From an uncultured Clostridia bacterium (lineage in GTDB: Bacteria > Bacillota > Clostridia > Oscillospirales > CAG-382): a stretch of 64,000 nt of DNA. The notes beneath the pieces were generated by a model. It did no database searches. It was not told the origin of the DNA and saw nothing but the letters and a program-made list of their open reading frames with translations. The stretch covers positions 62,001 through 126,000 of the forward strand of contig CANRIX010000003.1 in assembly GCA_947630765.1 (NCBI GenBank), in the 5' to 3' direction. Shown here in pieces: positions 1 through 64,000 of the stretch (position 1 is the first letter of the stretch; every line of letters begins with the position of its first letter). The position numbers and the translations under genes were made by a program.

Positions 1-30
1 GATTCAAATCTCGATTTCTATGTTTGCTTG

Positions 31-1335
31 TCAAGTCCCGGTTCGCTTTCCCTCGTCTTTTGCGGTCGATTCCGTAAACGTATACTTCATAAGAATCCTT
101 CCGAACAGCAGGCAGACGGCGATCCCGACGATCCCGAGAAGAAACATGACGAGAGCGGCGCCGGAGCCTTTTCCCACGCCGAAGGCGCCCGCGAGCAGTC
201 CGTCCGGCTTTGCCCGCGCCATCCACGGTTCGCAAACCTTGTCCACCAGGAACCCGCCGACAAACGTGCCGATCGGAATGGTGAAAAACTGCATCGTGTT
301 CCGGCAGGAATACACGCGTCCCTGCATTTCCGGCGGAATGGTGCTGCGCAGGATCACGTCGAGGTTCGCGCTCATGATCGGGACGACGGACCAACCGACG
401 ACCTGGGCGACGCACCACCATACCGGCGTCCGCGCAAACGCGAGGATGAAATTTTCCGTACCCAAAGAAAACAGCATCGTCAGCCAAATGACCCGAATGC
501 GGTTTTTCGGCGCGGGAAGTACGGTTGCCGCGAGGCTTCCGATCAGCGTCGCGATGCCGGCGCACGACGTGACGATGCCCAGCACCGCTTTTCCGCCGTT
601 TTCACGGGAAAGCACATAGGGCGGAAGCACCGCGTCAAACGCGGATGCCGCGAAATTCACGCCCGCAAGGAACAGGATCAGCCAAAGCAGCAACCCGTTC
701 CGGCGCAAATAGGACAAACCGGCTTTCGCGCTCGAAAAAACGGTCTCCTTCGCGCCGTCAACGCGTTGCTTTTCCAGCGGCGGGATCCGCACGAAACCCG
801 CCAACGCCGCAAACGCCGCCGCGAAGGTCGCAAGGTCCACGGCGATCACGCCGTCCATGCCCGTGGCCGCGTAAAGGGACGTCGCGATGACAGGATGTAA
901 AATCGTGACGAGCGCGTTTGAAAACGACCGCAGACCGCTCGTCCGCTGATACTGCGCCTTCGGCGTGATCTGCGTCATGGCCACTTCGCCGGCGGGCTGC
1001 TGCACCGTATTCATCAGGCCGCTCACCGCATTCAACGCGTACAGATGGACCGGGCGCAGGGCGTCGATTTTCAGCAGAATCAGAACCAGAACGGTGCATC
1101 CGGCGGCGAACGTGTCGCAGAAAAGCATGGTCCGCTTTTTATCCCATCGGTCGGAAAGCGCCCCGGCAAAAATGCTTGTCAGCACATACGGCGTATAGGA
1201 ACAGATGGACAGAAGCGCCGTTTGCAGGGCCGAGCCGGTCTTTTCGTACAGCCATACCGTCAGCGCGAACCCCGTCATGGCGCTGCCGAGCTGGGAAAGC
1301 GACTGCGTCGACCATAGGATCAAAAAGGGTTTCAT
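31..1335 (-). CDS. MFS efflux transporter (macrolide-efflux-like)
   Basis: A polytopic major-facilitator protein of about 434 residues. It opens with a helix beginning FLILWSTQSLSQLGS and has the loop SDRWDKKRTML between the second and third helices, where MFS proteins keep the conserved A motif; the overall look is that of the DHA3/MefA drug-export branch. The ATG at 1335 is chosen because it overlaps the stop of the upstream Nudix gene (ATGA), implying translational coupling; an in-frame ATG further upstream lies inside the Nudix gene. It is the last gene of a leftward operon lipoprotein > Nudix > MFS. Export of a small hydrophobic compound is a family-level inference; the substrate is unknown. 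Confidence 0.85.
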   Translation of the reverse strand: MKPFLILWSTQSLSQLGSAMTGFALTVWLYEKTGSALQTALLSICSYTPYVLTSIFAGALSDRWDKKRTMLFCDTFAAGCTVLVLILLKIDALRPVHLYALNAVSGLMNTVQQPAGEVAMTQITPKAQYQRTSGLRSFSNALVTILHPVIATSLYAATGMDGVIAVDLATFAAAFAALAGFVRIPPLEKQRVDGAKETVFSSAKAGLSYLRRNGLLLWLILFLAGVNFAASAFDAVLPPYVLSRENGGKAVLGIVTSCAGIATLIGSLAATVLPAPKNRIRVIWLTMLFSLGTENFILAFARTPVWWCVAQVVGWSVVPIMSANLDVILRSTIPPEMQGRVYSCRNTMQFFTIPIGTFVGGFLVDKVCEPWMARAKPDGLLAGAFGVGKGSGAALVMFLLGIVGIAVCLLFGRILMKYTFTESTAKDEGKRTGT

Positions 1336-1784
1336 TTTTGATTGTCTGCCGCTTGCAGCCTGCAATGCAGTTCGTACAGGGCGGTTCGGTTTGAATCCCA
1401 TTGACATTTCGACCGTGCTTCGTCATACGGCAGCCAAACGCACGCAGTATGTTCGTGGGACAGCTTGATCTCTTCCGCACAGGCAAAGCCGAACGCATAT
1501 TCCGGCACGACGTAGGTATCCGGCACCCAGCTGCACAGATCCTTTTTCGGGAAACTATCGGTGGGGATGCAGCACATGGATTTCAGCCGCACCATGTTTT
1601 CGGCGTGGATCCCGCTTTCCTCGAAAACCTCACGCACCGCGGCCTGCAGGGGCGTTTCGTCATCTTCGCCGCCGCCGGCAAGGAATTGCCACTGGTCAAA
1701 ATCCGCACGGTGAAAGACGCAGTAAAGGGGGTTCCCGTCCACGATCCGATAGGGGATCGCCAGGATTTGAAACGGCGCTCTCAT
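1332..1784 (-). CDS. Nudix hydrolase
   Basis: A 150-residue single-domain Nudix protein. A complete Nudix box is visible at about residues 38-60 (GGGEDDE, then seven residues, then REVFEESGI), fitting GX5EX7REUXEEXGU, so the metal-binding glutamates are intact. Family members hydrolyse nucleoside diphosphates linked to another group; the early AIPYRIVDGNPLYCVFHR strand resembles dihydroneopterin-triphosphate/dNTP pyrophosphatases but this does not fix the substrate. A GGAGGG site lies 4 bases before the ATG. It sits 28 bp after the lipoprotein gene and overlaps the MFS start by 4 bp, so the three are probably co-transcribed. Confidence 0.9.
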   Translation of the reverse strand: MRAPFQILAIPYRIVDGNPLYCVFHRADFDQWQFLAGGGEDDETPLQAAVREVFEESGIHAENMVRLKSMCCIPTDSFPKKDLCSWVPDTYVVPEYAFGFACAEEIKLSHEHTACVWLPYDEARSKCQWDSNRTALYELHCRLQAADNQK

Positions 1785-1812
1785 CTTTCCCTCCGTAAAA
1801 TTGATTCCGTAT

Positions 1813-2415
1813 CTATTCCGACGTTTTTGCCTGCGATGCGCGGAAGGAGTCGCCGTTGAACTGGCAGATATGTTCGATCGCCTGCTCCTGCGTCAGCTCG
1901 TCCGCCGAAAGCGCTTCCCCGCTCCCCACGAGACGGCACTGCAGTCCGGCGCTCGCCAGCGCACGGACCTCGTCCGCCGTGAACAGGTAGTAGAACCACC
2001 CGTCGGCGTCCCCGCCGCTTTCCGGCGACGCGATTTCCGAAAGCGTGACCCATGCGTCCGCGTAAAACGCGTCCGGGTTCTGCAGTTTCCCGGCGACGGC
2101 GTCGCGGTCCCCCCGCCCGTCGGCAGCGTTCAGGCAGAAGGCGACGTGATAGAGCCGATTCGGGTCGCTTTTATATAAGGAAAGCATGGTGCCGAGCGCC
2201 GGACCGATCTCCTGCGGGCAGTCCGCCGGACGGGACAGCAGCGGGGACGTCTCCCGGTCCTGCAAAACCTCGACCGACGCGTAAAGCAGTTCCGACCGCT
2301 CCGCGTCGCCCGCATTCGACGATTTCCCCGCGTTTCCGCAGCCGCAAAGCACCGCCAGCGCGGTGAGCAGCAATAGCGCGAACAGCGTCCGCACCGTTTT
2401 TTCGCCATTTTTCAT
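1813..2415 (-). CDS. Predicted lipoprotein of unknown function
   Basis: A 200-residue protein with a lipoprotein signal: KNGEKTVR, a hydrophobic run, then lipobox LCGC with the lipidated cysteine near residue 26, followed by a short Gly/Ser/Asn spacer. The mature part is acidic and soluble-looking, with no motif I recognise. It is the first gene of the leftward operon with Nudix and MFS genes and has its own strong promoter. It is likely anchored on the outer face of the membrane; function unknown. Confidence 0.75.
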   Translation of the reverse strand: MKNGEKTVRTLFALLLLTALAVLCGCGNAGKSSNAGDAERSELLYASVEVLQDRETSPLLSRPADCPQEIGPALGTMLSLYKSDPNRLYHVAFCLNAADGRGDRDAVAGKLQNPDAFYADAWVTLSEIASPESGGDADGWFYYLFTADEVRALASAGLQCRLVGSGEALSADELTQEQAIEHICQFNGDSFRASQAKTSE

Positions 2416-2445
2416 CTTTCCGTCGCCCCTTTTTCCGTTTTTTTC

Positions 2446-2474
2446 AGTATAACACGGGGCGGCGGGAATGTCAA
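2446..2474 (-). promoter_or_regulatory. Promoter of lipoprotein-Nudix-MFS operon
   Basis: Reading leftward, TTGACA and TATACT are separated by exactly 17 bases, about 30 bp before the lipoprotein ATG. The -35 overlaps the stop codon of the ytvI-like gene. Confidence 0.75.
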
Positions 2475-3580
2475 GAGGTTTGCGCGTCCGCGCCTTCCGC
2501 CGGTTCGCCCTTTTTCGCGGACAGGAACCGCCAGAGCAGCAGTGCGCCGAGCGGAAACAGGAACAGCCCCCAAAACCCGAGCAGCTGCAGTCCGAGGTAC
2601 ATCGACGCGAGCGACGCCAGCGGCGGCAGACCGATATACTTCCCGACGATGCGCGGCTCGATGACCTGCCGCACGACGGTCATGACCACATACACGACCA
2701 GCAGTCCGATCCCGTCCCCGACGTGCCCGGTGCAGAGCAGGAAAATCGCCCAGGGCAGCAGCACGGTCCCGGTCCCGAGCACGGGCAGGATGTCGATAAG
2801 GGCGGTCGCCAGCGCAATCAGGAACGCGTAGCGGTACCCGAGCAGCAGCAGGGCGGCGAACAGCTCGGAAAAGGTCACGAGCAGGATCAGCCCGTACGCC
2901 CGGAAGAAGCTCCCGCCGACTTCGAGGACCACCCGCTTGCACTTCAGCAGATGCTTCGCGACGCGGTCGGGAAGCATCGCAAGCAGCGACGCGTGCAGTC
3001 TGCGGAAGTCGATGGCGAAGTAGTAGGCGGACAGCAGTACGACCAGCACCGACAGCAGCGCGTTCGGCAGAAACGCCGCCAACCCCGCCAGAAACGGCAG
3101 CACCGAGCCGGAAAGCCGCTCCGCCAGCACCCCGAGCAGGTCGGTCAGCCGATGGTCGAGGTCGGCAAGGAAGCTGCGGATCCCCTCGCTCGCGTCGACG
3201 AACGGGATCCGTGCGGCGATGCGGTCGGCGATCTCGTCCGCGTAGGCGGGGTCCTGCCGCAGGCGGTCGAGGAACCGTCCGAGCGCGTCCGCGAGCGAAC
3301 CGAGCTCCCCCGTGATCCGCCGCACGGCCAGCACGCACGCCAGCACCAGAAACGCCACGATCAGCACGACCGCGAACAGCACCGTCGCCTTGCGCGATAT
3401 CCCCGCGTGCTTCTCCATCGCCCGCACCAGCGGCTGCAGGCAGAACGCGATGATGTAGGCGATCAGGAACGGCAGGAGCGCCCCGAACAGGTAGTGAAAG
3501 AACAGGTAGACCCCTGCCGCGATCAGCAGCAATCCGAACAGGTAGCGGGTCAGACGGTGAAAGCTCTCCTCCGAAAACAA
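2471..3580 (-). CDS. ytvI: AI-2E family permease, YtvI-like
   Basis: About 369 residues with 7-8 predicted membrane helices (YLFGLLLIAAGVYLFFHYLF and FLIAYIIAFCLQPLVRAMEKH near the start; a C-terminal helix cluster with VVRQVIEPRIVGKYIGLPPL, typical of the AI-2E/PerM family). In spore-forming Firmicutes this subgroup is annotated as sporulation integral membrane protein YtvI. No ATG lies upstream of the first helix except one inside the divergent tRNA-Glu gene, so I place the start at a TTG (3580) with GGAG 8 bases upstream. The gene is divergent from tRNA-Glu. Whether the cell sporulates cannot be told from this window. Confidence 0.8.
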   Translation of the reverse strand: MFSEESFHRLTRYLFGLLLIAAGVYLFFHYLFGALLPFLIAYIIAFCLQPLVRAMEKHAGISRKATVLFAVVLIVAFLVLACVLAVRRITGELGSLADALGRFLDRLRQDPAYADEIADRIAARIPFVDASEGIRSFLADLDHRLTDLLGVLAERLSGSVLPFLAGLAAFLPNALLSVLVVLLSAYYFAIDFRRLHASLLAMLPDRVAKHLLKCKRVVLEVGGSFFRAYGLILLVTFSELFAALLLLGYRYAFLIALATALIDILPVLGTGTVLLPWAIFLLCTGHVGDGIGLLVVYVVMTVVRQVIEPRIVGKYIGLPPLASLASMYLGLQLLGFWGLFLFPLGALLLWRFLSAKKGEPAEGADAQTS

Positions 3581-3611
3581 AAAATCATCTCCAAAAAATC
3601 CGAAAAAGGTC

Positions 3612-3640
3612 TTGACAAACCCGTCGGGGTGTGGTATAGT
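3612..3640 (+). promoter_or_regulatory. Promoter of tRNA-Glu
   Basis: TTGACA, 17-base spacer, TATAGT, ending 13 bp before the mature tRNA 5' end. Confidence 0.85.
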
Positions 3641-3653
3641 AGGAGTACGACGT

Positions 3654-3728
3654 GGCCGGTTAGTCAAACGGTTAAGACGCCGCCCTCTCACGGCGGAGAT
3701 AGGAGTTCGATTCTCCTACTGGTCACCA
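3654..3728 (+). tRNA. tRNA-Glu (anticodon CTC)
   Basis: The cloverleaf folds: acceptor GGCCGGT pairs with ACTGGTC, the anticodon stem CCGCC/GGCGG encloses loop CTCTCAC with anticodon CTC, the T-arm has GTTCGATTC, and CCA is encoded. The inverted repeat AACGGCGAA/TTCGCCGTT follows at 3731-3759 as a probable weak terminator. Confidence 0.92.
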
Positions 3729-3834
3729 CGAACGGCGAATGCGTGTGCGTTCGCCGTTTTCCCTTTGATAGGAGTATGGACGACCGCTCGATAGAGTATA
3801 CGGGGAAAATTCCAAAAAAATCCGCCAAAAGCAG

Positions 3835-3863
3835 TTGACAAGCCGGAAAAACTGTGCTATAAT
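3835..3863 (+). promoter_or_regulatory. Promoter of tRNA-Ser
   Basis: Consensus TTGACA, 17-base spacer, TATAAT, ending 30 bp before tRNA-Ser. Confidence 0.88.
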
Positions 3864-3893
3864 ATGCACGTTGCCCGCGTGAAGCGAATATCT

Positions 3894-3984
3894 GGACAGA
3901 TGGCCGAGTTGGTCTAAGGCGCACGACTGGAAATCGTGTAACGGTTAACCCCGTTCTAGGGTTCGAATCCCTATCTGTCCGCCA
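3894..3984 (+). tRNA. tRNA-Ser (anticodon GGA)
   Basis: A 91-nt class II tRNA with long variable arm. The acceptor begins GGACAGA and ends TCTGTCC; anticodon stem CACGA/TCGTG encloses loop CTGGAAA (anticodon GGA); the T-arm contains GGTTCGAATCC; discriminator G and CCA are encoded. Its last 21 bp are repeated exactly 107 bp downstream. Confidence 0.93.
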
Positions 3985-4091
3985 ATGAAAAAGGTCCGCA
4001 ATTTGCGGACCTTTTTTGCGCTCATTTGAACGTGAATGGGATTCGAACGGATCGAGCCGGCAGGCGAGAGCGAATCCCTATCTGTCCGCCA
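3964..4091 (+). repeat. Direct repeat of the tRNA-Ser 3' end (att-like scar)
   Basis: The last 21 bp of tRNA-Ser (3964-3984, CGAATCCC to GCCA) recur exactly at 4071-4091. The distal copy runs directly into the hairpin that also follows tRNA-Val and tRNA-Leu(GAG) here, so it looks like the original chromosomal junction, with 107 bp inserted after a regenerated tRNA end. The insert holds a terminator and an inverted T-arm-like fragment (GGGATTCGAAC near 4038). No integrase is present. Confidence 0.7.
3988..4018 (+). terminator. Rho-independent terminator after tRNA-Ser
   Basis: A perfect hairpin (AAAAAGGTCCGCA ... TGCGGACC) followed by six T. It lies inside the 107-bp segment separating the two copies of the tRNA 3' end. 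Confidence 0.85.
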
Positions 4092-4124
4092 AAAATCGGC
4101 AAGACGAATGTCTTGCCGATTTTT
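4091..4124 (+). terminator. tRNA-associated terminator hairpin, copy 1
   Basis: ATCGGCAAGAC / GTCTTGCCGAT stem, five T, then the tail AACTCTTCACT. It begins at the A of an encoded CCA. Near-identical units follow tRNA-Val (40823) and tRNA-Leu(GAG) (55076, minus). Confidence 0.8.
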
Positions 4125-4236
4125 AACTCTTCACTACGTCTTCACTTTTCGCATACGGCTTCCCAAACGGCGTTAAGGCTTATATGCAGATAAAAAGAAA
4201 TAACCACCGCTTATCCGTTGAATAACATCCCGGTAT

Positions 4237-4265
4237 TTGCATTTCTTCGACCGTGCCGTTATAAT
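4237..4265 (+). promoter_or_regulatory. Promoter of the PurA-like gene
   Basis: TTGCAT, 17-base spacer, TATAAT, ending 36 bp before the start codon. A LysR gene lies downstream, so this is the natural place for a LysR site, but I see no convincing T-N11-A dyad. Confidence 0.65.
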
Positions 4266-4301
4266 AAAACCGTACCCTGAATATGGATCGGAGGAATGTA
4301 T

Positions 4302-5600
4302 ATGGTCACGGCGATTACGGGAAGCGGTTTCGGAGACGAAGGGAAAGGCAAAATAACGGACTTTCTGGCGGAGAAAGCGGACGTTGCCGTGCGGTTTCAA
4401 GGCGGCGCAAACGCAGGGCATACGATCCGAAACGATTTCGGGAGGTTTGTTTTGCGCCTGCTTCCGTCCGGCGTGTTTCACCAACATGTCGAAAATATGA
4501 TCGCGAGCGGTGTGGCGTTTGACGCGGATATTTTTTTCTCCGAACTTGAAATGCTGAAGGAACGGGGCGTCAAGGCGCCGAAAATCCTTGTTTCGACCCG
4601 TGCGCAGCTGCTTTTGCCCATCCACAAACTGCAAGACAAATGGGAGGAAGAACGCCTCGAAAAGCACAAATTCGGCTCGACACTTTCCGGCATATGGCCG
4701 TTTTATTCCGACAAATTCGCAAGAAAAAACATCCCGATATCCGCGTTGTATTCCGAAGAACTCAGGGATATCGCCGACCGCTTCTGCAAAGATAAAAACA
4801 TCTATTGCAAAGCGTTTTACGGCATTGCGAATGCGGTTTCCTATCAGGACCTGCTACAGTACTTATACGACGTAAAGACCCGCCTTTCCCCGTATTTGTG
4901 CGACTGTCCGTACTATATGAACAAGGCGATAAAAGACGGAAAAAACATTCTGCTGGAAGGGCAGCTCGGCGCCCTTCGGGATATCGAAAACGGGATCTAC
5001 CCGTATGTCACCTCCTCCTCGCCGCTTGCGGGATTCGGAAGCGTGAGCGCGGGGATTCCCCCCTACGAGATCAAGTCCGTCGTATCCGTTGTGAAGGCGT
5101 ATACGACGAGCGTGGGGGAAGGTCCTTTGGTCGGTGAAGTCTTCGGAAGCGCCGCCGACGAACTCCGCAGACGGGGCGGCGATCAGGGTGAGTTCGGCGC
5201 CAATACCGGGCGACCGCGCAGAATGGCGTGGTTTGACTGCGTTTCGACAAGATACGGTTGTATGCTGCAAGGGGCGACGGAAATCGCATTGACAAATCTT
5301 GATGTCCTCGGCTATTTGGATCGGATCCCTGTCTGTGTGAGCTACTGTACAAACGGGAAAATCACGAAGAATTTCCCCCAAACGGATCTGCTCAAAGCAT
5401 CTCGGCCTGTTTACGAATACCTGAACGGCTGGAACTGCGATATTTCGGGGTGCTCTCAATACGAGGAGCTGCCGGAAGCGGCGAAAAACTATATCCGTTT
5501 CATCGAGGACCAAATCGGCGTACCCGTATCCATCATTTCGGTCGGTCCGAAACGAAAGCAGACGATATTCCGAAATCGCAGGGTTGAAAATAAGCTGTGA
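4302..5600 (+). CDS. Divergent adenylosuccinate synthetase (PurA family)
   Basis: About 432 residues, normal PurA length. PurA joins IMP and aspartate using GTP on the route to AMP. The P-loop-like element is GSGFGDEGKGK instead of the usual GTQWGDEGKGK, but the catalytic Asp (GDEGKGK) and His (ANAGHT) remain. Other landmarks are LRLLPSGV, YPYVTSSSPL, SVGEGPL, FGANTGRPRRMAWFD, ALTNLDVLGYLD and ISVGPKRKQTI. The start is the second ATG (4302), 7 bases after GGAGG; an ATG at 4296 is too close to that site. The neighbour is a LysR regulator, not other purine genes. The many substitutions at conserved sites suggest a specialised paralogue, possibly with altered substrate use, rather than the housekeeping enzyme. 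Confidence 0.85.
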   Translation: MVTAITGSGFGDEGKGKITDFLAEKADVAVRFQGGANAGHTIRNDFGRFVLRLLPSGVFHQHVENMIASGVAFDADIFFSELEMLKERGVKAPKILVSTRAQLLLPIHKLQDKWEEERLEKHKFGSTLSGIWPFYSDKFARKNIPISALYSEELRDIADRFCKDKNIYCKAFYGIANAVSYQDLLQYLYDVKTRLSPYLCDCPYYMNKAIKDGKNILLEGQLGALRDIENGIYPYVTSSSPLAGFGSVSAGIPPYEIKSVVSVVKAYTTSVGEGPLVGEVFGSAADELRRRGGDQGEFGANTGRPRRMAWFDCVSTRYGCMLQGATEIALTNLDVLGYLDRIPVCVSYCTNGKITKNFPQTDLLKASRPVYEYLNGWNCDISGCSQYEELPEAAKNYIRFIEDQIGVPVSIISVGPKRKQTIFRNRRVENKL

Positions 5601-5647
5601 TTATGGTATAATCAATCCGAAATAACATCGACTTATGGAGACGGCGT

Positions 5648-6520
5648 ATGAACATCAATTACGATTGGTACAAAATATTCTGCTGTGTCGCCGAGCACGA
5701 AAATATCACGCTCGCTTCGGAAAAGCTGTTCATTTCGCAGCCGGCCGTAAGCCAAAGCATTTCCCGGCTTGAGGAAACGGTCGGCTGTGCGCTCTTCCTT
5801 CGTACCCCGAAAGGGGTAAAGCTCACCGCGGAAGGTCAGGTTTTATACCAGTACGCCGCAGCGGGGATCGCGGCTTTTTCCGAAGGGGAACGTCGCCTGA
5901 CAGCCATGCTGCGCCTTGACGTCGGGGAAATCCGCATCGGGGCAAGCGATATGACGTTGGAATTCTGCCTGCTCCCGTATCTGGAAGCGTTTCATAAAAA
6001 GTACCCGAATATAACGATTGCGATCACCAATCATCCGACCCCGCAGACCTTGGAATTGCTGCGGCGGGGCGAAATCGATTTTGCCGCCGTGAGCGGACCG
6101 CTGTCCTGCCCCGAACTCGACGTGTTTCCCGTTCGCCAAATTCGGGATATTTTTATTTGCGGAAACCAAATGTGCGTCGCCGAAGCGGAACGAATTTCGG
6201 ACCTGCAAGAGCATTTGATCCTATTAGAAAGCAATACAAGCACAAGGCAGTTTTTGGATACGGAATTTCGCCGACGCGGATTCACGGCGACGCCCAAATT
6301 CGAGCTGGCAACCAGTTCGCAGATCGTCAGTTTTGCGGCACGGAACATGGGGGTCGGGTGCGTTGTGTCCGATTTCGCCGAAAACGCGATCGCAAACGGC
6401 GAGGTTCACGAAATTTTTGTTTCCGATCCCTTGCCGCCTCGCCAGATATACGTTGCGCAAGGGGCTGACCTGCATTCCAAAGCGGCAGATGAGCTTTTGA
6501 AAATGATCCTTTCCGAATGA
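5648..6520 (+). CDS. LysR-family transcriptional regulator
   Basis: 290 residues with an N-terminal winged helix (FCCVAEHENITLASEKLF, recognition region ISQPAVSQSISRLEE, wing LFLRTPKGVKLTAEG) at residues 10-65 and a periplasmic-binding-like effector domain from about 90 (GEIRIGASDMTLEFCLLPYL ending with a DNMG-like AARNMGVGCVVSDFA stretch). GGAG lies 7 bases before the ATG. It follows the PurA-like gene by 47 bp in the same direction, and a TATAAT at 5606-5611 may give it its own promoter. It is the obvious candidate regulator of the PurA-like gene, perhaps with a purine or amino-acid effector; that is inference. Confidence 0.92.
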   Translation: MNINYDWYKIFCCVAEHENITLASEKLFISQPAVSQSISRLEETVGCALFLRTPKGVKLTAEGQVLYQYAAAGIAAFSEGERRLTAMLRLDVGEIRIGASDMTLEFCLLPYLEAFHKKYPNITIAITNHPTPQTLELLRRGEIDFAAVSGPLSCPELDVFPVRQIRDIFICGNQMCVAEAERISDLQEHLILLESNTSTRQFLDTEFRRRGFTATPKFELATSSQIVSFAARNMGVGCVVSDFAENAIANGEVHEIFVSDPLPPRQIYVAQGADLHSKAADELLKMILSE

Positions 6521-6648
6521 CCTTCGCTTGAAGGTTCGATGAGAGAAGCACACGATTCTTATCGAACGAAACCCTTTCGGTTTATCCTGCAGGTCGCCTG
6601 TTCAAAGATTATCGCTCAAAAATTTACATACCGTTCATTTCCTTGCCC

Positions 6649-6677
6649 TTGCGGCGAAAGGAAAAATATGCTATACT
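6649..6677 (+). promoter_or_regulatory. Promoter ahead of tRNA-like element and leader
   Basis: TTGCGG, 17-base spacer, TATACT. Transcription would start near 6684, before the truncated tRNA-like sequence and the structured leader of the surface-protein operon. Confidence 0.6.
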
Positions 6678-6714
6678 GACAAAAACAGAATATACGAAAA
6701 TACGGTTTGAAAAG

Positions 6715-6768
6715 TTGTACGCTGAGTAGATTAAAAGGAAACCCGGTTCGAGTCCGGGACAACCGCCA
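6715..6768 (+). pseudogene. Truncated tRNA-like sequence
   Basis: A complete T-arm (CCCGG TTCGAGT CCGGG, 6742-6758) followed by ACAACC, G and an encoded CCA (6766-6768). GTTGT at 6714-6718 can pair with ACAAC to give a short acceptor stem, but only about 22 nt lie where the D and anticodon arms should be and no anticodon arm can be drawn. It looks like a deleted tRNA gene or an integration scar that still has a promoter. Confidence 0.5.
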
Positions 6769-6789
6769 TTACTGTATTTGACGAGACGA

Positions 6790-6970
6790 GCGCACGAGGT
6801 CCGCGGGGCAGTCTATTCCGGGGAGGAACGCTGCTTTGCGGTCTGGCGGGTCGCCGCGTCATAAGTCAGGAAGTCTGCCGTATTTTCGATGGGGAACCAC
6901 CGCTTTGGTGAGAAGAGTGCAACCGATTTGCTGCCGGGTCATCGGCTTTCGATTTGCGCTCTTTTTTTGC
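6790..6970 (+). promoter_or_regulatory. Structured leader with B12-box-like motif (candidate cobalamin riboswitch) and terminator
   Basis: The segment contains AGTCAGGAAGTCTGCCG (6864-6880), close to the B12 box rAGYCMGgAgaCCkGCC that closes cobalamin aptamers. Upstream are GGTCCGCGGGG, GGGGAGGAA and small hairpins (CGC/GCG, GGCGGGTCGCC) in roughly the expected order, but canonical GGUG and ACUGU core elements are not evident. After the box comes a small hairpin (CACC/GGTG, 6898-6910) and then a strong terminator: AAGAGTGCAA (6913-6922) pairs with TTTGCGCTCTT, followed by a T run ending at 6968. The genes downstream encode transcobalamin-like domains, which is why I favour cobalamin sensing. 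I am confident it is a regulated leader and only moderately confident of the ligand. Confidence 0.5.
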
Positions 6971-7019
6971 ATGACGCGAACCGAGCGCCGCGGTTCCCCC
7001 GCTCCGGCGTCGAATCGCT

Positions 7020-7064
7020 GCACCCTTTCCCCAAAAATCGGGCGAAAGGGTGCTTTTGCTTTTT
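7020..7064 (+). terminator. Second attenuator-like hairpin in the leader
   Basis: Perfect 10-bp stem GCACCCTTTC/GAAAGGGTGC followed by TTTTGCTTTTT. It ends just before the GGGAGG site of the next gene, so read-through or an alternative fold is needed for operon expression from the upstream promoter. Confidence 0.7.
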
Positions 7065-7078
7065 GGGAGGAGAAAAAC

Positions 7079-7258
7079 GTGACGCCGGAAGATAAGAAGC
7101 GCTGGGCGCAGGAGCGCCTGCGGGAAAAATATGCGGAACTGGGCAGACTGCCGAAAAAAGAGGACTTCGACGACGCGACAAGGGCGCGCATCAAGGCGTT
7201 TTTGGGTCCGTGGCCGCGGGCGCTGGAAGCCGCCGGGCTGAAGGAAAGCAAACCGTAA
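7079..7258 (+). CDS. Small protein with a single HNH-associated-repeat-like domain
   Basis: 59 residues starting at GTG (7079), 8 bases after GGGAGG. The core, REKYAELGRLPKKEDFDD followed by IKAFLGPWPRALEAAGL, matches the pattern of the short helical repeat associated with HNH homing endonucleases (G-R-P-t-x-x-d-F ... FGSWxxALxxAGL). Here it stands alone with no nuclease domain. It lies between the leader terminators and the first surface-protein gene (24 bp gap), so it would share the transcript. It may be a small nucleic-acid-binding or regulatory protein; function unknown. Confidence 0.7.
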   Translation: MTPEDKKRWAQERLREKYAELGRLPKKEDFDDATRARIKAFLGPWPRALEAAGLKESKP

Positions 7259-7282
7259 AAAATTCCATTGGGAGGTATAAAG

Positions 7283-10200
7283 ATGAAGAAAAATCGACTT
7301 ACGGCAGGCCTGCTGGCGCTGCTCCTGCTGTTCCCCGTTTTCCTTTGGGGGACCCGAACCGACGCGGAGGAGTCCTTTACGGAGCGCACCGCGCTTTCCG
7401 CGCAGCTCGCGCAGGAGATCCGTGCGGCGGTCGACAGCGCGAAGGTCAATAACGGGCTTTCGCCGGACGATTCCCTGCTCGGCAGCGGACGCTTTACTAC
7501 GGGCGCCAGCTCCACCGACACCGACTGGATGGCGCTCGCCATGGGGCGCTTTGGCTATTTCGCAGGCGACGGGTATCGGTACCTGATCGAGGATGGCGAC
7601 GGATACGCCGCCTACCTCGCCGCCATGAAAACCTACATCGAAACCGCCTACGCGGAAGAAGGCGGACTGCTCGACAGGGTCAAGTCCACCGAATGGCACA
7701 GGGCGGCCCTCACGGTCGCGTCACTCGGCGGGGACCCGACCGCTTTCGGCACATACGGCGGAGAACCCATCGACCTGATCGCGGACGGAAGCTACGACTG
7801 CGCGGTCCCCGGCGGTCCGGGGCGGCAGGACCTCAACGCATGGATCTGGGGGCTGATTTCGCTGGACGCCGAACTGTACGACGTGCCGGAAGGCGCGAAG
7901 TATCCCCGCGAAACCTTCGTCACCGAGATCCTCAAAGCCCAATTCCCCGACGGCGGGTGGGCGTTAGGCGGATACGCGGCGTCCGACGCGGACATGACCG
8001 GCATGGCGCTCCAAGCGCTCGCGCCCTATTGCAACGACGAAACGGTCTACACCTACCGAAACACGAAAAGCGGGCAAACCGTTTCCAAAACCGTCCGCGA
8101 ATGTATCCAGGAAGCGCTCGACCGGCTGGACGAACTGCAGCAGAGCGACGGCGGCTTCCTCTCCCCGTTCGGGGACGGCGAAGCGGCGGAAAGCACCGCG
8201 CAGGTCCTCACGGCGCTCTGCTCGCTGGGGATCGACCCGGCAGAGGACCCCCGGTTCCGCACGGCGGACGGAAAAACGCTTCTCGACAATCTACTGCTGT
8301 TCCGAACGCCGGAGGGCGGTTTCCGCCATCTCCGAGACGGCGGCTGGAACGCCATGGCGACTTCACAGGCGACCTACGCGCTCGTCTCCTACTGGCGGCT
8401 GGAAAACGGTATGCGGGCGCTTTACGACCTGCGCGAGGACTGGACGCAGGCGGAACGCGCTTCCATCGACGCGGCGGAAGCGCAGATCGACGCCCTGCCG
8501 CCGATTTCCGCCGATCCGACCTACAAGGGTGCGCTGAAGGCGGCGCTTGCCGCCCTTCGGAATGTGCCGACGGCGGAACGCCGGTACGTGTATCACGGCG
8601 AGCGCCTCCTCGAAACCGTCGCGTTCGTGGGCGGCGAGGAAGCGCTGGACGACCCCGCCCTGCCGTACTGCACTTCCATTTCCGTGACCCGAAAGCCGGA
8701 CAGGACCGCGTACACCGAAGGGGAAGCGTTCGACCCGACGGGCATGGTCGTGACCGCCTATTTCAGCGACGGGACGGAGGAGCCGGTCGCGGACTACCGC
8801 TATGCGCCCACGGGTCTGCTGACGATGGCGGACGCCGAAGTGCAGATCGTCTACGGGATCCTGAAAACCTCGCTCCCGATCACGGTGACGACCGCCCCCG
8901 ACCTGCAGATATGCACGGCGGCGGAATTCCTGCAATTCCGGGATGCGGTCAACGCCGGAAATAATTTCAAGGGCAAGGTCGTCACGCTGACGGCGGACGT
9001 GGACCTGAGCGACGAGATCCTTTGGTCCCCGGTCGCCAACAAAAGCGCCAACGCGTTCGAGGGAACGTTCGACGGCGGAGGACACGTGATCAAGAATCTC
9101 TTCTCCATGACGAAAGGGGTCTTCGGCTACGCGGGTCCGAACGCCGTCATACGAAACCTCGGTCTGGAAAGCAGTACGATCCTGACGACGAACAGCGACG
9201 TCGGCGGTATCGTGAGCGTCTGCAGCGGCGCGAGCGTGATCGACTGCTGGAACGGCGCGGACATCACCTTTTTGGGGTATTCCTCCTACGGCGGCGGCGT
9301 GGTCGGCGTCGTGCGGACGACTGTGGGCGGGCTGATCTCCGGCTGCTACAACACCGGGGCGATCCACGCGAAGGACGGTCCGATCGGCGGTGTGGTCGGG
9401 TACCTCACCACGGACGCGGACGTGACCGTAGAGAACTGCTACAACACCGGCAAGATCTCGCTGGATGAAAACGGCTGGTGGGCAGGCGGCGTGGTCGGCA
9501 AAATGCAGGACAACAACGTCCTGCGGAACTGCTACGCCGTCGGGGAGATCGAGGGCGACGAAAGCGGCGCCATCGTCGCTGCGGTCACGCGGAACGCGAC
9601 GGTCGAAAACTGCTACTACGACCGGGAGACGTTCGCAAACGCGACCTGCGACGGCTCGCACGCCGACGGGACCGTCGGTATGACGGCGCAGGAGATGCGG
9701 GAGCCCGGCTTTGCCGCCCGGCTGCGGGACGCGTACAAGGAGGACCCGTTCGGCTTCGTCAACGGCGGTTACCCGCTTCTGCACTGGCAAAAGACGGAAA
9801 AGGCCGACGCGATCTGCGCGGTCGCCGAGCAGATCGATTCCATCGGGACCGTCGCGCTGGACAGCGCAGACGCCATTCGCGACGCGCGACGCGCCTATGA
9901 CGCGCTGGACGAGGAACTGAAGCCGTATCTTTCCGATCGCCTGCAGACGCTGGAACAGGCGGAAAAAACCTGGGCCGTCCTCCTGCAAGCAGCGAAGGAC
10001 GACGCGAAGGAAGCGCTGCAGGCGTATAAAGCCCTTTCCGATTACCGTGCCGAACAGCAGGCGGAACTGCAGGCGCTCCTGGCAGAATTTTGCGCCCGTA
10101 TCGACGCATCCGCCGACGCGGAAGCGATCGATCTTGCCGTAGCGGAAGCGAAAGCGAGGATGGACGCCGTCAGGACCGCGAAGGAATTTTCGGACGAGGA

Positions 10201-10600
10201 ATCCGCGAGATGCGTTTCCGAGCTGATTGCGGAAATCGGCGAAGTGTCGCTCGAACGGAAGGACATGGTCGAAGCAGCGCGGCGCGCCTATGACGCACTG
10301 TCCGACGAGGCGAAGGCGCTTGTCGGCAACTACGACGCGCTTCTGGAAGCGGAAGCCGAGCTGGAAAAGCTGGAAAGCGAAACGAGCGCCGAAAGCCGTC
10401 CGGCAGACCCGCAGGACCCCGTGTCCGAAACGCCCGATAGTTCCGAAGCGCCCGAAACCCCCGAGACCCCCGACGGTTCCGAAAGCGCCCCGTCCGCGCC
10501 GCAGACGGGCGATGCGGGCGACTTCGCGCCGTATGCCGTCCTTTTGGCGGTCGGGCTGTGCGGACTTTTGCTCGCGAACGCGCGGAAACGCGTCGGATAG
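7283..10600 (+). CDS. Large cell-wall-anchored protein: alpha-toroid, Ig-like, GLUG repeats
   Basis: About 1105 residues. Visible in order: signal peptide (1-25); alpha/alpha-toroid repeats of prenyltransferase/squalene-cyclase style (about 72-380; DGGWALGGYAASDADMTGMAL, QQSDGGFLSPF, TPEGGFRHL), the fold also used by the N-terminal part of transcobalamins; a Big-type Ig-like domain (about 466-537; AYTEGEAFDPTGM); GLUG-type beta-helix repeats (about 540-790; NCYNTGKI, NCYAVGEIEG); a helical FIVAR-like region (about 840-1030); a Pro/Glu/Ser spacer; and the sortase-like signal APQTGD, a hydrophobic helix and RKRVG. The ATG at 7283 follows GGGAGG by 7 bases. It precedes two DUF4430 proteins. It is probably a surface ligand-binding or adhesive component; the ligand is inferred. 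Confidence 0.8.
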   Translation: MKKNRLTAGLLALLLLFPVFLWGTRTDAEESFTERTALSAQLAQEIRAAVDSAKVNNGLSPDDSLLGSGRFTTGASSTDTDWMALAMGRFGYFAGDGYRYLIEDGDGYAAYLAAMKTYIETAYAEEGGLLDRVKSTEWHRAALTVASLGGDPTAFGTYGGEPIDLIADGSYDCAVPGGPGRQDLNAWIWGLISLDAELYDVPEGAKYPRETFVTEILKAQFPDGGWALGGYAASDADMTGMALQALAPYCNDETVYTYRNTKSGQTVSKTVRECIQEALDRLDELQQSDGGFLSPFGDGEAAESTAQVLTALCSLGIDPAEDPRFRTADGKTLLDNLLLFRTPEGGFRHLRDGGWNAMATSQATYALVSYWRLENGMRALYDLREDWTQAERASIDAAEAQIDALPPISADPTYKGALKAALAALRNVPTAERRYVYHGERLLETVAFVGGEEALDDPALPYCTSISVTRKPDRTAYTEGEAFDPTGMVVTAYFSDGTEEPVADYRYAPTGLLTMADAEVQIVYGILKTSLPITVTTAPDLQICTAAEFLQFRDAVNAGNNFKGKVVTLTADVDLSDEILWSPVANKSANAFEGTFDGGGHVIKNLFSMTKGVFGYAGPNAVIRNLGLESSTILTTNSDVGGIVSVCSGASVIDCWNGADITFLGYSSYGGGVVGVVRTTVGGLISGCYNTGAIHAKDGPIGGVVGYLTTDADVTVENCYNTGKISLDENGWWAGGVVGKMQDNNVLRNCYAVGEIEGDESGAIVAAVTRNATVENCYYDRETFANATCDGSHADGTVGMTAQEMREPGFAARLRDAYKEDPFGFVNGGYPLLHWQKTEKADAICAVAEQIDSIGTVALDSADAIRDARRAYDALDEELKPYLSDRLQTLEQAEKTWAVLLQAAKDDAKEALQAYKALSDYRAEQQAELQALLAEFCARIDASADAEAIDLAVAEAKARMDAVRTAKEFSDEESARCVSELIAEIGEVSLERKDMVEAARRAYDALSDEAKALVGNYDALLEAEAELEKLESETSAESRPADPQDPVSETPDSSEAPETPETPDGSESAPSAPQTGDAGDFAPYAVLLAVGLCGLLLANARKRVG

Positions 10601-10605
10601 CCGCC

Positions 10606-13227
10606 ATGTCCGCAAAGAAACTCCTTTCGGCGGCGCTTTGCGTCCTTTTGGTCGCGCTGACGGTGTGCGCCGGACTGCCCGCGACCGCGGCGGACGAACG
10701 GATCGGATCCGCGATCTGGAGCGTGGAAGCGTTCACGGTCGGCGGCGGCTTTCTGGTCGAGCCGACCGAACTGCCGATCTACGCGGGCGAAAATGCGGCG
10801 GACCAATTGCTCCGCCTGCTCCGCCAAAGCGGATTGGTCTGCTATTTCGGCGGGACTGCCGACGACGCGTTCTACCTCGCCTACATCGCGGACGGGACCT
10901 CCACAAGGGCGAAATTCAACCGCTATTCCGGCAGCGGAAGGCCGCAGAACGCGCGGGAGCTGCGCCTTTCGCCATCGATTCCCGCCGTCCTGCTCCCGCA
11001 CCTGCGGGACACCATGGTGTTCTTCGACCCGGACGACTACGAGAAGAACTGGACGGGGTACCTCGGCGAGTTCGTATTCACGAACGGTTCGGGGTGGATG
11101 TACACGGTCAATAACGACTTCCCGGGCGTCGGGTTTTCGGACACGTTCCTGTCCGACGGCGACGTCGTCCGCGTGCAGTTCACGCTGGCGTACGGCGCGG
11201 ACATCGGCGGGCTCGGTGCAACCGGCGGGAACGCACCGGGGGTCGGGAATCAACCGGCTTCGGGGTACTACCCCGTCGCGAACAAGGATGCGCTCTGCAA
11301 AACCATCTGCAAAGCGCTGTCCGCCGGTTCCCTGTCGGGCGGTGAAACCAAAAACGCCTATGCGGACGCACTCGCCGCGATGGCAGCGCCGGACGCTTCG
11401 CAGGACCGCGTGGACAACGCCGCCAGAGCGCTCGCCGACGCGCTTTCCAAGCCGTCGGACGTCCCTCCCCCGCCGAAATCGGACGAGCCGTCTGTTGCGG
11501 TCAGTTCCGCCGTTACGAGCGAACCCTCTGCGCCTTCCGAGACGGTCAGTGCAAGCGCCCCGCCCGTATCCGAACCCCCCGACACCCCAAGCGAACCGCC
11601 TGTCTCCAACCCCCCCGAAACCCCAAGCACCCCGCCCGAACCCGACACCCCCGGCGACGCAAACGACCCGCCCGTCCCCGTTTCGGACGCGGCGCTGTCG
11701 GTCGCCGACGGGATTCTCCGCTGGAAGAAAGCCGAAAACGGTTCGCCTGCGGACGGATTCCTGCTGAACGACGCATTTCTGGCGAGCGCCGGCTCGACGG
11801 CGGGCGACTGGTACCCCATCGGGCTCGACCGGCTCGGCATTTCGGACAATTTCGACGGCTACCTCGCCGTGCTTACGGACCGAATCGAGGAACGGTACCG
11901 GGAACCCGGTCGGCTGAGCGCCGCCAAAGCCACCGAATGGCACCGCATCGCGCTTGCCATGCTTGCCGCGGGCGGCGACCCGACCCACGCCGGCACCGAC
12001 GAAAACGGAAACCCCATCGACCTGATCGCGGACGGGACCTACGACCGGGGGAAAACGGCCCCGCTCGGCAGACAAGGGCTCAACGGCTGGGTCTGGGGGC
12101 TGATCGCCCTCGACAGTATGCGGTACGACGTCCCGGCGGACGCCTGCGACACGCGGGACGGCATGATCGCCGAGATCCTGCGCCAACAGCTCCCGGACGG
12201 CGGGTTCGCCCTGAACGGGACGGAAGCCGATCCCGACATGACCGCCATGGTCCTGCAGGCGCTTGCGCCCTATCGCGACAGCGACCGGGTCTACGCCGAA
12301 GCGGTGAAAACCGTCCCCGACGCGATCGAGGACGCGCTCGCCTGCCTTTCCGCGCTGCAGCTGGACGCCGGCGACTTCGCCAGCTGGGGCACGGAAAACG
12401 TGGAAAGCACCGATCAGGTGCTGATCGCGCTGTGCTGTCTCGGCATCGACCCGCTGACCGACGCGCGGTTCTGCAAAAACGGGCATACGCTGCTGGACGG
12501 GATCCTTCGGTATCGCTTGCCGGACGGCGGATTTGCCCATTCCTTCGCGTATGACCCGAACAACCCCACCGCCTCGCCGGGCGAGTCCAACGCGATGGCG
12601 GGCGAACAGACGCTGCTCGCGATGGCGGCGCTTTGGCGGCAGCAGAACGGGCTGCACACGCTTTACGATTTCCGCCCCGAAGAAGATGCCGAACCGCAGG
12701 AAAACGCTACCGTTCGCTTCGACGACGCGGACCGCGAAGCGGCGGACAGCCTGCCGGATACGCTGACGACGGCGTATGAAGCGACGGTCACCTCCCTGCT
12801 CGACAAACTGCTGCGGTCGGAAGATTTCGACGGCAAAGCCGCCTACCTGCAAAAGCTGACCGACGCGAAAGCGACGATCGCGGCGATCCGGGCGGAGATC
12901 GACGCCTTGAACGCGGAAATTCGCGAAACCCTCTACCCGTTCGACCGGCTCACGGTTCGCGACAGGGAAACCGTGGACGGTATCTTCGAGCGCTGCATGG
13001 CGCTGAGCGAATACGACCGCACCCAAATCGAACGCTTCGACGACGTGCAGCGGGCGAAAACCCAGATCGACGGCGCACTGCGCGGACGTCTGCTCGCCGT
13101 CGTCCTGTGCGTCGCCGCAGCGGGGATCGCGTTCTGCCTCGTGCGCAGGGTCCGAAAACGGCGCAAACGCCGCGAAACGGAGCGCGAGGAGCTTGCCGCA
13201 CGGTATGAAACGGGGGAGGAACCGTGA
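10606..13227 (+). CDS. Membrane-anchored DUF4430 plus alpha-toroid protein (transcobalamin-like)
   Basis: About 873 residues. Signal peptide (1-25, ending LPATAADE); a DUF4430/transcobalamin C-terminal-like beta domain (about 38-205; ENAADQLLRLLRQSGL and GSGWMYTVNN are typical); a Pro-rich linker (about 283-362); alpha/alpha-toroid repeats (about 398-690; ATEWHRIALAMLAAGGDP, PDGGFALNGTEADPDMTAMVL, LPDGGFAHSFAYDPN); a helical stretch; a C-terminal membrane helix (about 825-845); and a basic cytoplasmic tail. Animal intrinsic factor and transcobalamin pair the same two folds in the opposite order. The ATG is 5 bp after the preceding stop with a weak ribosome site, suggesting coupling. Likely role: cobalamin or cobinamide capture at the membrane, by inference from domains and leader. 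Confidence 0.82.
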   Translation: MSAKKLLSAALCVLLVALTVCAGLPATAADERIGSAIWSVEAFTVGGGFLVEPTELPIYAGENAADQLLRLLRQSGLVCYFGGTADDAFYLAYIADGTSTRAKFNRYSGSGRPQNARELRLSPSIPAVLLPHLRDTMVFFDPDDYEKNWTGYLGEFVFTNGSGWMYTVNNDFPGVGFSDTFLSDGDVVRVQFTLAYGADIGGLGATGGNAPGVGNQPASGYYPVANKDALCKTICKALSAGSLSGGETKNAYADALAAMAAPDASQDRVDNAARALADALSKPSDVPPPPKSDEPSVAVSSAVTSEPSAPSETVSASAPPVSEPPDTPSEPPVSNPPETPSTPPEPDTPGDANDPPVPVSDAALSVADGILRWKKAENGSPADGFLLNDAFLASAGSTAGDWYPIGLDRLGISDNFDGYLAVLTDRIEERYREPGRLSAAKATEWHRIALAMLAAGGDPTHAGTDENGNPIDLIADGTYDRGKTAPLGRQGLNGWVWGLIALDSMRYDVPADACDTRDGMIAEILRQQLPDGGFALNGTEADPDMTAMVLQALAPYRDSDRVYAEAVKTVPDAIEDALACLSALQLDAGDFASWGTENVESTDQVLIALCCLGIDPLTDARFCKNGHTLLDGILRYRLPDGGFAHSFAYDPNNPTASPGESNAMAGEQTLLAMAALWRQQNGLHTLYDFRPEEDAEPQENATVRFDDADREAADSLPDTLTTAYEATVTSLLDKLLRSEDFDGKAAYLQKLTDAKATIAAIRAEIDALNAEIRETLYPFDRLTVRDRETVDGIFERCMALSEYDRTQIERFDDVQRAKTQIDGALRGRLLAVVLCVAAAGIAFCLVRRVRKRRKRRETEREELAARYETGEEP

Positions 13228-13778
13228 AAAAGGACATTTTAGCGGTGCTTAGCGTCCTGCTCCTGCTCGCCGTCGTCGTCAACGGCACCGACGTGCAGTC
13301 GATCGACGAATACTACCTTACGCACATCGACGACGTCACGCCGGAAAGCGAAACCGTGACCATCAGCATCCGCTGCGACGCCGTGCTCGACCACTACGAC
13401 CAGCTCGACCCTGCCCTGCGATCGGACGAGTTCGTCCCACCCGACGGCGTGATCCTGCCGCCGACGGAATACGTCCTGCGGGAGGGCGACACGGTGTTCG
13501 ACCTGCTCGACCGGGCGGTTCGATATAACAAAATTCAAATGGAATACCAGGGCTCCGACCAGAACGGCTTCGGGAGCGTCTATATCCAGGGGATCCACTA
13601 CCTGTACGAATTCTCCTGCGGCCCGTATTCCGGCTGGATGTACCGCGTGGACGGGGTGTACCCGCATTACGGCTGCTCCAGCTATGTCCTGCGGGACGGG
13701 CAGGTCGTCGAGTGGGTCTACACCTGCGACCTCGGGCGCGACGTCGGCGCCGACTGGCTGGGCGGACAGGGGAAATGA
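13224..13778 (+). CDS. Membrane-anchored DUF4430-domain protein
   Basis: 184 residues: an N-terminal hydrophobic anchor (LAVLSVLLLLAVVVNG), then a single DUF4430-like domain at about 75-178 (VLREGDTVFDLLDRAVR, FSCGPYSGWMYRVDGVYPHYGC, VLRDGQVVEWVYTCDLG). The hallmark GxxSGWMYxVNG-type strand is clear. It starts with GTG overlapping the previous stop (GTGA), with GGGGGAGG upstream, so it is translationally coupled. It looks like a minimal version of the beta domain in the preceding protein and may work with the toroid proteins as the second half of a binding site. Confidence 0.85.
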   Translation: MKKDILAVLSVLLLLAVVVNGTDVQSIDEYYLTHIDDVTPESETVTISIRCDAVLDHYDQLDPALRSDEFVPPDGVILPPTEYVLREGDTVFDLLDRAVRYNKIQMEYQGSDQNGFGSVYIQGIHYLYEFSCGPYSGWMYRVDGVYPHYGCSSYVLRDGQVVEWVYTCDLGRDVGADWLGGQGK

Positions 13779-13782
13779 GCCG

Positions 13783-13828
13783 CCCCGCTTCCCCGCATCT
13801 TCCCCCTGCGGAGGATACGGGGCTTTTT
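13783..13828 (+). terminator. Terminator of the transcobalamin-like operon
   Basis: GCCCCG ... CGGGGC hairpin with an inner stem CCCCGCA/TGCGGAGG, followed by six T. Confidence 0.8.
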
Positions 13829-13893
13829 TGCCCAAAAAAACGGAAGGCGACCTGTGCAAAAAGCTGAAAATCCGCCCTTTCCCTTTTCGTGTA

Positions 13894-13922
13894 TTGACAA
13901 AATTGCCGGATTCCGCTATACT
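13894..13922 (+). promoter_or_regulatory. Promoter of the SLH glycosidase gene
   Basis: TTGACA, 17-base spacer, TATACT, 34 bp before the ATG. Confidence 0.85.
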
Positions 13923-13956
13923 GGTTTTAATCAACGATATAATAAAGGAGCAAGTT

Positions 13957-16479
13957 ATGAAAGCAATCAAGCGCCTCCTACCCCTGTTCCTCGCGCTTCT
14001 GATCCTTTCCGTCTCGCTCGCCGGCGCGGTCACGTCGGCGTACTACGCGGGACAATGGGTCGGATTCGGCACCGTCACCGGCTCGACGCACAGCAACCTC
14101 GCCACCGGCGTGGCGTACGACAACACCACCGTCAAAGGCTCCGTCGGCGGCAACCAACGTCTGCACACCCTGACGTTCAATCCCGCGACAAGCAACTACG
14201 TGCCGCTGGTCTACACCAAGAACTCCGGCTACGGCGCGACGACCATCAATTCCGCCAAGGAAGCGGAAGCGATCGGCTACGACGTCAAGGGCGGGGTCAA
14301 CGCGTCCTTCTTCTCCTTCACCGGCAAGAGCTGCAACACCTACGGCGGGGTCAACATCTCCGACGGCAAGATCCTGCAGGGCTGCAACAGCAACGGTGCG
14401 GCGTGGGTGCTCGCGTTCAACAGCGACGGCACCTCCGCGCTCGCCTATTCCAAGGTCTCCTACACGCTCAGCGCGAAGAACAACGCGTGGAGCGCCCCGG
14501 TGGAATGTATCAACATTTGCCCGGAAACCACCTATGGCGGCATCTACTACTATGACGAATTCTGCGGCACCAAGACGGACACCAAGGCCGCCGGCGTGGA
14601 GATCGTCTTCCAAAAGCAGGACCACACCCAACTGACAGTCGGCGGGACGCTCGTCGGCAAGGTGGTCGCCGTTCGGAGCAGCGTTTCCGCCGGCGGGACC
14701 ATCGGGAAGGGTCAGTTCGTGCTGTACGCCTCCAACGCGAGCGCGTACGCCGCATCCCTGCGCTCCCTCGCGGTGGGCGACACGGTGCGGATCACGGCGA
14801 CGGAAACCATGTCCGCCGCAAAGACGATCATGGAGAACTGCAACAGTGCGTTCGTGACCTACGGCTACCACATCGTGGCGAACGGCGCGAACGTGACCGA
14901 TTCGGACGGTTTGGGGTACTCGTTCAACAGTGCCCGTGCACAGCGGAGCGGCATCGGCGTGAAGGCGGACGGTACGCTGGTCATCGTCGCCTCCCCCGGT
15001 CGCACGAGCACAAACACCGGGCTTACCGTCTATGAACTCGCCAACTACTTCATTTCGCAGGGCTGCGTGACCGCGATCGACCTCGACGGCGGCGGCTCGA
15101 CCCAGATGACCATCGAAAAATCCGGCTCGCTGACCACCGCGATCTCCAGCACCCGCCGGGTCGCCAACAGCATCCTCGTCGTCGCCCGTCCGACCATCAG
15201 CGCATCCGATAAGGCGGAACTGAACGGACTGCTCGACGAAGCGAACGCCCTGCGCGAAAACTTCCTGCTCGGCGGCGCGACCGGCGCGCTGGATGCCGCC
15301 GTGACCTACGGCACCGGCGTGCGCGATTCCGCGAAATCCATGCCCGGCGACTACACCAAGGCGATCATGCGCCTGCGGGAAGCGCTCGCGAACGTGACCA
15401 AGACCGGCTACCGCCCGGGCATCTATCGTCTGAACACGGCGTCCACCCTGCAAAGCGGCGCATCCGCCTCTTCGTCCGCCGTTTCCTCGCTCGCCGCCGG
15501 TCGCACCTTCACGGTCACGCAGACCTCCGGCAATTACGGCTACACGAAGGTCCTCGCCAACTTCGGCTGGGTGGATCTGACCAAAGCGACCCGCATCGGC
15601 GGCGCGGTCAACGCGCAGGCGACGATTAACTTCCCGGCGGTCGCCTATAAAGGACAGGACATCACCATCTCCTGGAAGCCGGTCAACGGCGCGGCAGCCT
15701 ACACCTATAAGGTCATCGAGCTGCTCGGCGAGCCGAACCCGGGCGACTCGAACGAATCCGCCAACGCCGTCGCCCTCGCAGACGGCACGACGACGGACGA
15801 CCTGCAAGTCACGATCCCCGCGTCCGCGCGGACGGACGGGCGCTACCTGAAAGTCGCCGTCTGCGTCGAGTATCCGACGGCGAGCATCTGGAACACGGCG
15901 TATATCGCCACGTCCACCCTGCCGTTCACCGACGTCCCGCTCGGCTTCTGGGGCTTTGACGCGGTACGGCACGCCTACGAAAGCGGCTACTTCTCCGGCG
16001 TTTCCGGCACGGAATTCGCCCCGAACGGCACGATGACCCGCAGCATGATGGCCACCGTGCTGTACCGCATGGCGGGCACCCCCGCGATCGACCCGGAGGC
16101 CGTCCAGCCGTTCGTCGACGTCCCGGAAAACACCTGGTACTATGACGGCGTGCGGTGGTGCGCGTCCGTCGGGATCACGTCCGGCGTTTCCGCGACGGAA
16201 TTCGCCCCCGACGGGCTGATCACCCGCGAGCAGGCGGCGGTGTTCCTCTACCGCTTCGCGCAGACGCAAGGGTACGACACGACGGTCGAGGACCTGACCG
16301 CGCTGGACCGCTTCGCGGACGCCGCATCCGTCAGTGACTACGCGCAGACCGCGATGGCGTGGGCGGTGCAGAACGGCATTCTGTCCGGCACCGACGTCGG
16401 TCTGGAACCGAAAGCAAACGCCACCCGTGTGCAGGTCGCGGCGCTGCTGTACCGTTTCGATACGGTTTTCGCGGAGTAA
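13957..16479 (+). CDS. S-layer-anchored phosphodiester glycosidase (NAGPA domain, SH3, 3x SLH)
   Basis: About 840 residues. Signal peptide (1-27); a phosphodiester-glycosidase/NAGPA-like domain (about 60-410) with GGVNASFFS and the characteristic AIDLDGGGSTQM; an SH3-like module (about 485-545; FTVTQTSGNYGYTKV); a fibronectin-like segment; then three SLH repeats (about 650-840; FTDVPLGFWGFDAVRHA, FVDVPENTWYYDGVRWC, FADAASVSDYAQTAMAW). NAGPA-family enzymes uncap sugar-phosphodiesters; secreted bacterial versions are linked to exopolysaccharide or wall glycopolymers. SLH repeats imply retention through a secondary wall polymer. The ATG at 13957 follows GGAG by 6 bases. It is monocistronic with its own promoter and terminator. 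Confidence 0.88.
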   Translation: MKAIKRLLPLFLALLILSVSLAGAVTSAYYAGQWVGFGTVTGSTHSNLATGVAYDNTTVKGSVGGNQRLHTLTFNPATSNYVPLVYTKNSGYGATTINSAKEAEAIGYDVKGGVNASFFSFTGKSCNTYGGVNISDGKILQGCNSNGAAWVLAFNSDGTSALAYSKVSYTLSAKNNAWSAPVECINICPETTYGGIYYYDEFCGTKTDTKAAGVEIVFQKQDHTQLTVGGTLVGKVVAVRSSVSAGGTIGKGQFVLYASNASAYAASLRSLAVGDTVRITATETMSAAKTIMENCNSAFVTYGYHIVANGANVTDSDGLGYSFNSARAQRSGIGVKADGTLVIVASPGRTSTNTGLTVYELANYFISQGCVTAIDLDGGGSTQMTIEKSGSLTTAISSTRRVANSILVVARPTISASDKAELNGLLDEANALRENFLLGGATGALDAAVTYGTGVRDSAKSMPGDYTKAIMRLREALANVTKTGYRPGIYRLNTASTLQSGASASSSAVSSLAAGRTFTVTQTSGNYGYTKVLANFGWVDLTKATRIGGAVNAQATINFPAVAYKGQDITISWKPVNGAAAYTYKVIELLGEPNPGDSNESANAVALADGTTTDDLQVTIPASARTDGRYLKVAVCVEYPTASIWNTAYIATSTLPFTDVPLGFWGFDAVRHAYESGYFSGVSGTEFAPNGTMTRSMMATVLYRMAGTPAIDPEAVQPFVDVPENTWYYDGVRWCASVGITSGVSATEFAPDGLITREQAAVFLYRFAQTQGYDTTVEDLTALDRFADAASVSDYAQTAMAWAVQNGILSGTDVGLEPKANATRVQVAALLYRFDTVFAE

Positions 16480-16498
16480 ACCCCTCCAAAACGCAATT

Positions 16499-16532
16499 GC
16501 AAGTCCGCCTTCCCGGCGGACTTGCTTTTTTT
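16499..16532 (+). terminator. Terminator of the SLH glycosidase gene
   Basis: Perfect 11-bp stem GCAAGTCCGCC/GGCGGACTTGC followed by seven T. Confidence 0.92.
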
Positions 16533-16626
16533 CAAAAAAAGTCCAAAAAATGTGATGTTTTTTGCAACGCTTCCCGATTTTCGCACACTATCTGAATGAA
16601 AGGCACGAAAAAGGAGGGACGTACCT

Positions 16627-18261
16627 ATGAACGAGGAGGCGCAAGCGGACACCCTGCAGGAGCGATTCGCGAAGGAATACCCCGAAAAGCTGTTCTACTT
16701 CTGCCTCAAACGGACCGGCGACCCGCACGAGGCGGAGGACCTCGCCTCGGACGTGACGCTGCACGTCCTGACCGCGCTGGGGCGCGGCGTGCGTCCGGAG
16801 CATTTTTCCGCCTGGGTCTGGCAGATCGCGCACAACCGCTATTGCGCGTGGGCAAAGGAGAAACGGCGGCGGTCGGACGCGCTCGCGCCGGCGCAAGTGC
16901 CGGGATTTCCCGACGGGGAAGCGGACCTGTCCGACCCGGAGCCGACCCCGGAGGAGACCCTGCTGCACGCCGAAGCGCTTCGGCTGCTGCGGCGGGAATT
17001 GGCGTTCACGTCCGCCGACTACCGGCACATCGTCGTCGCCTACTACTTCGACGGGGTCCGGCTCAGCGAGATCGCGGACCGCTTGGGTCTGCCGGACGGG
17101 ACCGTCCGCTCCAAACTCCACCGTGCCAGAAATTTACTGAAAGAGGGAATGGAAATGGAACGAACCTTCGGGAAACGAAGCTACCAGCCGACAGAAATTT
17201 CTTTTATCGCCTCCGGAAACCAACCGAGCGGATTGCCGTGGCGGGCGATCCAACGGAAGATCCCGCAAAATATCCTGTGCGCGGCGCACAACAATCCCTG
17301 TACGCTGGAGGAGCTTGCCATCGAACTGGGCGTCGCCCTGCCGTACATCGAGGAGGAAGCGCAATTGCTTCTGGACGCGGAACTGCTGCGGAAAACCGAG
17401 GACGGGAAGCTGCTGACCAACTTCCTGATCCTTTCCAAGGATGTGCAGGAGACCTTCATCGAACTTTGCTGCGCCTTTACCGAGCAGCAGTACGAAACGC
17501 TCTGGGCGGTCGCCGGCGAATGGGTGCGGCTCGCGGAGGAACTGAACGTCCCGTTCGGGACCTACCCGTCGGAGGACGTGCGGATGTTCTTCGGACAGGA
17601 GTTGCTGCAAACGCTGTTGTACAGAGCGTACACGCCGCCGTATCACCGCGCCGACGGGGGGAACTGGGGCGTGGTAGGATTTGAATTCGGCGCGTCCTGC
17701 CGACTGCCGCATACCACATTCAGCAACAACCTCTCGGACTACCGTTCGGACAAGGTCCCGCTCACCTTGTGGGAGGGCTTCCAGACGGTAAACTGGACGG
17801 ACGAAGTGTTCTGCCAAACCCGCTACACGCAGGACGTCCCGGACAGCTACTGCCTTCCCCTGTTACGGGCGGTCGCGGAAGGGGCGGACCCGGCGACGTT
17901 CAGCACTGTGGAACGGGAGCAGGTCGAATTGCTGTTGCGGCAGGGGTTCCTCGTCCGGCGGGAGGACGGCAGTCTGCTCGTGGACGCCATTGTGGCTCGG
18001 AAAGAGCAGGCCGACCGGCTTGCCCAAGCACTGCTCGACCTGCCCGCCTACGCTTCGCTGGATAAGGCGGCGGCGGAACTGAAAGACCGCGTGCAAAACG
18101 CACTTCTGCCGCTCGCGGGAAAGTACTTCCGCGGCGAACTGGACTACTATACGTCCGTAGCGGCGTCTGCCACCAGTAAAATCATGTTCCGGCTGTGGAA
18201 GGACCGCGGACTGTACCGCGGCGCGAGCAGTCGGTTCTGTTCGCTCGAACTCTACGGTTGA
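16627..18261 (+). CDS. ECF-like sigma factor with a long C-terminal extension
   Basis: 544 residues, about three times an ordinary ECF sigma factor. Sigma region 2 is at about 12-85 (GDPHEAEDLASDVTLHVL, SAWVWQIAHNRYCAWAKEK) and region 4 at about 115-175 (IVVAYYFDGVRLSEIADRLGLPDG, then TVRSKLHRARNLL). After it comes a probable winged helix (about 205-270; NNPCTLEELAIELGVALPYIE, LLDAELLRKTEDGKLL) and some 270 residues without a motif I know. AGGAGG precedes the ATG at 16627. No anti-sigma gene is adjacent; the extension may hold the sensor or anti-sigma function. The regulon is unknown; the surface genes upstream are the nearest candidates. Confidence 0.82.
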   Translation: MNEEAQADTLQERFAKEYPEKLFYFCLKRTGDPHEAEDLASDVTLHVLTALGRGVRPEHFSAWVWQIAHNRYCAWAKEKRRRSDALAPAQVPGFPDGEADLSDPEPTPEETLLHAEALRLLRRELAFTSADYRHIVVAYYFDGVRLSEIADRLGLPDGTVRSKLHRARNLLKEGMEMERTFGKRSYQPTEISFIASGNQPSGLPWRAIQRKIPQNILCAAHNNPCTLEELAIELGVALPYIEEEAQLLLDAELLRKTEDGKLLTNFLILSKDVQETFIELCCAFTEQQYETLWAVAGEWVRLAEELNVPFGTYPSEDVRMFFGQELLQTLLYRAYTPPYHRADGGNWGVVGFEFGASCRLPHTTFSNNLSDYRSDKVPLTLWEGFQTVNWTDEVFCQTRYTQDVPDSYCLPLLRAVAEGADPATFSTVEREQVELLLRQGFLVRREDGSLLVDAIVARKEQADRLAQALLDLPAYASLDKAAAELKDRVQNALLPLAGKYFRGELDYYTSVAASATSKIMFRLWKDRGLYRGASSRFCSLELYG

Positions 18262-18264
18262 ACG

Positions 18265-18306
18265 GCAAAAAAAAACGGAACGGTCATACCGCCGTTCCGT
18301 TTCTGT
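18265..18306 (-). terminator. Bidirectional terminator between convergent genes
   Basis: ACGGAACGG / CCGTTCCGT hairpin. Leftward it is followed by nine T (strong, for the DUF2798-like gene); rightward by TTTCTGTTT (weaker, for the sigma gene). Confidence 0.82.
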
Positions 18307-18313
18307 TTCCCCC

Positions 18314-18883
18314 TTACACGGACGCCGCGAAAGCGCGTTCCCGCCCCTTCCGCACGACCAGCGCCTTGAACACCGTCCGCACCAGCGGCTGAATGAAGAA
18401 CAGTTGCGTGAAGAACGCGAACGGAAAGTTATAGCAGACCAGCCGCAGCCAATCGGCAAGCAGGGTGAACACGCGGAACCCCGCCCCGTAGTCGTAGTAG
18501 AGGATTGCGGCGAGAAAGCTCATCGCAGGGCACATGATCCCCACGGTCGCGCAGATGACCGCCGTTTCAAACAGCACCGGGTGGGTCGTCGCGGGGTCGA
18601 AACACTTCCGGGCGAGCCGAAAGGACAGCGGCGACCCCAGCAGGAGTTCCAGCGTGTACGCCAACGTGAACTCGACGAGCACGACCACCCAGATCGGCAC
18701 CGGCTTCCCGAACACCGGGACCCCGCCCATCGCGCGGATCGCGGCGAGCACCCCGCTTTCCCCGGTCAACTGCCTGAACAGGTCCCCGTGAACGACGTAC
18801 AGGCTGAAAAAGACGTAAGCGTGGACCGTCACGACCACGGTGAGCAGGGCAAACAGCATTCGCTGTAATTGATTTTTTGGCAT
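18314..18883 (-). CDS. DUF2798-like integral membrane protein
   Basis: 189 residues with four predicted helices in two similar halves (MLFALLTVVVTVHAYVFFSLYVV ... TLAYTLELLLG; FETAVICATVGIMCPAMSFLA ... NFPFAFFTQLFFIQPLVR). The opening MPKNQLQRMLF resembles DUF2798 proteins, which begin MPKN-x-x-QR and carry tandem helical pairs. The ATG at 18883 follows GGAG by 6 bases. It is convergent with the sigma-factor gene. No biochemical role is established for the family to my knowledge. Confidence 0.7.
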   Translation of the reverse strand: MPKNQLQRMLFALLTVVVTVHAYVFFSLYVVHGDLFRQLTGESGVLAAIRAMGGVPVFGKPVPIWVVVLVEFTLAYTLELLLGSPLSFRLARKCFDPATTHPVLFETAVICATVGIMCPAMSFLAAILYYDYGAGFRVFTLLADWLRLVCYNFPFAFFTQLFFIQPLVRTVFKALVVRKGRERAFAASV

Positions 18884-19087
18884 AGGTTTCTCCTTTTTTT
18901 CACACAAAAAACACACGCCTGTAAATCCGTACCGTAATCAGATTTACGCACCGAAGTGCAACGTGTGTCGTCGATTTAGAGCCGATTGAATTTTACGGCG
19001 AACCCGTATCCTTCCGGGTCGCCTTGCGTTCAAGGAAGCCCCGCCCCCGGACTTCGCCGGGAGCGGGAGCATTTTTGCCGGGAAAGG

Positions 19088-20152
19088 TCAGTCGAGGACG
19101 ATCTCCTTGTCCTGTTCGGAGGAATCGTACATCGCCTGCATCATGCGAGCCGTCTTGATGACGGTGTCGATGTGGGACGGGAGCTTCTCGCCCGTGTGGA
19201 TGCACTCGATGAACTTGTCGATCTCCTTCTGGAACATCGGGGCGTCCTTGTACTTCGGCTTGAAGTTGACAAGGCTGCCGCAGGAGGTCGTGTAGACCGT
19301 GAAGTCGCCGCCGTACTGCAGACGGGCGCCGCCCTTCGTGCCGAGGAAGTCGATATAGGACTCGCCGACGCCGATATTCTGCGCCCACGCGCCGTTGAAC
19401 GTGATGGTCGGACCGTCCGTGCGGACAAAGCCGGTGACGAAGTCGTCGACGTCATAGGTCCCGTTGAGGTCCTTCGTGTCCTCCGCCCACATGCCCTCGT
19501 AGACGTAGTTCGGCATATCCTTGCCGAGCTTGCAGTACGCCTTGGAGGAGACCGTGATCGGTTTCGGGTCGCCGGTGCAGTACATGACGATGTCGAGGTA
19601 ATGCACGCCCCAGTCGATCAGCACGCCGCCGCCGGAGATCTCTTTGGTCGTGAAAGCGCCGCCGAGCCCCGGGATCGAACGCTGTGCGCGGAAGGAAACG
19701 TACACATGGTAAATTTCGCCGAGTTCGCCGGACTGAATGATCTCGCGCAGACGGTTGACCGCCGCATTGAAGCGGTTGACCACGCCGATGTTGAGCACCT
19801 TGCCGGTCTTATGCTGGGCTTCCTGCATCGCCTTCGCCTCGGAATAGACGCGGGCGGCCGGCTTCTCGCACAGGACGTTCTTCCCGGCGTTCAGCGCGTC
19901 GATCGCGATGACCGAGTGCATCTTGTTCGGGGTGCAGACGGAAACCGCTTCGATTTCCGGGTCCGCAAGCACGACGTGATAATCCTCGACCGCCTGCCCG
20001 CAGCCGTACTTTTCCACGCACGCCTGCGCCTTGGACAGGATGATGTCGCAGAAATACTTGATCTCGACTTCCTTGTTGTTCATGTAGGACGGGATGTGCG
20101 CACTGTTGGCGATGGTCCCGCATCCGATGACCGCAATTTTCATGGTTGCCAT
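19088..20152 (-). CDS. Gfo/Idh/MocA family oxidoreductase
   Basis: 354 residues. An N-terminal Rossmann domain starts with KIAVIGCGTIANSAHIPSY (GxGxxA-type NAD(P) site) and continues to the family signature CEKPAA (about residue 95); the C-terminal alpha/beta domain contains GGGVLIDWGVHYLDIV, where the Asp/His pair supports catalysis. These enzymes oxidise or reduce sugars, inositols or related polyols. GGAGAGG lies 6 bases before the ATG at 20152. It is monocistronic with its own promoter. A second family member begins at 63617. The substrate cannot be assigned. Confidence 0.92.
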   Translation of the reverse strand: MATMKIAVIGCGTIANSAHIPSYMNNKEVEIKYFCDIILSKAQACVEKYGCGQAVEDYHVVLADPEIEAVSVCTPNKMHSVIAIDALNAGKNVLCEKPAARVYSEAKAMQEAQHKTGKVLNIGVVNRFNAAVNRLREIIQSGELGEIYHVYVSFRAQRSIPGLGGAFTTKEISGGGVLIDWGVHYLDIVMYCTGDPKPITVSSKAYCKLGKDMPNYVYEGMWAEDTKDLNGTYDVDDFVTGFVRTDGPTITFNGAWAQNIGVGESYIDFLGTKGGARLQYGGDFTVYTTSCGSLVNFKPKYKDAPMFQKEIDKFIECIHTGEKLPSHIDTVIKTARMMQAMYDSSEQDKEIVLD

Positions 20153-20191
20153 ATGTTACCTCTCCATATCTGCTATTTTCTGCCTGTCCCC

Positions 20192-20220
20192 ATCTTATCA
20201 CATTCCGCCCCGCTTTGCAA
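20192..20220 (-). promoter_or_regulatory. Promoter of the Gfo/Idh/MocA gene
   Basis: Leftward TTGCAA, 17-base spacer, TAAGAT, about 40 bp before the ATG. Confidence 0.7.
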
Positions 20221-20257
20221 GGGTTTTTTCAAAAAAACAGGAAATTTTTTTGCCGTT

Positions 20258-21796
20258 TCAGAACGGAAGCAGCCCGAGTACGAGCGAAAGCCCGAAAGCG
20301 GCGAGGAAGCCGAAATACAGCCGACTCCCGTGCTTTTTCGACAGCAGTAGCGAAAGCATGCCGCAGACCGCGAACGCGGCGGGTACGAGCATCCGCTCCG
20401 GCGAGACCGCCGCACTTCCGACCCCGGCGCGGTCGAGCAGCGACAGCGCCCCGTCGAACAGGCGCAGCGCCATCCCCGGCAGGAACGCCACGACCGGCGC
20501 GAGCGGCGGAAAGACCGCGAAGCAGGCGACCGAAAGCAGCAGCGCGAACAGCAGCGGCGCGAAGAACGGGAGCACCAGCAGGTTCGCGAGCGGCGTCAGG
20601 TAGGAAACCGTCCCGAACGAGAACGCGAGCACCGGGAACGTGAACAACACCACCGAGCAGGAGGCGTACAGCGAGCCCGCCGCCCGCACGAGCAGCGATT
20701 TCGCTCGGCGGCGCAGCCGTTCGCCGGTTCCCGCCGGCAGGCGATTCCCCGGTTCGCGCCGCCCGTAAAACGCGGAAAGCCGCGTGCGCACCAGCAGCAG
20801 GCAGAGGCAGGCGAGGAAGGACAGCTGCAGGCTGTACGAGAGCAGCGACACCGGCGAAACCGCCAGCAACAGCAGCAGCGCCGTCGAAAGGGAGGTCAAG
20901 GGGTCCGTGCGGAAGGTCAGCAGTTCCCCGCATTCAAAGAACGCCAGCATGAACGCGGCCCGCAGCATGGACGGCGGGAACCCCGCAAGGCAGCAGTACC
21001 CGAACAGGGCGAGGCAGAGCGTCGCGATCGCCAGACCGCGCGGCAGGAACCGCCGCAGAAAGCGCCGAAGCAGGTCGGCAAACACCGCCAAATGCAGTCC
21101 GCTGATCGCCAGCAGGTGCGCGATCCCCGCGTTGCGGTACGCCTGCGTCGTCTGCGCGTCCAGCGACGAGCGCTCGCGCAGCAGGAGCGCTTCGACGATG
21201 CCGGTCTGCCCATATCGGTCGTAGAGCCGCTCGGAGCAGGTGCGGAACCACGCGAGCGCTTTTCCGCGCAGGTCGTCCCCGGTCCAGGTCGAAAGCGCCT
21301 TCCCGTTCGCCGCCATGTCCGCCCCGTTCGCACGCTGCCGCAGGGTCGGCAGGCGCAGGTCCGAAAGCTCCGTGCGGACGTATTCGCCGTTGCGCAGCGG
21401 GAGCGCGGAGGTCATGCAGACGGACAGCAGGCACCCTTTCGGCAGGGCAATGTGACTGTTTTCCACCCGCAGCAGGAGCAGGTCGCTCTCGCTGTCGGAA
21501 GCGCTTTCCACCACGGTGCAGATCGCCGTGTCCTCCCGTCCGGCGAACCGCGCATAACGCCCGCCGTCCAGATCCGCGCCGGCGCACCGCAAAACCCCGA
21601 GCAGCAGCCCGAACACGACCGCAAGCAGCGTCCACCGCCCCCGCAGGAAGAACGCGCAGACCCCGCCGACCGCGACGCAGCAGAGCGCCGCCCAAAGAAA
21701 AGGAACCGTTCCCCCGACCGCATACACGCCCAGCACCGCGGCGTCGCCCGCCGCGAATGCCAGCGCGAAAACGGTCAGGAAACGGTTCCGAAGCAT
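20258..21796 (-). CDS. comEC: ComEC/Rec2-type DNA-uptake channel without the hydrolase domain
   Basis: 512 residues and very hydrophobic. It has the DUF4131-like N-terminal helices, a soluble OB-like insert, and the Competence core with IAHLLAISGLHLAVF (about 225-240) and GFPPSMLRAAFMLAF (about 270-285), both hallmark ComEC stretches. Full-length ComEC is about 750-800 residues and ends in a metallo-beta-lactamase-like nuclease domain; here the protein stops after the membrane core and no HxHxDH motif is present. It starts 6 bp after the HIT gene, so the two are co-transcribed. It may be a naturally truncated channel or use a separate nuclease. Confidence 0.88.
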   Translation of the reverse strand: MLRNRFLTVFALAFAAGDAAVLGVYAVGGTVPFLWAALCCVAVGGVCAFFLRGRWTLLAVVFGLLLGVLRCAGADLDGGRYARFAGREDTAICTVVESASDSESDLLLLRVENSHIALPKGCLLSVCMTSALPLRNGEYVRTELSDLRLPTLRQRANGADMAANGKALSTWTGDDLRGKALAWFRTCSERLYDRYGQTGIVEALLLRERSSLDAQTTQAYRNAGIAHLLAISGLHLAVFADLLRRFLRRFLPRGLAIATLCLALFGYCCLAGFPPSMLRAAFMLAFFECGELLTFRTDPLTSLSTALLLLLAVSPVSLLSYSLQLSFLACLCLLLVRTRLSAFYGRREPGNRLPAGTGERLRRRAKSLLVRAAGSLYASCSVVLFTFPVLAFSFGTVSYLTPLANLLVLPFFAPLLFALLLSVACFAVFPPLAPVVAFLPGMALRLFDGALSLLDRAGVGSAAVSPERMLVPAAFAVCGMLSLLLSKKHGSRLYFGFLAAFGLSLVLGLLPF

Positions 21797-21802
21797 ACCC
21801 GT

Positions 21803-22147
21803 TTACCCTAACGTGACCGGCAGCTTCTTCCCGCCGAGGATATGGAAATGCAGGTGCGGCACGGTTTGCCCCGCGTCCTCCCCGCAGTTCGACACGACCC
21901 GGTATCCGCCCTCCTCCAGCCCGAGCGAACGGGCGATCTGCGGAATGGCGAGCAGCACCCGCGAGACGACCTCGATGTTCGACGCGTCGACTGCGGCGAT
22001 CGACGAGATGTGCGCCTTCGGGATGACCAGCACGTGCACCGGTGCGTTCGGGTTAATGTCGTAGAACGCGAGAACGTCCCCGTCCTCATAGACCTTCTTC
22101 GACGGGATCTCCCCCGCGACGATGCGGCAAAAGAGACAGTTTTCCAT
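21803..22147 (-). CDS. HIT-family nucleotide hydrolase
   Basis: 114 residues, a complete histidine-triad protein of the HINT/Hit branch. It has the N-terminal CLFCRIVAGEIPSKKVYEDG, the central strand VHVLVIPKAHISSI and the catalytic triad PHLHFHILGG (His-x-His-x-His). Family members cleave nucleoside phosphoramidates and related adenylates. AAAGGAG lies 8 bases before the ATG. It is the first gene of a pair with comEC. Confidence 0.95.
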   Translation of the reverse strand: MENCLFCRIVAGEIPSKKVYEDGDVLAFYDINPNAPVHVLVIPKAHISSIAAVDASNIEVVSRVLLAIPQIARSLGLEEGGYRVVSNCGEDAGQTVPHLHFHILGGKKLPVTLG

Positions 22148-22243
22148 GTGAAACGCTCCTTTCTGAAACGGCGAAGCGGGGCAGAGGTCCGCCTGTTCGC
22201 GCCCCCGCCCCGCTTTTTTTCTTTTTCTGTGCGGTCCGAGCGC

Positions 22244-23077
22244 TTACGAAGCCTCGAACTCGCTGACGAACATCCACGCGGAGGAGGTCATGCGCACCTG
22301 CACATACTGCGCGGTCACGTCGCAGGTCTGCTCGACCGCCTGCTCCGCGACGGTAGCGTCGTTCGTAACGCTGATCACGCCCAGCGAGGTGAAGTTCTCG
22401 CCGTCCTCGGAGATCAGGAATTCCACGGTCGCGGGCGCACCGATCCCGCCCGTGAGCTTGGACGTACCGACGTCAACGGTCAGCTTGGAGAGCGCGTAGA
22501 TCTCGCCGAGGTCGACCGTGAAGTAGGAATACGAGTTGGTCTGGTAATCCGGGCAGTCCTTGTGGAAGCCCATCCACGCGGCGTCGGTATAATTGCCGTC
22601 CGCAGACGGATGGACCCCGTCGGTCAGTTCCTTGTCGTCGGTATCCGGGTAGGAGACGGGCGCGTCGTCCATCCAGCCCCACGTGCCGTCGTCTTTCTTG
22701 GCCTGCTGGAACAGCTGAGACTTCACATAGGTCTTGCCGAGCGCGACGTTTTCGCCGTTGGTCGCCACCGCGTTCGGATTTTTCTCTGGCGCGGAAGAAG
22801 CCTCCGAGCTGGCTTCCGAGGACGCCTCAGAAGACGCGGCAGAGGAAGCGGCCGACGACGCCGCAGAGGACGCTTCCGAAGAAGCGGCAGAGGAAGCTGC
22901 AGAGGACGCCGCGGAAGAGGAAGTCGCCGACGAAGCGGACGACGATTCAGACGAAGCGGTCGAATCCGCCGAGGAATCCGCCGAGGAAGTATCCCCGTCG
23001 TCGCCGCAGGCGGAAAGCGCCAGCAGGCACGCGGAGAACGCAAGCGCAAGCGCAAGCAAAATGGCAAGTTTCTTCAT
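22244..23077 (-). CDS. Lipoprotein with Ser/Ala linker and discoidin-like domain (paralogue 3)
   Basis: 277 residues. Lipoprotein signal MKKLAILLALALAFSACLLALSAC; then about 70 residues almost entirely Ser, Ala, Glu and Asp; then a galactose-binding/discoidin-like beta domain with FTVDLGEIYALSKLTVDVG, VEFLISEDGENFTSLG and VQVRMTSSAWMFVSEFEAS. This C-terminal pattern is typical of F5/8 type C domains. It is the last of three tandem paralogues and shares DGDTSSADSSAD and the sequence around NAVATNGENVALGKTY with the second. The likely place is the outer membrane face with a flexible stalk projecting a glycan-binding domain. Confidence 0.8.
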   Translation of the reverse strand: MKKLAILLALALAFSACLLALSACGDDGDTSSADSSADSTASSESSSASSATSSSAASSAASSAASSEASSAASSAASSAASSEASSEASSEASSAPEKNPNAVATNGENVALGKTYVKSQLFQQAKKDDGTWGWMDDAPVSYPDTDDKELTDGVHPSADGNYTDAAWMGFHKDCPDYQTNSYSYFTVDLGEIYALSKLTVDVGTSKLTGGIGAPATVEFLISEDGENFTSLGVISVTNDATVAEQAVEQTCDVTAQYVQVRMTSSAWMFVSEFEAS

Positions 23078-23096
23078 GATCAATACCCCTTTCCCT

Positions 23097-23894
23097 TTAT
23101 GACGCTTCAAATTCGCAGACGAACATCCAGCCGGCCGAGGTCATTCGGGCCTGCACATACCGCCCGGTCACGTCGCATTCCAGCGCGGCGGCGACATAGG
23201 GGACGCTGTTATCGTCCTTATAGTTCGCCTTGCCGACGGAAACGAAGTTCGTGCCGTCCTCGGAAACGAAGAATTCCACCGAAGCGGGCGCAGCGATCCC
23301 GGCGCCGAACTTGGACGTGCCGACGTACAGCGACAGCTTCGACAGTTCATAGATCTCGCCGAGGTCGACCGTGACGCTGGCGTACTTGTTGGCCTCATAG
23401 TCCGGGCAGGAAGCCGCAAAGCCCATGAATTCCGCAGCGGTATAACCCGCGTCCGCAGCGGGGAAGTTCCCGTCGGTCAATTCCTTGTCGTCGGTATCCG
23501 GGTAGGTGATGTCCGCCGAATCCGACCACTTGTAGTCGGTTCCCTGCCGATAGAGCGGGGAGGTCGTGTAGGTCTTGCCGAGCGCGACGTTTTCGCCGTT
23601 GGTCGCCACCGCGTTCGGATTCTTCTCCGGCGCGGAGCTGGCTTCCGAGGACGCTTCAGACGAAGCGGCAGACGAAGCCGCAGACGAAGCGGCGGAAGAT
23701 GCCGCAGACGATGCCGCAGAGGAGGCAGCGGAAGATGCCGCAGACGAAGCCGCAGAGGAAGCGGCAGACGAATCCGCGGACGTGTCCGCTGACGAAGCCG
23801 AAGAGGTGTCCCCGTCGTCGCCGCAGGCGGAGAACGCCAGCAGGCACGCGGAGAGCGCAAGCGCAAGTGCCAGCAGGATCGCAAGTTTTTTCAT
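23097..23894 (-). CDS. Lipoprotein with Ser/Ala linker and discoidin-like domain (paralogue 2)
   Basis: 265 residues with the same plan as the gene 19 bp downstream: lipobox near residue 23 (AFSAC), a stalk of repeated Ala-Ser-Ser units, then PEKNPNAVATNGENVALGKTY and a discoidin-like domain (VTVDLGEIYELSKLSLYVG, VEFFVSEDGTNFVSVG, VQARMTSAGWMFVCEFEAS). The first helix differs from paralogue 3 at only a few residues, pointing to a recent duplication, while the binding-domain loops have diverged. A GGAAAGGA site precedes the ATG at 23894. Confidence 0.8.
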   Translation of the reverse strand: MKKLAILLALALALSACLLAFSACGDDGDTSSASSADTSADSSAASSAASSAASSAASSAASSAASSAASSAASSAASSEASSEASSAPEKNPNAVATNGENVALGKTYTTSPLYRQGTDYKWSDSADITYPDTDDKELTDGNFPAADAGYTAAEFMGFAASCPDYEANKYASVTVDLGEIYELSKLSLYVGTSKFGAGIAAPASVEFFVSEDGTNFVSVGKANYKDDNSVPYVAAALECDVTGRYVQARMTSAGWMFVCEFEAS

Positions 23895-23944
23895 AAAGTG
23901 AATTCCTTTCCGAATTTTATTTACAATTCTCAAGCAAACAGGCT

Positions 23945-24766
23945 TTAGTAGACTTCCAATTCATCGACGAAGGTCCACGTGTCGGTGCATTTCATGCTGA
24001 CGCGGACGTACTGCGCCGTCACCGGCTCCGCGAGCGTGAAGCCGACCCAATCGAAGGTCTTGTCGTTCTCCGCCGGCTTTGCAAAGGTCTTTGCGCCGAA
24101 ATCCACCCAGTTCGTGCCGTCCTCCGAATAGGAGAACTTGATCTCCGACGGGGCGACGATCCCGGAGGTGTTGCCGAGCATCACGTGGATCCGGGCGGCA
24201 CGGATCTCGGTCGCCTTCCCCAAGTCGACGATCGGGGCCGCGACGCCGCCGGGCGCGTTGGTCTTGGTTTCCACCGCCGCGTCCTTGAAATTGTACCAGT
24301 AGCCGAGCCAATTGGTGTTGAACGTGAACGTCCCGCCCTCCTCGAGGAAGACACCGTCGGTCAGGTTGCCGGGATAGTTGCCGAGGGACGCGTCGACCGG
24401 GTCCGCACCGGCCAATTTCAGACCGGCGGCGAGGTTCGTCCCGGACGGTTCGACCCCTTCCGTCGACGCGGCGGTCTGCGCGGCAGGCGCCGACGAGGTA
24501 TCAGAGGACGCTTCCGAAGAGGCTTCGGACGAGGCCGCAGACGAGTTGTCTGCTGACGAAGCCGCCGAAGAAGCGGCTGACGAAGCTTCCGACGAAGCCG
24601 CACTCGACGCTTCCGACGACACGGACGATTCTGCTCCCGACGAAGCGGACGACACGCTTGACGCTTCCGACGACGTCGACGAGGTTTCGTCCTCACCGCC
24701 GCAGGCCGCAAGCACGACGCAGGTCAGCGCAAGCAGCAGCGCGAGCAACACGGACAGTTTTTTCAT
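23945..24766 (-). CDS. Lipoprotein with Ser/Ala linker and discoidin-like domain (paralogue 1)
   Basis: 273 residues, the first and most diverged of three tandem paralogues. Lipobox VLAAC near residue 22, a stalk rich in Ser, Ala and Glu, then a beta domain with DLGKATEIRAARIHVMLG, IKFSYSEDGTNWVDFG and VRVSMKCTDTWTFVDELEV. AAAGGGG precedes the ATG at 24766. A promoter lies about 100 bp upstream and none is obvious between the three genes, so they probably form one transcript. The role is presumably carbohydrate or ligand binding at the surface. Confidence 0.8.
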   Translation of the reverse strand: MKKLSVLLALLLALTCVVLAACGGEDETSSTSSEASSVSSASSGAESSVSSEASSAASSEASSAASSAASSADNSSAASSEASSEASSDTSSAPAAQTAASTEGVEPSGTNLAAGLKLAGADPVDASLGNYPGNLTDGVFLEEGGTFTFNTNWLGYWYNFKDAAVETKTNAPGGVAAPIVDLGKATEIRAARIHVMLGNTSGIVAPSEIKFSYSEDGTNWVDFGAKTFAKPAENDKTFDWVGFTLAEPVTAQYVRVSMKCTDTWTFVDELEVY

Positions 24767-24866
24767 GTAAATTTCCCCTTTCTGCCGGCCCCGAAAGCGG
24801 GCCCGCACACGGTTTTCATGGCTCCATATGGGCGCAAATCGCAAAGCGAAAGCATCCCGTAGATGT

Positions 24867-24895
24867 ATTTTACCATATATTTAGGAAAAAAGCAA
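24867..24895 (-). promoter_or_regulatory. Promoter of the lipoprotein triplet
   Basis: Leftward TTGCTT, 17-base spacer, TAAAAT. It leaves a leader of about 95 nt in which I see no obvious fold. Confidence 0.6.
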
Positions 24896-24912
24896 GAGGT
24901 TTTTCAAAGTTA

Positions 24913-25896
24913 TCACCAATTCTTTTCGTCCGCCGCCGGTTCGTCGTCCGGGAACAGCAGTTCCACCAGCTCCTCCAGCTCCGGGCGGGTGGAAACGCTG
25001 TTGATGCGCTCCCGCAGCTTGGCGCTGCCGGTTTTTCCCCGGCAATAGTGGGACAGGTGCTTCCGCATCTCCAGCAGAGCACGCGGACCGCGGTCCTCCT
25101 CGAGCAAGCGGATCTGCCGGCGCAGCACGCCGCGGATCTCGGCGTTGTCCGGCGGCGAAAATGGCAGTCCCTCCGCCCGGCAGCGCAGTTCGCGGAACAG
25201 CCACGGGCGCCCGTAAGCCCCCCGCCCGATCATGATCCCGTCGCAGCCGGTGCGTTCCACCATGTCCTCGGCGCTCTCCGGCGAATCGACGTCACCGTTT
25301 CCGACGACCGGGACGGACACCGCCCGCTTGACCTGTGCGATCAGTTCGCGGTCGGCTTTCCCGCTGTACAGCTGGACGCGGGTCCGCCCGTGCACGAAGA
25401 TTGCCGACGCGCCGTTCTGCTCGCAGACGCGGGCGACCTCGACGGCGTTGACGTGCGCTTCGTCCTCGCCCTTGCGGATCTTGACCGTGACCGGCAGGTC
25501 CACCGCCTCCGCAACCGCCCGGACGATCCGCCCGCAGAGCGCCGGGTCCCGCATGACCGCGCTCCCGTCCCCGTTGCAGACCAGTTTAGGCATCGGGCAG
25601 CCGAAATTGATGTCGATGAAGGCGGGGGCGTACTTCTGCAGCAGGAAGGCGGCCCGCGCCATGCTCTCCGGCTCGTGCCCGAAGATCTGAATGGCAGCGG
25701 GGCGCTCGTCGTCGCGCAGGGCGGCGAGCCGGTCGGTCTTGCGGTCGCCGTAGCAGACCGCCTTGGCGGAGATCAGCTCGGTGCAGACGCATTCCGCGCC
25801 GTAGGAGACGCAGATCGCGCGGAATGCGTGGTCGGTCACGTTCGCCATCGGCGCGAGGAACAGCCCGTGCGGGATCGTAAGGGTACCGATTTTCAT
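24913..25896 (-). CDS. dusB: tRNA-dihydrouridine synthase (DusB type)
   Basis: 327 residues. An FMN-binding TIM barrel with the Dus signature: FLAPMANVTDHAFR (about 13-26), FIDINFGCPMPKLVCNGDGSAV containing the catalytic Cys (about 90-112), KIRKG, FVHGRTRVQLYSG, PVVGNGDV and GIMIGRGAYGRPW. It reduces uridine in the D-loop of tRNAs with NADPH. The ATG at 25896 is 13 bp after the recG stop, with GAGG 9 bases upstream, so it is the second gene of a recG-dusB operon. Confidence 0.95.
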   Translation of the reverse strand: MKIGTLTIPHGLFLAPMANVTDHAFRAICVSYGAECVCTELISAKAVCYGDRKTDRLAALRDDERPAAIQIFGHEPESMARAAFLLQKYAPAFIDINFGCPMPKLVCNGDGSAVMRDPALCGRIVRAVAEAVDLPVTVKIRKGEDEAHVNAVEVARVCEQNGASAIFVHGRTRVQLYSGKADRELIAQVKRAVSVPVVGNGDVDSPESAEDMVERTGCDGIMIGRGAYGRPWLFRELRCRAEGLPFSPPDNAEIRGVLRRQIRLLEEDRGPRALLEMRKHLSHYCRGKTGSAKLRERINSVSTRPELEELVELLFPDDEPAADEKNW

Positions 25897-25909
25897 GCCG
25901 TTTTTCCTC

Positions 25910-27985
25910 TCAGTTGATGGTTTTCCCGTCCCCCGCCCGGCGGACGATCGCGTCCGCCTCGTCGGAGAGCGCACGGTATTCCGGCTCCCCGAGCTTCTCG
26001 AGTACCGCACCGACCGCTTCGGCGGTCTGCTTGACCAGCGGCAGGTCGGCGAGCGACGCGGCGCGCAGCGCGAATTCCCCGCTCTGGCGGTCGCCGAAAA
26101 AGTCCCCCGGACCGCGTTGCTTGAGGTCCTCCTCCGCGATCTGGAACCCGTCGGAGGAATTTGCCAGCACGTCCAGCCGCTCGCAGGGTCCGCCGCTGCT
26201 GTTGAGCAGCACGCAGAAGGACGCCCGCGTCCCGCGACCGATCCGACCGCGCAGCTGGTGCAGCTGGGAAAGCCCGAACCGCTCGGCGTTCTCGATGAGC
26301 ATCACGTTCGCGTTCGGGACGTCCACGCCGACCTCCACGACCGTCGTCGCGACCAGCACCTTGGTCTCCCCCGCCGCGAACGCCCGCATGACCTCCGCTT
26401 TGCGCGACGGGGACATCTTCCCGTGCAGCAGTCCCATCGGAATGTCCGAAAACGCCCCGTTTCGCAGCTCTGCAAAGTAGCTTTCCGCCGCCTTGCAGTC
26501 CTCGCTTTCCGCCGGTTCGCCGTCCGCGTCGTCGCCGACCAGCGGGCAGATGATGTACGCCTGTCCGCCCTGCGCGATCTGCCGCCGGATGGACGCGTAG
26601 ATGCGGTTGCGGTCCTTCGGCAGCAGCACCATCGTCTTGATCGGCTGCCGCCCGGGCGGAAGCTCCCGCAGCAGGGTCACGTCGAGGTCGCCGTACAGGA
26701 TCAGCGAGAGCGAACGCGGGATCGGCGTCGCGGAAAGCACCAGCATATGCGGCCGCAGACCCGTTTTCTCCCCGCGCTCCAGCAGAGACGCACGCTGCCG
26801 CACGCCGAAGCGGTGCTGCTCGTCGGTCACGACCAGCCCGAGCGACGCGAAGTGCACGTCCTCCTGCAGCACCGCGTGCGTGCCGACCAGCACGTCCACC
26901 TCCCCCGCCGCCAGTGACTTTTTGACGGTCTCCTTCCACTTTTTCGGCACGGCGGAGGTCAAAAGGGCGATCCGCGCGTCCGCCGGGTCGAACCATTCGG
27001 TCAGCTTGCCGAAATGCTGCTCGGCGAGGATCTCGGTCGGCGCGAGCAGCACCGCCTGCTTCCCGTTTTGAACGCACCGCTCGATCGCGGCCGCCGCGAC
27101 GACGGTCTTTCCGCTGCCGACGTCCCCCTGCACCAGACGCGTCATGGGAACCGGCTTCTCGAAATCCGCAAAGATCTCCCGGATCGCCTGCGCCTGCGCC
27201 CCGGTCAGCGGGAACGGCAGACGCTCCAGAAAGCTGCCCCCCTCTTCGGGCGGCGGGAGCGGCGGAGATGCCGCGCCGTCCTTGGCGTGCCGCATCCTGC
27301 GCAGGGCGAGCTGAAAGCTCAGCAGCTCCGCGAACGCGACGGTCCGTTTTGCCTGCACGGTCTCCTCGAGGTCCTTCGGTTCGTGCAGACGGCGGACCGC
27401 TTCCCCGCGCGGCAGAAGCCCGTACTTCTCCCGAAGCTCCGCCGGCAGAAGCTCCGGCAGTTGGTCGCAAAGCGACAGGCAATTTTTTACGATCTTTCGC
27501 ACGAAATTCCGCGTCAGCCCTTCGGAAAGCGGGTACACCGGCAAAACCGCCTCGAGCGGCTTGCCGGGAATGACCAGCTCGACCTCCGGCGACGACATTT
27601 CCGCTCCGAAAAGTCCCATCGAAATGCGTCCGTACAGCCGGTAGCGTCTGCCGACGACGATCTGCGAGAGCAGGAACCGCCGGTTGAACACCGTCACGGT
27701 CAGCATGCCCGTGTCGTCCTCCGCGCAAAAACGAAAGTATTCCAGCCCCGAACGGGCGCGCCCGGAAACCGGCAGACTCGTGCAGACCACCTCGACGGCG
27801 TGGATCCCGCCATCCGCGCAGTCCCGCAGCGGAAGGACGTTCCCCCGGTCCTCGTAAGCACGCGGATAGAAGGTCAGCAGGTCGCCGACCGTGCGGACAC
27901 CGCGCTTTGCAAACTGCTGCGAGCGCGTCTCCCCCACCCCGCGCACGAAGGAAAGCGGGGAATCCAACGTCAGTTCATAGGGCAT
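25910..27985 (-). CDS. recG: ATP-dependent DNA helicase RecG
   Basis: 691 residues. An N-terminal wedge/OB domain (TVGDLLTFYPRAYEDR, LTVTVFNRRFL) precedes an SF2 helicase core with the Q-motif region FPLTGAQAQAI, Walker A VQGDVGSGKTVVA, LAPTEILAEQH, a DEQH box (VVTDEQHRFGVRQR), ATPIPRSL and a C-terminal half with VVEVGVDVPNANVMLIENAERFGLSQLHQLRGRIGR. RecG remodels stalled forks and Holliday junctions. AAAGGAG lies 7 bases before the ATG at 27985. It is complete, of normal length and coupled to dusB. Confidence 0.97.
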   Translation of the reverse strand: MPYELTLDSPLSFVRGVGETRSQQFAKRGVRTVGDLLTFYPRAYEDRGNVLPLRDCADGGIHAVEVVCTSLPVSGRARSGLEYFRFCAEDDTGMLTVTVFNRRFLLSQIVVGRRYRLYGRISMGLFGAEMSSPEVELVIPGKPLEAVLPVYPLSEGLTRNFVRKIVKNCLSLCDQLPELLPAELREKYGLLPRGEAVRRLHEPKDLEETVQAKRTVAFAELLSFQLALRRMRHAKDGAASPPLPPPEEGGSFLERLPFPLTGAQAQAIREIFADFEKPVPMTRLVQGDVGSGKTVVAAAAIERCVQNGKQAVLLAPTEILAEQHFGKLTEWFDPADARIALLTSAVPKKWKETVKKSLAAGEVDVLVGTHAVLQEDVHFASLGLVVTDEQHRFGVRQRASLLERGEKTGLRPHMLVLSATPIPRSLSLILYGDLDVTLLRELPPGRQPIKTMVLLPKDRNRIYASIRRQIAQGGQAYIICPLVGDDADGEPAESEDCKAAESYFAELRNGAFSDIPMGLLHGKMSPSRKAEVMRAFAAGETKVLVATTVVEVGVDVPNANVMLIENAERFGLSQLHQLRGRIGRGTRASFCVLLNSSGGPCERLDVLANSSDGFQIAEEDLKQRGPGDFFGDRQSGEFALRAASLADLPLVKQTAEAVGAVLEKLGEPEYRALSDEADAIVRRAGDGKTIN

Positions 27986-28019
27986 ATGGGTGCTCCTTTC
28001 CGATTCTCCGTATCGCGCA

Positions 28020-28050
28020 AAGGGGCTGCCGCGTTTCGGACGGCAGCCCG
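28020..28050 (-). terminator. Hairpin after the solute-binding gene pair
   Basis: GGGCTGCC / GGCAGCCC stem followed only by CTTT in the leftward direction. It is weak and lies between the second solute-binding gene and recG; some read-through into recG is possible since no separate recG promoter is obvious. Confidence 0.5.
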
Positions 28051-28076
28051 CAATCTCAAAAATTTTCGTGCAAACC

Positions 28077-29615
28077 TCAGCCGAGCTGATACGCTTCGAC
28101 GCAATCGTCGATCGCGGTTTGCGCGGCGTCGCGAATGGATTCCAGTTCCGACGCGACGTCGGCCGAACCATTGCCCATCAGCGTGTCGATCATCGAGGAC
28201 AGCCCGCCGAACCCGTACAGGATACCCGGATCATAAATCACGTTGCTGAAGATGTAGTTGTCGAGCATGTCGACGTTATCGTCCGTGTGCGCGTCGCGGT
28301 CGAGCAGGGTGCTCTGGTAATACGCCGGCGTGATATCGTCCTTCGCGTAGCAGCTCAGCGCTTCGATCATGAACGCGGAGAATTCCGGGTTCTCCACCGT
28401 CAGCGGAATGCACACGCCGTAGGCGTAGCGGATATTCGACGGCGTGCAGTACTCCTCCTGCAGCTCGCTCGAAAGCGGCATCGGAATGAAGCCCATCGTG
28501 TTCGACACGCTGTAGTTGCGCAGCTTCTTGACCGCCGAGAACGCCGCACCGTAGAACATCGCGCGCTCCTCAGCGAACGCAGCCATCGCGGTTTCCCAAA
28601 TGCTCAGCCCGTTGACGGTCGTCTGCGTCGGGGACTGGGTGTTGAAGAACCAGCCGTCGTCCGAGAACGACTGCAGGAGCTTCTGCGCGTAATTGATCGA
28701 CGCTTCGTCACGCCCGATGGCGATCTGCGGAATGTCGTCGGCCGTCTTGTCGACCAGCACGAATCCGCCGGAAACGTAGTAGCCGCTTGCGCCGTTGGTC
28801 CCGACGATGCCCCAGTCATCGGTATACTGCAGCCCGGCCACACCGTCCTTGTCCGACGTGACCTTCTTGCACATCTCGACCATCGTGTCGAACGTCCACT
28901 TCTTGTCGCGAACCAAGTCGTACAGATCCCCATAGTCCGCCTCAAGGCTGTCCGCATAGAGGGCGCGGTTGAACAGCAGGCAGCTCGAAACGATCTTCTG
29001 CATGATAGAAATATCGCCGGTCGTGAAGTACAGCTTGCCTGCGACGGAAAGCGCTTCGTTCGCCGACTGATCCCACCACGGCGCTTCGAGATGAATGTAA
29101 TCCCCGAACTCATGGAGGTCGTAAAGCGCACCGTTCTGCGCGAGCGTGACCGCGTTCATCATGAACGGCATCGCCGCATCGAACTGATTCGTATTCGCCG
29201 TGATCTGCTCCTGAATGGCGGTACTCACGTCGTCGACCGCGACCTTTACCACCTTGACGCCGTACTTCTCCTCAATTCGGTTGTTTCGGTTGGTAACGCC
29301 CGCTTTAAGCTGGTTGTCCGTCGTATCAATATCCGAGCAATCGATCTCCTCCGAGAAGTAGGTCGTCTGCACGACACTGTTGTAGACGCACACGCGGAAC
29401 TCGTCCTCGTCGAAGTTGAACTCCATTCCGAGGTTGTCAAGCGTATACCGTCCATCGTCGTCGGTGTACAGCGAGCTGCCTCCCTGCGAGCCGGACACGT
29501 CCGCGGCCGAACCGTCGGACGAGCTGCCGCCCGTCTCCTCCGCTTCCTCGCACGCGGCGAGCGCCGGACAGAGCGCAAGCAGCATACACAGCAGCAAACA
29601 GATCAGTTTTTTCAT
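28077..29615 (-). CDS. Extracellular solute-binding lipoprotein (paralogue B)
   Basis: 512 residues. Lipobox ALAAC near residue 21, a Gly/Ser-rich spacer, then a large two-lobe binding fold of the family 1 (sugar-type) solute-binding class: IEEKYGVKV, DAAMPFMMNAVTLAQNGALYDLHEF, YFTTGDISIMQKI, WTFDTMVEMCKKV, MGFIPMPLSSELQEEY and YAYGVCIPLTVENPEFSAFMIEAL. It is a close paralogue of the gene 57 bp upstream. No permease or ATPase gene is adjacent. It is probably a carbohydrate receptor of an ABC importer encoded elsewhere. Confidence 0.85.
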   Translation of the reverse strand: MKKLICLLLCMLLALCPALAACEEAEETGGSSSDGSAADVSGSQGGSSLYTDDDGRYTLDNLGMEFNFDEDEFRVCVYNSVVQTTYFSEEIDCSDIDTTDNQLKAGVTNRNNRIEEKYGVKVVKVAVDDVSTAIQEQITANTNQFDAAMPFMMNAVTLAQNGALYDLHEFGDYIHLEAPWWDQSANEALSVAGKLYFTTGDISIMQKIVSSCLLFNRALYADSLEADYGDLYDLVRDKKWTFDTMVEMCKKVTSDKDGVAGLQYTDDWGIVGTNGASGYYVSGGFVLVDKTADDIPQIAIGRDEASINYAQKLLQSFSDDGWFFNTQSPTQTTVNGLSIWETAMAAFAEERAMFYGAAFSAVKKLRNYSVSNTMGFIPMPLSSELQEEYCTPSNIRYAYGVCIPLTVENPEFSAFMIEALSCYAKDDITPAYYQSTLLDRDAHTDDNVDMLDNYIFSNVIYDPGILYGFGGLSSMIDTLMGNGSADVASELESIRDAAQTAIDDCVEAYQLG

Positions 29616-29672
29616 TCGTTTTTCCCCTTTTTGCGTTTTTTTGCGGAATCAAACCGCCTTTTTATTCGTTCC

Positions 29673-31244
29673 TTATTCGTCCAGCTTATATGCGTCGACG
29701 CAGTTTTGAATCGCCTGCAAAACGCCGTCGCGGATTTTTTCCAATTCCGACGCGACGTCCGCGCTGCCGCTTGCCATCAGGTTCGTCATCATGCTCGAAA
29801 TGCCGCCGAAATCGTAGAATGCGCCGAGATCGTAAACCAGGTGCTTGAAGATGTAGTTATCCAGCATTTCCGCCGATTCCGCGTCGCTGGAATCGCGCAG
29901 CTTCAGCGCGATCTCGTAATACGCCGGCGTGACGTAATTCTTGCCGCCGCAGGCCAGAACGTCCAGCATATACGCGGAGAACTCCGGGTTTTTAACGCAC
30001 TTCGGAATGCAGACGCCGTATGCGTAGCCGCCGGAGAGCGAATAGTACTGGTCCTGGTTTTCGTCCCGCTTCGGGACCGGCACCATGCCGAACGGGTCCA
30101 TATTCTGGTAATTGCGCAGCTTTTTGACCCCGGAGAACGCGGTCGAATAGAACAGCGAACGGTTCTCGCCGAACACATCGACGGTCGTCTGCCAAATATC
30201 CCGTCCCTGGACGGATTCATTGGTCTGCACGTTCAGGAACCATTCGGAGCTCGCTTCGGTAAACAGCTCCAGCAGCTTCTGCGCGTACCGCACGCCCGCC
30301 TCGCTTTCGCCGAAAAGCAGGGTCGGGCAGTCCTCCCCGTCCTTGCCGACCAGCGTTTCGCCGGAGCAGAGCAGCAGACCCGACGGCACGCCGTTGCTGC
30401 CGATCAGCCCCCAGCGATCCTTATAGGACATCCCGGGTTCCCCGTCGTTGTCCGCCGCGACCAACTTCGCCATCTCCTGCATCACGTCGACCGTCCACTT
30501 TCCGTCGCGGACCATCTGATACAGGTCGCCGTACTGATCCGCGCAGTACTCCGCATACAGCTTCTTATTGAACGCGAACGCGCCGGACACGACCTTCTGC
30601 ATGAAGGAGATGTCCCCGGTCGTGAAATACAGCCGTCCGGCGATGGAAAGCATCTGGTTGGCATCCTGATCCCACCACGGGGCTTCCAAATGCAGATACC
30701 CTTCCTCCTCGAAGGACTTGAGGTCCCACAGGGAGCCCTCCTGCGCGATCCCGGTACACCAGTTCATGAACGGCATCGCCGCATCGAACGTGTCGTCGCC
30801 GACGGTGATGCTCTGGTGGATGATCGACGCCACGTCGTCGACCGCGTACGCGACGACCTTCACGCCGTACTGCTCCTCGACCAGATCGTTGCGGGTACGA
30901 ACGCCCTCGTTGATCGCGTCGTCGGTGGTCTCGTACATGTCATAGCCGATCTCTTCGGAAAAATAGGTATTCTGCACCACGTTGTTATAGACGCACACGC
31001 GGAATTCCTTCTCCTCGAAGTTGAATTCCGGGCGCTCCAGCTTTTCCAGGGTGTAATGTCCGTCTTCGTCCAAATAGATGCTGTCGACGCCCTCCACGCC
31101 CGCCGGACCGGACGCCGTGCCGGACACGGACGAACCGGCGGAAGAGGTCTCCTCCGACGCTTCCTCGCACGTCGCAAGGAGCGGCAGCGCAAGCAGCAGA
31201 ACGCAAAGCATCAACGCCAAAAAACGAGAAAAGGAAAGTTTCAT
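29673..31244 (-). CDS. Extracellular solute-binding lipoprotein (paralogue A)
   Basis: 523 residues with the same architecture as paralogue B: lipobox LLATC near residue 26, a Ser/Gly linker, then the binding fold (VEEQYGVKV, DAAMPFMNWCTGIAQEGSLWDL, YFTTGDISFMQKV, VDVMQEMAKL, GMVPVPKRDENQDQYYSLSGGYAYG). The two proteins are alignable end to end, so this is a tandem duplication; differences in the central lobe may give distinct ligand preferences. It is first in the transcript, with a strong promoter and a nearby palindrome. Confidence 0.85.
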   Translation of the reverse strand: MKLSFSRFLALMLCVLLLALPLLATCEEASEETSSAGSSVSGTASGPAGVEGVDSIYLDEDGHYTLEKLERPEFNFEEKEFRVCVYNNVVQNTYFSEEIGYDMYETTDDAINEGVRTRNDLVEEQYGVKVVAYAVDDVASIIHQSITVGDDTFDAAMPFMNWCTGIAQEGSLWDLKSFEEEGYLHLEAPWWDQDANQMLSIAGRLYFTTGDISFMQKVVSGAFAFNKKLYAEYCADQYGDLYQMVRDGKWTVDVMQEMAKLVAADNDGEPGMSYKDRWGLIGSNGVPSGLLLCSGETLVGKDGEDCPTLLFGESEAGVRYAQKLLELFTEASSEWFLNVQTNESVQGRDIWQTTVDVFGENRSLFYSTAFSGVKKLRNYQNMDPFGMVPVPKRDENQDQYYSLSGGYAYGVCIPKCVKNPEFSAYMLDVLACGGKNYVTPAYYEIALKLRDSSDAESAEMLDNYIFKHLVYDLGAFYDFGGISSMMTNLMASGSADVASELEKIRDGVLQAIQNCVDAYKLDE

Positions 31245-31280
31245 GGGGGAATTCTCCTTCTGTCGATACAGAATGTCAAT

Positions 31281-31293
31281 ATAACATTGTTAT
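31281..31293. promoter_or_regulatory. Palindromic operator candidate for the solute-binding genes
   Basis: ATAACA-T-TGTTAT, a perfect 6+1+6 inverted repeat just downstream of the -10, where a repressor would block initiation. Confidence 0.5.
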
Positions 31294-31320
31294 TGTATTC
31301 CTTTTTGAGGAATTTGTCAA
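31292..31320 (-). promoter_or_regulatory. Promoter of the solute-binding gene pair
   Basis: Leftward TTGACA, 17-base spacer, TACAAT, about 47 bp before the first ATG. Confidence 0.8.
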
Positions 31321-31385
31321 CTGCCGATTGAAACAAAATTCAACCGTCGGTTTTTCACATGTTCAACAAAAAACGTTCCGCGTCC

Positions 31386-32531
31386 TCAGCATTCCCCGGG
31401 CAGTTTCAGCGCCCGCAGCGCTTCGTCCAGTTCCTGTTCGGTCTCCCCGCTCACCCATTGCAGTTCGGTTTCCGGGAGCTGCTTGTTTTTCGAGAAGTAT
31501 TCCTTGCGCAGGCGGTCGTAGGTATCGCCGTCGCAGGACGCAAGCGCGTCGCCGGAAGCGCGGAAGTACGAAACCGCCCCGTTCGACGCCGTCTCCCGGG
31601 CAAACAGCGGGCTGCAGACCGCGCCCCCGCCGGACGCCGTCACCTCGTCGAGCGCGTACCGCTGTACCCCGTTCGCCGTCCGCGTATAGGACAGCAGCAG
31701 GTACCGTCCGCCGCCTTCCCGGCGCCAGATCGCCCATTCCTCGCCGTCGCCGGTCCGCGTCGAAAGCAGGACCTGCCCGTCCGACGCGTAAACGGTCACG
31801 ACCGGCACCCCGTCCGCCCCGATCTCCCGGACGAACAGCTCGGCGCTCCCGTCTAAATTGACGTCGTAGCGGGAGAACTGCCGCCCTGCGAGCTCCCCGT
31901 CGGTCAGCCGCAACGCCAGCCGCGTCAACGGGGAAAGCGTGTCCGACGGGACCACCGTCACGCGGCATTCCGCGCTTCTTCCGGCGGCAGTCTCCGCCCG
32001 AACGGTCGCCGTTCCGGGTCCGACGGCGGTCACCATCCCGTCCGCGACCGTCGCGACGGTCTCGTCCGAGCTGCTCCACGACAGCGAACGATTGCTCGCG
32101 CCGATCGGCTTGAACTCGTAGGCGACCTGCGCGGTCTCCCCCGCCCGCAGCGTCAGCGAACGCTGCAGGAAGGAAAAGCCCTCCTCCGGGATGGTCGGCA
32201 GTTTCAGTCCGCCGAGGTCCGGCTCCTCGTCCCCGCGCCACGGGCGAAATTCCTCGTCCGCCGGTTCGGAGGACGCGTCGGACGAAGCGTCGGACGTGTC
32301 GGGCGTCGGGGATGACCCGTCGTCGGCGCTTGCTTCGGACGAGGCGTCGGACGAGCTTTCCGGCGGGACGGACGAAACGCTCTCCGCGGGCAGGGAGGAG
32401 CTCTCCGCCGACAGCACGCTTTCGGTGGGTTCATTCCCCGACGGTTGGATCGGTTCCCCGCTCTCGCAGGCGCAGAACGCCAAAAACAGAGCCGCCGTCA
32501 CCGCGAGCGCCGCCAAGCCCCGTCTGCGCAT
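31386..32531 (-). CDS. Lipoprotein with Ser-rich linker and Big_2 domain
   Basis: 381 residues. Lipobox FCAC near residue 20; an acidic Ser-rich stalk to about residue 95 (ESSSDASSEASADDGSS); a Big_2-type Ig-like domain at about 125-195 (SWSSSDETVATVADGMVTAVGPGTATV is the classic pattern); then a C-terminal domain of unknown type that repeatedly mentions short strands such as SRYDVNLDGSAELFVREIG. GGGGGAGG lies 5 bases before the ATG at 32531. It is probably an exported, membrane-tethered protein; function unknown. Confidence 0.78.
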   Translation of the reverse strand: MRRRGLAALAVTAALFLAFCACESGEPIQPSGNEPTESVLSAESSSLPAESVSSVPPESSSDASSEASADDGSSPTPDTSDASSDASSEPADEEFRPWRGDEEPDLGGLKLPTIPEEGFSFLQRSLTLRAGETAQVAYEFKPIGASNRSLSWSSSDETVATVADGMVTAVGPGTATVRAETAAGRSAECRVTVVPSDTLSPLTRLALRLTDGELAGRQFSRYDVNLDGSAELFVREIGADGVPVVTVYASDGQVLLSTRTGDGEEWAIWRREGGGRYLLLSYTRTANGVQRYALDEVTASGGGAVCSPLFARETASNGAVSYFRASGDALASCDGDTYDRLRKEYFSKNKQLPETELQWVSGETEQELDEALRALKLPGEC

Positions 32532-32576
32532 CCCGTCCTCCCCCTTTTCGCCCGGTTTCCCGTTTCTTTCCGATAT

Positions 32577-32605
32577 AGTATAGCAGAAAACACGCCGTCC
32601 GTCAA
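32577..32605 (-). promoter_or_regulatory. Promoter of the Big_2 lipoprotein gene
   Basis: Leftward TTGACG, 17-base spacer, TATACT, 45 bp before the ATG. Confidence 0.75.
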
Positions 32606-32736
32606 GCCCTCTCCCGTAAAATCGCCGACCTTCTGGAAAAACGAAAAAAAACGGCATCAGCATTCGGCGCTGACGCCGTCCTTCGGCAAAAAAGTCCTAT
32701 GCGAGACAAAGCAGCGAAACGTTCGCCCCGGTTCGG

Positions 32737-32955
32737 CTACACGTCGCGTTCCAGATAGAGCTTGGGATTTAAGACCCCTTCAGCCTGCACCAATCTCCAA
32801 CCCTGTTGTGCGTATTCATTCAAGCATTTTTGCTCTGCGAGAAGTTGGCTCGGAGTTTTTCTATCCCAACTAAACGAATTGACTTTTTCTCCATCGGCGT
32901 ATACATCCACACTTGGAATATTAGCCTTTATGTATACAACTTTGTACTCTTTCAT
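32737..32955 (-). CDS. Small DUF4177-like protein
   Basis: 72 residues: MKEYKVVYIKANIP at the start and LLAEQKCLNEYAQQGWRLVQAEG in the middle. The pairing of an N-terminal EYKVV strand with LNEYAxxGWRLV matches DUF4177 proteins, small alpha/beta proteins of unknown function. Composition is more AT-rich than its neighbours. It begins 5 bp after the reverse rubrerythrin stop with no clear ribosome site, so it is probably translated by coupling. Confidence 0.7.
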   Translation of the reverse strand: MKEYKVVYIKANIPSVDVYADGEKVNSFSWDRKTPSQLLAEQKCLNEYAQQGWRLVQAEGVLNPKLYLERDV

Positions 32956-32960
32956 GCCGG

Positions 32961-33503
32961 TTAGAAATACCGCTTGAGCAGACCCTCGAAGGCCTTGCCA
33001 TGTCTCGCCTCGTCGCGAGCCATCTCGTGGACCGTGTCGTGGATCGCGTCCAGACCCAGTTCCTTCGCTTTCTTAGCGATGTCCATCTTGCCGGCGGTCG
33101 CCCCGTTCTCCGCCGCGACGCGCAGCTCGAGGTTCTTCTTCGTGCTGTCCGTCACGACTTCGCCCAGCAGCTCGGCGAACTTCGCGGCGTGCTCGGCTTC
33201 CTCATAGGCGGCTTTCTCCCAGTACAGCCCGATCTCCGGGTAGCCCTCGCGGAACGCGACCCTCGCCATCGCGAGATACATCCCGACCTCGGTGCATTCG
33301 CCGGTAAAGTTCTGACGAAGCCCCTCGACGATCTCCGCCGGCGCGTCCTTCGCGACACCGACGACGTGCTCCGCCGCCCACGTCAGCGTTTCAGACGTTT
33401 CTTCCTTGAACTTCGAGCCGGGCACCCCGCACTGCGGGCACTTTTCCGGCGGATTTTCGCCCTCGTACACATAGCCGCAAACCGGACAGACAAACTTCTT
33501 CAT
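32961..33503 (-). CDS. Reverse rubrerythrin
   Basis: 180 residues. The rubredoxin-like FeS4 domain is at the N terminus ([10 protein letters not shown] ... [11 protein letters not shown]) and the four-helix diiron ferritin-like domain follows (about 45-180; [44 protein letters not shown] with Glu/His iron ligands). That order defines reverse rubrerythrins of clostridia, which reduce H2O2 and O2 using NADH-derived electrons. It has its own strong promoter and fits an anaerobe exposed to occasional oxygen. Confidence 0.95.
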
Positions 33504-33547
33504 ACCTTGAAAACCTCCCTATGTATTTCTTGATTTTGGGTAAGATC

Positions 33548-33576
33548 AGTATAGCAGATTCCACCCGATTTGTCAA
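33548..33576 (-). promoter_or_regulatory. Promoter of the reverse rubrerythrin gene
   Basis: Leftward TTGACA, 17-base spacer, TATACT, 45 bp before the ATG. I see no clear PerR-type dyad. Confidence 0.82.
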
Positions 33577-33689
33577 GAGCCGTGCGGCGTCTTTTCGCGG
33601 GAACGGAAAAATTTTCCCCGCAAATCGCCGACATCGCCGCATTTTTCGGATCGTGCGAAAATTTTTTTGAAAAAAATCGCGAAAACCCC

Positions 33690-33720
33690 TTGACTCTCAG
33701 GTATCCTTTCGGTTTATACT
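33690..33720 (+). promoter_or_regulatory. MerR-type promoter with 19-bp spacer
   Basis: TTGACT and TATACT separated by 19 bases, the overlong spacing MerR regulators correct by DNA distortion. A 12-bp perfect palindrome TAAGGTACCTTA (33728-33739) lies at the expected start site. Confidence 0.75.
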
Positions 33721-33766
33721 GTGCCCGTAAGGTACCTTATATCGAAGAAACGAAAGGAGCGCACAC

Positions 33767-34828
33767 ATGAAAATTGGAATTTTTGCAAAACGATGCGGCA
33801 CGACCATTTCCACCCTGCGCCACTACGACGACCAAGGACTGCTGCGCCCGGTCCACGTCGACGAGTTCACCGGGTATCGGTACTACGACGCGTCGCAGCT
33901 TCCCGTGTTCGCCCGCATTGAAAAATGCAAGGAAGCCGGATTCACGCTCGGAGAGATCCGTCTGCTGCTGTACGCAAAGGACGAGGAAACTGTCCGGCGG
34001 CTTTTCGAGAGCAATCGCACACGGCTTCGGCGAATGCTCGAAGCGCTCGAAGCCCTGCAAAAAACAACATCGGAGGAAATCGTAATGCAACAAACCATGG
34101 AACCTTTTGTCGAAAAAATTGATTTTCCGTTCGTGGACGACGAACAGGTCGTCGGAAAATGGGAGGTGCTGCACGCGACCGTCGGCGGCAGGACGGTAAA
34201 ACTGCTTGCCGAGGGGACGCGGGAACTGTACTTCCTGCCCGGCGGCGCCCGGTACTGGTGTTTCGGCTGGACGAAGGGCAAACTGCTCTTTTCCAACGGC
34301 ACCGATTCCTTCGCCAATGCGTACCAAATCGACGAACGGGAGGACGGCCTGTATATGACGCTGTTCTTCAAATCGCACGACTACCCGGAAACCGGGGAGG
34401 TCACCGAGCTCACGCTGCAAAAAAGGGACAGCGTCCGCTACACCGCCGACGGGATCGCACGCAAGGACGACGTCGACCGGCCGTTCGTCAACGACGAACG
34501 CGTGCTCGGGCAATGGGAGGCGGTCGCGTTCCTGCCGTCGGGAAGGAAGGGCGACTTTCGGCTCCCGGAGCACGCGGACGACCCGAGCCGGCTGTTCTGC
34601 AAGCGCATCACATTCCTTGCGGACGGGAAATGCACGTCGGTTTACGGCGAAAGGACCGTCGCGCATACCTGGACGAAAGGGTATGTCCTGCACCGCACGG
34701 AGAAAACGGCGTGTGCGTATGAACTGCAAAGCGACGGCACGCGGGAGTACCTCCTGCTGGAATGGAAGAGCGGCGACTACCGCTGGGGCGGTCGGAATTG
34801 CGGTTCCTACGTCTTTGTGCGGGCGTGA
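33767..34828 (+). CDS. MerR-family regulator with duplicated C-terminal domain
   Basis: 353 residues. The MerR winged helix is at 1-75 (KIGIFAKRCGTTISTLRHYDDQGLL, GYRYYDASQL, KEAGFTLGEIRLLL), a dimerisation coiled coil follows (to about 105), then two tandem copies of a roughly 110-residue beta-rich domain: IDFPFVDDEQVVGKWEVL and VDRPFVNDERVLGQWEAV open the repeats, and YWCFGWTKGKLL / VAHTWTKGYVLHRT mark equivalent strands. The repeats resemble lipocalin-like modules in other clostridial regulators and may bind a ligand. GGAG lies 7 bases before the ATG. The 19-bp spacer implies autoregulation. Confidence 0.85.
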   Translation: MKIGIFAKRCGTTISTLRHYDDQGLLRPVHVDEFTGYRYYDASQLPVFARIEKCKEAGFTLGEIRLLLYAKDEETVRRLFESNRTRLRRMLEALEALQKTTSEEIVMQQTMEPFVEKIDFPFVDDEQVVGKWEVLHATVGGRTVKLLAEGTRELYFLPGGARYWCFGWTKGKLLFSNGTDSFANAYQIDEREDGLYMTLFFKSHDYPETGEVTELTLQKRDSVRYTADGIARKDDVDRPFVNDERVLGQWEAVAFLPSGRKGDFRLPEHADDPSRLFCKRITFLADGKCTSVYGERTVAHTWTKGYVLHRTEKTACAYELQSDGTREYLLLEWKSGDYRWGGRNCGSYVFVRA

Positions 34829-34933
34829 CGGAATTTTCCGCTTTCCCGGTCCGCCCTTCCGGCGAAAAACGGTACGGTTTTGACGCTCCCGGGCGGTGAA
34901 CGAAACAGACCTTGCGGGCGTTTTTCCACAAAC

Positions 34934-35020
34934 GCATAAGAAAGGCATTTGAAACAACATTCAAACGGCAAAGGGCGGCACGGGGAGCAAAAATGCTTTC
35001 CGTGTTGCCTTTCTTTATGC
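34934..35020. repeat. Small element with terminal inverted repeats
   Basis: GCATAAGAAAGGCA (34934-34947) is the inverse of TGCCTTTCTTTATGC (35006-35020) apart from one extra base; a second hairpin (GGCACGG/CCGTGTT, AGCA/TGCT) lies inside. The 87-bp unit could act as a terminator and also resembles a MITE. It sits at the left edge of a low-GC segment. Confidence 0.5.
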
Positions 35021-35066
35021 CCAATTCCAATCGCACATTTGTCAAGCAAGAATCTATTTGCTCCTC

Positions 35067-35095
35067 TTGACTTTTCTCTTTTTATCCATTATAAT
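35067..35095 (+). promoter_or_regulatory. Promoter of the TetR-ABC operon
   Basis: TTGACT, 17-base spacer, TATAAT, 51 bp before the TetR ATG. The rest of 34829-35146 holds the inverted-repeat element and no gene I can support. Confidence 0.75.
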
Positions 35096-35146
35096 CAGAA
35101 ACAGATGTTGCGAAACATAAGTTTTTGATTACTGGGGGATAAGACC

Positions 35147-35725
35147 ATGCCGCCAAAATGCAAGTTTACACGAGAAGAAATCATAAAAACCGCTTTGGAT
35201 TTAACACGAGAAAAAGGAATAAACGCTCTCACGGCAAGGGCGCTTGGAACAAAGCTGGGGTCATCGCCAAAACCGATTTTTACCGTATTTGAAAATATGG
35301 AGGAAGTACAAGCAGAAGTGCAAAAGGCAGCAAAAGCCCTCTATGCCGGATATATTCAAATCGGATTGCAACAGGACGCTGCTTTTAAGGGTGTAGGTAC
35401 GCAATACATCCTATTTGCGATCAAAGAGCCAAAACTGTTTCAATTACTCTTTATGTCCGAACAGCCACAGAAACCGCCTGTTGCGGGTATTCTTCCAATC
35501 ATAGATGAAAGCTATGAGCAAATATTGCAGTCTGTTCAGAGCGGATATGGACTCGGCATGAAAGACGCTGAAAACCTTTACCGGCATTTGTGGATATACA
35601 CGCATGGGATAGCAGTGCTTTGTGCAACAAATATGTGTTCCTTTACCGCCGAGGAAATCAGCGGCATGATGACCGAGGTTTGCAGGAGCTTGCTGAAAGA
35701 AATCAAGGGAGATAAAGCAAAATGA
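35147..35725 (+). CDS. TetR-family transcriptional regulator
   Basis: 192 residues. The N-terminal helix-turn-helix is visible at about 8-50 (FTREEIIKTALDLTREKGINALTARALGTKLG followed by SSPKPIFTVFENMEEV). The C-terminal ligand domain resembles TetR_C of WHG type. GGGGGA precedes the ATG. Its stop overlaps the ATG of the ABC ATPase (ATGA), so it is the first gene of a three-gene efflux operon it probably represses. Composition is clearly lower in GC than the flanks. Confidence 0.9.
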   Translation: MPPKCKFTREEIIKTALDLTREKGINALTARALGTKLGSSPKPIFTVFENMEEVQAEVQKAAKALYAGYIQIGLQQDAAFKGVGTQYILFAIKEPKLFQLLFMSEQPQKPPVAGILPIIDESYEQILQSVQSGYGLGMKDAENLYRHLWIYTHGIAVLCATNMCSFTAEEISGMMTEVCRSLLKEIKGDKAK

Positions 35726-36414
35726 TTGCCGTATCAGACATTACAAAATCTTATGGAGCCGGTGGAAATAGAAATCAAGTGCTGAAAGGGATCAGCTTGC
35801 AAATTGCCGATGGGGATTTCACCGTTATTTTAGGTGCGTCGGGGTCGGGTAAATCCACCTTTTTGAATGTAATTTCGGGACTGGAACGCCCCGACAGCGG
35901 AAGCGTTGTATATGGAACAAGCGATATTACAAAATTGTCCGATGGAGAATTGACACAGTTCCGCAAGGACAATATCGGTTTTATCTTCCAACAGTATTAT
36001 CTGCTCCCGAATATGACGGTCGAAAAGAATGTGCGAATGGGAGCTGACCTTGCGGGCAATCGGGAATATAGGGAAATTATAACCGCCGTAGGGCTTGAAG
36101 ATAAAGCGGAAAAATATCCGAGCGAACTTTCGGGCGGTGAGCAGCAGAGAGTTTCCGTTGCCCGTGCGCTTGCCAAAAAGCCCAAGGTGCTGTATTTAGA
36201 CGAGCCGACAGGCGCATTGGATGAACAGACAGGCAGACAGGTTCTTGACTATATCTGCAAACTGCATAAAGAATATGGCTTTACCATTGTGATGGTGACA
36301 CACAATCAGAATATAGCAGAAATGGCGAACACAGTTGTAAAAATGAACAGCGGGAAAATATCCGAGGTTTCTACCAACGAAAAGCAAAAGACCGCTTATG
36401 AGATCGGGTGGTGA
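35722..36414 (+). CDS. ABC transporter ATPase (MacB/LolD type)
   Basis: 230 residues. Walker [10 protein letters not shown] (about 43), Q-loop [13 protein letters not shown], signature [15 protein letters not shown] (about 138), Walker [13 protein letters not shown] and the switch His in VMVTHNQ are all present. This is the LolD/MacB/BceA subtype that energises FtsX-like permeases acting on periplasmic or membrane substrates such as peptides. It overlaps the tetR stop by 4 bp and precedes the permease by 4 bp. Confidence 0.93.
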
Positions 36415-36418
36415 TGGT

Positions 36419-37558
36419 ATGGTTGTAGGAATGAAAGATGCGCTCAAACTGATTGGTATATCTATTATCGCTTGTTGCGCCGTTTTCGTATGCACGTTGT
36501 TTTTGGATTATAACATTGACATCGCAGCAATGAAAAACGAGATAACAGCGGCAGGCGGCGTCACAATGTATCATGCAATCATTTCTACGGGAAAGGTCGT
36601 TGCAGCCGTTTCGGGTGGTTGTTTAGCCATAACATCCGTCATTATGCTCCTGTTCTATGTCAAGAACTACATAGATATGCACGGCAAAGAACTCGGAATA
36701 CTGAAAGCTCTCGGATATTCTAACTTCAAAATCGCAAAGCACTTTTGGGTGTTTGGATTAAGTGTTTTCGTCGGTTGCGCTTTGGGATATGCGCTGGCAT
36801 TTCTCTATCTGCCGACTTTCTATGAATTGCAAAATGCCGAACACCTTTTCCCCGAAATCAAGGTGCAGTTTCACCCTTTTTTGGCATTTCTTTTGGTCGG
36901 CGTACCTGCAATGAGCTTTGCTGCTTTAGCAGTTATATATGCCTGTTTCAGACTGAAACAGCCCGTGTTTGATTTGCTGAAAGAAAAGCATGAGTATAAG
37001 ACAAAGATAAGCAAAAAGGAAACAAAGGATATGCCTTTTCTGAAAGAACTAATGAGGGGTACGGTAAGAGGCAGAAAATCGCTTGTGTTCTTTATCGCAT
37101 TTTCGGCGTTTTGTTTCTCGGCTATGGTGCAAATGTCCATGTCCATGAAAGATCTTTCGAGCGAAACAATGGCAATCATGATATTAACGATAGGCTTAAT
37201 CCTCGCCTTTATGACCTTATTTCTATCGCTCTCAAGCGTAGTAAAAGGAAACACGAAAACCATTGCTATGATGAGGGTGTTCGGTTATAAACACAGTGAT
37301 TGCAGTAAGGCGGTTCTCGGAGGTTATAGACCGTTTTCTTATATCGGATTTGTGATCGGTACGGTCTATCAGTATGCGTTGTTAAAAATCATGGTAACGA
37401 TTGTATTTGCCGATGTGGAAAATGTACCCGAATATAACTTCGATTTTACGGCGTGCGCAATCACATTAGGTTTGTTTATCCTTACTTATGAAATTGCCAT
37501 GTACGGCTATTCGCAGCAGATAAAGAAACTATCGATTAAAAGTGTTATGTTGGAATAA
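36419..37558 (+). CDS. FtsX/MacB-like ABC permease
   Basis: About 379 residues with two FtsX-type membrane halves: VVAAVSGGCLAITSVIMLLFYVKNYI and KELGILKALGYSNFKIAKHFW (coupling helix) in the first; KSLVFFIAFSAFCFSAMVQM, KTIAMMRVFGYKHSDCSKAVLGGY and FIYxI-type C-terminal helices in the second. The repeated LKALGYS/MRVFGYK motif is the standard FtsX cytosolic loop. The start at 36419 follows a weak GGTGG site; alternatives are 36398 and 36431. With the ATPase it would form an exporter or membrane-stress transporter; the substrate is unknown. Confidence 0.85.
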   Translation: MVVGMKDALKLIGISIIACCAVFVCTLFLDYNIDIAAMKNEITAAGGVTMYHAIISTGKVVAAVSGGCLAITSVIMLLFYVKNYIDMHGKELGILKALGYSNFKIAKHFWVFGLSVFVGCALGYALAFLYLPTFYELQNAEHLFPEIKVQFHPFLAFLLVGVPAMSFAALAVIYACFRLKQPVFDLLKEKHEYKTKISKKETKDMPFLKELMRGTVRGRKSLVFFIAFSAFCFSAMVQMSMSMKDLSSETMAIMILTIGLILAFMTLFLSLSSVVKGNTKTIAMMRVFGYKHSDCSKAVLGGYRPFSYIGFVIGTVYQYALLKIMVTIVFADVENVPEYNFDFTACAITLGLFILTYEIAMYGYSQQIKKLSIKSVMLE

Positions 37559-37687
37559 TCGCAAGAAGGATATGAGATATACCTACGAAAACAACGGAAT
37601 GCCCGTGCCTCCATGTGTAGCAAGCATCGGATTGTAACCCCACAATCCAAATCCGCAAATTCCCTCATGAATTCAAATTCACTGCAT

Positions 37688-37727
37688 AAAAAGCGGGAAG
37701 ATGCAGTCCTCAAAACTGCACCTTCCC
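37688..37727 (-). terminator. Terminator of ppdK
   Basis: Leftward GGGAAG..GCAGT / ACTGC..CTTCCC hairpin followed by GCTTTTTA. The rest of 37559-37795 shows no gene. Confidence 0.75.
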
Positions 37728-37795
37728 ATTCCATCGGAAATTACTTCCTTACCAGCCCGAAGCATTCCCCCGCAAGGTCTGTTTTTTGTCGAATT

Positions 37796-40444
37796 TTATG
37801 CTTTTTTCCCGCGGATCGCGGCCTGCGCGGCGGCAAGACGTGCGATCGGCACGCGGAACGGCGAGCAGGACACGTAATCCAGCCCGATCTCGTGGCAGAA
37901 CGTGATCGAGGACGGGTCGCCGCCGTGCTCCCCGCAGATCCCGCAGTGCAGCGTCGGGCGGGTCCTGCGGCCCAGCTCCACCGCCATCTCCATCAGACGG
38001 CCCACGCCGGTCGTATCCAGACGGGAGAACGGGTCGGACTCGTAAATTTTGGATTCGTAGTAGGCGGGCAGGAACTTCCCGGCGTCGTCGCGGCTGAAGC
38101 CGAATGTCATCTGCGTCAGGTCGTTCGTGCCGAAGCAGAAGAATTCCGCTTCCTTGGCGATCTCGTCCGCCGTCAGCGCGGCACGCGGGATCTCGATCAT
38201 CGTGCCGACCTCGTACCGCAGGGTCTGCCCGGAGGCGGCGATGATCGCGTCCGCCGTCTGCACAACGGTCTGCTTGACGAACTTCAATTCCTTCGCTTCG
38301 CCGACCAGCGGGATCATGATCTCCGGCACGATGTCCCAATCCGGGTGACGCTCCCTGACGGCGAGCGCCGCACGAATGACCGCGGCGGTCTGCATTTCGG
38401 CGATCTCCGGGTAGGTGACGGTCAGGCGGCAGCCGCGATGCCCCATCATCGGGTTGAACTCGTGCAGATCGGCGATAAGCTGCCGGATCGCGTCGGCGGA
38501 TTTCCCCTGCGACGCGGCGAGCGCTTCGATGTCGGCGTCCTCGGTCGGGACGAACTCGTGCAGCGGCGGGTCGAGGAACCGCACCGTGACGGGATACCCG
38601 CCGAGCGCCTCAAACAACCCTTCGAAGTCCGCCTGCTGCATCGGCTGGATCTTCGCGAGGGCGGCACGGCGCTCCTCGATGGTTTCGGCGCAGATCATCT
38701 CGCGGAACGCGCCGATGCGCTCCGGGTCGAAGAACATATGCTCCGTGCGGCAGAGCCCGATGCCCTGCGCACCGTAAAGGGCGGCCTGCTTCGCGTCCTG
38801 CGGGGTATCCGCATTGGTGCGGACGCCGAGCTTCTTATATTTATCCGAAAGCTCCATGATGCGGGCGAAATAGCCGCTGCTCGGGTCGGCGGGAACCGTC
38901 GGGATCAGCGTATCGTAGATGTTGCCGGTCGAACCGTCGAGCGAGATCGGGTCGCCCTCGCGGTAGGTCTTGCCCTTGAGCGTGAAGCACTTATTCGCTT
39001 CGTCCATCTTGATGTCGCCGCAGCCGGACACGCAGCAGGTCCCCATGCCGCGGGCGACGACGGCTGCGTGGGACGTCTGTCCGCCGCGAACCGTCAGGAT
39101 CCCCTGCGCGTACTTCATGCCCTCGATGTCCTCCGGCGAGGTTTCGAGGCGCACCAGCACGACCTTTTCGCCGTTCCTGCCGTGCTCCACGGCGTCCTCC
39201 GCCGTAAAGACCACCGTGCCGGCGGCGGCGCCGGGGGAAGCCGCGATCCCGCTCGCGACCGGCTTTGCGGCCTTGAGCGCGTTCGGGTCGAACTGCGGGT
39301 GCAGCAGCATATCCAGCGACTTCGCATCGATCTGCAGCAGGGCTTCCTCTTCGGTGATCATGCCCTCGTCGATCAGGTCGCAGGCGATTTTGATCGCGGC
39401 GGCGGCGGTGCGCTTGCCGTTGCGGGTCTGCAGCATATAGAGCTTCCCGTTTTCGATCGTGAACTCCATATCCTGCATATCGCGGTAATGGTCCTCGAGC
39501 GTCTTGCAGATCCCGAGGAATTCGTCGTACACTTCCGGCAGGACTTCCTGCATTTTGGAGATCGGCATCGGCGTGCGCACGCCGGCGACGACGTCCTCGC
39601 CCTGCGCGTTCATCAGGAACTCGCCCATCAGCCCCTTTTCGCCGGTGGCGGGGTTGCGGGTGAACGCGACGCCGGTGCCGGACGTATCGCCCATATTGCC
39701 GAACGCCATCATCTGCACATTGACCGCCGTTCCCCAGGAATAGGGGATGTCGTGGTCGCGGCGGTAGATATTGGCGCGTTCGTTGTCCCACGAACGGAAG
39801 ACCGCACGGATCGCTTCAAACAGCTGCTCCTTCGGGTCGTCCGGGAAGGGCTTGCCAAGCTGCGAACGGTATTCCTCCTTGAACCGATTGGCGAGGGCAC
39901 GCAGGTCGTCCGCCGTCAGGTCGACGTCGAATTTCACGCCCTTGTCCTGCTTCATTTTGTCAATCAGGTCCTCGAAATACTTCTTCCCGACCCCCATGAC
40001 CACGTCGGAGAACATCTGGATGAACCGACGATAGCAATCCCACGCCCAACGCGGATTCCCGGACTTGCGCGAGATGGTCTCGACCACCGTTTCGTTCAGC
40101 CCGAGGTTGAGGATCGTGTCCATCATACCCGGCATGGACGCACGGGCGCCGGAACGGACGGAAACCAGAAGCGGGTTCTCCGGGTCGCCGAACTTCCTGT
40201 CGGTGATCTGCTCCATCTTGACGATGTGCTCCAGGATCTGCGACTGAATGGTTTCGTTGATCCGGCGGCCGTCCTCATAATACTGCGTGCAGGCCTCCGT
40301 GGAAATGGTAAATCCCTGCGGGACGGGCAGGCCAATGCGGGTCATTTCCGCAAGGTTCGCACCCTTGCCGCCCAGCAGCTCGCGCATGGACGCGTCGCCT
40401 TCGCTGAACAGGTATACATACTTGTGAGCGTTGTTTTGGTTCAT
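37796..40444 (-). CDS. ppdK: Pyruvate, phosphate dikinase
   Basis: 882 residues, full length. The N-terminal ATP-grasp half begins YVYLFSEGDASMRELLGGKGANLAEM and contains VSVRSGARASMPGMMDTILNLG; the central swivelling domain has the phospho-His site GGQTSHAAVVARGMG (around residue 455); the C-terminal PEP/pyruvate barrel has GLCRTEHMFF, NPMMGHRGCRL and the catalytic Cys region LHCGICGEHGGDP. It interconverts pyruvate + ATP + Pi and PEP + AMP + PPi, serving PPi-linked glycolysis or gluconeogenesis in anaerobes. GGAGGAG lies 5 bases before the ATG. It is monocistronic. Confidence 0.97.
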   Translation of the reverse strand: MNQNNAHKYVYLFSEGDASMRELLGGKGANLAEMTRIGLPVPQGFTISTEACTQYYEDGRRINETIQSQILEHIVKMEQITDRKFGDPENPLLVSVRSGARASMPGMMDTILNLGLNETVVETISRKSGNPRWAWDCYRRFIQMFSDVVMGVGKKYFEDLIDKMKQDKGVKFDVDLTADDLRALANRFKEEYRSQLGKPFPDDPKEQLFEAIRAVFRSWDNERANIYRRDHDIPYSWGTAVNVQMMAFGNMGDTSGTGVAFTRNPATGEKGLMGEFLMNAQGEDVVAGVRTPMPISKMQEVLPEVYDEFLGICKTLEDHYRDMQDMEFTIENGKLYMLQTRNGKRTAAAAIKIACDLIDEGMITEEEALLQIDAKSLDMLLHPQFDPNALKAAKPVASGIAASPGAAAGTVVFTAEDAVEHGRNGEKVVLVRLETSPEDIEGMKYAQGILTVRGGQTSHAAVVARGMGTCCVSGCGDIKMDEANKCFTLKGKTYREGDPISLDGSTGNIYDTLIPTVPADPSSGYFARIMELSDKYKKLGVRTNADTPQDAKQAALYGAQGIGLCRTEHMFFDPERIGAFREMICAETIEERRAALAKIQPMQQADFEGLFEALGGYPVTVRFLDPPLHEFVPTEDADIEALAASQGKSADAIRQLIADLHEFNPMMGHRGCRLTVTYPEIAEMQTAAVIRAALAVRERHPDWDIVPEIMIPLVGEAKELKFVKQTVVQTADAIIAASGQTLRYEVGTMIEIPRAALTADEIAKEAEFFCFGTNDLTQMTFGFSRDDAGKFLPAYYESKIYESDPFSRLDTTGVGRLMEMAVELGRRTRPTLHCGICGEHGGDPSSITFCHEIGLDYVSCSPFRVPIARLAAAQAAIRGKKA

Positions 40445-40512
40445 GCAAACTCCTCCGTTTTCTTGATTTTCTTCCTGATTTTTCCCAATACTTTCTGAAC
40501 TGTTTCCTATCT

Positions 40513-40540
40513 ATTATAGCAAAACGAGCGAGAATGTCCA
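40513..40540 (-). promoter_or_regulatory. Promoter of ppdK
   Basis: Leftward TGGACA, 16-base spacer, TATAAT, about 70 bp before the ATG. Confidence 0.65.
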
Positions 40541-40682
40541 GAGATTTCCGCAACAAAAAATCGGAAAATCGCAAATTTTACGGTTTGCATAGAATTTCGC
40601 CGCCCCATTCGCCGATTTTTTATGTATATTGCGGCATACCGCCGAGGGCGGAAAATTTTTTTGAAAAAATACGAAAAAGTGA

Positions 40683-40711
40683 TTGCAAAACGAAAAAAAG
40701 TATGGTATAAT
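40683..40711 (+). promoter_or_regulatory. Promoter of tRNA-Val
   Basis: TTGCAA, 17-base spacer, TATAAT, ending 34 bp before the tRNA. Confidence 0.8.
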
Positions 40712-40745
40712 GCTTGCAAGGGTCTGCGGAACGGACCCAAAATAC

Positions 40746-40822
40746 GGAGGCATAGCTCAGCTGGTTAGAGCGTTCGGTTCACATCCGAGAGGTCTTGGGT
40801 TCGAGTCCCCATGTCTCCACCA
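40746..40822 (+). tRNA. tRNA-Val (anticodon CAC)
   Basis: 77 nt. Acceptor GGAGGCA pairs with TGTCTCC; the D-arm is AGCTCAGCTGGTTAGAGC; anticodon stem TTCGG/CCGAG encloses TTCACAT (anticodon CAC); T-arm GGGTTCGAGTCCC; CCA encoded. Confidence 0.93.
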
Positions 40823-40855
40823 AAAATCGGCAAGGCATTCGCCTTGCCGATTTTT
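40823..40855 (+). terminator. tRNA-associated terminator hairpin, copy 2
   Basis: AAAATCGGCAAGGC / GCCTTGCCGATTTTT directly after the CCA, followed by two copies of AACTCTTCACT. The remaining 40860-41060 contains short inverted repeats (CGACAAGCC/GGCTTGTCG; AAAGCC/GGCTTT) but no gene I can support. Confidence 0.85.
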
Positions 40856-41039
40856 AACTCTTCACTCTTAACTCTTCACTGCGTCGCGACAAGCCCTTTT
40901 GGCTTGTCGTTCCTTCTCCGCACAAAGCCTACGGCTTTGCAGGGGACCACATATTTCGACAAAGCGTCAACCTTGCCAATTTTTTGAAAGTTGCATGCCC
41001 AACGCAATCACCCCAAACAGTGAATTTCCCTTTTCTACC

Positions 41040-41144
41040 CCCCCCCGCATTTTCCCAAAAACTTTTTCAAAACCCCTTGACAAGGAGGGTTTTATTTGTT
41101 ATACCCTCCTTGAGGTCCTGCAAAACCATTATGGGAGGGTAGGT
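41040..41144 (+). repeat. Duplicated promoter/leader segment, copy 1 (hydrolase gene)
   Basis: About 100 bp from the CCCCGCATTTTC tract to the GGGAGGGTA ribosome site is strongly similar to 42265-42374 before the BlaI gene: same TTTTCAAAA-CCCCTTGACAAG, same position of -10, CCTG-AAAA-CA and TATGGGAGGGTA. Confidence 0.8.
41077..41112 (+). promoter_or_regulatory. Promoter and palindromic operator of the hydrolase gene
   Basis: TTGACA (41077-41082), 17-base spacer, TATACC (41100-41105). A perfect 10-bp inverted repeat CAAGGAGGGT-N12-ACCCTCCTTG (41081-41112) overlaps both elements. Confidence 0.8.
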
Positions 41145-42203
41145 ATGCGCACACGAATTTTAACGATTCCCGCACATGACGGTTACCCGCTTGCCGTAAG
41201 ACTTTGTCTGCCCGATTATGAAATACCCGACAAAATCGTTTTTTATATCAACGGTTCCGGCCCGCAAACCTATACAACGAAAAGGCAGCTGCCGGACGGG
41301 AAATTTTTCTATTATTTTGACATTTTTGCAGACGAATTTTCCGCCCGGGGGATCGGATTCTGTTCTTACAGCCAGCGAGGCACACAAGATAGTGACACGC
41401 CGCCTTATTTTGTCGAGATCGACGATCGAGCATACAAAGGATACAGACCCGGCAATTCGGTGTCGGATATCGAGCATATCGCCGCATATCTGAAAAAGTG
41501 CTATCCCCAAACACGAATCATCCTGCTTGGCTGGAGCGAAGGGACGATCCTCGCGCCGCTTGTGGCGCTGAACGGAAACGCGGAAATATCCGCGCTGATG
41601 CTTGCCGGATACTGTAATGAAAACCTACGCGATATTTTGACATGGCAGTTATCCGGAAATGCGCTCCTGATACAATACCGAAGATTGTTTGATTATACCC
41701 GAAAAGGCTACATTACGGAAGCGGATTTTAACGAGGATCGGTATCATGTACGACAGGAGGTATTCGGGGACACCCCCTTTTCCGCCCTTGATCTGGACAA
41801 AGACGGCACCATTACCGTTGCGGATACGCGGCACTTGTCGATTGACCATTTGCACGATATGCTGGATGCCATAGAACGGGACGACGATGAATGGCTGAAA
41901 AGGAATCATCAGATCCGCCTGACAGCGGGATGGTTCAAAGAGCATTTTCTTCTGAAGTCCACAAAGGAGATTCTTCCGCAGCTTGATTTGCCCATCCATA
42001 TTTTTGCCGGAGAATATGACGCTATGACGCCGATAGACCAAGCTGTAGCCATCGACGAGACATTCAAAAGATTAGGAAAAAGCAATCTTTGCCTGCACAC
42101 ATTTGAAAACCACGACCACGATTTGAATTTTTTGAAATACCTGTTGACAGGCGAGCACTCCGAAGGAATGAAAGCGATTTTTGCTGTTGCGGAAAAGATA
42201 TGA
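41145..42203 (+). CDS. Alpha/beta hydrolase with internal EF-hand-like loop
   Basis: 352 residues. The fold is shown by KIVFYINGSGPQTY near the start, the nucleophile elbow GWSEGT (G-x-S-x-G), a late acid GEYDAMTPID and histidines in FENHDHDLNFL; this suggests a serine esterase or peptidase-like hydrolase. The cap region contains LDLDKDGTITVADTRH, which matches a Ca2+-binding EF-hand/dockerin loop (D-x-D-x-D-G-x-I-x-x-x-D). No signal peptide. Composition is lower in GC than its neighbours. The start at 41145 follows GGGAGGG by 5 bases. Its promoter is a duplicate of the BlaI-type gene's, implying shared control. Confidence 0.82.
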   Translation: MRTRILTIPAHDGYPLAVRLCLPDYEIPDKIVFYINGSGPQTYTTKRQLPDGKFFYYFDIFADEFSARGIGFCSYSQRGTQDSDTPPYFVEIDDRAYKGYRPGNSVSDIEHIAAYLKKCYPQTRIILLGWSEGTILAPLVALNGNAEISALMLAGYCNENLRDILTWQLSGNALLIQYRRLFDYTRKGYITEADFNEDRYHVRQEVFGDTPFSALDLDKDGTITVADTRHLSIDHLHDMLDAIERDDDEWLKRNHQIRLTAGWFKEHFLLKSTKEILPQLDLPIHIFAGEYDAMTPIDQAVAIDETFKRLGKSNLCLHTFENHDHDLNFLKYLLTGEHSEGMKAIFAVAEKI

Positions 42204-42264
42204 CAGTTCGACAGCGTTTTCAAGTTCTTCGGGCTTGTTGCGCCTCTTTTCGCTCCTGCATTCC

Positions 42265-42374
42265 GCCCCGTCCCGCATTTTCTCGAAAAAATTTTCAAAA
42301 ACCCCTTGACAAGCAGGGTATAATATGTTATTCTCTACTTAGGATCCTGTAAAATCAGTATGGGAGGGTATGTC
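42265..42374 (+). repeat. Duplicated promoter/leader segment, copy 2 (blaI-type gene)
   Basis: Partner of 41040-41144. The 10-bp inverted repeat is preserved on the left (CAAGCAGGGT) but degenerate on the right. Confidence 0.8.
42306..42334 (+). promoter_or_regulatory. Promoter of the BlaI-type gene
   Basis: TTGACA, 17-base spacer, TATTCT, 40 bp before the ATG. Confidence 0.78.
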
Positions 42375-42740
42375 ATGAGCACACCAAAGGTTTTTGAAAA
42401 GGAATATGAATTCCTCTGCATCCTCTGGGAAAACGAGCCGATCAAGAGCACGGCGCTCGCGAAGCTGTGCAAGGAGCGGCTCAACTGGGTGAAGGGCGCG
42501 ACCTACACGGTCATCAAGCGTCTGGTCGAGCGCGGGGTCATCAGGCACGAGAACACCTACGTTTCCTCGCTCGTTTCCAAGGAGGACGTGCGTCTGTCCG
42601 AGTTCGACGCCCTGCTGGCGCACCGCTTCGACGGGTCGATCCCGGCGTTCCTTTCGACGTTCTCGCGCAAGCAGCAGCTGAGCGACGAACAGGTCCAGGA
42701 AATCATGGCGATCATCAACCGGGGCGGCGAAAAGTCCTGA
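42375..42740 (+). CDS. BlaI/MecI/CopY-family repressor
   Basis: 121 residues. A winged helix (about 6-75: EKEYEFLCILWENEPIKSTALAKLC, WVKGATYTVIKRLVERGVI, ENTYVSSLVSKEDV) is followed by a C-terminal dimerisation segment (FLSTFSRKQQLSDEQVQEIMAII), the classic BlaI layout. GGGAGGG lies 6 bases before the ATG at 42375. Its usual partner, a BlaR1/MecR1 sensor protease, is absent downstream. The near-identical promoter of the hydrolase 1.2 kb upstream suggests that this repressor controls both genes. Confidence 0.9.
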   Translation: MSTPKVFEKEYEFLCILWENEPIKSTALAKLCKERLNWVKGATYTVIKRLVERGVIRHENTYVSSLVSKEDVRLSEFDALLAHRFDGSIPAFLSTFSRKQQLSDEQVQEIMAIINRGGEKS

Positions 42741-42756
42741 CCGACGCGGGAAGCGC

Positions 42757-42785
42757 TTGACTTTTCCCCTCGCGTGTGCTACAAT
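42757..42785 (+). promoter_or_regulatory. Promoter of the 288-residue lipoprotein gene
   Basis: TTGACT, 17-base spacer, TACAAT, 34 bp before the ATG. Confidence 0.72.
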
Positions 42786-42819
42786 CGAGGGGAGAAAAAC
42801 GATAGGAGCGTTCCCCGCC

Positions 42820-43686
42820 ATGAAACACCGTTTGCTTTCCCTGTCCGCAGCCGTACTGGCGGCCGTCTGCCTGCTTTCCGCCTGCGGTAGGGAAACCGTC
42901 CTCGACGCGAAAGAGATCGCCTTTTCGCCGGAACAGACGGTCCAATCCCCCGCCCCGGCGGACCGCAAACTGCCCGTCGGCGACGCGGAGCGGTCGCTCG
43001 TCTACCAATACGACGAAATGGTCCTTTCCGGCGAGGTCTGGGAGGTGTACCGTTCGGCGGACGGCGTGGAAGCCCGGTTCTGCAGGCAGAACGGCTCTCT
43101 GTCCGTCACGTCGCCGCTCACGACGCCGATCGCATCCGCGTCGGGCGACCCGAAGACCGAGGAGGACTTCCTCGCTCTCGTGCGGGAATGGACGGGTCTG
43201 CTCGCCCCGGAAGCGGACCTTTCGTCCTATGACTATGCCTGCACGACGACTTATTTCGCCGAATCCGATACGGAAGGCTACGGGGAGAGTCTGTTCGCCG
43301 ATCAATTCTATCGCCCGGGAGACGGGGAAAGGGCGGACGGCTACCTGTTCGCCTATACCGCGTTTTGCGGCGACGTGCCGACCGAAACCGGCGTCACGGT
43401 CGAAACCGACGGCAAGGGCAATCTGCTCGCGTTCCGTTATGACAGCGACCCCGCCTACGCGGACTTCCCCGCCGACGACCGAACAATTTCGGACACGGTG
43501 GACGCCTATCTTTCAAACCACGAGCAGTCCGCCGGTCACGACGTGCGGGAATGGGAGGTCACGGAAAAGCATTTCGCGATCGTCGACGGCGAAACGGCGC
43601 TGTCTGTGACGGTTCTTTTGACCTGCGAAGCGGACGGCGAATCCTTCCTGGACGCCCTTTCGCTGTACCTGACGCCGAAGGCGTAA
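42820..43686 (+). CDS. Predicted lipoprotein of unknown function
   Basis: 288 residues. Lipoprotein signal MKHRLLSLSAAVLAAVCLLSAC with lipobox LLSAC at residues 18-22. The mature protein shows two roughly repeated alpha/beta halves (VYRSADGVEARFCRQNGSLSVTS ... and FRYDSDPAYADFPADDRTISDTVDAYL) reminiscent of PepSY-like or YcdB-like exported proteins, but no diagnostic motif. Start at 42820; AGGAG is 11 bases upstream. It has its own promoter and is probably not part of the BlaI unit. Confidence 0.72.
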   Translation: MKHRLLSLSAAVLAAVCLLSACGRETVLDAKEIAFSPEQTVQSPAPADRKLPVGDAERSLVYQYDEMVLSGEVWEVYRSADGVEARFCRQNGSLSVTSPLTTPIASASGDPKTEEDFLALVREWTGLLAPEADLSSYDYACTTTYFAESDTEGYGESLFADQFYRPGDGERADGYLFAYTAFCGDVPTETGVTVETDGKGNLLAFRYDSDPAYADFPADDRTISDTVDAYLSNHEQSAGHDVREWEVTEKHFAIVDGETALSVTVLLTCEADGESFLDALSLYLTPKA

Positions 43687-43718
43687 AACGAAAAATCGCC
43701 GGGACGCGAAAAAAGGTC

Positions 43719-43747
43719 TTGACAAAGTCCCCGGCGTATGCTATACT
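43719..43747 (+). promoter_or_regulatory. Promoter of pflB-pflA
   Basis: TTGACA, 17-base spacer, TATACT. An inverted repeat (CGCCGGGAC / GTCCCCGGCG) brackets the -35 and could be the upstream gene's terminator or an operator. The leader is about 185 nt. Confidence 0.85.
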
Positions 43748-43772
43748 TTTGTCATGTGAAAAAATCGAATTT

Positions 43773-43882
43773 CGCTTTCGTAACTGACGGAAACATAGAG
43801 TCAACTATGATGGAGCGTAAGCGAAGGGAACCGCCGACCGTCTGGGCATCGTTTGTCGCGACGTACCCGCACGGTCTTTTTT
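43773..43882 (+). promoter_or_regulatory. ZTP (pfl-type) riboswitch with terminator
   Basis: The leader matches the pfl/ZTP aptamer. ACTGACGG (43783-43790) starts P1; CATAG/CTATG forms P2; GGAGC follows; and the second domain is CCGCCGACCGTCTGGGCA, the most conserved part of this class. The expression platform is visible: GACCGT (43836-43841), inside the aptamer, can instead pair with ACGGTC (43871-43876) followed by six or seven T, giving a terminator when ligand is absent. ZTP signals shortage of 10-formyl-tetrahydrofolate, so ligand should increase PflB and formate supply. Confidence 0.9.
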
Positions 43883-43938
43883 GCTTTGCGCGGCGTGGTC
43901 GCGAACCAAACGCATCGAAAACGAAAGAAGTGTGCCGA

Positions 43939-46170
43939 ATGAACGCATGGAGAACCTTCCAAACGGGTCGCTGGACCGAGGAGATCGACGTCCGCGACTT
44001 CATCAACCGAAATTTCACGCCGTACAGCGGGGACGGCTCCTTTCTCCGCGGCATGACGGAACGCACGAAGTCCGCCGCCGAGCGCGTGAAGAAGCTGCTG
44101 ATCGCCGAAAACGAGAAGGGCGGCGTGCTCGACGTGGACACGGAGCGCATTTCGTCCCTGCTGGCGTATGCGCCGGGCTATATCCACAAGGGCGAGGACA
44201 TCATTTTGGGTCTGCAGACCGATGCGCCGCTCAAGCGCGCCGTCAACCCGTTCGCGGGCTACCGCAACGCGGTGCAGTCCTGTGAAGCCTACGGGTATAC
44301 GATCGACCCGAACATCACGGAAAAATTCGAGTTCCGGACGACCCACAACACCGGCGTTTTCCGCGTCTATACGCAAACCATGCGCAAGGCGCGTCACGCC
44401 GGCATCCTGACCGGGCTTCCCGACGCCTACGCACGCGGGCGCATCATCGGCGACTACCGGCGGGTCGCGCTCTACGGCATGGACCGCCTGATCGAGCAGA
44501 AAAAGGCGGACAAGGCGGCGGTCGGCGAACGGGACTTCGATATGTCCGCCGAAACCATCCAGCTTCTGGAGGACCTCGCCAAGCAGCTGGAATTCATGGA
44601 GCAGCTCAAGGAAATGGCGGCGGGATACGGCTGCGACATTTCCCGTCCGGCGGAAAACACCTACGAGGCGATCCAATGGCTGTATTTCGGCTACCTCGGC
44701 GCGATCAAAGAGCAGAACGGCGCCGCGAACAGCATCGGGCGGATTTCCGCGTTCATCGACATCTACGCCGAGCGCGACCTCGCGGAGGGGACGCTCACGG
44801 AGGAGGGCGTGCAGGAGCTGATCGACGACCTGGTCCTGAAGCTGCGTCTGGTGCGGCATCTTCGCACGCCCGATTACAACGACCTGTTCGCGGGCGACCC
44901 CGTCTGGGTGACCTGCTCGCTGGCGGGGGTCACGACCGACGGAAAAAGCATGGTGACAAAGACCTGCTTCCGCTTCCTGCAGACGCTGTACAACCTCGGT
45001 CCGTCCGCCGAGCCGAATCTGACGGTCCTGTGGGCGCAAGCCCTGCCGCAGGGCTTCAAGGACTTCTGCGCACAGGTCTCCATCGACACCGATTCCATCC
45101 AGTACGAGAACGACGACGTCATGCGCGGACTGTACGGCGACGATTACGCGATCGCCTGCTGCGTTTCCGCGATGAAGGTCGGCAAGCAGATGCAGTATTT
45201 CGGCGCACGGTGCAACCTCGCCAAGGTCCTGCTGATGGCGCTGAACGGCGGAAAGGACGAAAAATTCGGCGAGCAGATCGCCCCTGCGGGGAAGGTGTTC
45301 GACGAAAAACCGCTCGTGTACGAGGAGGTTTTGGAGGCGTACAAGAAATACGCTTCCTGGATGGCGAACCTCTATGTGAAAACCATGAATATTATCCACT
45401 ACATGCACGATAAGTACGCCTACGAGCGCTTGATGATGTCGCTCCACGATACGGACGTCGAGCGGCTCATGGCGTTCGGCATCAGCGGCATGAGCGTCCT
45501 TGCGGACAGCCTCAGCGCCATCAAGTACGCGAAGGTGACGCCGGTCAAGGACGAACGCGGGATCATCACGGATTTCGTCACCGAGGGGGACTTCCCCAAA
45601 TTCGGCAACGACGACGACCGCGTCGACGACATCGCGAAGTGGATCGTGGAATATTTCTATGCGGAACTCTGCAAGACCAAGGCGTACCGCGGGGCGCGTC
45701 ACACGCTGTCCATCCTGACCATCACGTCCAACGTGATGTACGGGAAAAAGACCGGGTCCACGCCGGACGGCAGAAAGGCGGGCGAGCCGTTCGCGCCGGG
45801 TGCGAACCCGATGCACGGGCGGGACGCCGAGGGTGCGCTCGCGAGCCTGAATTCCGTCGCCAAACTGGACTATCGGTGCTGTCAGGACGGGATCTCCAAC
45901 ACCTTCTCGGTGACGCCGGAAACGCTCGGCCGCACGGACGGGGACCGCGTTCGGACGCTCACGACCATGCTCGACGGATACTTCGCGCAGGACGCGCACC
46001 ACCTGAACGTGAACGTGCTGAACCGCCAAAAGCTGATCGACGCGATGAACGACCCCACGCTATACCCCTCTCTTACCATTCGCGTCAGCGGCTACGCCGT
46101 CAACTTCAACAAACTCACGCGGGAAAAGCAGGAGGAAGTGATCTCGCGCACGTTCCACGAGAAGCTGTGA
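43939..46170 (+). CDS. pflB: Pyruvate formate-lyase
   Basis: 743 residues, a full-length glycyl-radical enzyme. The active-site cysteine pair is in [21 protein letters not shown] (Cys407-Cys408) and the radical glycine in [15 protein letters not shown] (Gly718). The double cysteine and the [11 protein letters not shown] context identify true PFL rather than a diol or choline lyase. It converts pyruvate + CoA to acetyl-CoA + formate. The ATG at 43939 has a weak GAAAG site; in-frame ATGs upstream fall within the riboswitch and are rejected. The activase gene follows with a one-base overlap (TGATG). Confidence 0.97.
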
Positions 46171-46883
46171 TGAAAGCGGACCTGCATTCCTTCGAGAGCC
46201 TTGCCGCGCTGGACGGCGAGGGCGTTCGGTACGCCGTGTTCTTTACCGGCTGCCCGCTGCGTTGCGCTTGCTGTCACAACCCCGACACCTGGCACCCGTC
46301 CGGCAGGGAATACGAAAGTGAGGAACTCGCGCGCAAGCTGCGGCGGTACCGCCCGTATTTCCGCAACGGGGGCGGTATCACGTTTTCCGGCGGCGAACCG
46401 CTGCTGCACGCCGCGTATATCAACGAGGTCGCCGCCCTTCTGCGGGACGACGGGATCGGCTACGCGCTGGACACGTCCGGCGCAGTCCCGCTCACGGACG
46501 CGGTCAGGCAGGCGGTCGACGGCGCCGATCTGGTCCTGCTGGACCTGAAGTACCCGAACGCGAAGCAGTACGCGGACTACACGAAGGGCGATTTCGACGT
46601 ATTTTGCCGATTCGCGGACTACCTTTCCGAAACCCGGAAACGCGTGTGGTACCGAACGGTGATCATTCCCGGCGTCAACGACAGCGAGGAAGCGCTCGAC
46701 GGCTACCTTTCCCTGCTTTCCCGCTGGAACCGGCCGGAAAAATACGAACTGCTCGCGTTCCATACCATGGGGTTCTATAAATACGAAAAGTTAGGCATGG
46801 AAAACCCGCTTCGCGATACCCCGCCGATGGACGCCGTCCGCCTGCAGGAATTGCAGGCGTATCTCGACCGCCGCCTCGCGTGA
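46170..46883 (+). CDS. pflA: Pyruvate formate-lyase activating enzyme
   Basis: 237 residues. Radical SAM enzyme with the CxxxCxxC cluster motif in TGCPLRCACCHNPDTW (about 28-43), GGGITFSGGEPLLHAAY, LDTSGAV, LLDLKYPNAKQY, VWYRTVIIPGVND and HTMGFYKYEKLGM, all typical of PflA. It forms the glycyl radical on PflB using S-adenosylmethionine. It starts at the A of the pflB stop, so translation is coupled, and ends before a bidirectional terminator. Confidence 0.96.
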   Translation: MKADLHSFESLAALDGEGVRYAVFFTGCPLRCACCHNPDTWHPSGREYESEELARKLRRYRPYFRNGGGITFSGGEPLLHAAYINEVAALLRDDGIGYALDTSGAVPLTDAVRQAVDGADLVLLDLKYPNAKQYADYTKGDFDVFCRFADYLSETRKRVWYRTVIIPGVNDSEEALDGYLSLLSRWNRPEKYELLAFHTMGFYKYEKLGMENPLRDTPPMDAVRLQELQAYLDRRLA

Positions 46884-46894
46884 ATACAGAGCCG

Positions 46895-46931
46895 AAAATC
46901 CCCGCATGGAAATCCATGCGGGGACTTTTCC
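46895..46931 (+). terminator. Bidirectional terminator after pflA
   Basis: CCCCGCATGG/CCATGCGGGG perfect stem with AAAAT before and ACTTTTC after; it lies between convergent pflA and the ABC exporter gene. Confidence 0.88.
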
Positions 46932-46932
46932 G

Positions 46933-48810
46933 TTATTTTTCTTCAGATTGCTCGCTACGATAATACTTCGCCTGCGCGTCCCAAAGCTGTCGGTACTTGC
47001 CCTCGTCGGCATAAAGTTCCTCGTGGCGGCCGTCCTGCGTGATCTGCCCCCGGTCGAACACCAAGATCCTCCCGCAAAAGCGGCAGCTCGACAGCCTGTG
47101 GCTGATGAACACCGTCGTGCGGTCCTTCGCGATCTCGTTGAAATTCTCATACACCGCCGCCTCGGCGAGCGGGTCGAGCGAAGCGGTCGGCTCGTCTAAA
47201 ATCACGAACGGCGCGTCCTTGTAGAGCGCCCGCGCGAGCGCGATCTTCTGCACCTCGCCGCCGGAAAAATCCACGCCCCGGATGTCGTACCCCCTGCAGA
47301 TACAGTAGTCGAGCGCGTTCCCGCCGTCCTCTTCGGCTTTTCGGTCGAGGTCGCCGAGCTTCTCGCCCATTCCCGCACGCGCAAGGCAGTCCCTCGCCCT
47401 CGCTTCGTCATACCCGAACCCTGCCGATACGTTATCGCCCAGCGAAAACTGAAACAGCCTGAAATCCTGAAAAACCACCGAGAACAGCGCCAGATACTCG
47501 TCGTATCGGTACCGCGTAATGTCGATCCCGTTGAGCAGGATCTTCCCCTCGGTCGTGTCGTAAAGCCTGCACAGAAGCTTGATGAACGTCGTCTTGCCAG
47601 AACCGTTCTCGCCGACGATCGCGATCTTGTCCCCGATCCGAAACTTCATCGAAACATGCCGAAGCGCCCAAACGTCCGTCCTCGGATACTTGAAACTCAC
47701 GTCCCTGAATTCGATCTCGTAGTCGAGATCGTCCCGCTTCTCGACGGCAAGCGTCCCCTGATACATACGGTTCGGCAGGTCGAACAGTTCGTAGGTCGTC
47801 TGCAGGTAGCCCGTGTTGAACCGCATTTCGGTGAGGATCGACGCGAGACTGTTGACCGCGTTTGCGAAGCGGCTTATCGCGCCTTCGTAGAGGACGAAGC
47901 TGCCGACGCCGAACGCGCCGCAAAAGGCTTTCGCCGCGACGTAAAGATGGATCAGGATCTGCATGACGGCGTTTTTCGGGGCGTCGAGCAGGCGGAAAAC
48001 GATCCCGGTCCTCTGGAGCTTTACCAGCCACGACGGGCGAAGGGTGTACTTTCTGTATTCGTCGAGGACGATCTCGTGCATCCCGAAAACCGTCATGTCG
48101 ACGCCCCAGAGATTTCCGTAAGCCTTGTAACGGCGGTTCATGAACGAAGACTCGCGCAACGCTTCGTTTTCAAGACCCCGCCTTTTCACGCTGAGCTTGA
48201 ACGACAGGACGGAAAACGCCACGATGATCGCAAACATCAGGACCGCCGACCACGGCGTGTTTATAAAGCGTAAGACGCCGGTAAACCGTCCCGACGCCCC
48301 CGCAAAGAGCGCCGCCGCGGTCAGGGAGAGCGAAAGACCCAGCTCGGTCAGCGCTTCGACGAGCTGCGGAACGTTGTACAGGACCGCCATCAGCCCGCCG
48401 TAGATCGACCGCGTGGTCGTATCGATTTTTTCAAACAGCAGGTTGACGTCGGGATTTTCGAGGTGCTCATACGCGAGCTTGCAGCTTTCGTCGAGCATAA
48501 GCTGTCGGTACCTGTAAAAACTCTGACTGTCAAGGACCGACGTCCTGTACTGCAGCAGCCGCGTGAGGACCGCGAACGCAAAGCCCCCGAACACGGTCAG
48601 GCAGGCGAAGAGGAGCAGTCTGTCCCTGTCCTTCGCGCCGGACACCTCGTCGAGCAGCAGGGCGGACATCGTCAGCGAAAAGTATGCCGAGACCCGCTGA
48701 AAAACCCGCTGAACGACCGCAGACGTCCAGTACTTCGGCGCATATTTCCGCCAGATCCCGACCGCACGTTTCAGGCAGGAAAGATCGTCTTTCAAGGTCG
48801 TTTTAGCCAT
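46933..48810 (-). CDS. ABC exporter half-transporter (subunit 2)
   Basis: 625 residues: a six-helix membrane domain (to about 330) and a nucleotide-binding domain with Walker A VGENGSGKTTF, signature FSGGEVQKIALARAL, Walker B FVILDEPTASLD and the switch His in FISHRLSS. It overlaps the stop of the partner half-transporter by 8 bp, so the two almost certainly form a heterodimer. Both ATP sites look intact, unlike many heterodimeric exporters with one degenerate site. Substrate is unknown (drug, peptide or lipid); the divergent XRE/TPR gene may regulate it. Confidence 0.93.
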   Translation of the reverse strand: MAKTTLKDDLSCLKRAVGIWRKYAPKYWTSAVVQRVFQRVSAYFSLTMSALLLDEVSGAKDRDRLLLFACLTVFGGFAFAVLTRLLQYRTSVLDSQSFYRYRQLMLDESCKLAYEHLENPDVNLLFEKIDTTTRSIYGGLMAVLYNVPQLVEALTELGLSLSLTAAALFAGASGRFTGVLRFINTPWSAVLMFAIIVAFSVLSFKLSVKRRGLENEALRESSFMNRRYKAYGNLWGVDMTVFGMHEIVLDEYRKYTLRPSWLVKLQRTGIVFRLLDAPKNAVMQILIHLYVAAKAFCGAFGVGSFVLYEGAISRFANAVNSLASILTEMRFNTGYLQTTYELFDLPNRMYQGTLAVEKRDDLDYEIEFRDVSFKYPRTDVWALRHVSMKFRIGDKIAIVGENGSGKTTFIKLLCRLYDTTEGKILLNGIDITRYRYDEYLALFSVVFQDFRLFQFSLGDNVSAGFGYDEARARDCLARAGMGEKLGDLDRKAEEDGGNALDYCICRGYDIRGVDFSGGEVQKIALARALYKDAPFVILDEPTASLDPLAEAAVYENFNEIAKDRTTVFISHRLSSCRFCGRILVFDRGQITQDGRHEELYADEGKYRQLWDAQAKYYRSEQSEEK

Positions 48811-50635
48811 TTTCCATTGCCCCCTCTTGGTAGTATTGACTCTGCACGTCGAACAGCTTTCGGTAGGTCCCGCCCTTCGCCATCAGCTCGTCATGCGTTC
48901 CGACTTCGGCGATCCTCGCGCCGTCCAGCAGGAGGATCCTGTCGCAGAATCTGGTCGAAGCGAGCCGGTGGGAGATAAAGACCGAGGTCGTATTCTTCGT
49001 GATCTCGTTGTAACGGCGATACAGCTTGTCCTCGGCGATCGGGTCGAGCGCCGCGGTAGGCTCGTCCAGAATCATGCAAAGCGGACTTTTGTAGAGAAGC
49101 CGCGCCAGCAAAAGCCGCTGCTTTTCGCCGCCCGAAAGGTCCACCGCGTCGTCGTTCACCGTGCGGTCCAACGGCGTTTTCAGACCCATGGGCAGGCTTT
49201 CCGCCTTTTCCCGGAAGCCGGAAAGCGCGACGGCGCGGTCAAGCCGTTCGCGGTCGATCTCGTCCTCGTTGACCGTGCAGGCGATGTTCTTTTCGAGCGA
49301 CACCGGAAGCAGATTGTACTCCTGCGGAATGATCCCGAAAAGCGCATACATCTCGTCGCGGTTGTACGCAAAGAGCGACCGACCGTCCAGCAGCACCTCG
49401 CCCTCGTCGGGGAGCAGCAGCCCGCACATCATGCGAACAAGCGTGGTCTTTCCCGCGCCGTTGAGCCCCACGAGCGCGATCTTCTCGCCCGCCTCGATCT
49501 TGAAGGAAACGTTTTCAAGCACGTTTTTCTCGCCCTTCGGGTACTTGTAGGTCACGTTTCGGAACTCGATCGAAAACGGCGACGTCGGGACGGGCACGCC
49601 CTTGCCGTGATTGAGCCGGCCCTCATATTCGAGCAGCTCCCGCAAATCGCTGATCTGCGCCGACCCCTCTTTGACCTGCTGGAAGCGCCACGCGATGCCG
49701 TCCAAAAGTCCCGCGAGCGAATTGATTGCGGAAAAATACAGCACGAACTGCGCCGCATCGACTTCGCCCAAAAGCGCCTTATACAGAAGGAACGCATAGG
49801 CGACCCCGTTGCGCAAAAGGACGACCAAGAAATCCGTAAGCGAAACCAAAATCCCACGGCGCTCGTGCTTTCTCTGCCATTTGAGGGATTCGCCGATCTG
49901 CTCGGAATAGCGTTCTTGGAGCGACCCGACCATGCCAAACAGGCGTATGTCCTTCTGGTAGCCGAGGTCGTTGGCGATGTCATACGAGATATAATTCCGC
50001 TTTCGCTCGACGGCGTTCCGCTGGTCGCGTTCCTGATAGTGCTTTCGCCACTGCCAGTTTGCCATTTTCCGTTTGAGGACGGCGCCGAGCAGCAGGAGCA
50101 GGATGATCGACGGGTGGAGCATCGACACCGTCGCGCCGAACAGGAAGAATTTCAGGATCTCGCCGACGGTTTCCGCGAAATGCATCGGGAAGTGCATCGC
50201 GTGGGAGTGGTCCCGCGTCGCCGCATTTGCCCGATCATTGATCTCGATGTACTGGGTTTCAAAATTCAAATACCAATCCGCCATGCGCTTGGCGGTCGCC
50301 GATTTGTAATACAGGATCCCCATCACATAATGCTCGGCGTGACCTATGACCGACTGCAGGGTCCCGTTCGCCGTGTCGGCAAGGACCTTCGCGAGGACGA
50401 TCCCCGCGATCACGAGGGCGATCCGGCTGAAGTCGTCCGAACCGCCGATCGCGTCGATGATCGCCGGGGACGCGTACAGTCCGAGCACCGCCGCCAAAAG
50501 CGACAGCGGCACGACCGCTAACCCCACGAACACCAAAAACCGCTCGTGTTCCCACAGCAGCCGATAGATGTACCCGACCGAGGAAAACATGCCGTACTTC
50601 GGCTTGCGCCTTTGCTCTTTTTTCTTTTTGAACAT
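48803..50635 (-). CDS. ABC exporter half-transporter (subunit 1)
   Basis: About 610 residues. A basic N terminus (KKKKEQRRK), a membrane domain (about 30-340) and a nucleotide-binding domain with Walker A VGLNGAGKTTLVR, signature LSGGEKQRLLLARLL, Walker B CMILDEPTAALD and ISHRLAS. I prefer the ATG at 50635 because GAGGTG is 6 bases upstream; an ATG at 50641 abuts that site. It is the first gene of the exporter operon, divergent from the XRE/TPR gene. The leftward -10 TATACT at 50656-50661 pairs with TTAACA at an unusual 19-base spacing. Confidence 0.93.
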   Translation of the reverse strand: MFKKKKEQRRKPKYGMFSSVGYIYRLLWEHERFLVFVGLAVVPLSLLAAVLGLYASPAIIDAIGGSDDFSRIALVIAGIVLAKVLADTANGTLQSVIGHAEHYVMGILYYKSATAKRMADWYLNFETQYIEINDRANAATRDHSHAMHFPMHFAETVGEILKFFLFGATVSMLHPSIILLLLLGAVLKRKMANWQWRKHYQERDQRNAVERKRNYISYDIANDLGYQKDIRLFGMVGSLQERYSEQIGESLKWQRKHERRGILVSLTDFLVVLLRNGVAYAFLLYKALLGEVDAAQFVLYFSAINSLAGLLDGIAWRFQQVKEGSAQISDLRELLEYEGRLNHGKGVPVPTSPFSIEFRNVTYKYPKGEKNVLENVSFKIEAGEKIALVGLNGAGKTTLVRMMCGLLLPDEGEVLLDGRSLFAYNRDEMYALFGIIPQEYNLLPVSLEKNIACTVNEDEIDRERLDRAVALSGFREKAESLPMGLKTPLDRTVNDDAVDLSGGEKQRLLLARLLYKSPLCMILDEPTAALDPIAEDKLYRRYNEITKNTTSVFISHRLASTRFCDRILLLDGARIAEVGTHDELMAKGGTYRKLFDVQSQYYQEGAMENG

Positions 50636-50883
50636 CTTCATCACCTCACACCCGAAGTATAGCACAAAAGGATCCAAATTTGTTAAAAGTGGAACGAAAT
50701 GTCGTTTTGCGTGAACGAAATGCAGATTTTCCGTCGAAAATCGCCTTTTTCCGTTGAACGTCAGCGACCGCGACCGGGGGGAAAGCATCCTTTTTCCCTT
50801 CCCGGCTCCGGCGGAAAGCATCTGCGGCCGGCGGGATTCAACCGCACGGTCAAAAATTCCCCGTCCGGTCAAGGACGCGGTTC

Positions 50884-50912
50884 TTGCAAAAGCATCGAAA
50901 ATCCGGTATACT
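50884..50912 (+). promoter_or_regulatory. Promoter of the XRE/TPR regulator gene
   Basis: TTGCAA, 17-base spacer, TATACT, 48 bp before the start codon. Confidence 0.75.
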
Positions 50913-50959
50913 AAACGCAAGAACAGGGCCCTGTCAAACCGAATAAGGAGAGAATGCGA

Positions 50960-52024
50960 ATGGAACTGTATTTGCAGGAAAATCTGGTGCAATTCCGCAA
51001 GCGGAAGGGAAACACGCAGGAGGAACTCGCGAACCACCTCGGCGTGACGGTGCAGGCGGTCAGCAAGTGGGAACGGGGCGAGCATTACCCGGATATCACG
51101 TTCCTGCCCGCTATTGCCGCCTTCTACGGCGTGACGGTGGACGACCTGCTCGGCGTCGGCGAAGCGGAAAAGCAGAAGAAACTGGAAGAACTGTACGAAA
51201 AGGACGCCGAGCTGTGGCGGAACGGCAAGGTTCAGGAAAGCCTTGCAATCTGGCGGGAAGCGAGCAGGAACTACCCGAACGAACTTTCCGTCGTGTACAG
51301 ACTGATGGAAGCGCTGTTTTCGGCGGACCCATTGGGGAACGCCGACGAGATCATTGCCTGCGGCGAGCGTCTGCTGGCGGAATCCACGGAGGAACAGCAC
51401 CGCTCCGGCGCGACCCAATTGCTCTGCTACACATACTGCAACAAGGGCGACCGGGAACGGGCAAAGACCTACGCGAGCAGAGCGTGGAACTATTGGGTCA
51501 CGGAGGATCAATTGCTTGCGTACGTTCTGGAGGGCGAGGAAGGGATCCGATGCTGTCAGAACAATATCAAAATGCTCGTGGAACTGATTTGGACGAATGT
51601 ATGTATGATGAACGAAAAGGGTCTGACGGCGGCGGAAAAACGCGCGAACCTCGGTTTTGCGCTGAATTGCCTGAAAACGCTTTACCCGGACGGAAAAGCG
51701 GGGTTCGCCTACACCCGCTTCCGGGAAATCTATCGGGATATGGCGCGAATCTACCGCGCGGAGGGCAGGACGGACGAGATGTTCGACAGTCTGAAACGGG
51801 AGGCGGACTACGCGATCCTGTACGACACGAGGCAGACGGGAGGAACGTATGCTTTGCCGGTTCTGAACCGGCTCACCGATTCCTGCAATATCAGCAAGAC
51901 GGCGGTCGGGAACGATTCCGCGTGGATGCTGGACGAACTGCAAAGCGAAACCTACGCGCCCTACCGCGAGGACGAACGAATGCAAAAAATCGTGGAACGG
52001 CTGAAACGGGTCGCGGCGGAGTGA
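50960..52024 (+). CDS. XRE-family regulator with helical-repeat C-terminal domain
   Basis: About 354 residues. The helix-turn-helix is at residues 5-65 ([50 protein letters not shown]). The rest is helical with TPR-like pairs ([49 protein letters not shown]). Such regulators often respond to peptides or partner proteins through the TPR part. The ATG at 50960 has GGAG 9 bases upstream; an ATG at 50954 is too close to it. It is divergent from the exporter genes, which it probably regulates. Confidence 0.88.
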
Positions 52025-52029
52025 AAAAG

Positions 52030-52064
52030 ACGAAAGGCTCCCTTTCACGGGGGTCTTTCGCTTT
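52030..52064 (+). terminator. Terminator of the XRE/TPR gene
   Basis: CGAAAG..CCC / GGG..CTTTCG hairpin followed by CTTTT. Confidence 0.75.
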
Positions 52065-52080
52065 TGGGAAAGCGCACTTC

Positions 52081-52109
52081 TTGACAAATCCCGTCGGGGC
52101 TGCTATAAT
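52081..52109 (+). promoter_or_regulatory. Promoter of the metallophosphoesterase gene
   Basis: Perfect TTGACA, 17-base spacer, TATAAT, 36 bp before the GTG. Confidence 0.88.
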
Positions 52110-52145
52110 AAAGAGGAAGTTTCACGGTTCGGGAGGGATTTTTCC

Positions 52146-53243
52146 GTGTGGATGCTCATCATGCTCGCGTTCGCCGTCGGGGCGCTCGTCGGGGTGGTCT
52201 ATCTCGTCACGCGGGTGCACCGCTTTTCGCCGTTTCACCGGCTCGGGGAAACGCACCCGGTGCTGGCGTGGCTCGCGTCGGTCCTGCCGGTGGCGCTCTT
52301 GGGGCTGTTCTGGCTTATCAACGTCTACACGGTCGCCGTCGTCATCGTCCATGTGCTGGTGATCTGGTTGCTGTGCGACCTTGGCGCGTATCTGTACCGC
52401 AAGATCCGCAAGCGTCCGCGCGGGACGCGGTATTTCGCCGGCGTGACGGCTATCGCCGTGTCTGTCGTGTACCTGTCGGTCGGGTGGTTCTGCGCGCACC
52501 ATGTGTTTGAAACCACCTACGCGTTCACGACCGAAAAGGACCTCGGCGGGGAGACCCTGCGCGTCGCACTTTTTGCGGATTCCCACATCGGCATCACGCT
52601 CGACGGCGAGGACTTCGCCGCGCAGATGCAGCGCATCGAGGAAGCGAAGCCGGACGTCGTGGTGGTCGTCGGGGACTTCGTGGACGACGATACGACGAAA
52701 GCCGACATGGTTCGCGCCTGCGAAGCGCTCGGCAAAATGGAAACGACCTACGGGGTGTACTACGCCTACGGCAACCACGACAAGGGGTACTACCGCTACC
52801 GCGATTTTTCCGCGCAGGACCTGCGGACGGAACTGGAGCGGAACGGCGTCACGATCCTGGAGGACGAATCCGTGCCCGTGGGCGAGCATTTCTACCTCAT
52901 CGGGCGGCAGGACCGCTCGACGCCGAACCGCGCCGAGGTCGGCGAGCTGCTCGAAGGGCTGGACCACTCGAAATACGCGATCCTGCTCGACCACCAGCCG
53001 AACGATTACGAAAACGAAGCGACGGAGGGCGTGGATCTGGTGCTTTCCGGGCACACGCACGGCGGGCACCTGTTCCCGGGCGGACTGCTCGGCGTCTGGA
53101 CGGGGCAGAACGACCGCACCTACGGCACGGAGGTGCGCGGGAGTACGCGGTTCCTCGTCACGTCCGGGATCTCCGGCTGGGCGATCCCGTTCAAGACCGG
53201 GACGTATTCGGAATACGTCCTGATCGACATCGCGCAGGGGTAA
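52146..53243 (+). CDS. Membrane-anchored metallophosphoesterase (YkuE-like)
   Basis: 365 residues. Four predicted N-terminal membrane helices (to about 120) precede a calcineurin-like domain with all metal-binding motifs: FADSHIG (DxH), VVGDFVDDD (GDxxD), YGNHDKG (GNHD), and SGHTHGGHLFPG (GHTHGG). YkuE relatives act on lipids or nucleotides at the membrane. It starts with GTG at 52146, 8 bases after GGGAGGG; an ATG two codons later is possible. It is monocistronic. Confidence 0.9.
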   Translation: MWMLIMLAFAVGALVGVVYLVTRVHRFSPFHRLGETHPVLAWLASVLPVALLGLFWLINVYTVAVVIVHVLVIWLLCDLGAYLYRKIRKRPRGTRYFAGVTAIAVSVVYLSVGWFCAHHVFETTYAFTTEKDLGGETLRVALFADSHIGITLDGEDFAAQMQRIEEAKPDVVVVVGDFVDDDTTKADMVRACEALGKMETTYGVYYAYGNHDKGYYRYRDFSAQDLRTELERNGVTILEDESVPVGEHFYLIGRQDRSTPNRAEVGELLEGLDHSKYAILLDHQPNDYENEATEGVDLVLSGHTHGGHLFPGGLLGVWTGQNDRTYGTEVRGSTRFLVTSGISGWAIPFKTGTYSEYVLIDIAQG

Positions 53244-53252
53244 CACGGACGA

Positions 53253-53291
53253 AAACTGCCGCGTCATGCGTGGAAGCGCGTGGCGCGGCAG
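53253..53291. terminator. Hairpin between convergent genes
   Basis: ACTGCCGCG / CGCGGCAGT stem preceded by AAAA and followed by CTGT; probably a weak bidirectional terminator. Confidence 0.55.
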
Positions 53292-53313
53292 TCTGTCAAA
53301 CGACGCCGTGATC

Positions 53314-54252
53314 CTATGTTTCGATTTCGTGCAAAAAATGATCCAAAATGGAAAATCCAATCCCACTGGGTGAACATGGATCCCCATATCCAGATCCGCA
53401 ATAATTGGATAAAACGACCGCTCCATACTTTTTACGGGAATCAAAACCGATAAAAGAACTAAAGCCCTCTGTAAGCCCCATACAAAACACAATATCCGTT
53501 TCTTTTTGCCGCATAAACGCAAGTCCCATATCAAAAGGCATCTGCGTTGTAAGATGTTTTCTATGGCATTCCGCATAGGTATCAGACCCCATGTGAAGGA
53601 GCAGATACTTGATCATGTCGTCAAGTGAAGACGACAAACATCCTGCGGGAAGAAACGCATCGTTTTGATCCCATTCCCAGCGAATGGCGTGCTCGCCGTT
53701 GTGCCCCAACAAATCGGCTCCCCGATACCCGATATATGTGGCTTTCAAATGGCAAGTGTCTGTGATGAATTCCTCCAAAATATCTGAAAAAGGACGTTTC
53801 AATTTTTCCGATAAATAAATGCCGATCAGAGAAAAGCCGGTATTGGAATATTCCCATTCCCCGGTGCCTTTTTCTGTTTGATTGACATAAGATATCACGT
53901 CCTTTGCAAGGATATGGGAATATGGATTCTCCACGCCGGTTTGCGGTAAAGGATATTCCTTCACGCCGGAGCTATGCGTCAGCAACTGCTCCAAAGTAAT
54001 ATCCTTTATAACGGGGTCCGACAAACGAATGACGCCCCGCTCGATTTGTTTGACAGTCAGGGACGCTGCAAAGCTTTTCGTGATAGAGCCTATTTCATAG
54101 GTCGCATGGGGAACGGACTGCGTTTTCCCGTCCGTTCCAATACATGTCTTTAATATCTCCGACGGCGTCACGATTCCAATAGATACCAAAATATTCGGTT
54201 TTCCCTTGGTATACGGATAAACAAGATTCATGATTGCATTTTCTGTGATCAA
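53314..54252 (-). CDS. Serine hydrolase, beta-lactamase class C/PBP4* family
   Basis: About 312 residues. The nucleophile motif SxxK is in YEIGSITKSFAASL, the second motif YxN in WEYSNTGFSLIGIYL, and the region GLTEGFSSFIGFD replaces the usual HxG/KTG strand, leaving the third motif uncertain. Relatives include D-aminopeptidases, esterases and penicillin-binding-like proteins; no signal peptide is seen. I prefer a TTG start (54252), 8 bases after GGAGG; an in-frame ATG at 54267 lacks a ribosome site. Composition is lower in GC than the flanks, suggesting transfer. Confidence 0.82.
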   Translation of the reverse strand: MITENAIMNLVYPYTKGKPNILVSIGIVTPSEILKTCIGTDGKTQSVPHATYEIGSITKSFAASLTVKQIERGVIRLSDPVIKDITLEQLLTHSSGVKEYPLPQTGVENPYSHILAKDVISYVNQTEKGTGEWEYSNTGFSLIGIYLSEKLKRPFSDILEEFITDTCHLKATYIGYRGADLLGHNGEHAIRWEWDQNDAFLPAGCLSSSLDDMIKYLLLHMGSDTYAECHRKHLTTQMPFDMGLAFMRQKETDIVFCMGLTEGFSSFIGFDSRKKYGAVVLSNYCGSGYGDPCSPSGIGFSILDHFLHEIET

Positions 54253-54282
54253 AACGAAATCCTCCATGTGTTCGGAATCGTG

Positions 54283-54810
54283 TTATGAAGTTTTCATCGT
54301 TCCTTTTGACGTAGGTTTTCTATACGTCGGGAACCGCACACTGTCACGTTCTTCCTCCTTCCTGCTGACGGCGATCAGCGCGTCGTACACCTTGTGATAG
54401 ATCATCTGATTGGGGTAGTACCGATAGTCGGCGAAAACCGAGATGCCCGTCCCTTCAAAAAACTCCAGAATTGCCGCCGCACAGCCGGCGCTTCGGCTCT
54501 GCCCGTACTCGCACTGGCAAAGGATGTCCAGCCCGTCCCGCTTCGCGGCAAGGATAAATGCCGCAAGCCGTTCCGCCTCCGGCAGAAACGTTTCGTAGCG
54601 CAACCCGTACTCGTCGAGAATATCCGGGCCGATGTCATGAACGGCGACCGGGAAGACGCGTTCGGCTTTCCCGGCGTAGTCCAAGGGCGTCAGGGGGTTC
54701 ACGGCTCGGCGACCCGGCGGGTCGAAAAGGCTGATCACCGCCGTGTGCGCCGGAAACCCTTGCCGCAGCAGGGCTTCCGCGTCTCTTCTGGAACAAATCG
54801 TCACGTTCAA
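54283..54810 (-). CDS. CX5R phosphatase-like protein
   Basis: 175 residues. The sequence ILCQCEYGQSRSAGCAAAILEFF contains the protein-tyrosine/dual-specificity phosphatase signature C-X5-R (Cys in CEYGQSR) followed by SAG, and an upstream Asp-rich loop (VAVHDIGPDILDEYG) could hold the general acid. The length fits a minimal phosphatase domain. Start is TTG at 54810, 8 bases after GGAGGA. The neighbouring serine hydrolase begins about 30 bp downstream and may be co-transcribed. The substrate could be a phosphoprotein, inositol phosphate or nucleotide. Confidence 0.75.
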   Translation of the reverse strand: MNVTICSRRDAEALLRQGFPAHTAVISLFDPPGRRAVNPLTPLDYAGKAERVFPVAVHDIGPDILDEYGLRYETFLPEAERLAAFILAAKRDGLDILCQCEYGQSRSAGCAAAILEFFEGTGISVFADYRYYPNQMIYHKVYDALIAVSRKEEERDSVRFPTYRKPTSKGTMKTS

Positions 54811-55043
54811 AAACCATTCCTCCTTTTTTGCGCCGCGCCGAAAGCGCGGTCATCCGTCCGACCGGGGAAGCACTTCCCCAGCCTGTTTTGCACCGCCAGT
54901 ATACGCCGTTCCATGGGGCAAAAACGGGACATTCGGTCGCAGAAGGCTGCAACTGCGTCCCGTCTTTGCCGTAACCGTCCGCATCATAGAGAAGGTTGCA
55001 GACAAAAAGCGATCGACGGCGCAGTATGAGGAGGAAAAGCGTT

Positions 55044-55076
55044 AAAAATCGGCAAGACGAATGTCTTGCCGATTTT
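55044..55076 (-). terminator. tRNA-associated terminator hairpin, copy 3
   Basis: Leftward AAAATCGGCAAGAC / GTCTTGCCGATTTTT, directly after the CCA of tRNA-Leu(GAG). The stretch 54811-55043 has a GGGGAAG/CTTCCCC hairpin near 54867 but no gene I can support. Confidence 0.85.
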
Positions 55077-55160
55077 TGGTGCGGCTGATGGGACTTGAAC
55101 CCATACGGATAAACCACACGCCCCTCAAACGTGCGCGTCTGCCAATTCCGCCACAGCCGC
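55077..55160 (-). tRNA. tRNA-Leu (anticodon GAG)
   Basis: 84-nt class II tRNA. Acceptor GCGGCTG/CAGCCGC; anticodon stem CACGT/GCGTG with loop TTGAGGG (anticodon GAG); long variable arm; T-arm GGGTTCAAGTCCC; discriminator A and encoded CCA. Confidence 0.93.
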
Positions 55161-55204
55161 GTGGCATTTTTTCGCCGCAGCCTTTCGGACGCGGCACATG
55201 TACC

Positions 55205-55232
55205 ATTATACACGATTCTCTCGATTTGTCAA
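55205..55232 (-). promoter_or_regulatory. Promoter of tRNA-Leu(GAG)
   Basis: Leftward TTGACA, 16-base spacer, TATAAT, ending 45 bp before the tRNA 5' end. Confidence 0.82.
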
Positions 55233-55261
55233 GTCCTTTTGCAGAAATTTTTCCCGAATCT

Positions 55262-55486
55262 TTACGGTTCGATCGAAAACGTATCCATCGTCCAATCCGA
55301 TTCCTCCGGCAGACGGGGCAGGTGCGGTCGCAGCTTCAACAGGTCCGCGCGGAACCGGCGGCAGCACCCGTCCGCCCGGACGACGCCGCGCTTGTCGCAG
55401 ACGCACGCCGTTTCCCCCGCAAGCAGCGTCGCGTGCTCGCAGTAGGTGCAAATACGCTCGATCTCCTCGATCGGTTGGTTCCGCAT
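55262..55486 (-). CDS. Small Cys-rich protein, putative metal-binding
   Basis: 74 residues with six cysteines in a pattern likely to hold zinc or iron: RICTYCEHATLL (CxxC), ETACVCDKRG (CxC) and DGCCRRF (CC). I have the impression that such short CEYCEH...CRKF proteins are widespread in clostridia, without known function. GGGGAA precedes the ATG at 55486 and a clear promoter lies upstream, which supports a real gene despite the size. Confidence 0.72.
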   Translation of the reverse strand: MRNQPIEEIERICTYCEHATLLAGETACVCDKRGVVRADGCCRRFRADLLKLRPHLPRLPEESDWTMDTFSIEP

Positions 55487-55531
55487 GGCTTCCCCGCCTT
55501 TCCGTTTTTTTCTGCATTTCCCGACAAGGAC

Positions 55532-55560
55532 ATTCTACCATACGGCGGGAATTTTGTCAA
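55532..55560 (-). promoter_or_regulatory. Promoter of the Cys-rich mini-protein gene
   Basis: Leftward TTGACA, 17-base spacer, TAGAAT, 45 bp before the ATG. Confidence 0.75.
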
Positions 55561-55669
55561 GCAAAAAAAATTTTCAAAAACTTCGGTTTCTTCATCTTCC
55601 TCTCATCTTCGCGTGGTAAGATAAGGGCGAAAAGAGGAAATGCAAACCCAAAAAAGGAGAAAACGAACA

Positions 55670-57259
55670 ATGCGAAAATCCATTCTCATCATCGTCATCG
55701 CCGCCGTGGTGGTCCTGCTCGCGGCAGGGAGCCTCGCGCTGGTCATCAGCGCTTCGTCCGACACGTCGTCCCCGGCGTCGTCGAACCTCATCGGCGAGGA
55801 CGAAGCCTACCGCATCGCACTGGGCTATGCGAACGTGGCGGAAACCGACGTCACCCGAAAGAAGATCGTGTTCGACCGCGAGGTCGGTCGGGACGAGTGG
55901 GACGTGGAATTCTGGGTCGGCTCGGTCGAATACGACTGCGAGATCGACGCCGTGACCGGCGAAGTGCTGCACTTTGAAAGCGACGCGCCGGTGCAGCCGA
56001 CCGGCAGCACCGCACCCACCGGCACGACGTCCGGCGAAAATACCCCGTCCGGCACGACCGTCACCGAAGCGGAAGCGAAAACGACCGTCCTGACGCACGC
56101 GGGCGTCGCGGAAGCGGACGTCACGAACTACCGCTGCGAAATCGACTACGACGACGGCCGCAAGGAATATGAAATAGAATTCTGCGTCGGTACGACCGAA
56201 TACGACTACACCGTCGACGCGGAAACCGGCAAGATCCTCTCCCACGAGACGGAAGAACACACGGACCCGTCCTGCGGGATCGTCGACGGAACCACCCCGC
56301 CCGACACCTCCGTCACCGAGGCGGAAGCGAAAGCGGTCGTCCTGCGGCATTCCGGCGTCGCGGAAGCGGATATTTCCAACTATCGCTGCAAGATCGACAC
56401 CGACAACGGTCGCACGGAATACGACATCGAATTCTACGTCGGAACGACCGAATACGACTACACGATCGACGCGTCGAACGGGGCAATCCTCTCCTACGAG
56501 CGCGACGAGCACAAGACTTCGTCCTCCACGACGTCCCCGTCCGACACGTCCGTCACCGAGGTGGAAGCGAAGGCGACCGTCCTGACGCATGCGGGCGTAA
56601 AAGAAGCGGACGTCACCAACTACCGCTGCAAAACCGACTACGACGACGGTCGCAAGGAATATGAGATCGAATTCTACGTCGGAACGACCGAATACGACTA
56701 CACGATCGACGCGTCGAACGGGGCAATCCTCTCCTATGAGCGCGACGAGCACAAGACTTCGTCCTCCACGACGTCCAGCGGGAACACCTCGTCCAGCACG
56801 TCCGTCACCGAGGCGGAAGCGAAGGCGACCGTCCTGACGCACGCGGGCGTAAAAGAAGCGGACGTCACCAACTACCGCTGCAAAACCGACTACGACGACG
56901 GTCGCAAGGAGTACGAAATCGAATTCTATGTCGGAACGACCGAGTACGACTACACCGTCGACGCGGGGACCGGCAAAATCCTTTCCTATGAGACGGAAGA
57001 CCACCGCTCGTCGCACCATTCGACGTCCGGCGGAAGCACCGGGACGGCGACCGTCACCGAGGCGCAGGCGAAGCAGATCGCCCTCGAAACGGCGAAACTG
57101 TCCGAGAGCGACATCACCGGCTACCGCTCGAAGCTGGAGCGCGACGACGGTCGGCTGGAGTACGAGATCGAATTCCGTGCGAACGGTTTGGAGTACGAAT
57201 TCACGATCGACGCGGAAACCGGGAAGATTCTGGATTTCGATATCGACAACGACGACTGA
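55670..57259 (+). CDS. Membrane-anchored protein with six PepSY domains
   Basis: 529 residues. One N-terminal membrane helix (ILIIVIAAVVVLLAAGSLALVI) and a Ser-rich spacer are followed by six tandem PepSY-type domains of about 65 residues, each with VTEAEAK-x-x-VL-x-HAG, a DGR-x-EYEIEF strand and a closing DA-x-TGKILSYE. Linkers are Thr/Ser/Gly rich. PepSY domains inhibit proteases or bind extracytoplasmic peptides. Domains 2-5 are almost identical in protein and DNA; 1 and 6 are more diverged. GGAG precedes the ATG at 55670. The likely place is outside the membrane; target unknown. Confidence 0.88.
   Translation: MRKSILIIVIAAVVVLLAAGSLALVISASSDTSSPASSNLIGEDEAYRIALGYANVAETDVTRKKIVFDREVGRDEWDVEFWVGSVEYDCEIDAVTGEVLHFESDAPVQPTGSTAPTGTTSGENTPSGTTVTEAEAKTTVLTHAGVAEADVTNYRCEIDYDDGRKEYEIEFCVGTTEYDYTVDAETGKILSHETEEHTDPSCGIVDGTTPPDTSVTEAEAKAVVLRHSGVAEADISNYRCKIDTDNGRTEYDIEFYVGTTEYDYTIDASNGAILSYERDEHKTSSSTTSPSDTSVTEVEAKATVLTHAGVKEADVTNYRCKTDYDDGRKEYEIEFYVGTTEYDYTIDASNGAILSYERDEHKTSSSTTSSGNTSSSTSVTEAEAKATVLTHAGVKEADVTNYRCKTDYDDGRKEYEIEFYVGTTEYDYTVDAGTGKILSYETEDHRSSHHSTSGGSTGTATVTEAQAKQIALETAKLSESDITGYRSKLERDDGRLEYEIEFRANGLEYEFTIDAETGKILDFDIDNDD
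56061..57005 (+). repeat. Tandem in-gene repeats encoding PepSY domains 2-5
   Basis: Four units of about 205-250 bp. Near-identical blocks over 100 bp long recur about 240 bp apart (for example 56430-56540 with 56670-56780), pointing to recent unit duplication or gene conversion. Confidence 0.85.
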
Positions 57260-57266
57260 GCTTTTC

Positions 57267-57295
57267 AAAAAGGGACCCTTCGGGGTCCTTTTTTG
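57267..57295 (+). terminator. Terminator of the PepSY gene
   Basis: AAAAAGGGACC..GGTCCTTTTTT-type hairpin; its T run ends one base before the -35 of the next promoter. Confidence 0.85.
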
Positions 57296-57324
57296 TTGAC
57301 AAATCCCGAGGGACATGCTATACT
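57296..57324 (+). promoter_or_regulatory. Promoter of the HAD hydrolase gene
   Basis: TTGACA, 17-base spacer, TATACT. Confidence 0.85.
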
Positions 57325-57351
57325 AAAATCAACATGAATGGGGGTGCGGAA

Positions 57352-58062
57352 TTGAAACGGAAAGCGGTGCTGTTTGACCTTGACGGGACGCTTCTGCCGA
57401 TGGAACAGGACGAATTCACCCGGGGGTACTTCCGGCTGCTGGCGAAGAAGCTCGCCCCACACGGGTACGAACCGAAGCAGCTCGTCGACGCGATCTGGGG
57501 CGGGACCGCCGCCATGGTCGCCAACGACGGACGCGAAAGCAACGAAAGCGCCTTCTGGCGGCGATTCGCCGAGCTGCTCGGCGAGCGGGTGGACCGCGAC
57601 CGGGAGCTTTTCGAGGAATTCTACCGAGTGGAATTCGCCGGGGCGCAGGCGTTCTGCGGCTTTGCGCCGGAAGCGCGGGAAATCGTCGCGCTCTGCAAGG
57701 CGAAGGGGTGGACCGTCGCGCTCGCGACCAATCCGATCTTCCCGCAGGTCGCGACGGAGCAGCGGATCCGCTGGGCGGGGCTTGCGCCGGAGGATTTCGC
57801 CCTGTGTACGACCTACGAGAACATCGGACTGAGCAAGCCGAATCCCGCCTATTTCGCCGAGGTCGCCCGTCGGCTCGGGACGGACCCGGCGGACTGCCTG
57901 ACGGTCGGCAACGACGCCGAGGAGGACCTCGCGGCGAGAGACGCGGGAATGGACGTGTTCCTGCTGACGGACTGCCTGATCAACCGCAGGGGACGCGATC
58001 TTTCGGACGTCCCGCACGGGGATTTCGCCGCGCTTCGCGCCTTTTTGGAAGCGGTGGAATGA
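57352..58062 (+). CDS. HAD-superfamily hydrolase
   Basis: 236 residues. Motif I is FDLDGTLLP with the nucleophile Asp; motif II is in VALATNP; motif III Lys is in LSKPNPAYF; motif IV acidic pair in LTVGNDAEEDLAA. The helical cap and length fit a phosphoglycolate-phosphatase-like subfamily, but the substrate cannot be read. I choose TTG at 57352 because GGGGGTG precedes it; an ATG at 57334 would start within about 4 nt of the predicted transcription start. Confidence 0.88.
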   Translation: MKRKAVLFDLDGTLLPMEQDEFTRGYFRLLAKKLAPHGYEPKQLVDAIWGGTAAMVANDGRESNESAFWRRFAELLGERVDRDRELFEEFYRVEFAGAQAFCGFAPEAREIVALCKAKGWTVALATNPIFPQVATEQRIRWAGLAPEDFALCTTYENIGLSKPNPAYFAEVARRLGTDPADCLTVGNDAEEDLAARDAGMDVFLLTDCLINRRGRDLSDVPHGDFAALRAFLEAVE

Positions 58063-58082
58063 TCCGCTGCCGCCGTGCGATA

Positions 58083-58117
58083 TAAAAAGGGACCTTGCCG
58101 GTCCCTTTTGCTTTTTT
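58083..58117. terminator. Bidirectional terminator between HAD and VOC genes
   Basis: AAAAGGGACC/GGTCCCTTTT hairpin followed by GCTTTTTT rightward and TTTAT leftward. Confidence 0.85.
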
Positions 58118-58535
58118 ATTGTTTTTTTCTAATGTGGAAAAATTCAATAACTTCTCCGTTCGGACCGTACACGAACGCGATCCGCAGCGGCAAGGGCGGG
58201 TCGGACGAAAGGTCCACGTTGTAGGGCGCGTACTTGACCTTCGCGCCCGCGTCCACCGCCGCCGCGAACGCCGCGTCCGGGTCGTCGCAGGTCACGGCGA
58301 GGTGCAGCCATTCCCCGTACCGCACGTCGGACTCGGTCGCCGCTTCCGCGCCGCCGCTGAACAGTTCGATGCAGCCGCCGTCGCCGAGGTCGATCATGGC
58401 GGCGCGGTTCTCCCCGCTTCCCCACGCGATTTTGACCTTGCAGCCGATGGCTTCGTAGAAACGGACGCTCTCGTCGAACGACCTTGCGCGAAGCGCGATA
58501 TGGTGAAAGCCCATACCCGAAACGATTGGATTCAT
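58116..58535 (-). CDS. VOC (glyoxalase/bleomycin-resistance) family protein
   Basis: 139 residues, two beta-alpha-beta-beta-beta modules. Candidate metal ligands are at the expected places: His in GFHHIALRA, Glu in CIELFSGG, His in WLHLAV and Glu in EVIEFFH. Related enzymes isomerise or cleave small molecules such as methylglyoxal adducts or methylmalonyl-CoA. GGGAGG lies 5 bases before the ATG at 58535. The exact reaction is unknown. Confidence 0.88.
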   Translation of the reverse strand: MNPIVSGMGFHHIALRARSFDESVRFYEAIGCKVKIAWGSGENRAAMIDLGDGGCIELFSGGAEAATESDVRYGEWLHLAVTCDDPDAAFAAAVDAGAKVKYAPYNVDLSSDPPLPLRIAFVYGPNGEVIEFFHIRKKQ

Positions 58536-58583
58536 AAAAACCTCCCAAAGGAAAAATTTGACAATCTTGCGGGACGACCGCCT

Positions 58584-59747
58584 TCAGCGAAGGATGATCT
58601 TCCGTGCGGCGTGAATGCCCAGCCGATAGGGCAGCGGGCGCAGGGCGCGGTCGGCTTCCCGGAGCTTTTCGCGGATCGGCAGATGCTGGGGGCAGTGCCG
58701 CTCGCACTGCCCGCACCCGACGCACTGCGACGCGAAGCCCGGCTCCTTGCGGATGCCTAAATTCTGGGCGAATTCCAACCGGGCGGAAGCCTTTTTCTCC
58801 ATGTACATCAGGTTGTAATAGTAGAAGTTGCCCGGGATATCCACGCCCTTGGGGCAGGGCATACAGTACCGACAGCCGGTACAGCCGACCTTTTCCCGCT
58901 CGCGGATGATGGATTTGATCTTCTCGACGACCGCCCGGTCCGCCTCCGTGAAGCACCCTGGCGACGAAACGGACGCGACGCGGAGATTCTCGCGGACCAT
59001 CTCCTCGGAATTCATGCCGGACAGCACGCAGGTGACCTCCGGCTGGTCCCACAGCCAGCGCAGACCGAGTTCGGCAGGCGAAGTGCCGTCGAGCAGTTCC
59101 TTCGCCTTTTCCGGCAGGTTGACCAGCTTGCCCCCGCGCAGGGGCTCCATGACGACGACCGGGATCCCCTTCGCCGACGCCGCCTGCAGTCCCTTCCGTC
59201 CGGCTTGGGTGTGCTCGTCGAGGTAGTTGTACTGGATCTGGCAGAAATCCCAGTCGTAAGCGTCCAGCAGGCGCAGGAACATGGCGGTGTCGCCGTGATA
59301 GGAAAAACCGATGTTCCGAATCGCCCCTTCCGCCTTTTTCCGGGCGATCCAATCCTCGATGCCGATTTCCCGCAGGTGCTCCCATTCGGCGAAGTCGGTG
59401 AGCATGTGCATCAGGTAGTAGTCGATCCGATCGGTGCGCAGGCGGGAAAGCTCCTCGCGGAAGGTCTTTTCGATCCCCTCCCCCGAGCGGATCAGGTACT
59501 GGGGGAGCTTGGTCGCGATCCGCACCCTGTCGCGGCACCCGTTTTCGGCGAGGATCCGCCCAAGGCATTCCTCGCTGCCGGGGTAGATGTAGGCGGTGTC
59601 AAAGTAGTTGACGCCCTGTTCGATGGCGAGCAGGACCTCCTTTTCCGCCTTTTCGTAGTCGATGGAAGTGCCTTTTTTCGTGAACCGCATGCAGCCGTAA
59701 CCGAGCTGGGAGATCGGTTCGTCGTTTCGGTCGGGTCTGTAGAGCAT
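58584..59747 (-). CDS. Aldo/keto reductase with C-terminal ferredoxin domain
   Basis: About 387 residues. The aldo/keto-reductase barrel (1-280) has GYGCMRF, the catalytic NYFDTAYIYPGSE (Asp, Tyr), the IATKLP lysine and YYLMHMLTD. The C terminus adds two [4Fe-4S] motifs: CTGCRYCMPCPKG and CVGCGQCERHCPQH. This fusion is common in anaerobes and suggests electron transfer between ferredoxin and a carbonyl substrate. The ATG at 59747 is 11 bases from GGAG; a GTG at 59756 sits only 2 bases from it. Own promoter upstream. Confidence 0.93.
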   Translation of the reverse strand: MLYRPDRNDEPISQLGYGCMRFTKKGTSIDYEKAEKEVLLAIEQGVNYFDTAYIYPGSEECLGRILAENGCRDRVRIATKLPQYLIRSGEGIEKTFREELSRLRTDRIDYYLMHMLTDFAEWEHLREIGIEDWIARKKAEGAIRNIGFSYHGDTAMFLRLLDAYDWDFCQIQYNYLDEHTQAGRKGLQAASAKGIPVVVMEPLRGGKLVNLPEKAKELLDGTSPAELGLRWLWDQPEVTCVLSGMNSEEMVRENLRVASVSSPGCFTEADRAVVEKIKSIIREREKVGCTGCRYCMPCPKGVDIPGNFYYYNLMYMEKKASARLEFAQNLGIRKEPGFASQCVGCGQCERHCPQHLPIREKLREADRALRPLPYRLGIHAARKIILR

Positions 59748-59774
59748 GGTCCGCACGTCTCCTTTCCGAAAACC

Positions 59775-59803
59775 AGTATACGCCGTCCGCGCAGCGATGT
59801 CAA
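59775..59803 (-). promoter_or_regulatory. Promoter of the aldo/keto reductase gene
   Basis: Leftward TTGACA, 17-base spacer, TATACT, about 28 bp before the ATG. Confidence 0.82.
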
Positions 59804-59817
59804 GGGGAAAAACCGCC

Positions 59818-62361
59818 TCAGCGCCCGGACGACAGGTATTTTTTCAGGTAAAACCCGGTCTTGCTGCGTTCGCAGGCGCAGAGCTCCTCCGGCGTGCCGC
59901 AGGCGACGATCTCGCCGCCCTCCGCGCCGCCGCCCGGTCCCATGTCGATGACGTAGTCCGCGTTGCGGATCACGTCCAGGTCGTGCTCGATGACGACGAC
60001 GGTCGCGCCGGACGCGATCAGCGTCGAAAAGACGCGCAGCAGCACCTCCACGTCCAGCGGGTGCAGTCCGATGGTCGGTTCGTCGAACACGAACACCGCG
60101 TCCGCCTGCTCTTTGCCCAGTTCCCCGGCGAGCTTCAGCCGCTGCGCTTCGCCGCCCGAAAGCCCCGGCGTTTCCTCGCCAAGCGTCAGGTACCCGAGCC
60201 CGAGGTCCTGCAGTACACGCAGCCGCTTGGAAACCAGCGGCAGGTCCTCGCAGCACCGCAGCGCCTCGTCCACGCTCTTGTCCATCAGCTCCGGCAGCGA
60301 GCAGGGCGTCCCGCCGGAACGCGGCATCCGCCGGATCAGGCTCGCCTCCTTCGCGTAGCGCGATCCGCCGCAGTCCGGGCAGGGGATCTCCACGTCCGGC
60401 AGGAACTGCACGTCCAGGTCGATGCTGCCCGTGCCGTCGCAGGTCGGACAGCGCAGTGCCCCGGTGTTGTAGGAGAAGTCCCCGGCTTTCCGTCCGCGCG
60501 CCTTCGCGTCCGGCGTTTTCGCGTACACCTTGCGCAGCTCGTCGTGGATGTCTGCGTAGGTCGCGACCGTGGAACGCACGTTGACCCCGATCGGCGTCGC
60601 GTCGATCAGCTTGACCTGCGAAATGCCGTCGGCGGAGACCGATCTGACGTGCTTCGGCAGGGGCTTACCCCGCACGGACGCTTCCAGCGCGGGGACTAAA
60701 CTTTCGAGGATCAGCGTGGTCTTTCCCGAGCCGGACACGCCCGTCACCGCGATCAGCCGCCCCTTCGGAAAGTCCGCTTCCAGCGGTTTGACCGTGTGGA
60801 TGGCGGACGTGGACAGGTGGATGCGCCCGTTCGCAAACAGGTTTTCCCGTCCGACGCGGCTTCCGACGCGGACCGACGACTTCCCCGTCAGGAATCCGCC
60901 GATGCGGGAACGCGGGTCGCCGACGACTTCCGCGAGCGGGCCCTGCGCGAGGACCGTCCCGCCGTCCGCCCCGGCGTTCGGCCCCAGTTCAATGAGCCAG
61001 TCCGCCTCGGCGAGCACCTGCACGTCGTGGTCCACGAGCACGACCGTGTTGCCGTCCGCGAGCAGGTCCCGCATCACGCCGGTCAGCCCTTCGAGGTTGG
61101 ACGGGTGCAGACCGATGGACGGTTCGTCGAGGACGTAGAGGACGCCGGTCGTGCGGTTCCGCACCGCCCGGGCGAGCTGCATCCGCTGCCGTTCGCCGGT
61201 GGAAAGCGTCGAGGCGGCACGGTCGAGCGTGAGGTAGGAAAGCCCGAGGTCGGTCAGGCGCTTCGACGCGGAACGGAAGGAATCGCAGATGCTTTCCGCC
61301 ATCGGGCGCATCTCCGCGGGCAGGGAATCCGGGACGCCGTTCACCCAGTCGGTCAGCTCGGCGAGCGTCATTTTGCAGGCATCCGCGAGGGAGATCCCCC
61401 GCAGCTTCGGCGCCCGCGCCGCTTCGCTCAGCCGCGTCCCGCCGCAGTCCGGGCAAACGTCCTGCCGCAGGAATTTTTCGACCCGCTTCATGCCCTTCTC
61501 GTCCTTGACCTTCGAGAGGGCGTTTTCGACCGTGTAGGTGGCGTTGAAATAGGTGAAATCCATGTCCCCGGCGGCGCCGCTCGTCTTGTTCTGGTAGATG
61601 ATGTTCTTTTTGACCGCCGGACCGTGGAACACGATGTCCCGCTCCTTCGCGGTCAGTTCCCGGAACGGCACGTCGGTGCGCACGCCCATTTCCCGGGCGA
61701 TGTCCTTCATCAGCGACCACATCAGCGTCTGCCACGGCGCGACCGCGCCCTCGTCGATGGTCAGGGATTCGTCCGGCACCAGCGTCGATTCGTCTACGGT
61801 CCGCACGACGCCCGTGCCGTCGCAGGTCCTGCACGCGCCTTGGCTGTTGAATGCCAGTTCCTCCGCCCCCGGCGCGAAGAAGGTCTCGCCGCACATCGGG
61901 CAGACCAGCGGCAGACCCGCCGCCACGTTCAACGAGGGCGGCACGCCGTGTCCGTTCGGACAGCGGTGGCTTGCAAGTCTGGAAAACAGCAGCCGCAGGC
62001 TGTTGAGAAGCTCCGTGCCGGTCCCGAAGGTGCTTCGGATCCCGGGGACACCGGGACGTTGGCGCAGCGCGAGCGCCGCCGGGACGTACAGCACCTCGTC
62101 CACCTGCGCCTTTTCCGCCTGCGTCATGCGCCTGCGCGTATAGGTCGAGAGGGAGTCGAGGTACCGCCGCGACCCCTCCGCGTACAGGATCCCGAGGGCG
62201 AGCGAGGACTTGCCGGAGCCGGAAACCCCCGCGATGCCGACGATTTTGTGCAGCGGGACGTCGACGTTGATGTTTTTGAGGTTGTGCACGCGTCCGCCGC
62301 GGACGAGAATGCGGTCGGGGGCGGGTCGCGACCCGTCGGGTCTGTTCTTTTCCGTGTTCAT
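59818..62361 (-). CDS. uvrA: UvrA-like ABC ATPase (UvrA2/drug-resistance type)
   Basis: About 847 residues, shorter than canonical UvrA (about 940). Two ABC modules are visible: Walker A GVSGSGKSSLALG and GVSGSGKTTLILE; signatures LSTGERQRMQLARAV and LSGGEAQRLKLAGEL; Walker B VLYVLDEPSIGLH and VFVFDEPTIGLH. Zinc-finger cysteines occur in CPMCGETFF...CRTCDGTG, CPDCGGTRL, CPTCDGTG and CPDCGGSRY. The shorter length suggests the class II (UvrA2, DrrC-like) group linked to drug or DNA-damage tolerance. GGAGGA lies 6 bases before the ATG at 62361. Confidence 0.92.
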   Translation of the reverse strand: MNTEKNRPDGSRPAPDRILVRGGRVHNLKNINVDVPLHKIVGIAGVSGSGKSSLALGILYAEGSRRYLDSLSTYTRRRMTQAEKAQVDEVLYVPAALALRQRPGVPGIRSTFGTGTELLNSLRLLFSRLASHRCPNGHGVPPSLNVAAGLPLVCPMCGETFFAPGAEELAFNSQGACRTCDGTGVVRTVDESTLVPDESLTIDEGAVAPWQTLMWSLMKDIAREMGVRTDVPFRELTAKERDIVFHGPAVKKNIIYQNKTSGAAGDMDFTYFNATYTVENALSKVKDEKGMKRVEKFLRQDVCPDCGGTRLSEAARAPKLRGISLADACKMTLAELTDWVNGVPDSLPAEMRPMAESICDSFRSASKRLTDLGLSYLTLDRAASTLSTGERQRMQLARAVRNRTTGVLYVLDEPSIGLHPSNLEGLTGVMRDLLADGNTVVLVDHDVQVLAEADWLIELGPNAGADGGTVLAQGPLAEVVGDPRSRIGGFLTGKSSVRVGSRVGRENLFANGRIHLSTSAIHTVKPLEADFPKGRLIAVTGVSGSGKTTLILESLVPALEASVRGKPLPKHVRSVSADGISQVKLIDATPIGVNVRSTVATYADIHDELRKVYAKTPDAKARGRKAGDFSYNTGALRCPTCDGTGSIDLDVQFLPDVEIPCPDCGGSRYAKEASLIRRMPRSGGTPCSLPELMDKSVDEALRCCEDLPLVSKRLRVLQDLGLGYLTLGEETPGLSGGEAQRLKLAGELGKEQADAVFVFDEPTIGLHPLDVEVLLRVFSTLIASGATVVVIEHDLDVIRNADYVIDMGPGGGAEGGEIVACGTPEELCACERSKTGFYLKKYLSSGR

Positions 62362-62381
62362 CGGACTTCCTCCTGTTTGGT

Positions 62382-62416
62382 TAAAAATCGCGGCAAGCCC
62401 TTTGGGCTTGCCGCGA
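62382..62416 (-). terminator. Terminator after tRNA-Leu(UAG)
   Basis: Leftward TCGCGGCAAGCCC/GGGCTTGCCGCGA stem, five T and AACC. It belongs to the same CGGCAAG...CTTGCCG family as the other tRNA terminators and ends about 20 bp before the uvrA-like start. Confidence 0.88.
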
Positions 62417-62418
62417 CG

Positions 62419-62501
62419 TGGTACGGGCGGCGGGGGTCGAACCCGCAAGGTTGCCCACCGGATCCTAAATCCGGCGCGTCTGCCAATTCCGCCACGCCCG
62501 C
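62419..62501 (-). tRNA. tRNA-Leu (anticodon TAG)
   Basis: 83-nt class II tRNA. Acceptor GCGGGCG with CGCCCGT (one G-U); anticodon loop TTTAGGA in stem CCGGA/TCCGG (anticodon TAG); long variable arm; T-arm GGGTTCGACCCCC; discriminator A, encoded CCA. Confidence 0.92.
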
Positions 62502-62530
62502 ATAGGTCCCAATCCCGCTATACGGACTTC

Positions 62531-62559
62531 AGTATACCACATGAAACGAAAAAAGTCAA
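62531..62559 (-). promoter_or_regulatory. Promoter of tRNA-Leu(TAG)
   Basis: Leftward TTGACT, 17-base spacer, TATACT, about 30 bp before the tRNA. Confidence 0.8.
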
Positions 62560-62590
62560 CCGGTTGCGGCGGAAAAAGCCGAAAAAGGAC

Positions 62591-62619
62591 TTGACAGGCG
62601 AACCGATTCGTGCTATAAT
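62591..62619 (+). promoter_or_regulatory. Promoter of tRNA-Pro
   Basis: Perfect TTGACA, 17-base spacer, TATAAT, ending 22 bp before the tRNA. Confidence 0.9.
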
Positions 62620-62640
62620 AAAACCGTTCCCGATGGGTAT

Positions 62641-62716
62641 CTGGGTGTGGCGCAGTTGGTAGCGCGCTACCTTGGGGTGGTAGAGGCCGCACGTTCAAAT
62701 CGTGTCACTCAGACCA
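62641..62716 (+). tRNA. tRNA-Pro (anticodon GGG)
   Basis: 76 nt. Acceptor CTGGGTG/CACTCAG; D-arm GGCGCAGTTGGTAGCGC; anticodon stem CTACC/GGTAG with loop TTGGGGT (anticodon GGG); T-arm CGTTCAAATCG; CCA encoded. Confidence 0.93.
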
Positions 62717-62729
62717 TCGCGGACGAGGG

Positions 62730-62769
62730 AAAGGCAATTCGGGCGGTTCTCGCTCGATTTGCCTTTTTC
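62730..62769 (+). terminator. Terminator after tRNA-Pro
   Basis: AAAGGCAA..CG / CG..TTGCCTTTTT hairpin. Confidence 0.82.
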
Positions 62770-62795
62770 CGTAACGAAGGACGGGAGGAAAAGAC

Positions 62796-63506
62796 ATGAC
62801 GGACGGAAACATCACGACCCTGCTTTGGGACGTGGACGGGACGCTGCTGGATTTTTCGGCGGCGGAGAAGTACGGAATGGAGAAGTGCTGTCGGGAGATC
62901 GGCGTGGAGCTGGACGCGGAGATGCTCGCGGTCTATTCCGCCATCAACCGCGATTGGTGGGAGAAATTCGAGCGGGGGGAGGTCACCCAGCGGGAGGTCC
63001 GTTCCGGCCGGCTCGTGGAATTTTTCGCCCGTTACGGCATTCGCTATACCGATTACGACGCGTTCAACCGCCGCTACCAGCAGGCGCTCGGGGAATCCGC
63101 CTTCCCGCAGGAGGACTCGCTGACGCTGTTCCGCGAACTGGGGAAGCATTTCCGGCAATACCTCGTCACCAACGGCAGTATCGAAGCGCAGGAGGCGAAG
63201 CTGCGGAAATGCGGTCTGGACAGGCTTGCGGACGGGGTGTTCATCTCGGAGGTCATCGGGGCGCAGAAGCCGACGGAAGCGTTCTTCCGCGCGGTGCGGG
63301 CGCAGACCGGCTACGACCCGGCGCAGACGGCGATCATCGGCGATTCACTGACGAGCGACATGCGCGGCGGGAACAACGCGGGGCTGGTCTGCTGGTGGTA
63401 CAACCCGCACGGGCAGGAACGCCGGGAGGACGTGCGCGTGGACCGCGAGCTGCACAGCCTGTGGGAGATCCCGCCGCTTCTGGGCGTAGAGGTCCGCCGG
63501 ACCTGA
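62796..63506 (+). CDS. yjjG: HAD-family noncanonical pyrimidine nucleotidase (YjjG type)
   Basis: 236 residues. Motif I WDVDGTLLDF, a helical cap with NRDWWEKFERGEV, motif II VTNGS, motif III GAQKPTEAFF and motif IV IIGDSLTSDMRGGNNAGL followed by CWWYNP; the WYNP ending is characteristic of YjjG. The enzyme dephosphorylates non-canonical pyrimidine monophosphates and protects DNA from base analogues. AGGAGG-like GGGAGGA precedes the ATG. It lies after tRNA-Pro, separated by a terminator. Confidence 0.9.
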   Translation: MTDGNITTLLWDVDGTLLDFSAAEKYGMEKCCREIGVELDAEMLAVYSAINRDWWEKFERGEVTQREVRSGRLVEFFARYGIRYTDYDAFNRRYQQALGESAFPQEDSLTLFRELGKHFRQYLVTNGSIEAQEAKLRKCGLDRLADGVFISEVIGAQKPTEAFFRAVRAQTGYDPAQTAIIGDSLTSDMRGGNNAGLVCWWYNPHGQERREDVRVDRELHSLWEIPPLLGVEVRRT

Positions 63507-63552
63507 AACGGGGTCTTGCCGTAAAATTTTTCCGCGTCCCCGTGTTTTTCCC

Positions 63553-63581
63553 TTGACAAACCGGGGACACGGGTGTAAAAT
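63553..63581 (+). promoter_or_regulatory. Promoter of the truncated Gfo/Idh/MocA gene
   Basis: TTGACA, 17-base spacer, TAAAAT, 35 bp before the ATG. Confidence 0.78.
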
Positions 63582-63616
63582 GCTATCAGACGCACAAGAG
63601 AAAGGAAGCAAAAATC

Positions 63617-64000
63617 ATGGACAGAAAGCTACGCGTCGGCATCATCGGCGCAGGCAACATCAGCCATTCGCACCTCGGCGGATACAAGGCGCTGCCGGAC
63701 AAGGTGGAGCTGGTCGCGGTGTGCGACATCGACGAGCAGAAGGCGCAAAACTACGCGAAGGTCAACGGGTTCCCCCGTGCCTACAAGGATTACAACGAAA
63801 TGCTCGCCAAAGAGGAGCTCGACGCGGTGTCCGTCTGCACCTGGAACGCCGCGCACGCCGAAGCGGCCATCGCCGCGCTGAACGCGGGCTGCAACGTCCT
63901 GTGCGAAAAGCCGATGGCGATGAACGCTTCGCAGGCGCTCGCCATGAAGGAAGCCGCCGAACGCAACGGCAAACTGCTGATGATCGGATTCGTGCGTCGG
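63617..64000 (+). CDS. Gfo/Idh/MocA family oxidoreductase (5' part; runs off the window)
   Basis: The first 128 residues are visible and the frame is open at the window edge. LRVGIIGAGNISHSHLGGY is the Rossmann GxGxxS/A site; LVAVCDIDEQKAQNYA ends the second strand with the NAD-ribose acid; NVLCEKPMAMN is the EKP signature; LLMIGFVRR follows. It is a paralogue of the gene at 19088-20152 but only moderately similar, so a different sugar or polyol substrate is likely. GGAAG lies 7 bases before the ATG. Confidence 0.93.
   Translation, partial: MDRKLRVGIIGAGNISHSHLGGYKALPDKVELVAVCDIDEQKAQNYAKVNGFPRAYKDYNEMLAKEELDAVSVCTWNAAHAEAAIAALNAGCNVLCEKPMAMNASQALAMKEAAERNGKLLMIGFVRR

Follow-up and report, generated by a model that had tools for sequence, protein, structure and literature searches.

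Transcobalamin-like proteins of an SLBB clade in low-GC Gram-positive bacteria were described by Burroughs et al. in 2007 and proposed to scavenge vitamin B12 (PMC1796856). Members of this clade carry signal peptides and Gram-positive anchors, are fused to toroids in both orders, and occur as paralogues within one operon; CbiO and CbiQ are encoded nearby, the hosts are short of B12 synthesis, and transfer of these proteins to animals was proposed (PMC1796856). That paper makes no mention of riboswitches, and no experimental test of these bacterial proteins was found among the open-licence papers searched.

Several other B12 systems are relevant. ECF-CbrT of Lactobacillus delbrueckii (6FNP) is a characterised vitamin B12 importer, encoded in an nrdJ-cbrS-cbrT-pduO cluster (PMC5997447). 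In gut Bacteroidetes, the surface lipoproteins BtuG and BtuH likewise capture B12; however, they are other proteins in another envelope and serve the outer-membrane BtuB route (PMC6143338, PMC8941943). In a paper on corrinoid starvation in Dehalobacter, the B12-regulated genes are BtuCD and CbiZ genes, not DUF4430 or toroid genes.

The window analysed here is a 64,000-nucleotide stretch of DNA from an uncultured Clostridia bacterium, a gut Firmicute; all features given below with window coordinates lie on its forward (+) strand. It contains an operon that, very probably, is repressed by cobalamin, captures vitamin B12 or related corrinoids at the cell surface and passes them to an ECF importer, in the service of MetH. 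The operon shares with the 2007 clade exported or anchored SLBB (that is, DUF4430) proteins, a toroid placed C-terminal to SLBB, a second SLBB paralogue and partner genes of the ECF type. It differs in that the ECF genes are unlinked here, the first structural gene encodes a wall-anchored protein with a toroid and no DUF4430, and the leader includes an HNH_repeat gene that is absent from PMC1796856. The idea of B12 capture is not new, as it was proposed for this protein clade in 2007 (PMC1796856); what is new is a count-based association with riboswitches, the likeness of the S component to CbrT, the split layout and the gene for the HNH_repeat protein.

The operon belongs to the cobalamin riboswitch regulon. 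An RF00174 aptamer lies upstream of it at 6686-6896 and scores 53.8 bits against an Rfam gathering cut-off of 31.5 (E 1.5e-12 when the leader is searched alone); this is the sole cobalamin riboswitch of the 2.11-Mb genome. The sequence-only reading of this DNA had reported a "B12-box-like motif" in the leader, which is borne out as a complete Rfam cobalamin riboswitch. Directly 3' of the aptamer, at 6910-6967, is a strong intrinsic-terminator-like hairpin (-24.7 kcal/mol, z -2.6) followed by seven T. An aptamer followed by a T-tailed hairpin is the usual arrangement of a transcription-terminating riboswitch. The hairpin is probably the expression platform, and the riboswitch would act as an OFF switch. 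A second hairpin (7020-7053; -23.4 kcal/mol, z -3.3), with a T-rich stretch that extends to 7060, lies upstream of the first gene.

This first gene, at 7079-7258, encodes a 59-residue protein with a single HNH_repeat (PF18780, 8.7e-11). The span described in the sequence-only reading opens at 7079, the start of this gene, which was left undescribed there. Within the related-genome set, own genome included, a PF18780 protein sits 136-263 bases 3' of a cobalamin riboswitch and on the same strand in 13 of the 15 listed genomes with any PF18780 match. The core LGRLPKKEDFDxxTRSRIKAFLGPWPRALEAAGLK is conserved (dN 0.04-0.15); dS is near or beyond saturation in every pair except the closest, and dN is well below dS. 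This indicates that the HNH_repeat protein itself is under selection. A strongly conserved HNH_repeat protein of this size within a B12 riboswitch locus is a new observation.

Three structural genes follow. Protein 1 (7283-10600, 1105 residues) comprises a signal peptide, an alpha/alpha toroid, a Big_3 domain, a GLUG-like region, a helical stalk and a sortase signal. Protein 2 (10606-13227, 873 residues from the ATG at 10606) comprises a signal peptide, a split DUF4430 domain, a linker, a toroid, a helical stalk and a C-terminal membrane anchor. Protein 3 (13224-13778, 184 residues) has an N-terminal membrane anchor and a DUF4430 domain. In the sequence, 5 bp separate the genes of proteins 1 and 2, and the stop of protein 2 overlaps the start of protein 3 as GTGA. 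Most likely the transcription unit ends after protein 3, because a hairpin at 13782-13823 with a T run to 13829 (-26.6 kcal/mol, z -3.1) and a sigma-70-type promoter (TTGACA-17-TATACT, 13894-13922) precede the next gene. The consensus promoter scan is by itself not above chance, and the reading of the operon end uses terminator and promoter jointly. The downstream NAGPA/SLH gene was considered as an operon member and rejected, since the terminator and its own promoter intervene.

The toroid of protein 1 (7490-8473) is predicted from homology: it is 48% identical to the toroid of protein 2, which a family profile confirms, and both toroids match Pfam Prenyltrans weakly. At the C-terminus of protein 1 (10493-10600) the sequence reads SAPQTGD, a hydrophobic stretch and a basic tail; an (S)PQTGD or PETG motif is kept in most relatives, and the genome encodes three sortase genes. 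In protein 2, DUF4430 occupies 10699-11190 (residues about 32-195, with an insertion at about 110-150) and the toroid 11668-12675 (residues 355-690). Pfam matches to DUF4430 have E-values of 3e-6 for protein 2 and 1e-15 for protein 3, where the domain lies at 13428-13745. The AlphaFold model of protein 2 has a pLDDT of 83, with the toroid blocks mostly above 90, and as modelled the toroid fold is certain. The two DUF4430 profile matches in this protein appear in the model as halves of one beta domain that holds the insertion; this rules out two tandem DUF4430 domains. Judging from their targeting signals, the DUF4430/SLBB proteins are exported and surface-anchored, and in protein 2 SLBB is fused to an alpha/alpha toroid. 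No informative NCBIfam match to the window proteins was found.

On recheck, the coordinates, protein sizes, gap, overlap and domain types that the sequence-only reading had given for the three genes were all correct. Its sortase anchoring of the 1105-residue toroid protein agrees with the conserved sorting signal and the three sortase genes; its DUF4430 domain on the 184-residue membrane protein is matched by Pfam. The toroid plus DUF4430 that it placed on the 873-residue protein is confirmed by family profile and by AlphaFold, with DUF4430 as a single, split domain; the structure prediction that it had called for thus shows both the toroid and the beta domain in protein 2.

The likeness to animal B12 carriers differs between the two folds. 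The DUF4430 profile matches human transcobalamin in the PDB (transcobalamin-2 at 2.3e-6, transcobalamin-1 at 1.2e-4) and intrinsic factor (1.3e-3), so that the beta domain is homologous by sequence profile. Both folds are shared with the vertebrate transcobalamin, intrinsic factor and haptocorrin family. Family profiles were required for the sequence matches: with plain phmmer, none of the three proteins found transcobalamin in the PDB. The vertebrate carriers are single chains with an N-terminal toroid followed by a C-terminal beta domain, whereas protein 2 has the reverse order and proteins 1 and 3 have one fold each. Unlike the carriers, the window proteins are membrane- or wall-anchored and their toroids do not match PF01122, the eukaryotic cobalamin-binding family of Pfam; no window protein matches it at E up to 1.

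For the toroid of protein 2, a Foldseek search with the model gives transcobalamin at E 1e-3, at ranks 7, 10, 11 and 12. VIA aligns it with transcobalamin at Z 18.1 (247 residues, 3.2 A, 17% identity) and with squalene-hopene cyclase at Z 22. By fold alone, the modelled toroid is equally near or nearer to terpene cyclases and sugar epimerases, and the fold by itself suggests no special kinship with the transcobalamin toroid. The toroid proteins might be exported enzymes or adhesins, terpene-cyclase-like or carbohydrate-binding, that are regulated by B12 for some other reason. Squalene-hopene cyclase and drimenyl-diphosphate synthase are indeed among the toroid's best matches in sequence and fold, and the Big_3 and GLUG-like regions of protein 1 are typical of adhesins. 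However, where class II cyclases have their catalytic DXDD motif, the toroid alignment reads D-x-D-[VIM]-T throughout, which rules out a class II terpene cyclase. In addition, the toroid is either linked to DUF4430 or on one chain with it, and is linked to a B12-type ECF transporter. An enzyme or adhesin role is therefore very improbable.

Such a fusion is found at locus L155, where the toroid and the small DUF4430 protein form one chain of 612 residues with a membrane hairpin between them, directly 5' of EcfT. This natural fusion marks the toroid and DUF4430 proteins as partners. The 14 top-ranked Foldseek matches of the L155 model all belong to transcobalamin, intrinsic factor and haptocorrin and extend over both domains; in VIA-align, transcobalamin is absent from the best 50 rows, which weighs neither way. 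In this model the domains are arranged otherwise than in transcobalamin (about 23 A rmsd for the two together), so that both folds are present but no clamp arrangement is predicted. In the animal carriers, the two domains associate in a cobalamin-dependent manner (PMC11107200), which makes a clamp between two proteins plausible.

The association with riboswitches extends to relatives. Across 60 related genomes plus this one, a DUF4430 gene lies on the same strand no more than 8 kb downstream of 25 of the 41 cobalamin riboswitches; random placement would give 0.11. A scan of GTDB genomes for the toroid returned 78 named loci, mostly in Firmicutes, among them Desulfosporosinus, Sporosarcina, Kurthia, Lysinibacillus, Paenibacillus and Clostridium. 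DUF4430 is found at 75 of these loci, EcfT at 60, a double-ATPase EcfA at 55 and an S component at 42; many loci are cut by contig or stretch ends, and the EcfT and EcfA totals count two and one own-genome loci respectively and are too high by at most that. Direct cmscan found a riboswitch upstream of the operon in 27 of 41 scanned named Firmicute loci, a figure to be read as confirmation and not as a random sample, since the first 30 loci were picked because a genome scan pointed there and the last 11 because it did not. When riboswitches were instead placed through contig coordinates, 34 of 49 loci received one, but L106, L110, L111 and L155 were not confirmed above the cut-off on direct scan; direct scans alone are used for the riboswitch counts at loci. 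The usual arrangement starts with the riboswitch and the small HNH_repeat gene, continues with the genes of the toroid and DUF4430 proteins and then of the small DUF4430 protein, and ends with EcfT, EcfA and EcfS. As the operon genes adjoin a B12 importer in these relatives, capture of B12 for the cell is their most likely role.

The 2007 clade generally, though not universally, has CbiO/CbiQ-like genes within the operon; relatives have them there, and in the window genome they are unlinked. At the operon locus, ECF genes are lacking in this genome and in the two congeners nearest to it. In the window genome EcfA and EcfS are encoded on one contig (C2) and EcfT on another (C20), all unlinked from the operon; the genome contains no second cobalamin riboswitch that could control them. 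The three proteins are nevertheless orthologous to those encoded within the operon in the nearest relatives, with identities of 56-59% (EcfT), 57-62% (EcfAA) and 53-58% (EcfS).

Given the unlinked transporter genes, and the terminator that ends the operon before an unrelated surface gene, corrinoid might be bound at the surface without import, as a store, as a sink that excludes competitors, or in the capture of host B12-protein complexes. This is unlikely: EcfT, EcfAA and EcfS directly follow the same genes in relatives, no BtuC-type permease is available here, and MetH needs corrinoid.

The S component identifies the probable substrate. Its family profile has 6FNP as best PDB match (3.6e-20; RibU 0.0065), and the S component of the window genome alone matches 6FNP at 1.2e-9 and is thus homologous to CbrT. 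Relative to ECF-CbrT, the capture proteins of this operon are additional, and in the relatives EcfT and a double-ATPase EcfA are encoded beside the S component as a dedicated set. Since EcfT matches Pfam CbiQ, a family named for cobalt transport, and CbiQ/CbiO-like genes suggest cobalt, the ligand could instead be cobalt or one of its complexes, or else a different tetrapyrrole; 3u7z, the nearest DUF4430 relative of solved structure by profile search of the PDB, is likewise labelled a putative metal-binding protein. Three points speak against this: the S component has its match in CbrT, a characterised B12 component, and in neither CbiM nor RibU; the genome lacks CbiC, without which free cobalt cannot be used in making the corrin; and in animals both folds bind cobalamin. 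A ligand other than corrinoid is accordingly improbable.

The window genome encodes a MetH with a DVHDIGKN motif. Hosts of the 2007 clade usually lack key B12 biosynthesis enzymes, and CbiC, the one enzyme searched for, is absent from this genome, which is 97% complete. With MetH present the cell needs a corrinoid, which, CbiC being absent, it most likely cannot synthesise. The FecCD permease (BtuC type) is absent from the whole genome, with control genomes positive, which rules out import by BtuCDF and extends to the genome what the sequence-only reading had noted at the locus. The Gram-positive cobalamin-capture system that it suggested is upheld by the sole riboswitch, the association of DUF4430 with riboswitches, the linkage to CbrT-like ECF genes in relatives together with the own orthologue, MetH, and the lack of a BtuC-type permease. 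A corrinoid capture system that feeds an ECF importer is well supported.

In this system, low intracellular corrinoid would cause the riboswitch to let transcription into the operon, and the sortase-anchored toroid protein, the membrane-anchored DUF4430-toroid protein and the small membrane DUF4430 protein would be exported. Toroid and DUF4430 would bind corrinoid by closing on it as in transcobalamin, either inside protein 2 or with the two domains supplied by different proteins. The ligand would then be handed over, perhaps from wall to membrane, to the S component of the ECF importer (EcfT, double-ATPase EcfA and CbrT-like S component) encoded elsewhere in the genome; after transport, the corrinoid would be used by MetH. 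A more specific proposal, which is doubtful at present, has two parts that would hold together. Firstly, the HNH_repeat protein would be a member of the cobalamin regulon that has so far escaped notice; it could, for instance, be a small regulator that binds nucleic acid and couples the unlinked ECF genes to the riboswitch operon. Secondly, the two halves of transcobalamin would act in trans, with the wall toroid and the membrane DUF4430 closing on the ligand and feeding the ECF importer.

To our knowledge, ECF transporters bind substrate solely via the membrane S component; if a relay of binding proteins does feed an ECF importer, the usual view of this transporter class would be modified. 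The operon offers a concrete, testable B12 route for gut Firmicutes without BtuFCD. It would be a bacterial equivalent of intrinsic factor, and its riboswitch, its defined operon and its ECF partner, with an S component like CbrT, make it open to experiment. Two wider questions are touched by it: whether the B12 carriers of animals arose in bacteria, as has been proposed, and in what way gut bacteria may compete for corrinoids.

The first gene after the cobalamin riboswitch encodes a 59-aa protein with a single HNH_repeat (7079-7258, + strand). This position immediately 3' of the riboswitch is kept in 13 of the 15 related genomes, own genome included, with any PF18780 match, and the protein is under strong purifying selection. 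Elsewhere in the window, a ZMP/ZTP riboswitch is found at 43770-43854 (56 bits).

Downstream of the operon lies a gene for an exported protein with a NAGPA (phosphodiester glycosidase) domain and three SLH domains (13954-16479). It has a promoter of its own (13894-13922) and also adjoins the operon in the congener G014 (locus L034).

The genome encodes an additional DUF4430 membrane protein at locus L052 (8118-8696; G000:C16:13117-13695), kept in two congeners (L067, L068). Its gene has no cobalamin riboswitch and follows a pair of genes for an ATPase and a permease that resemble an ABC exporter.

At seven loci (L055, L057, L058, L059, L060, L061 and L062), a cobalamin riboswitch precedes a two-gene unit comprising a small DUF4430 protein and a CbrT-like S component, with no toroid proteins nearby; these units are possibly a minimal form of the proposed surface B12-capture system.
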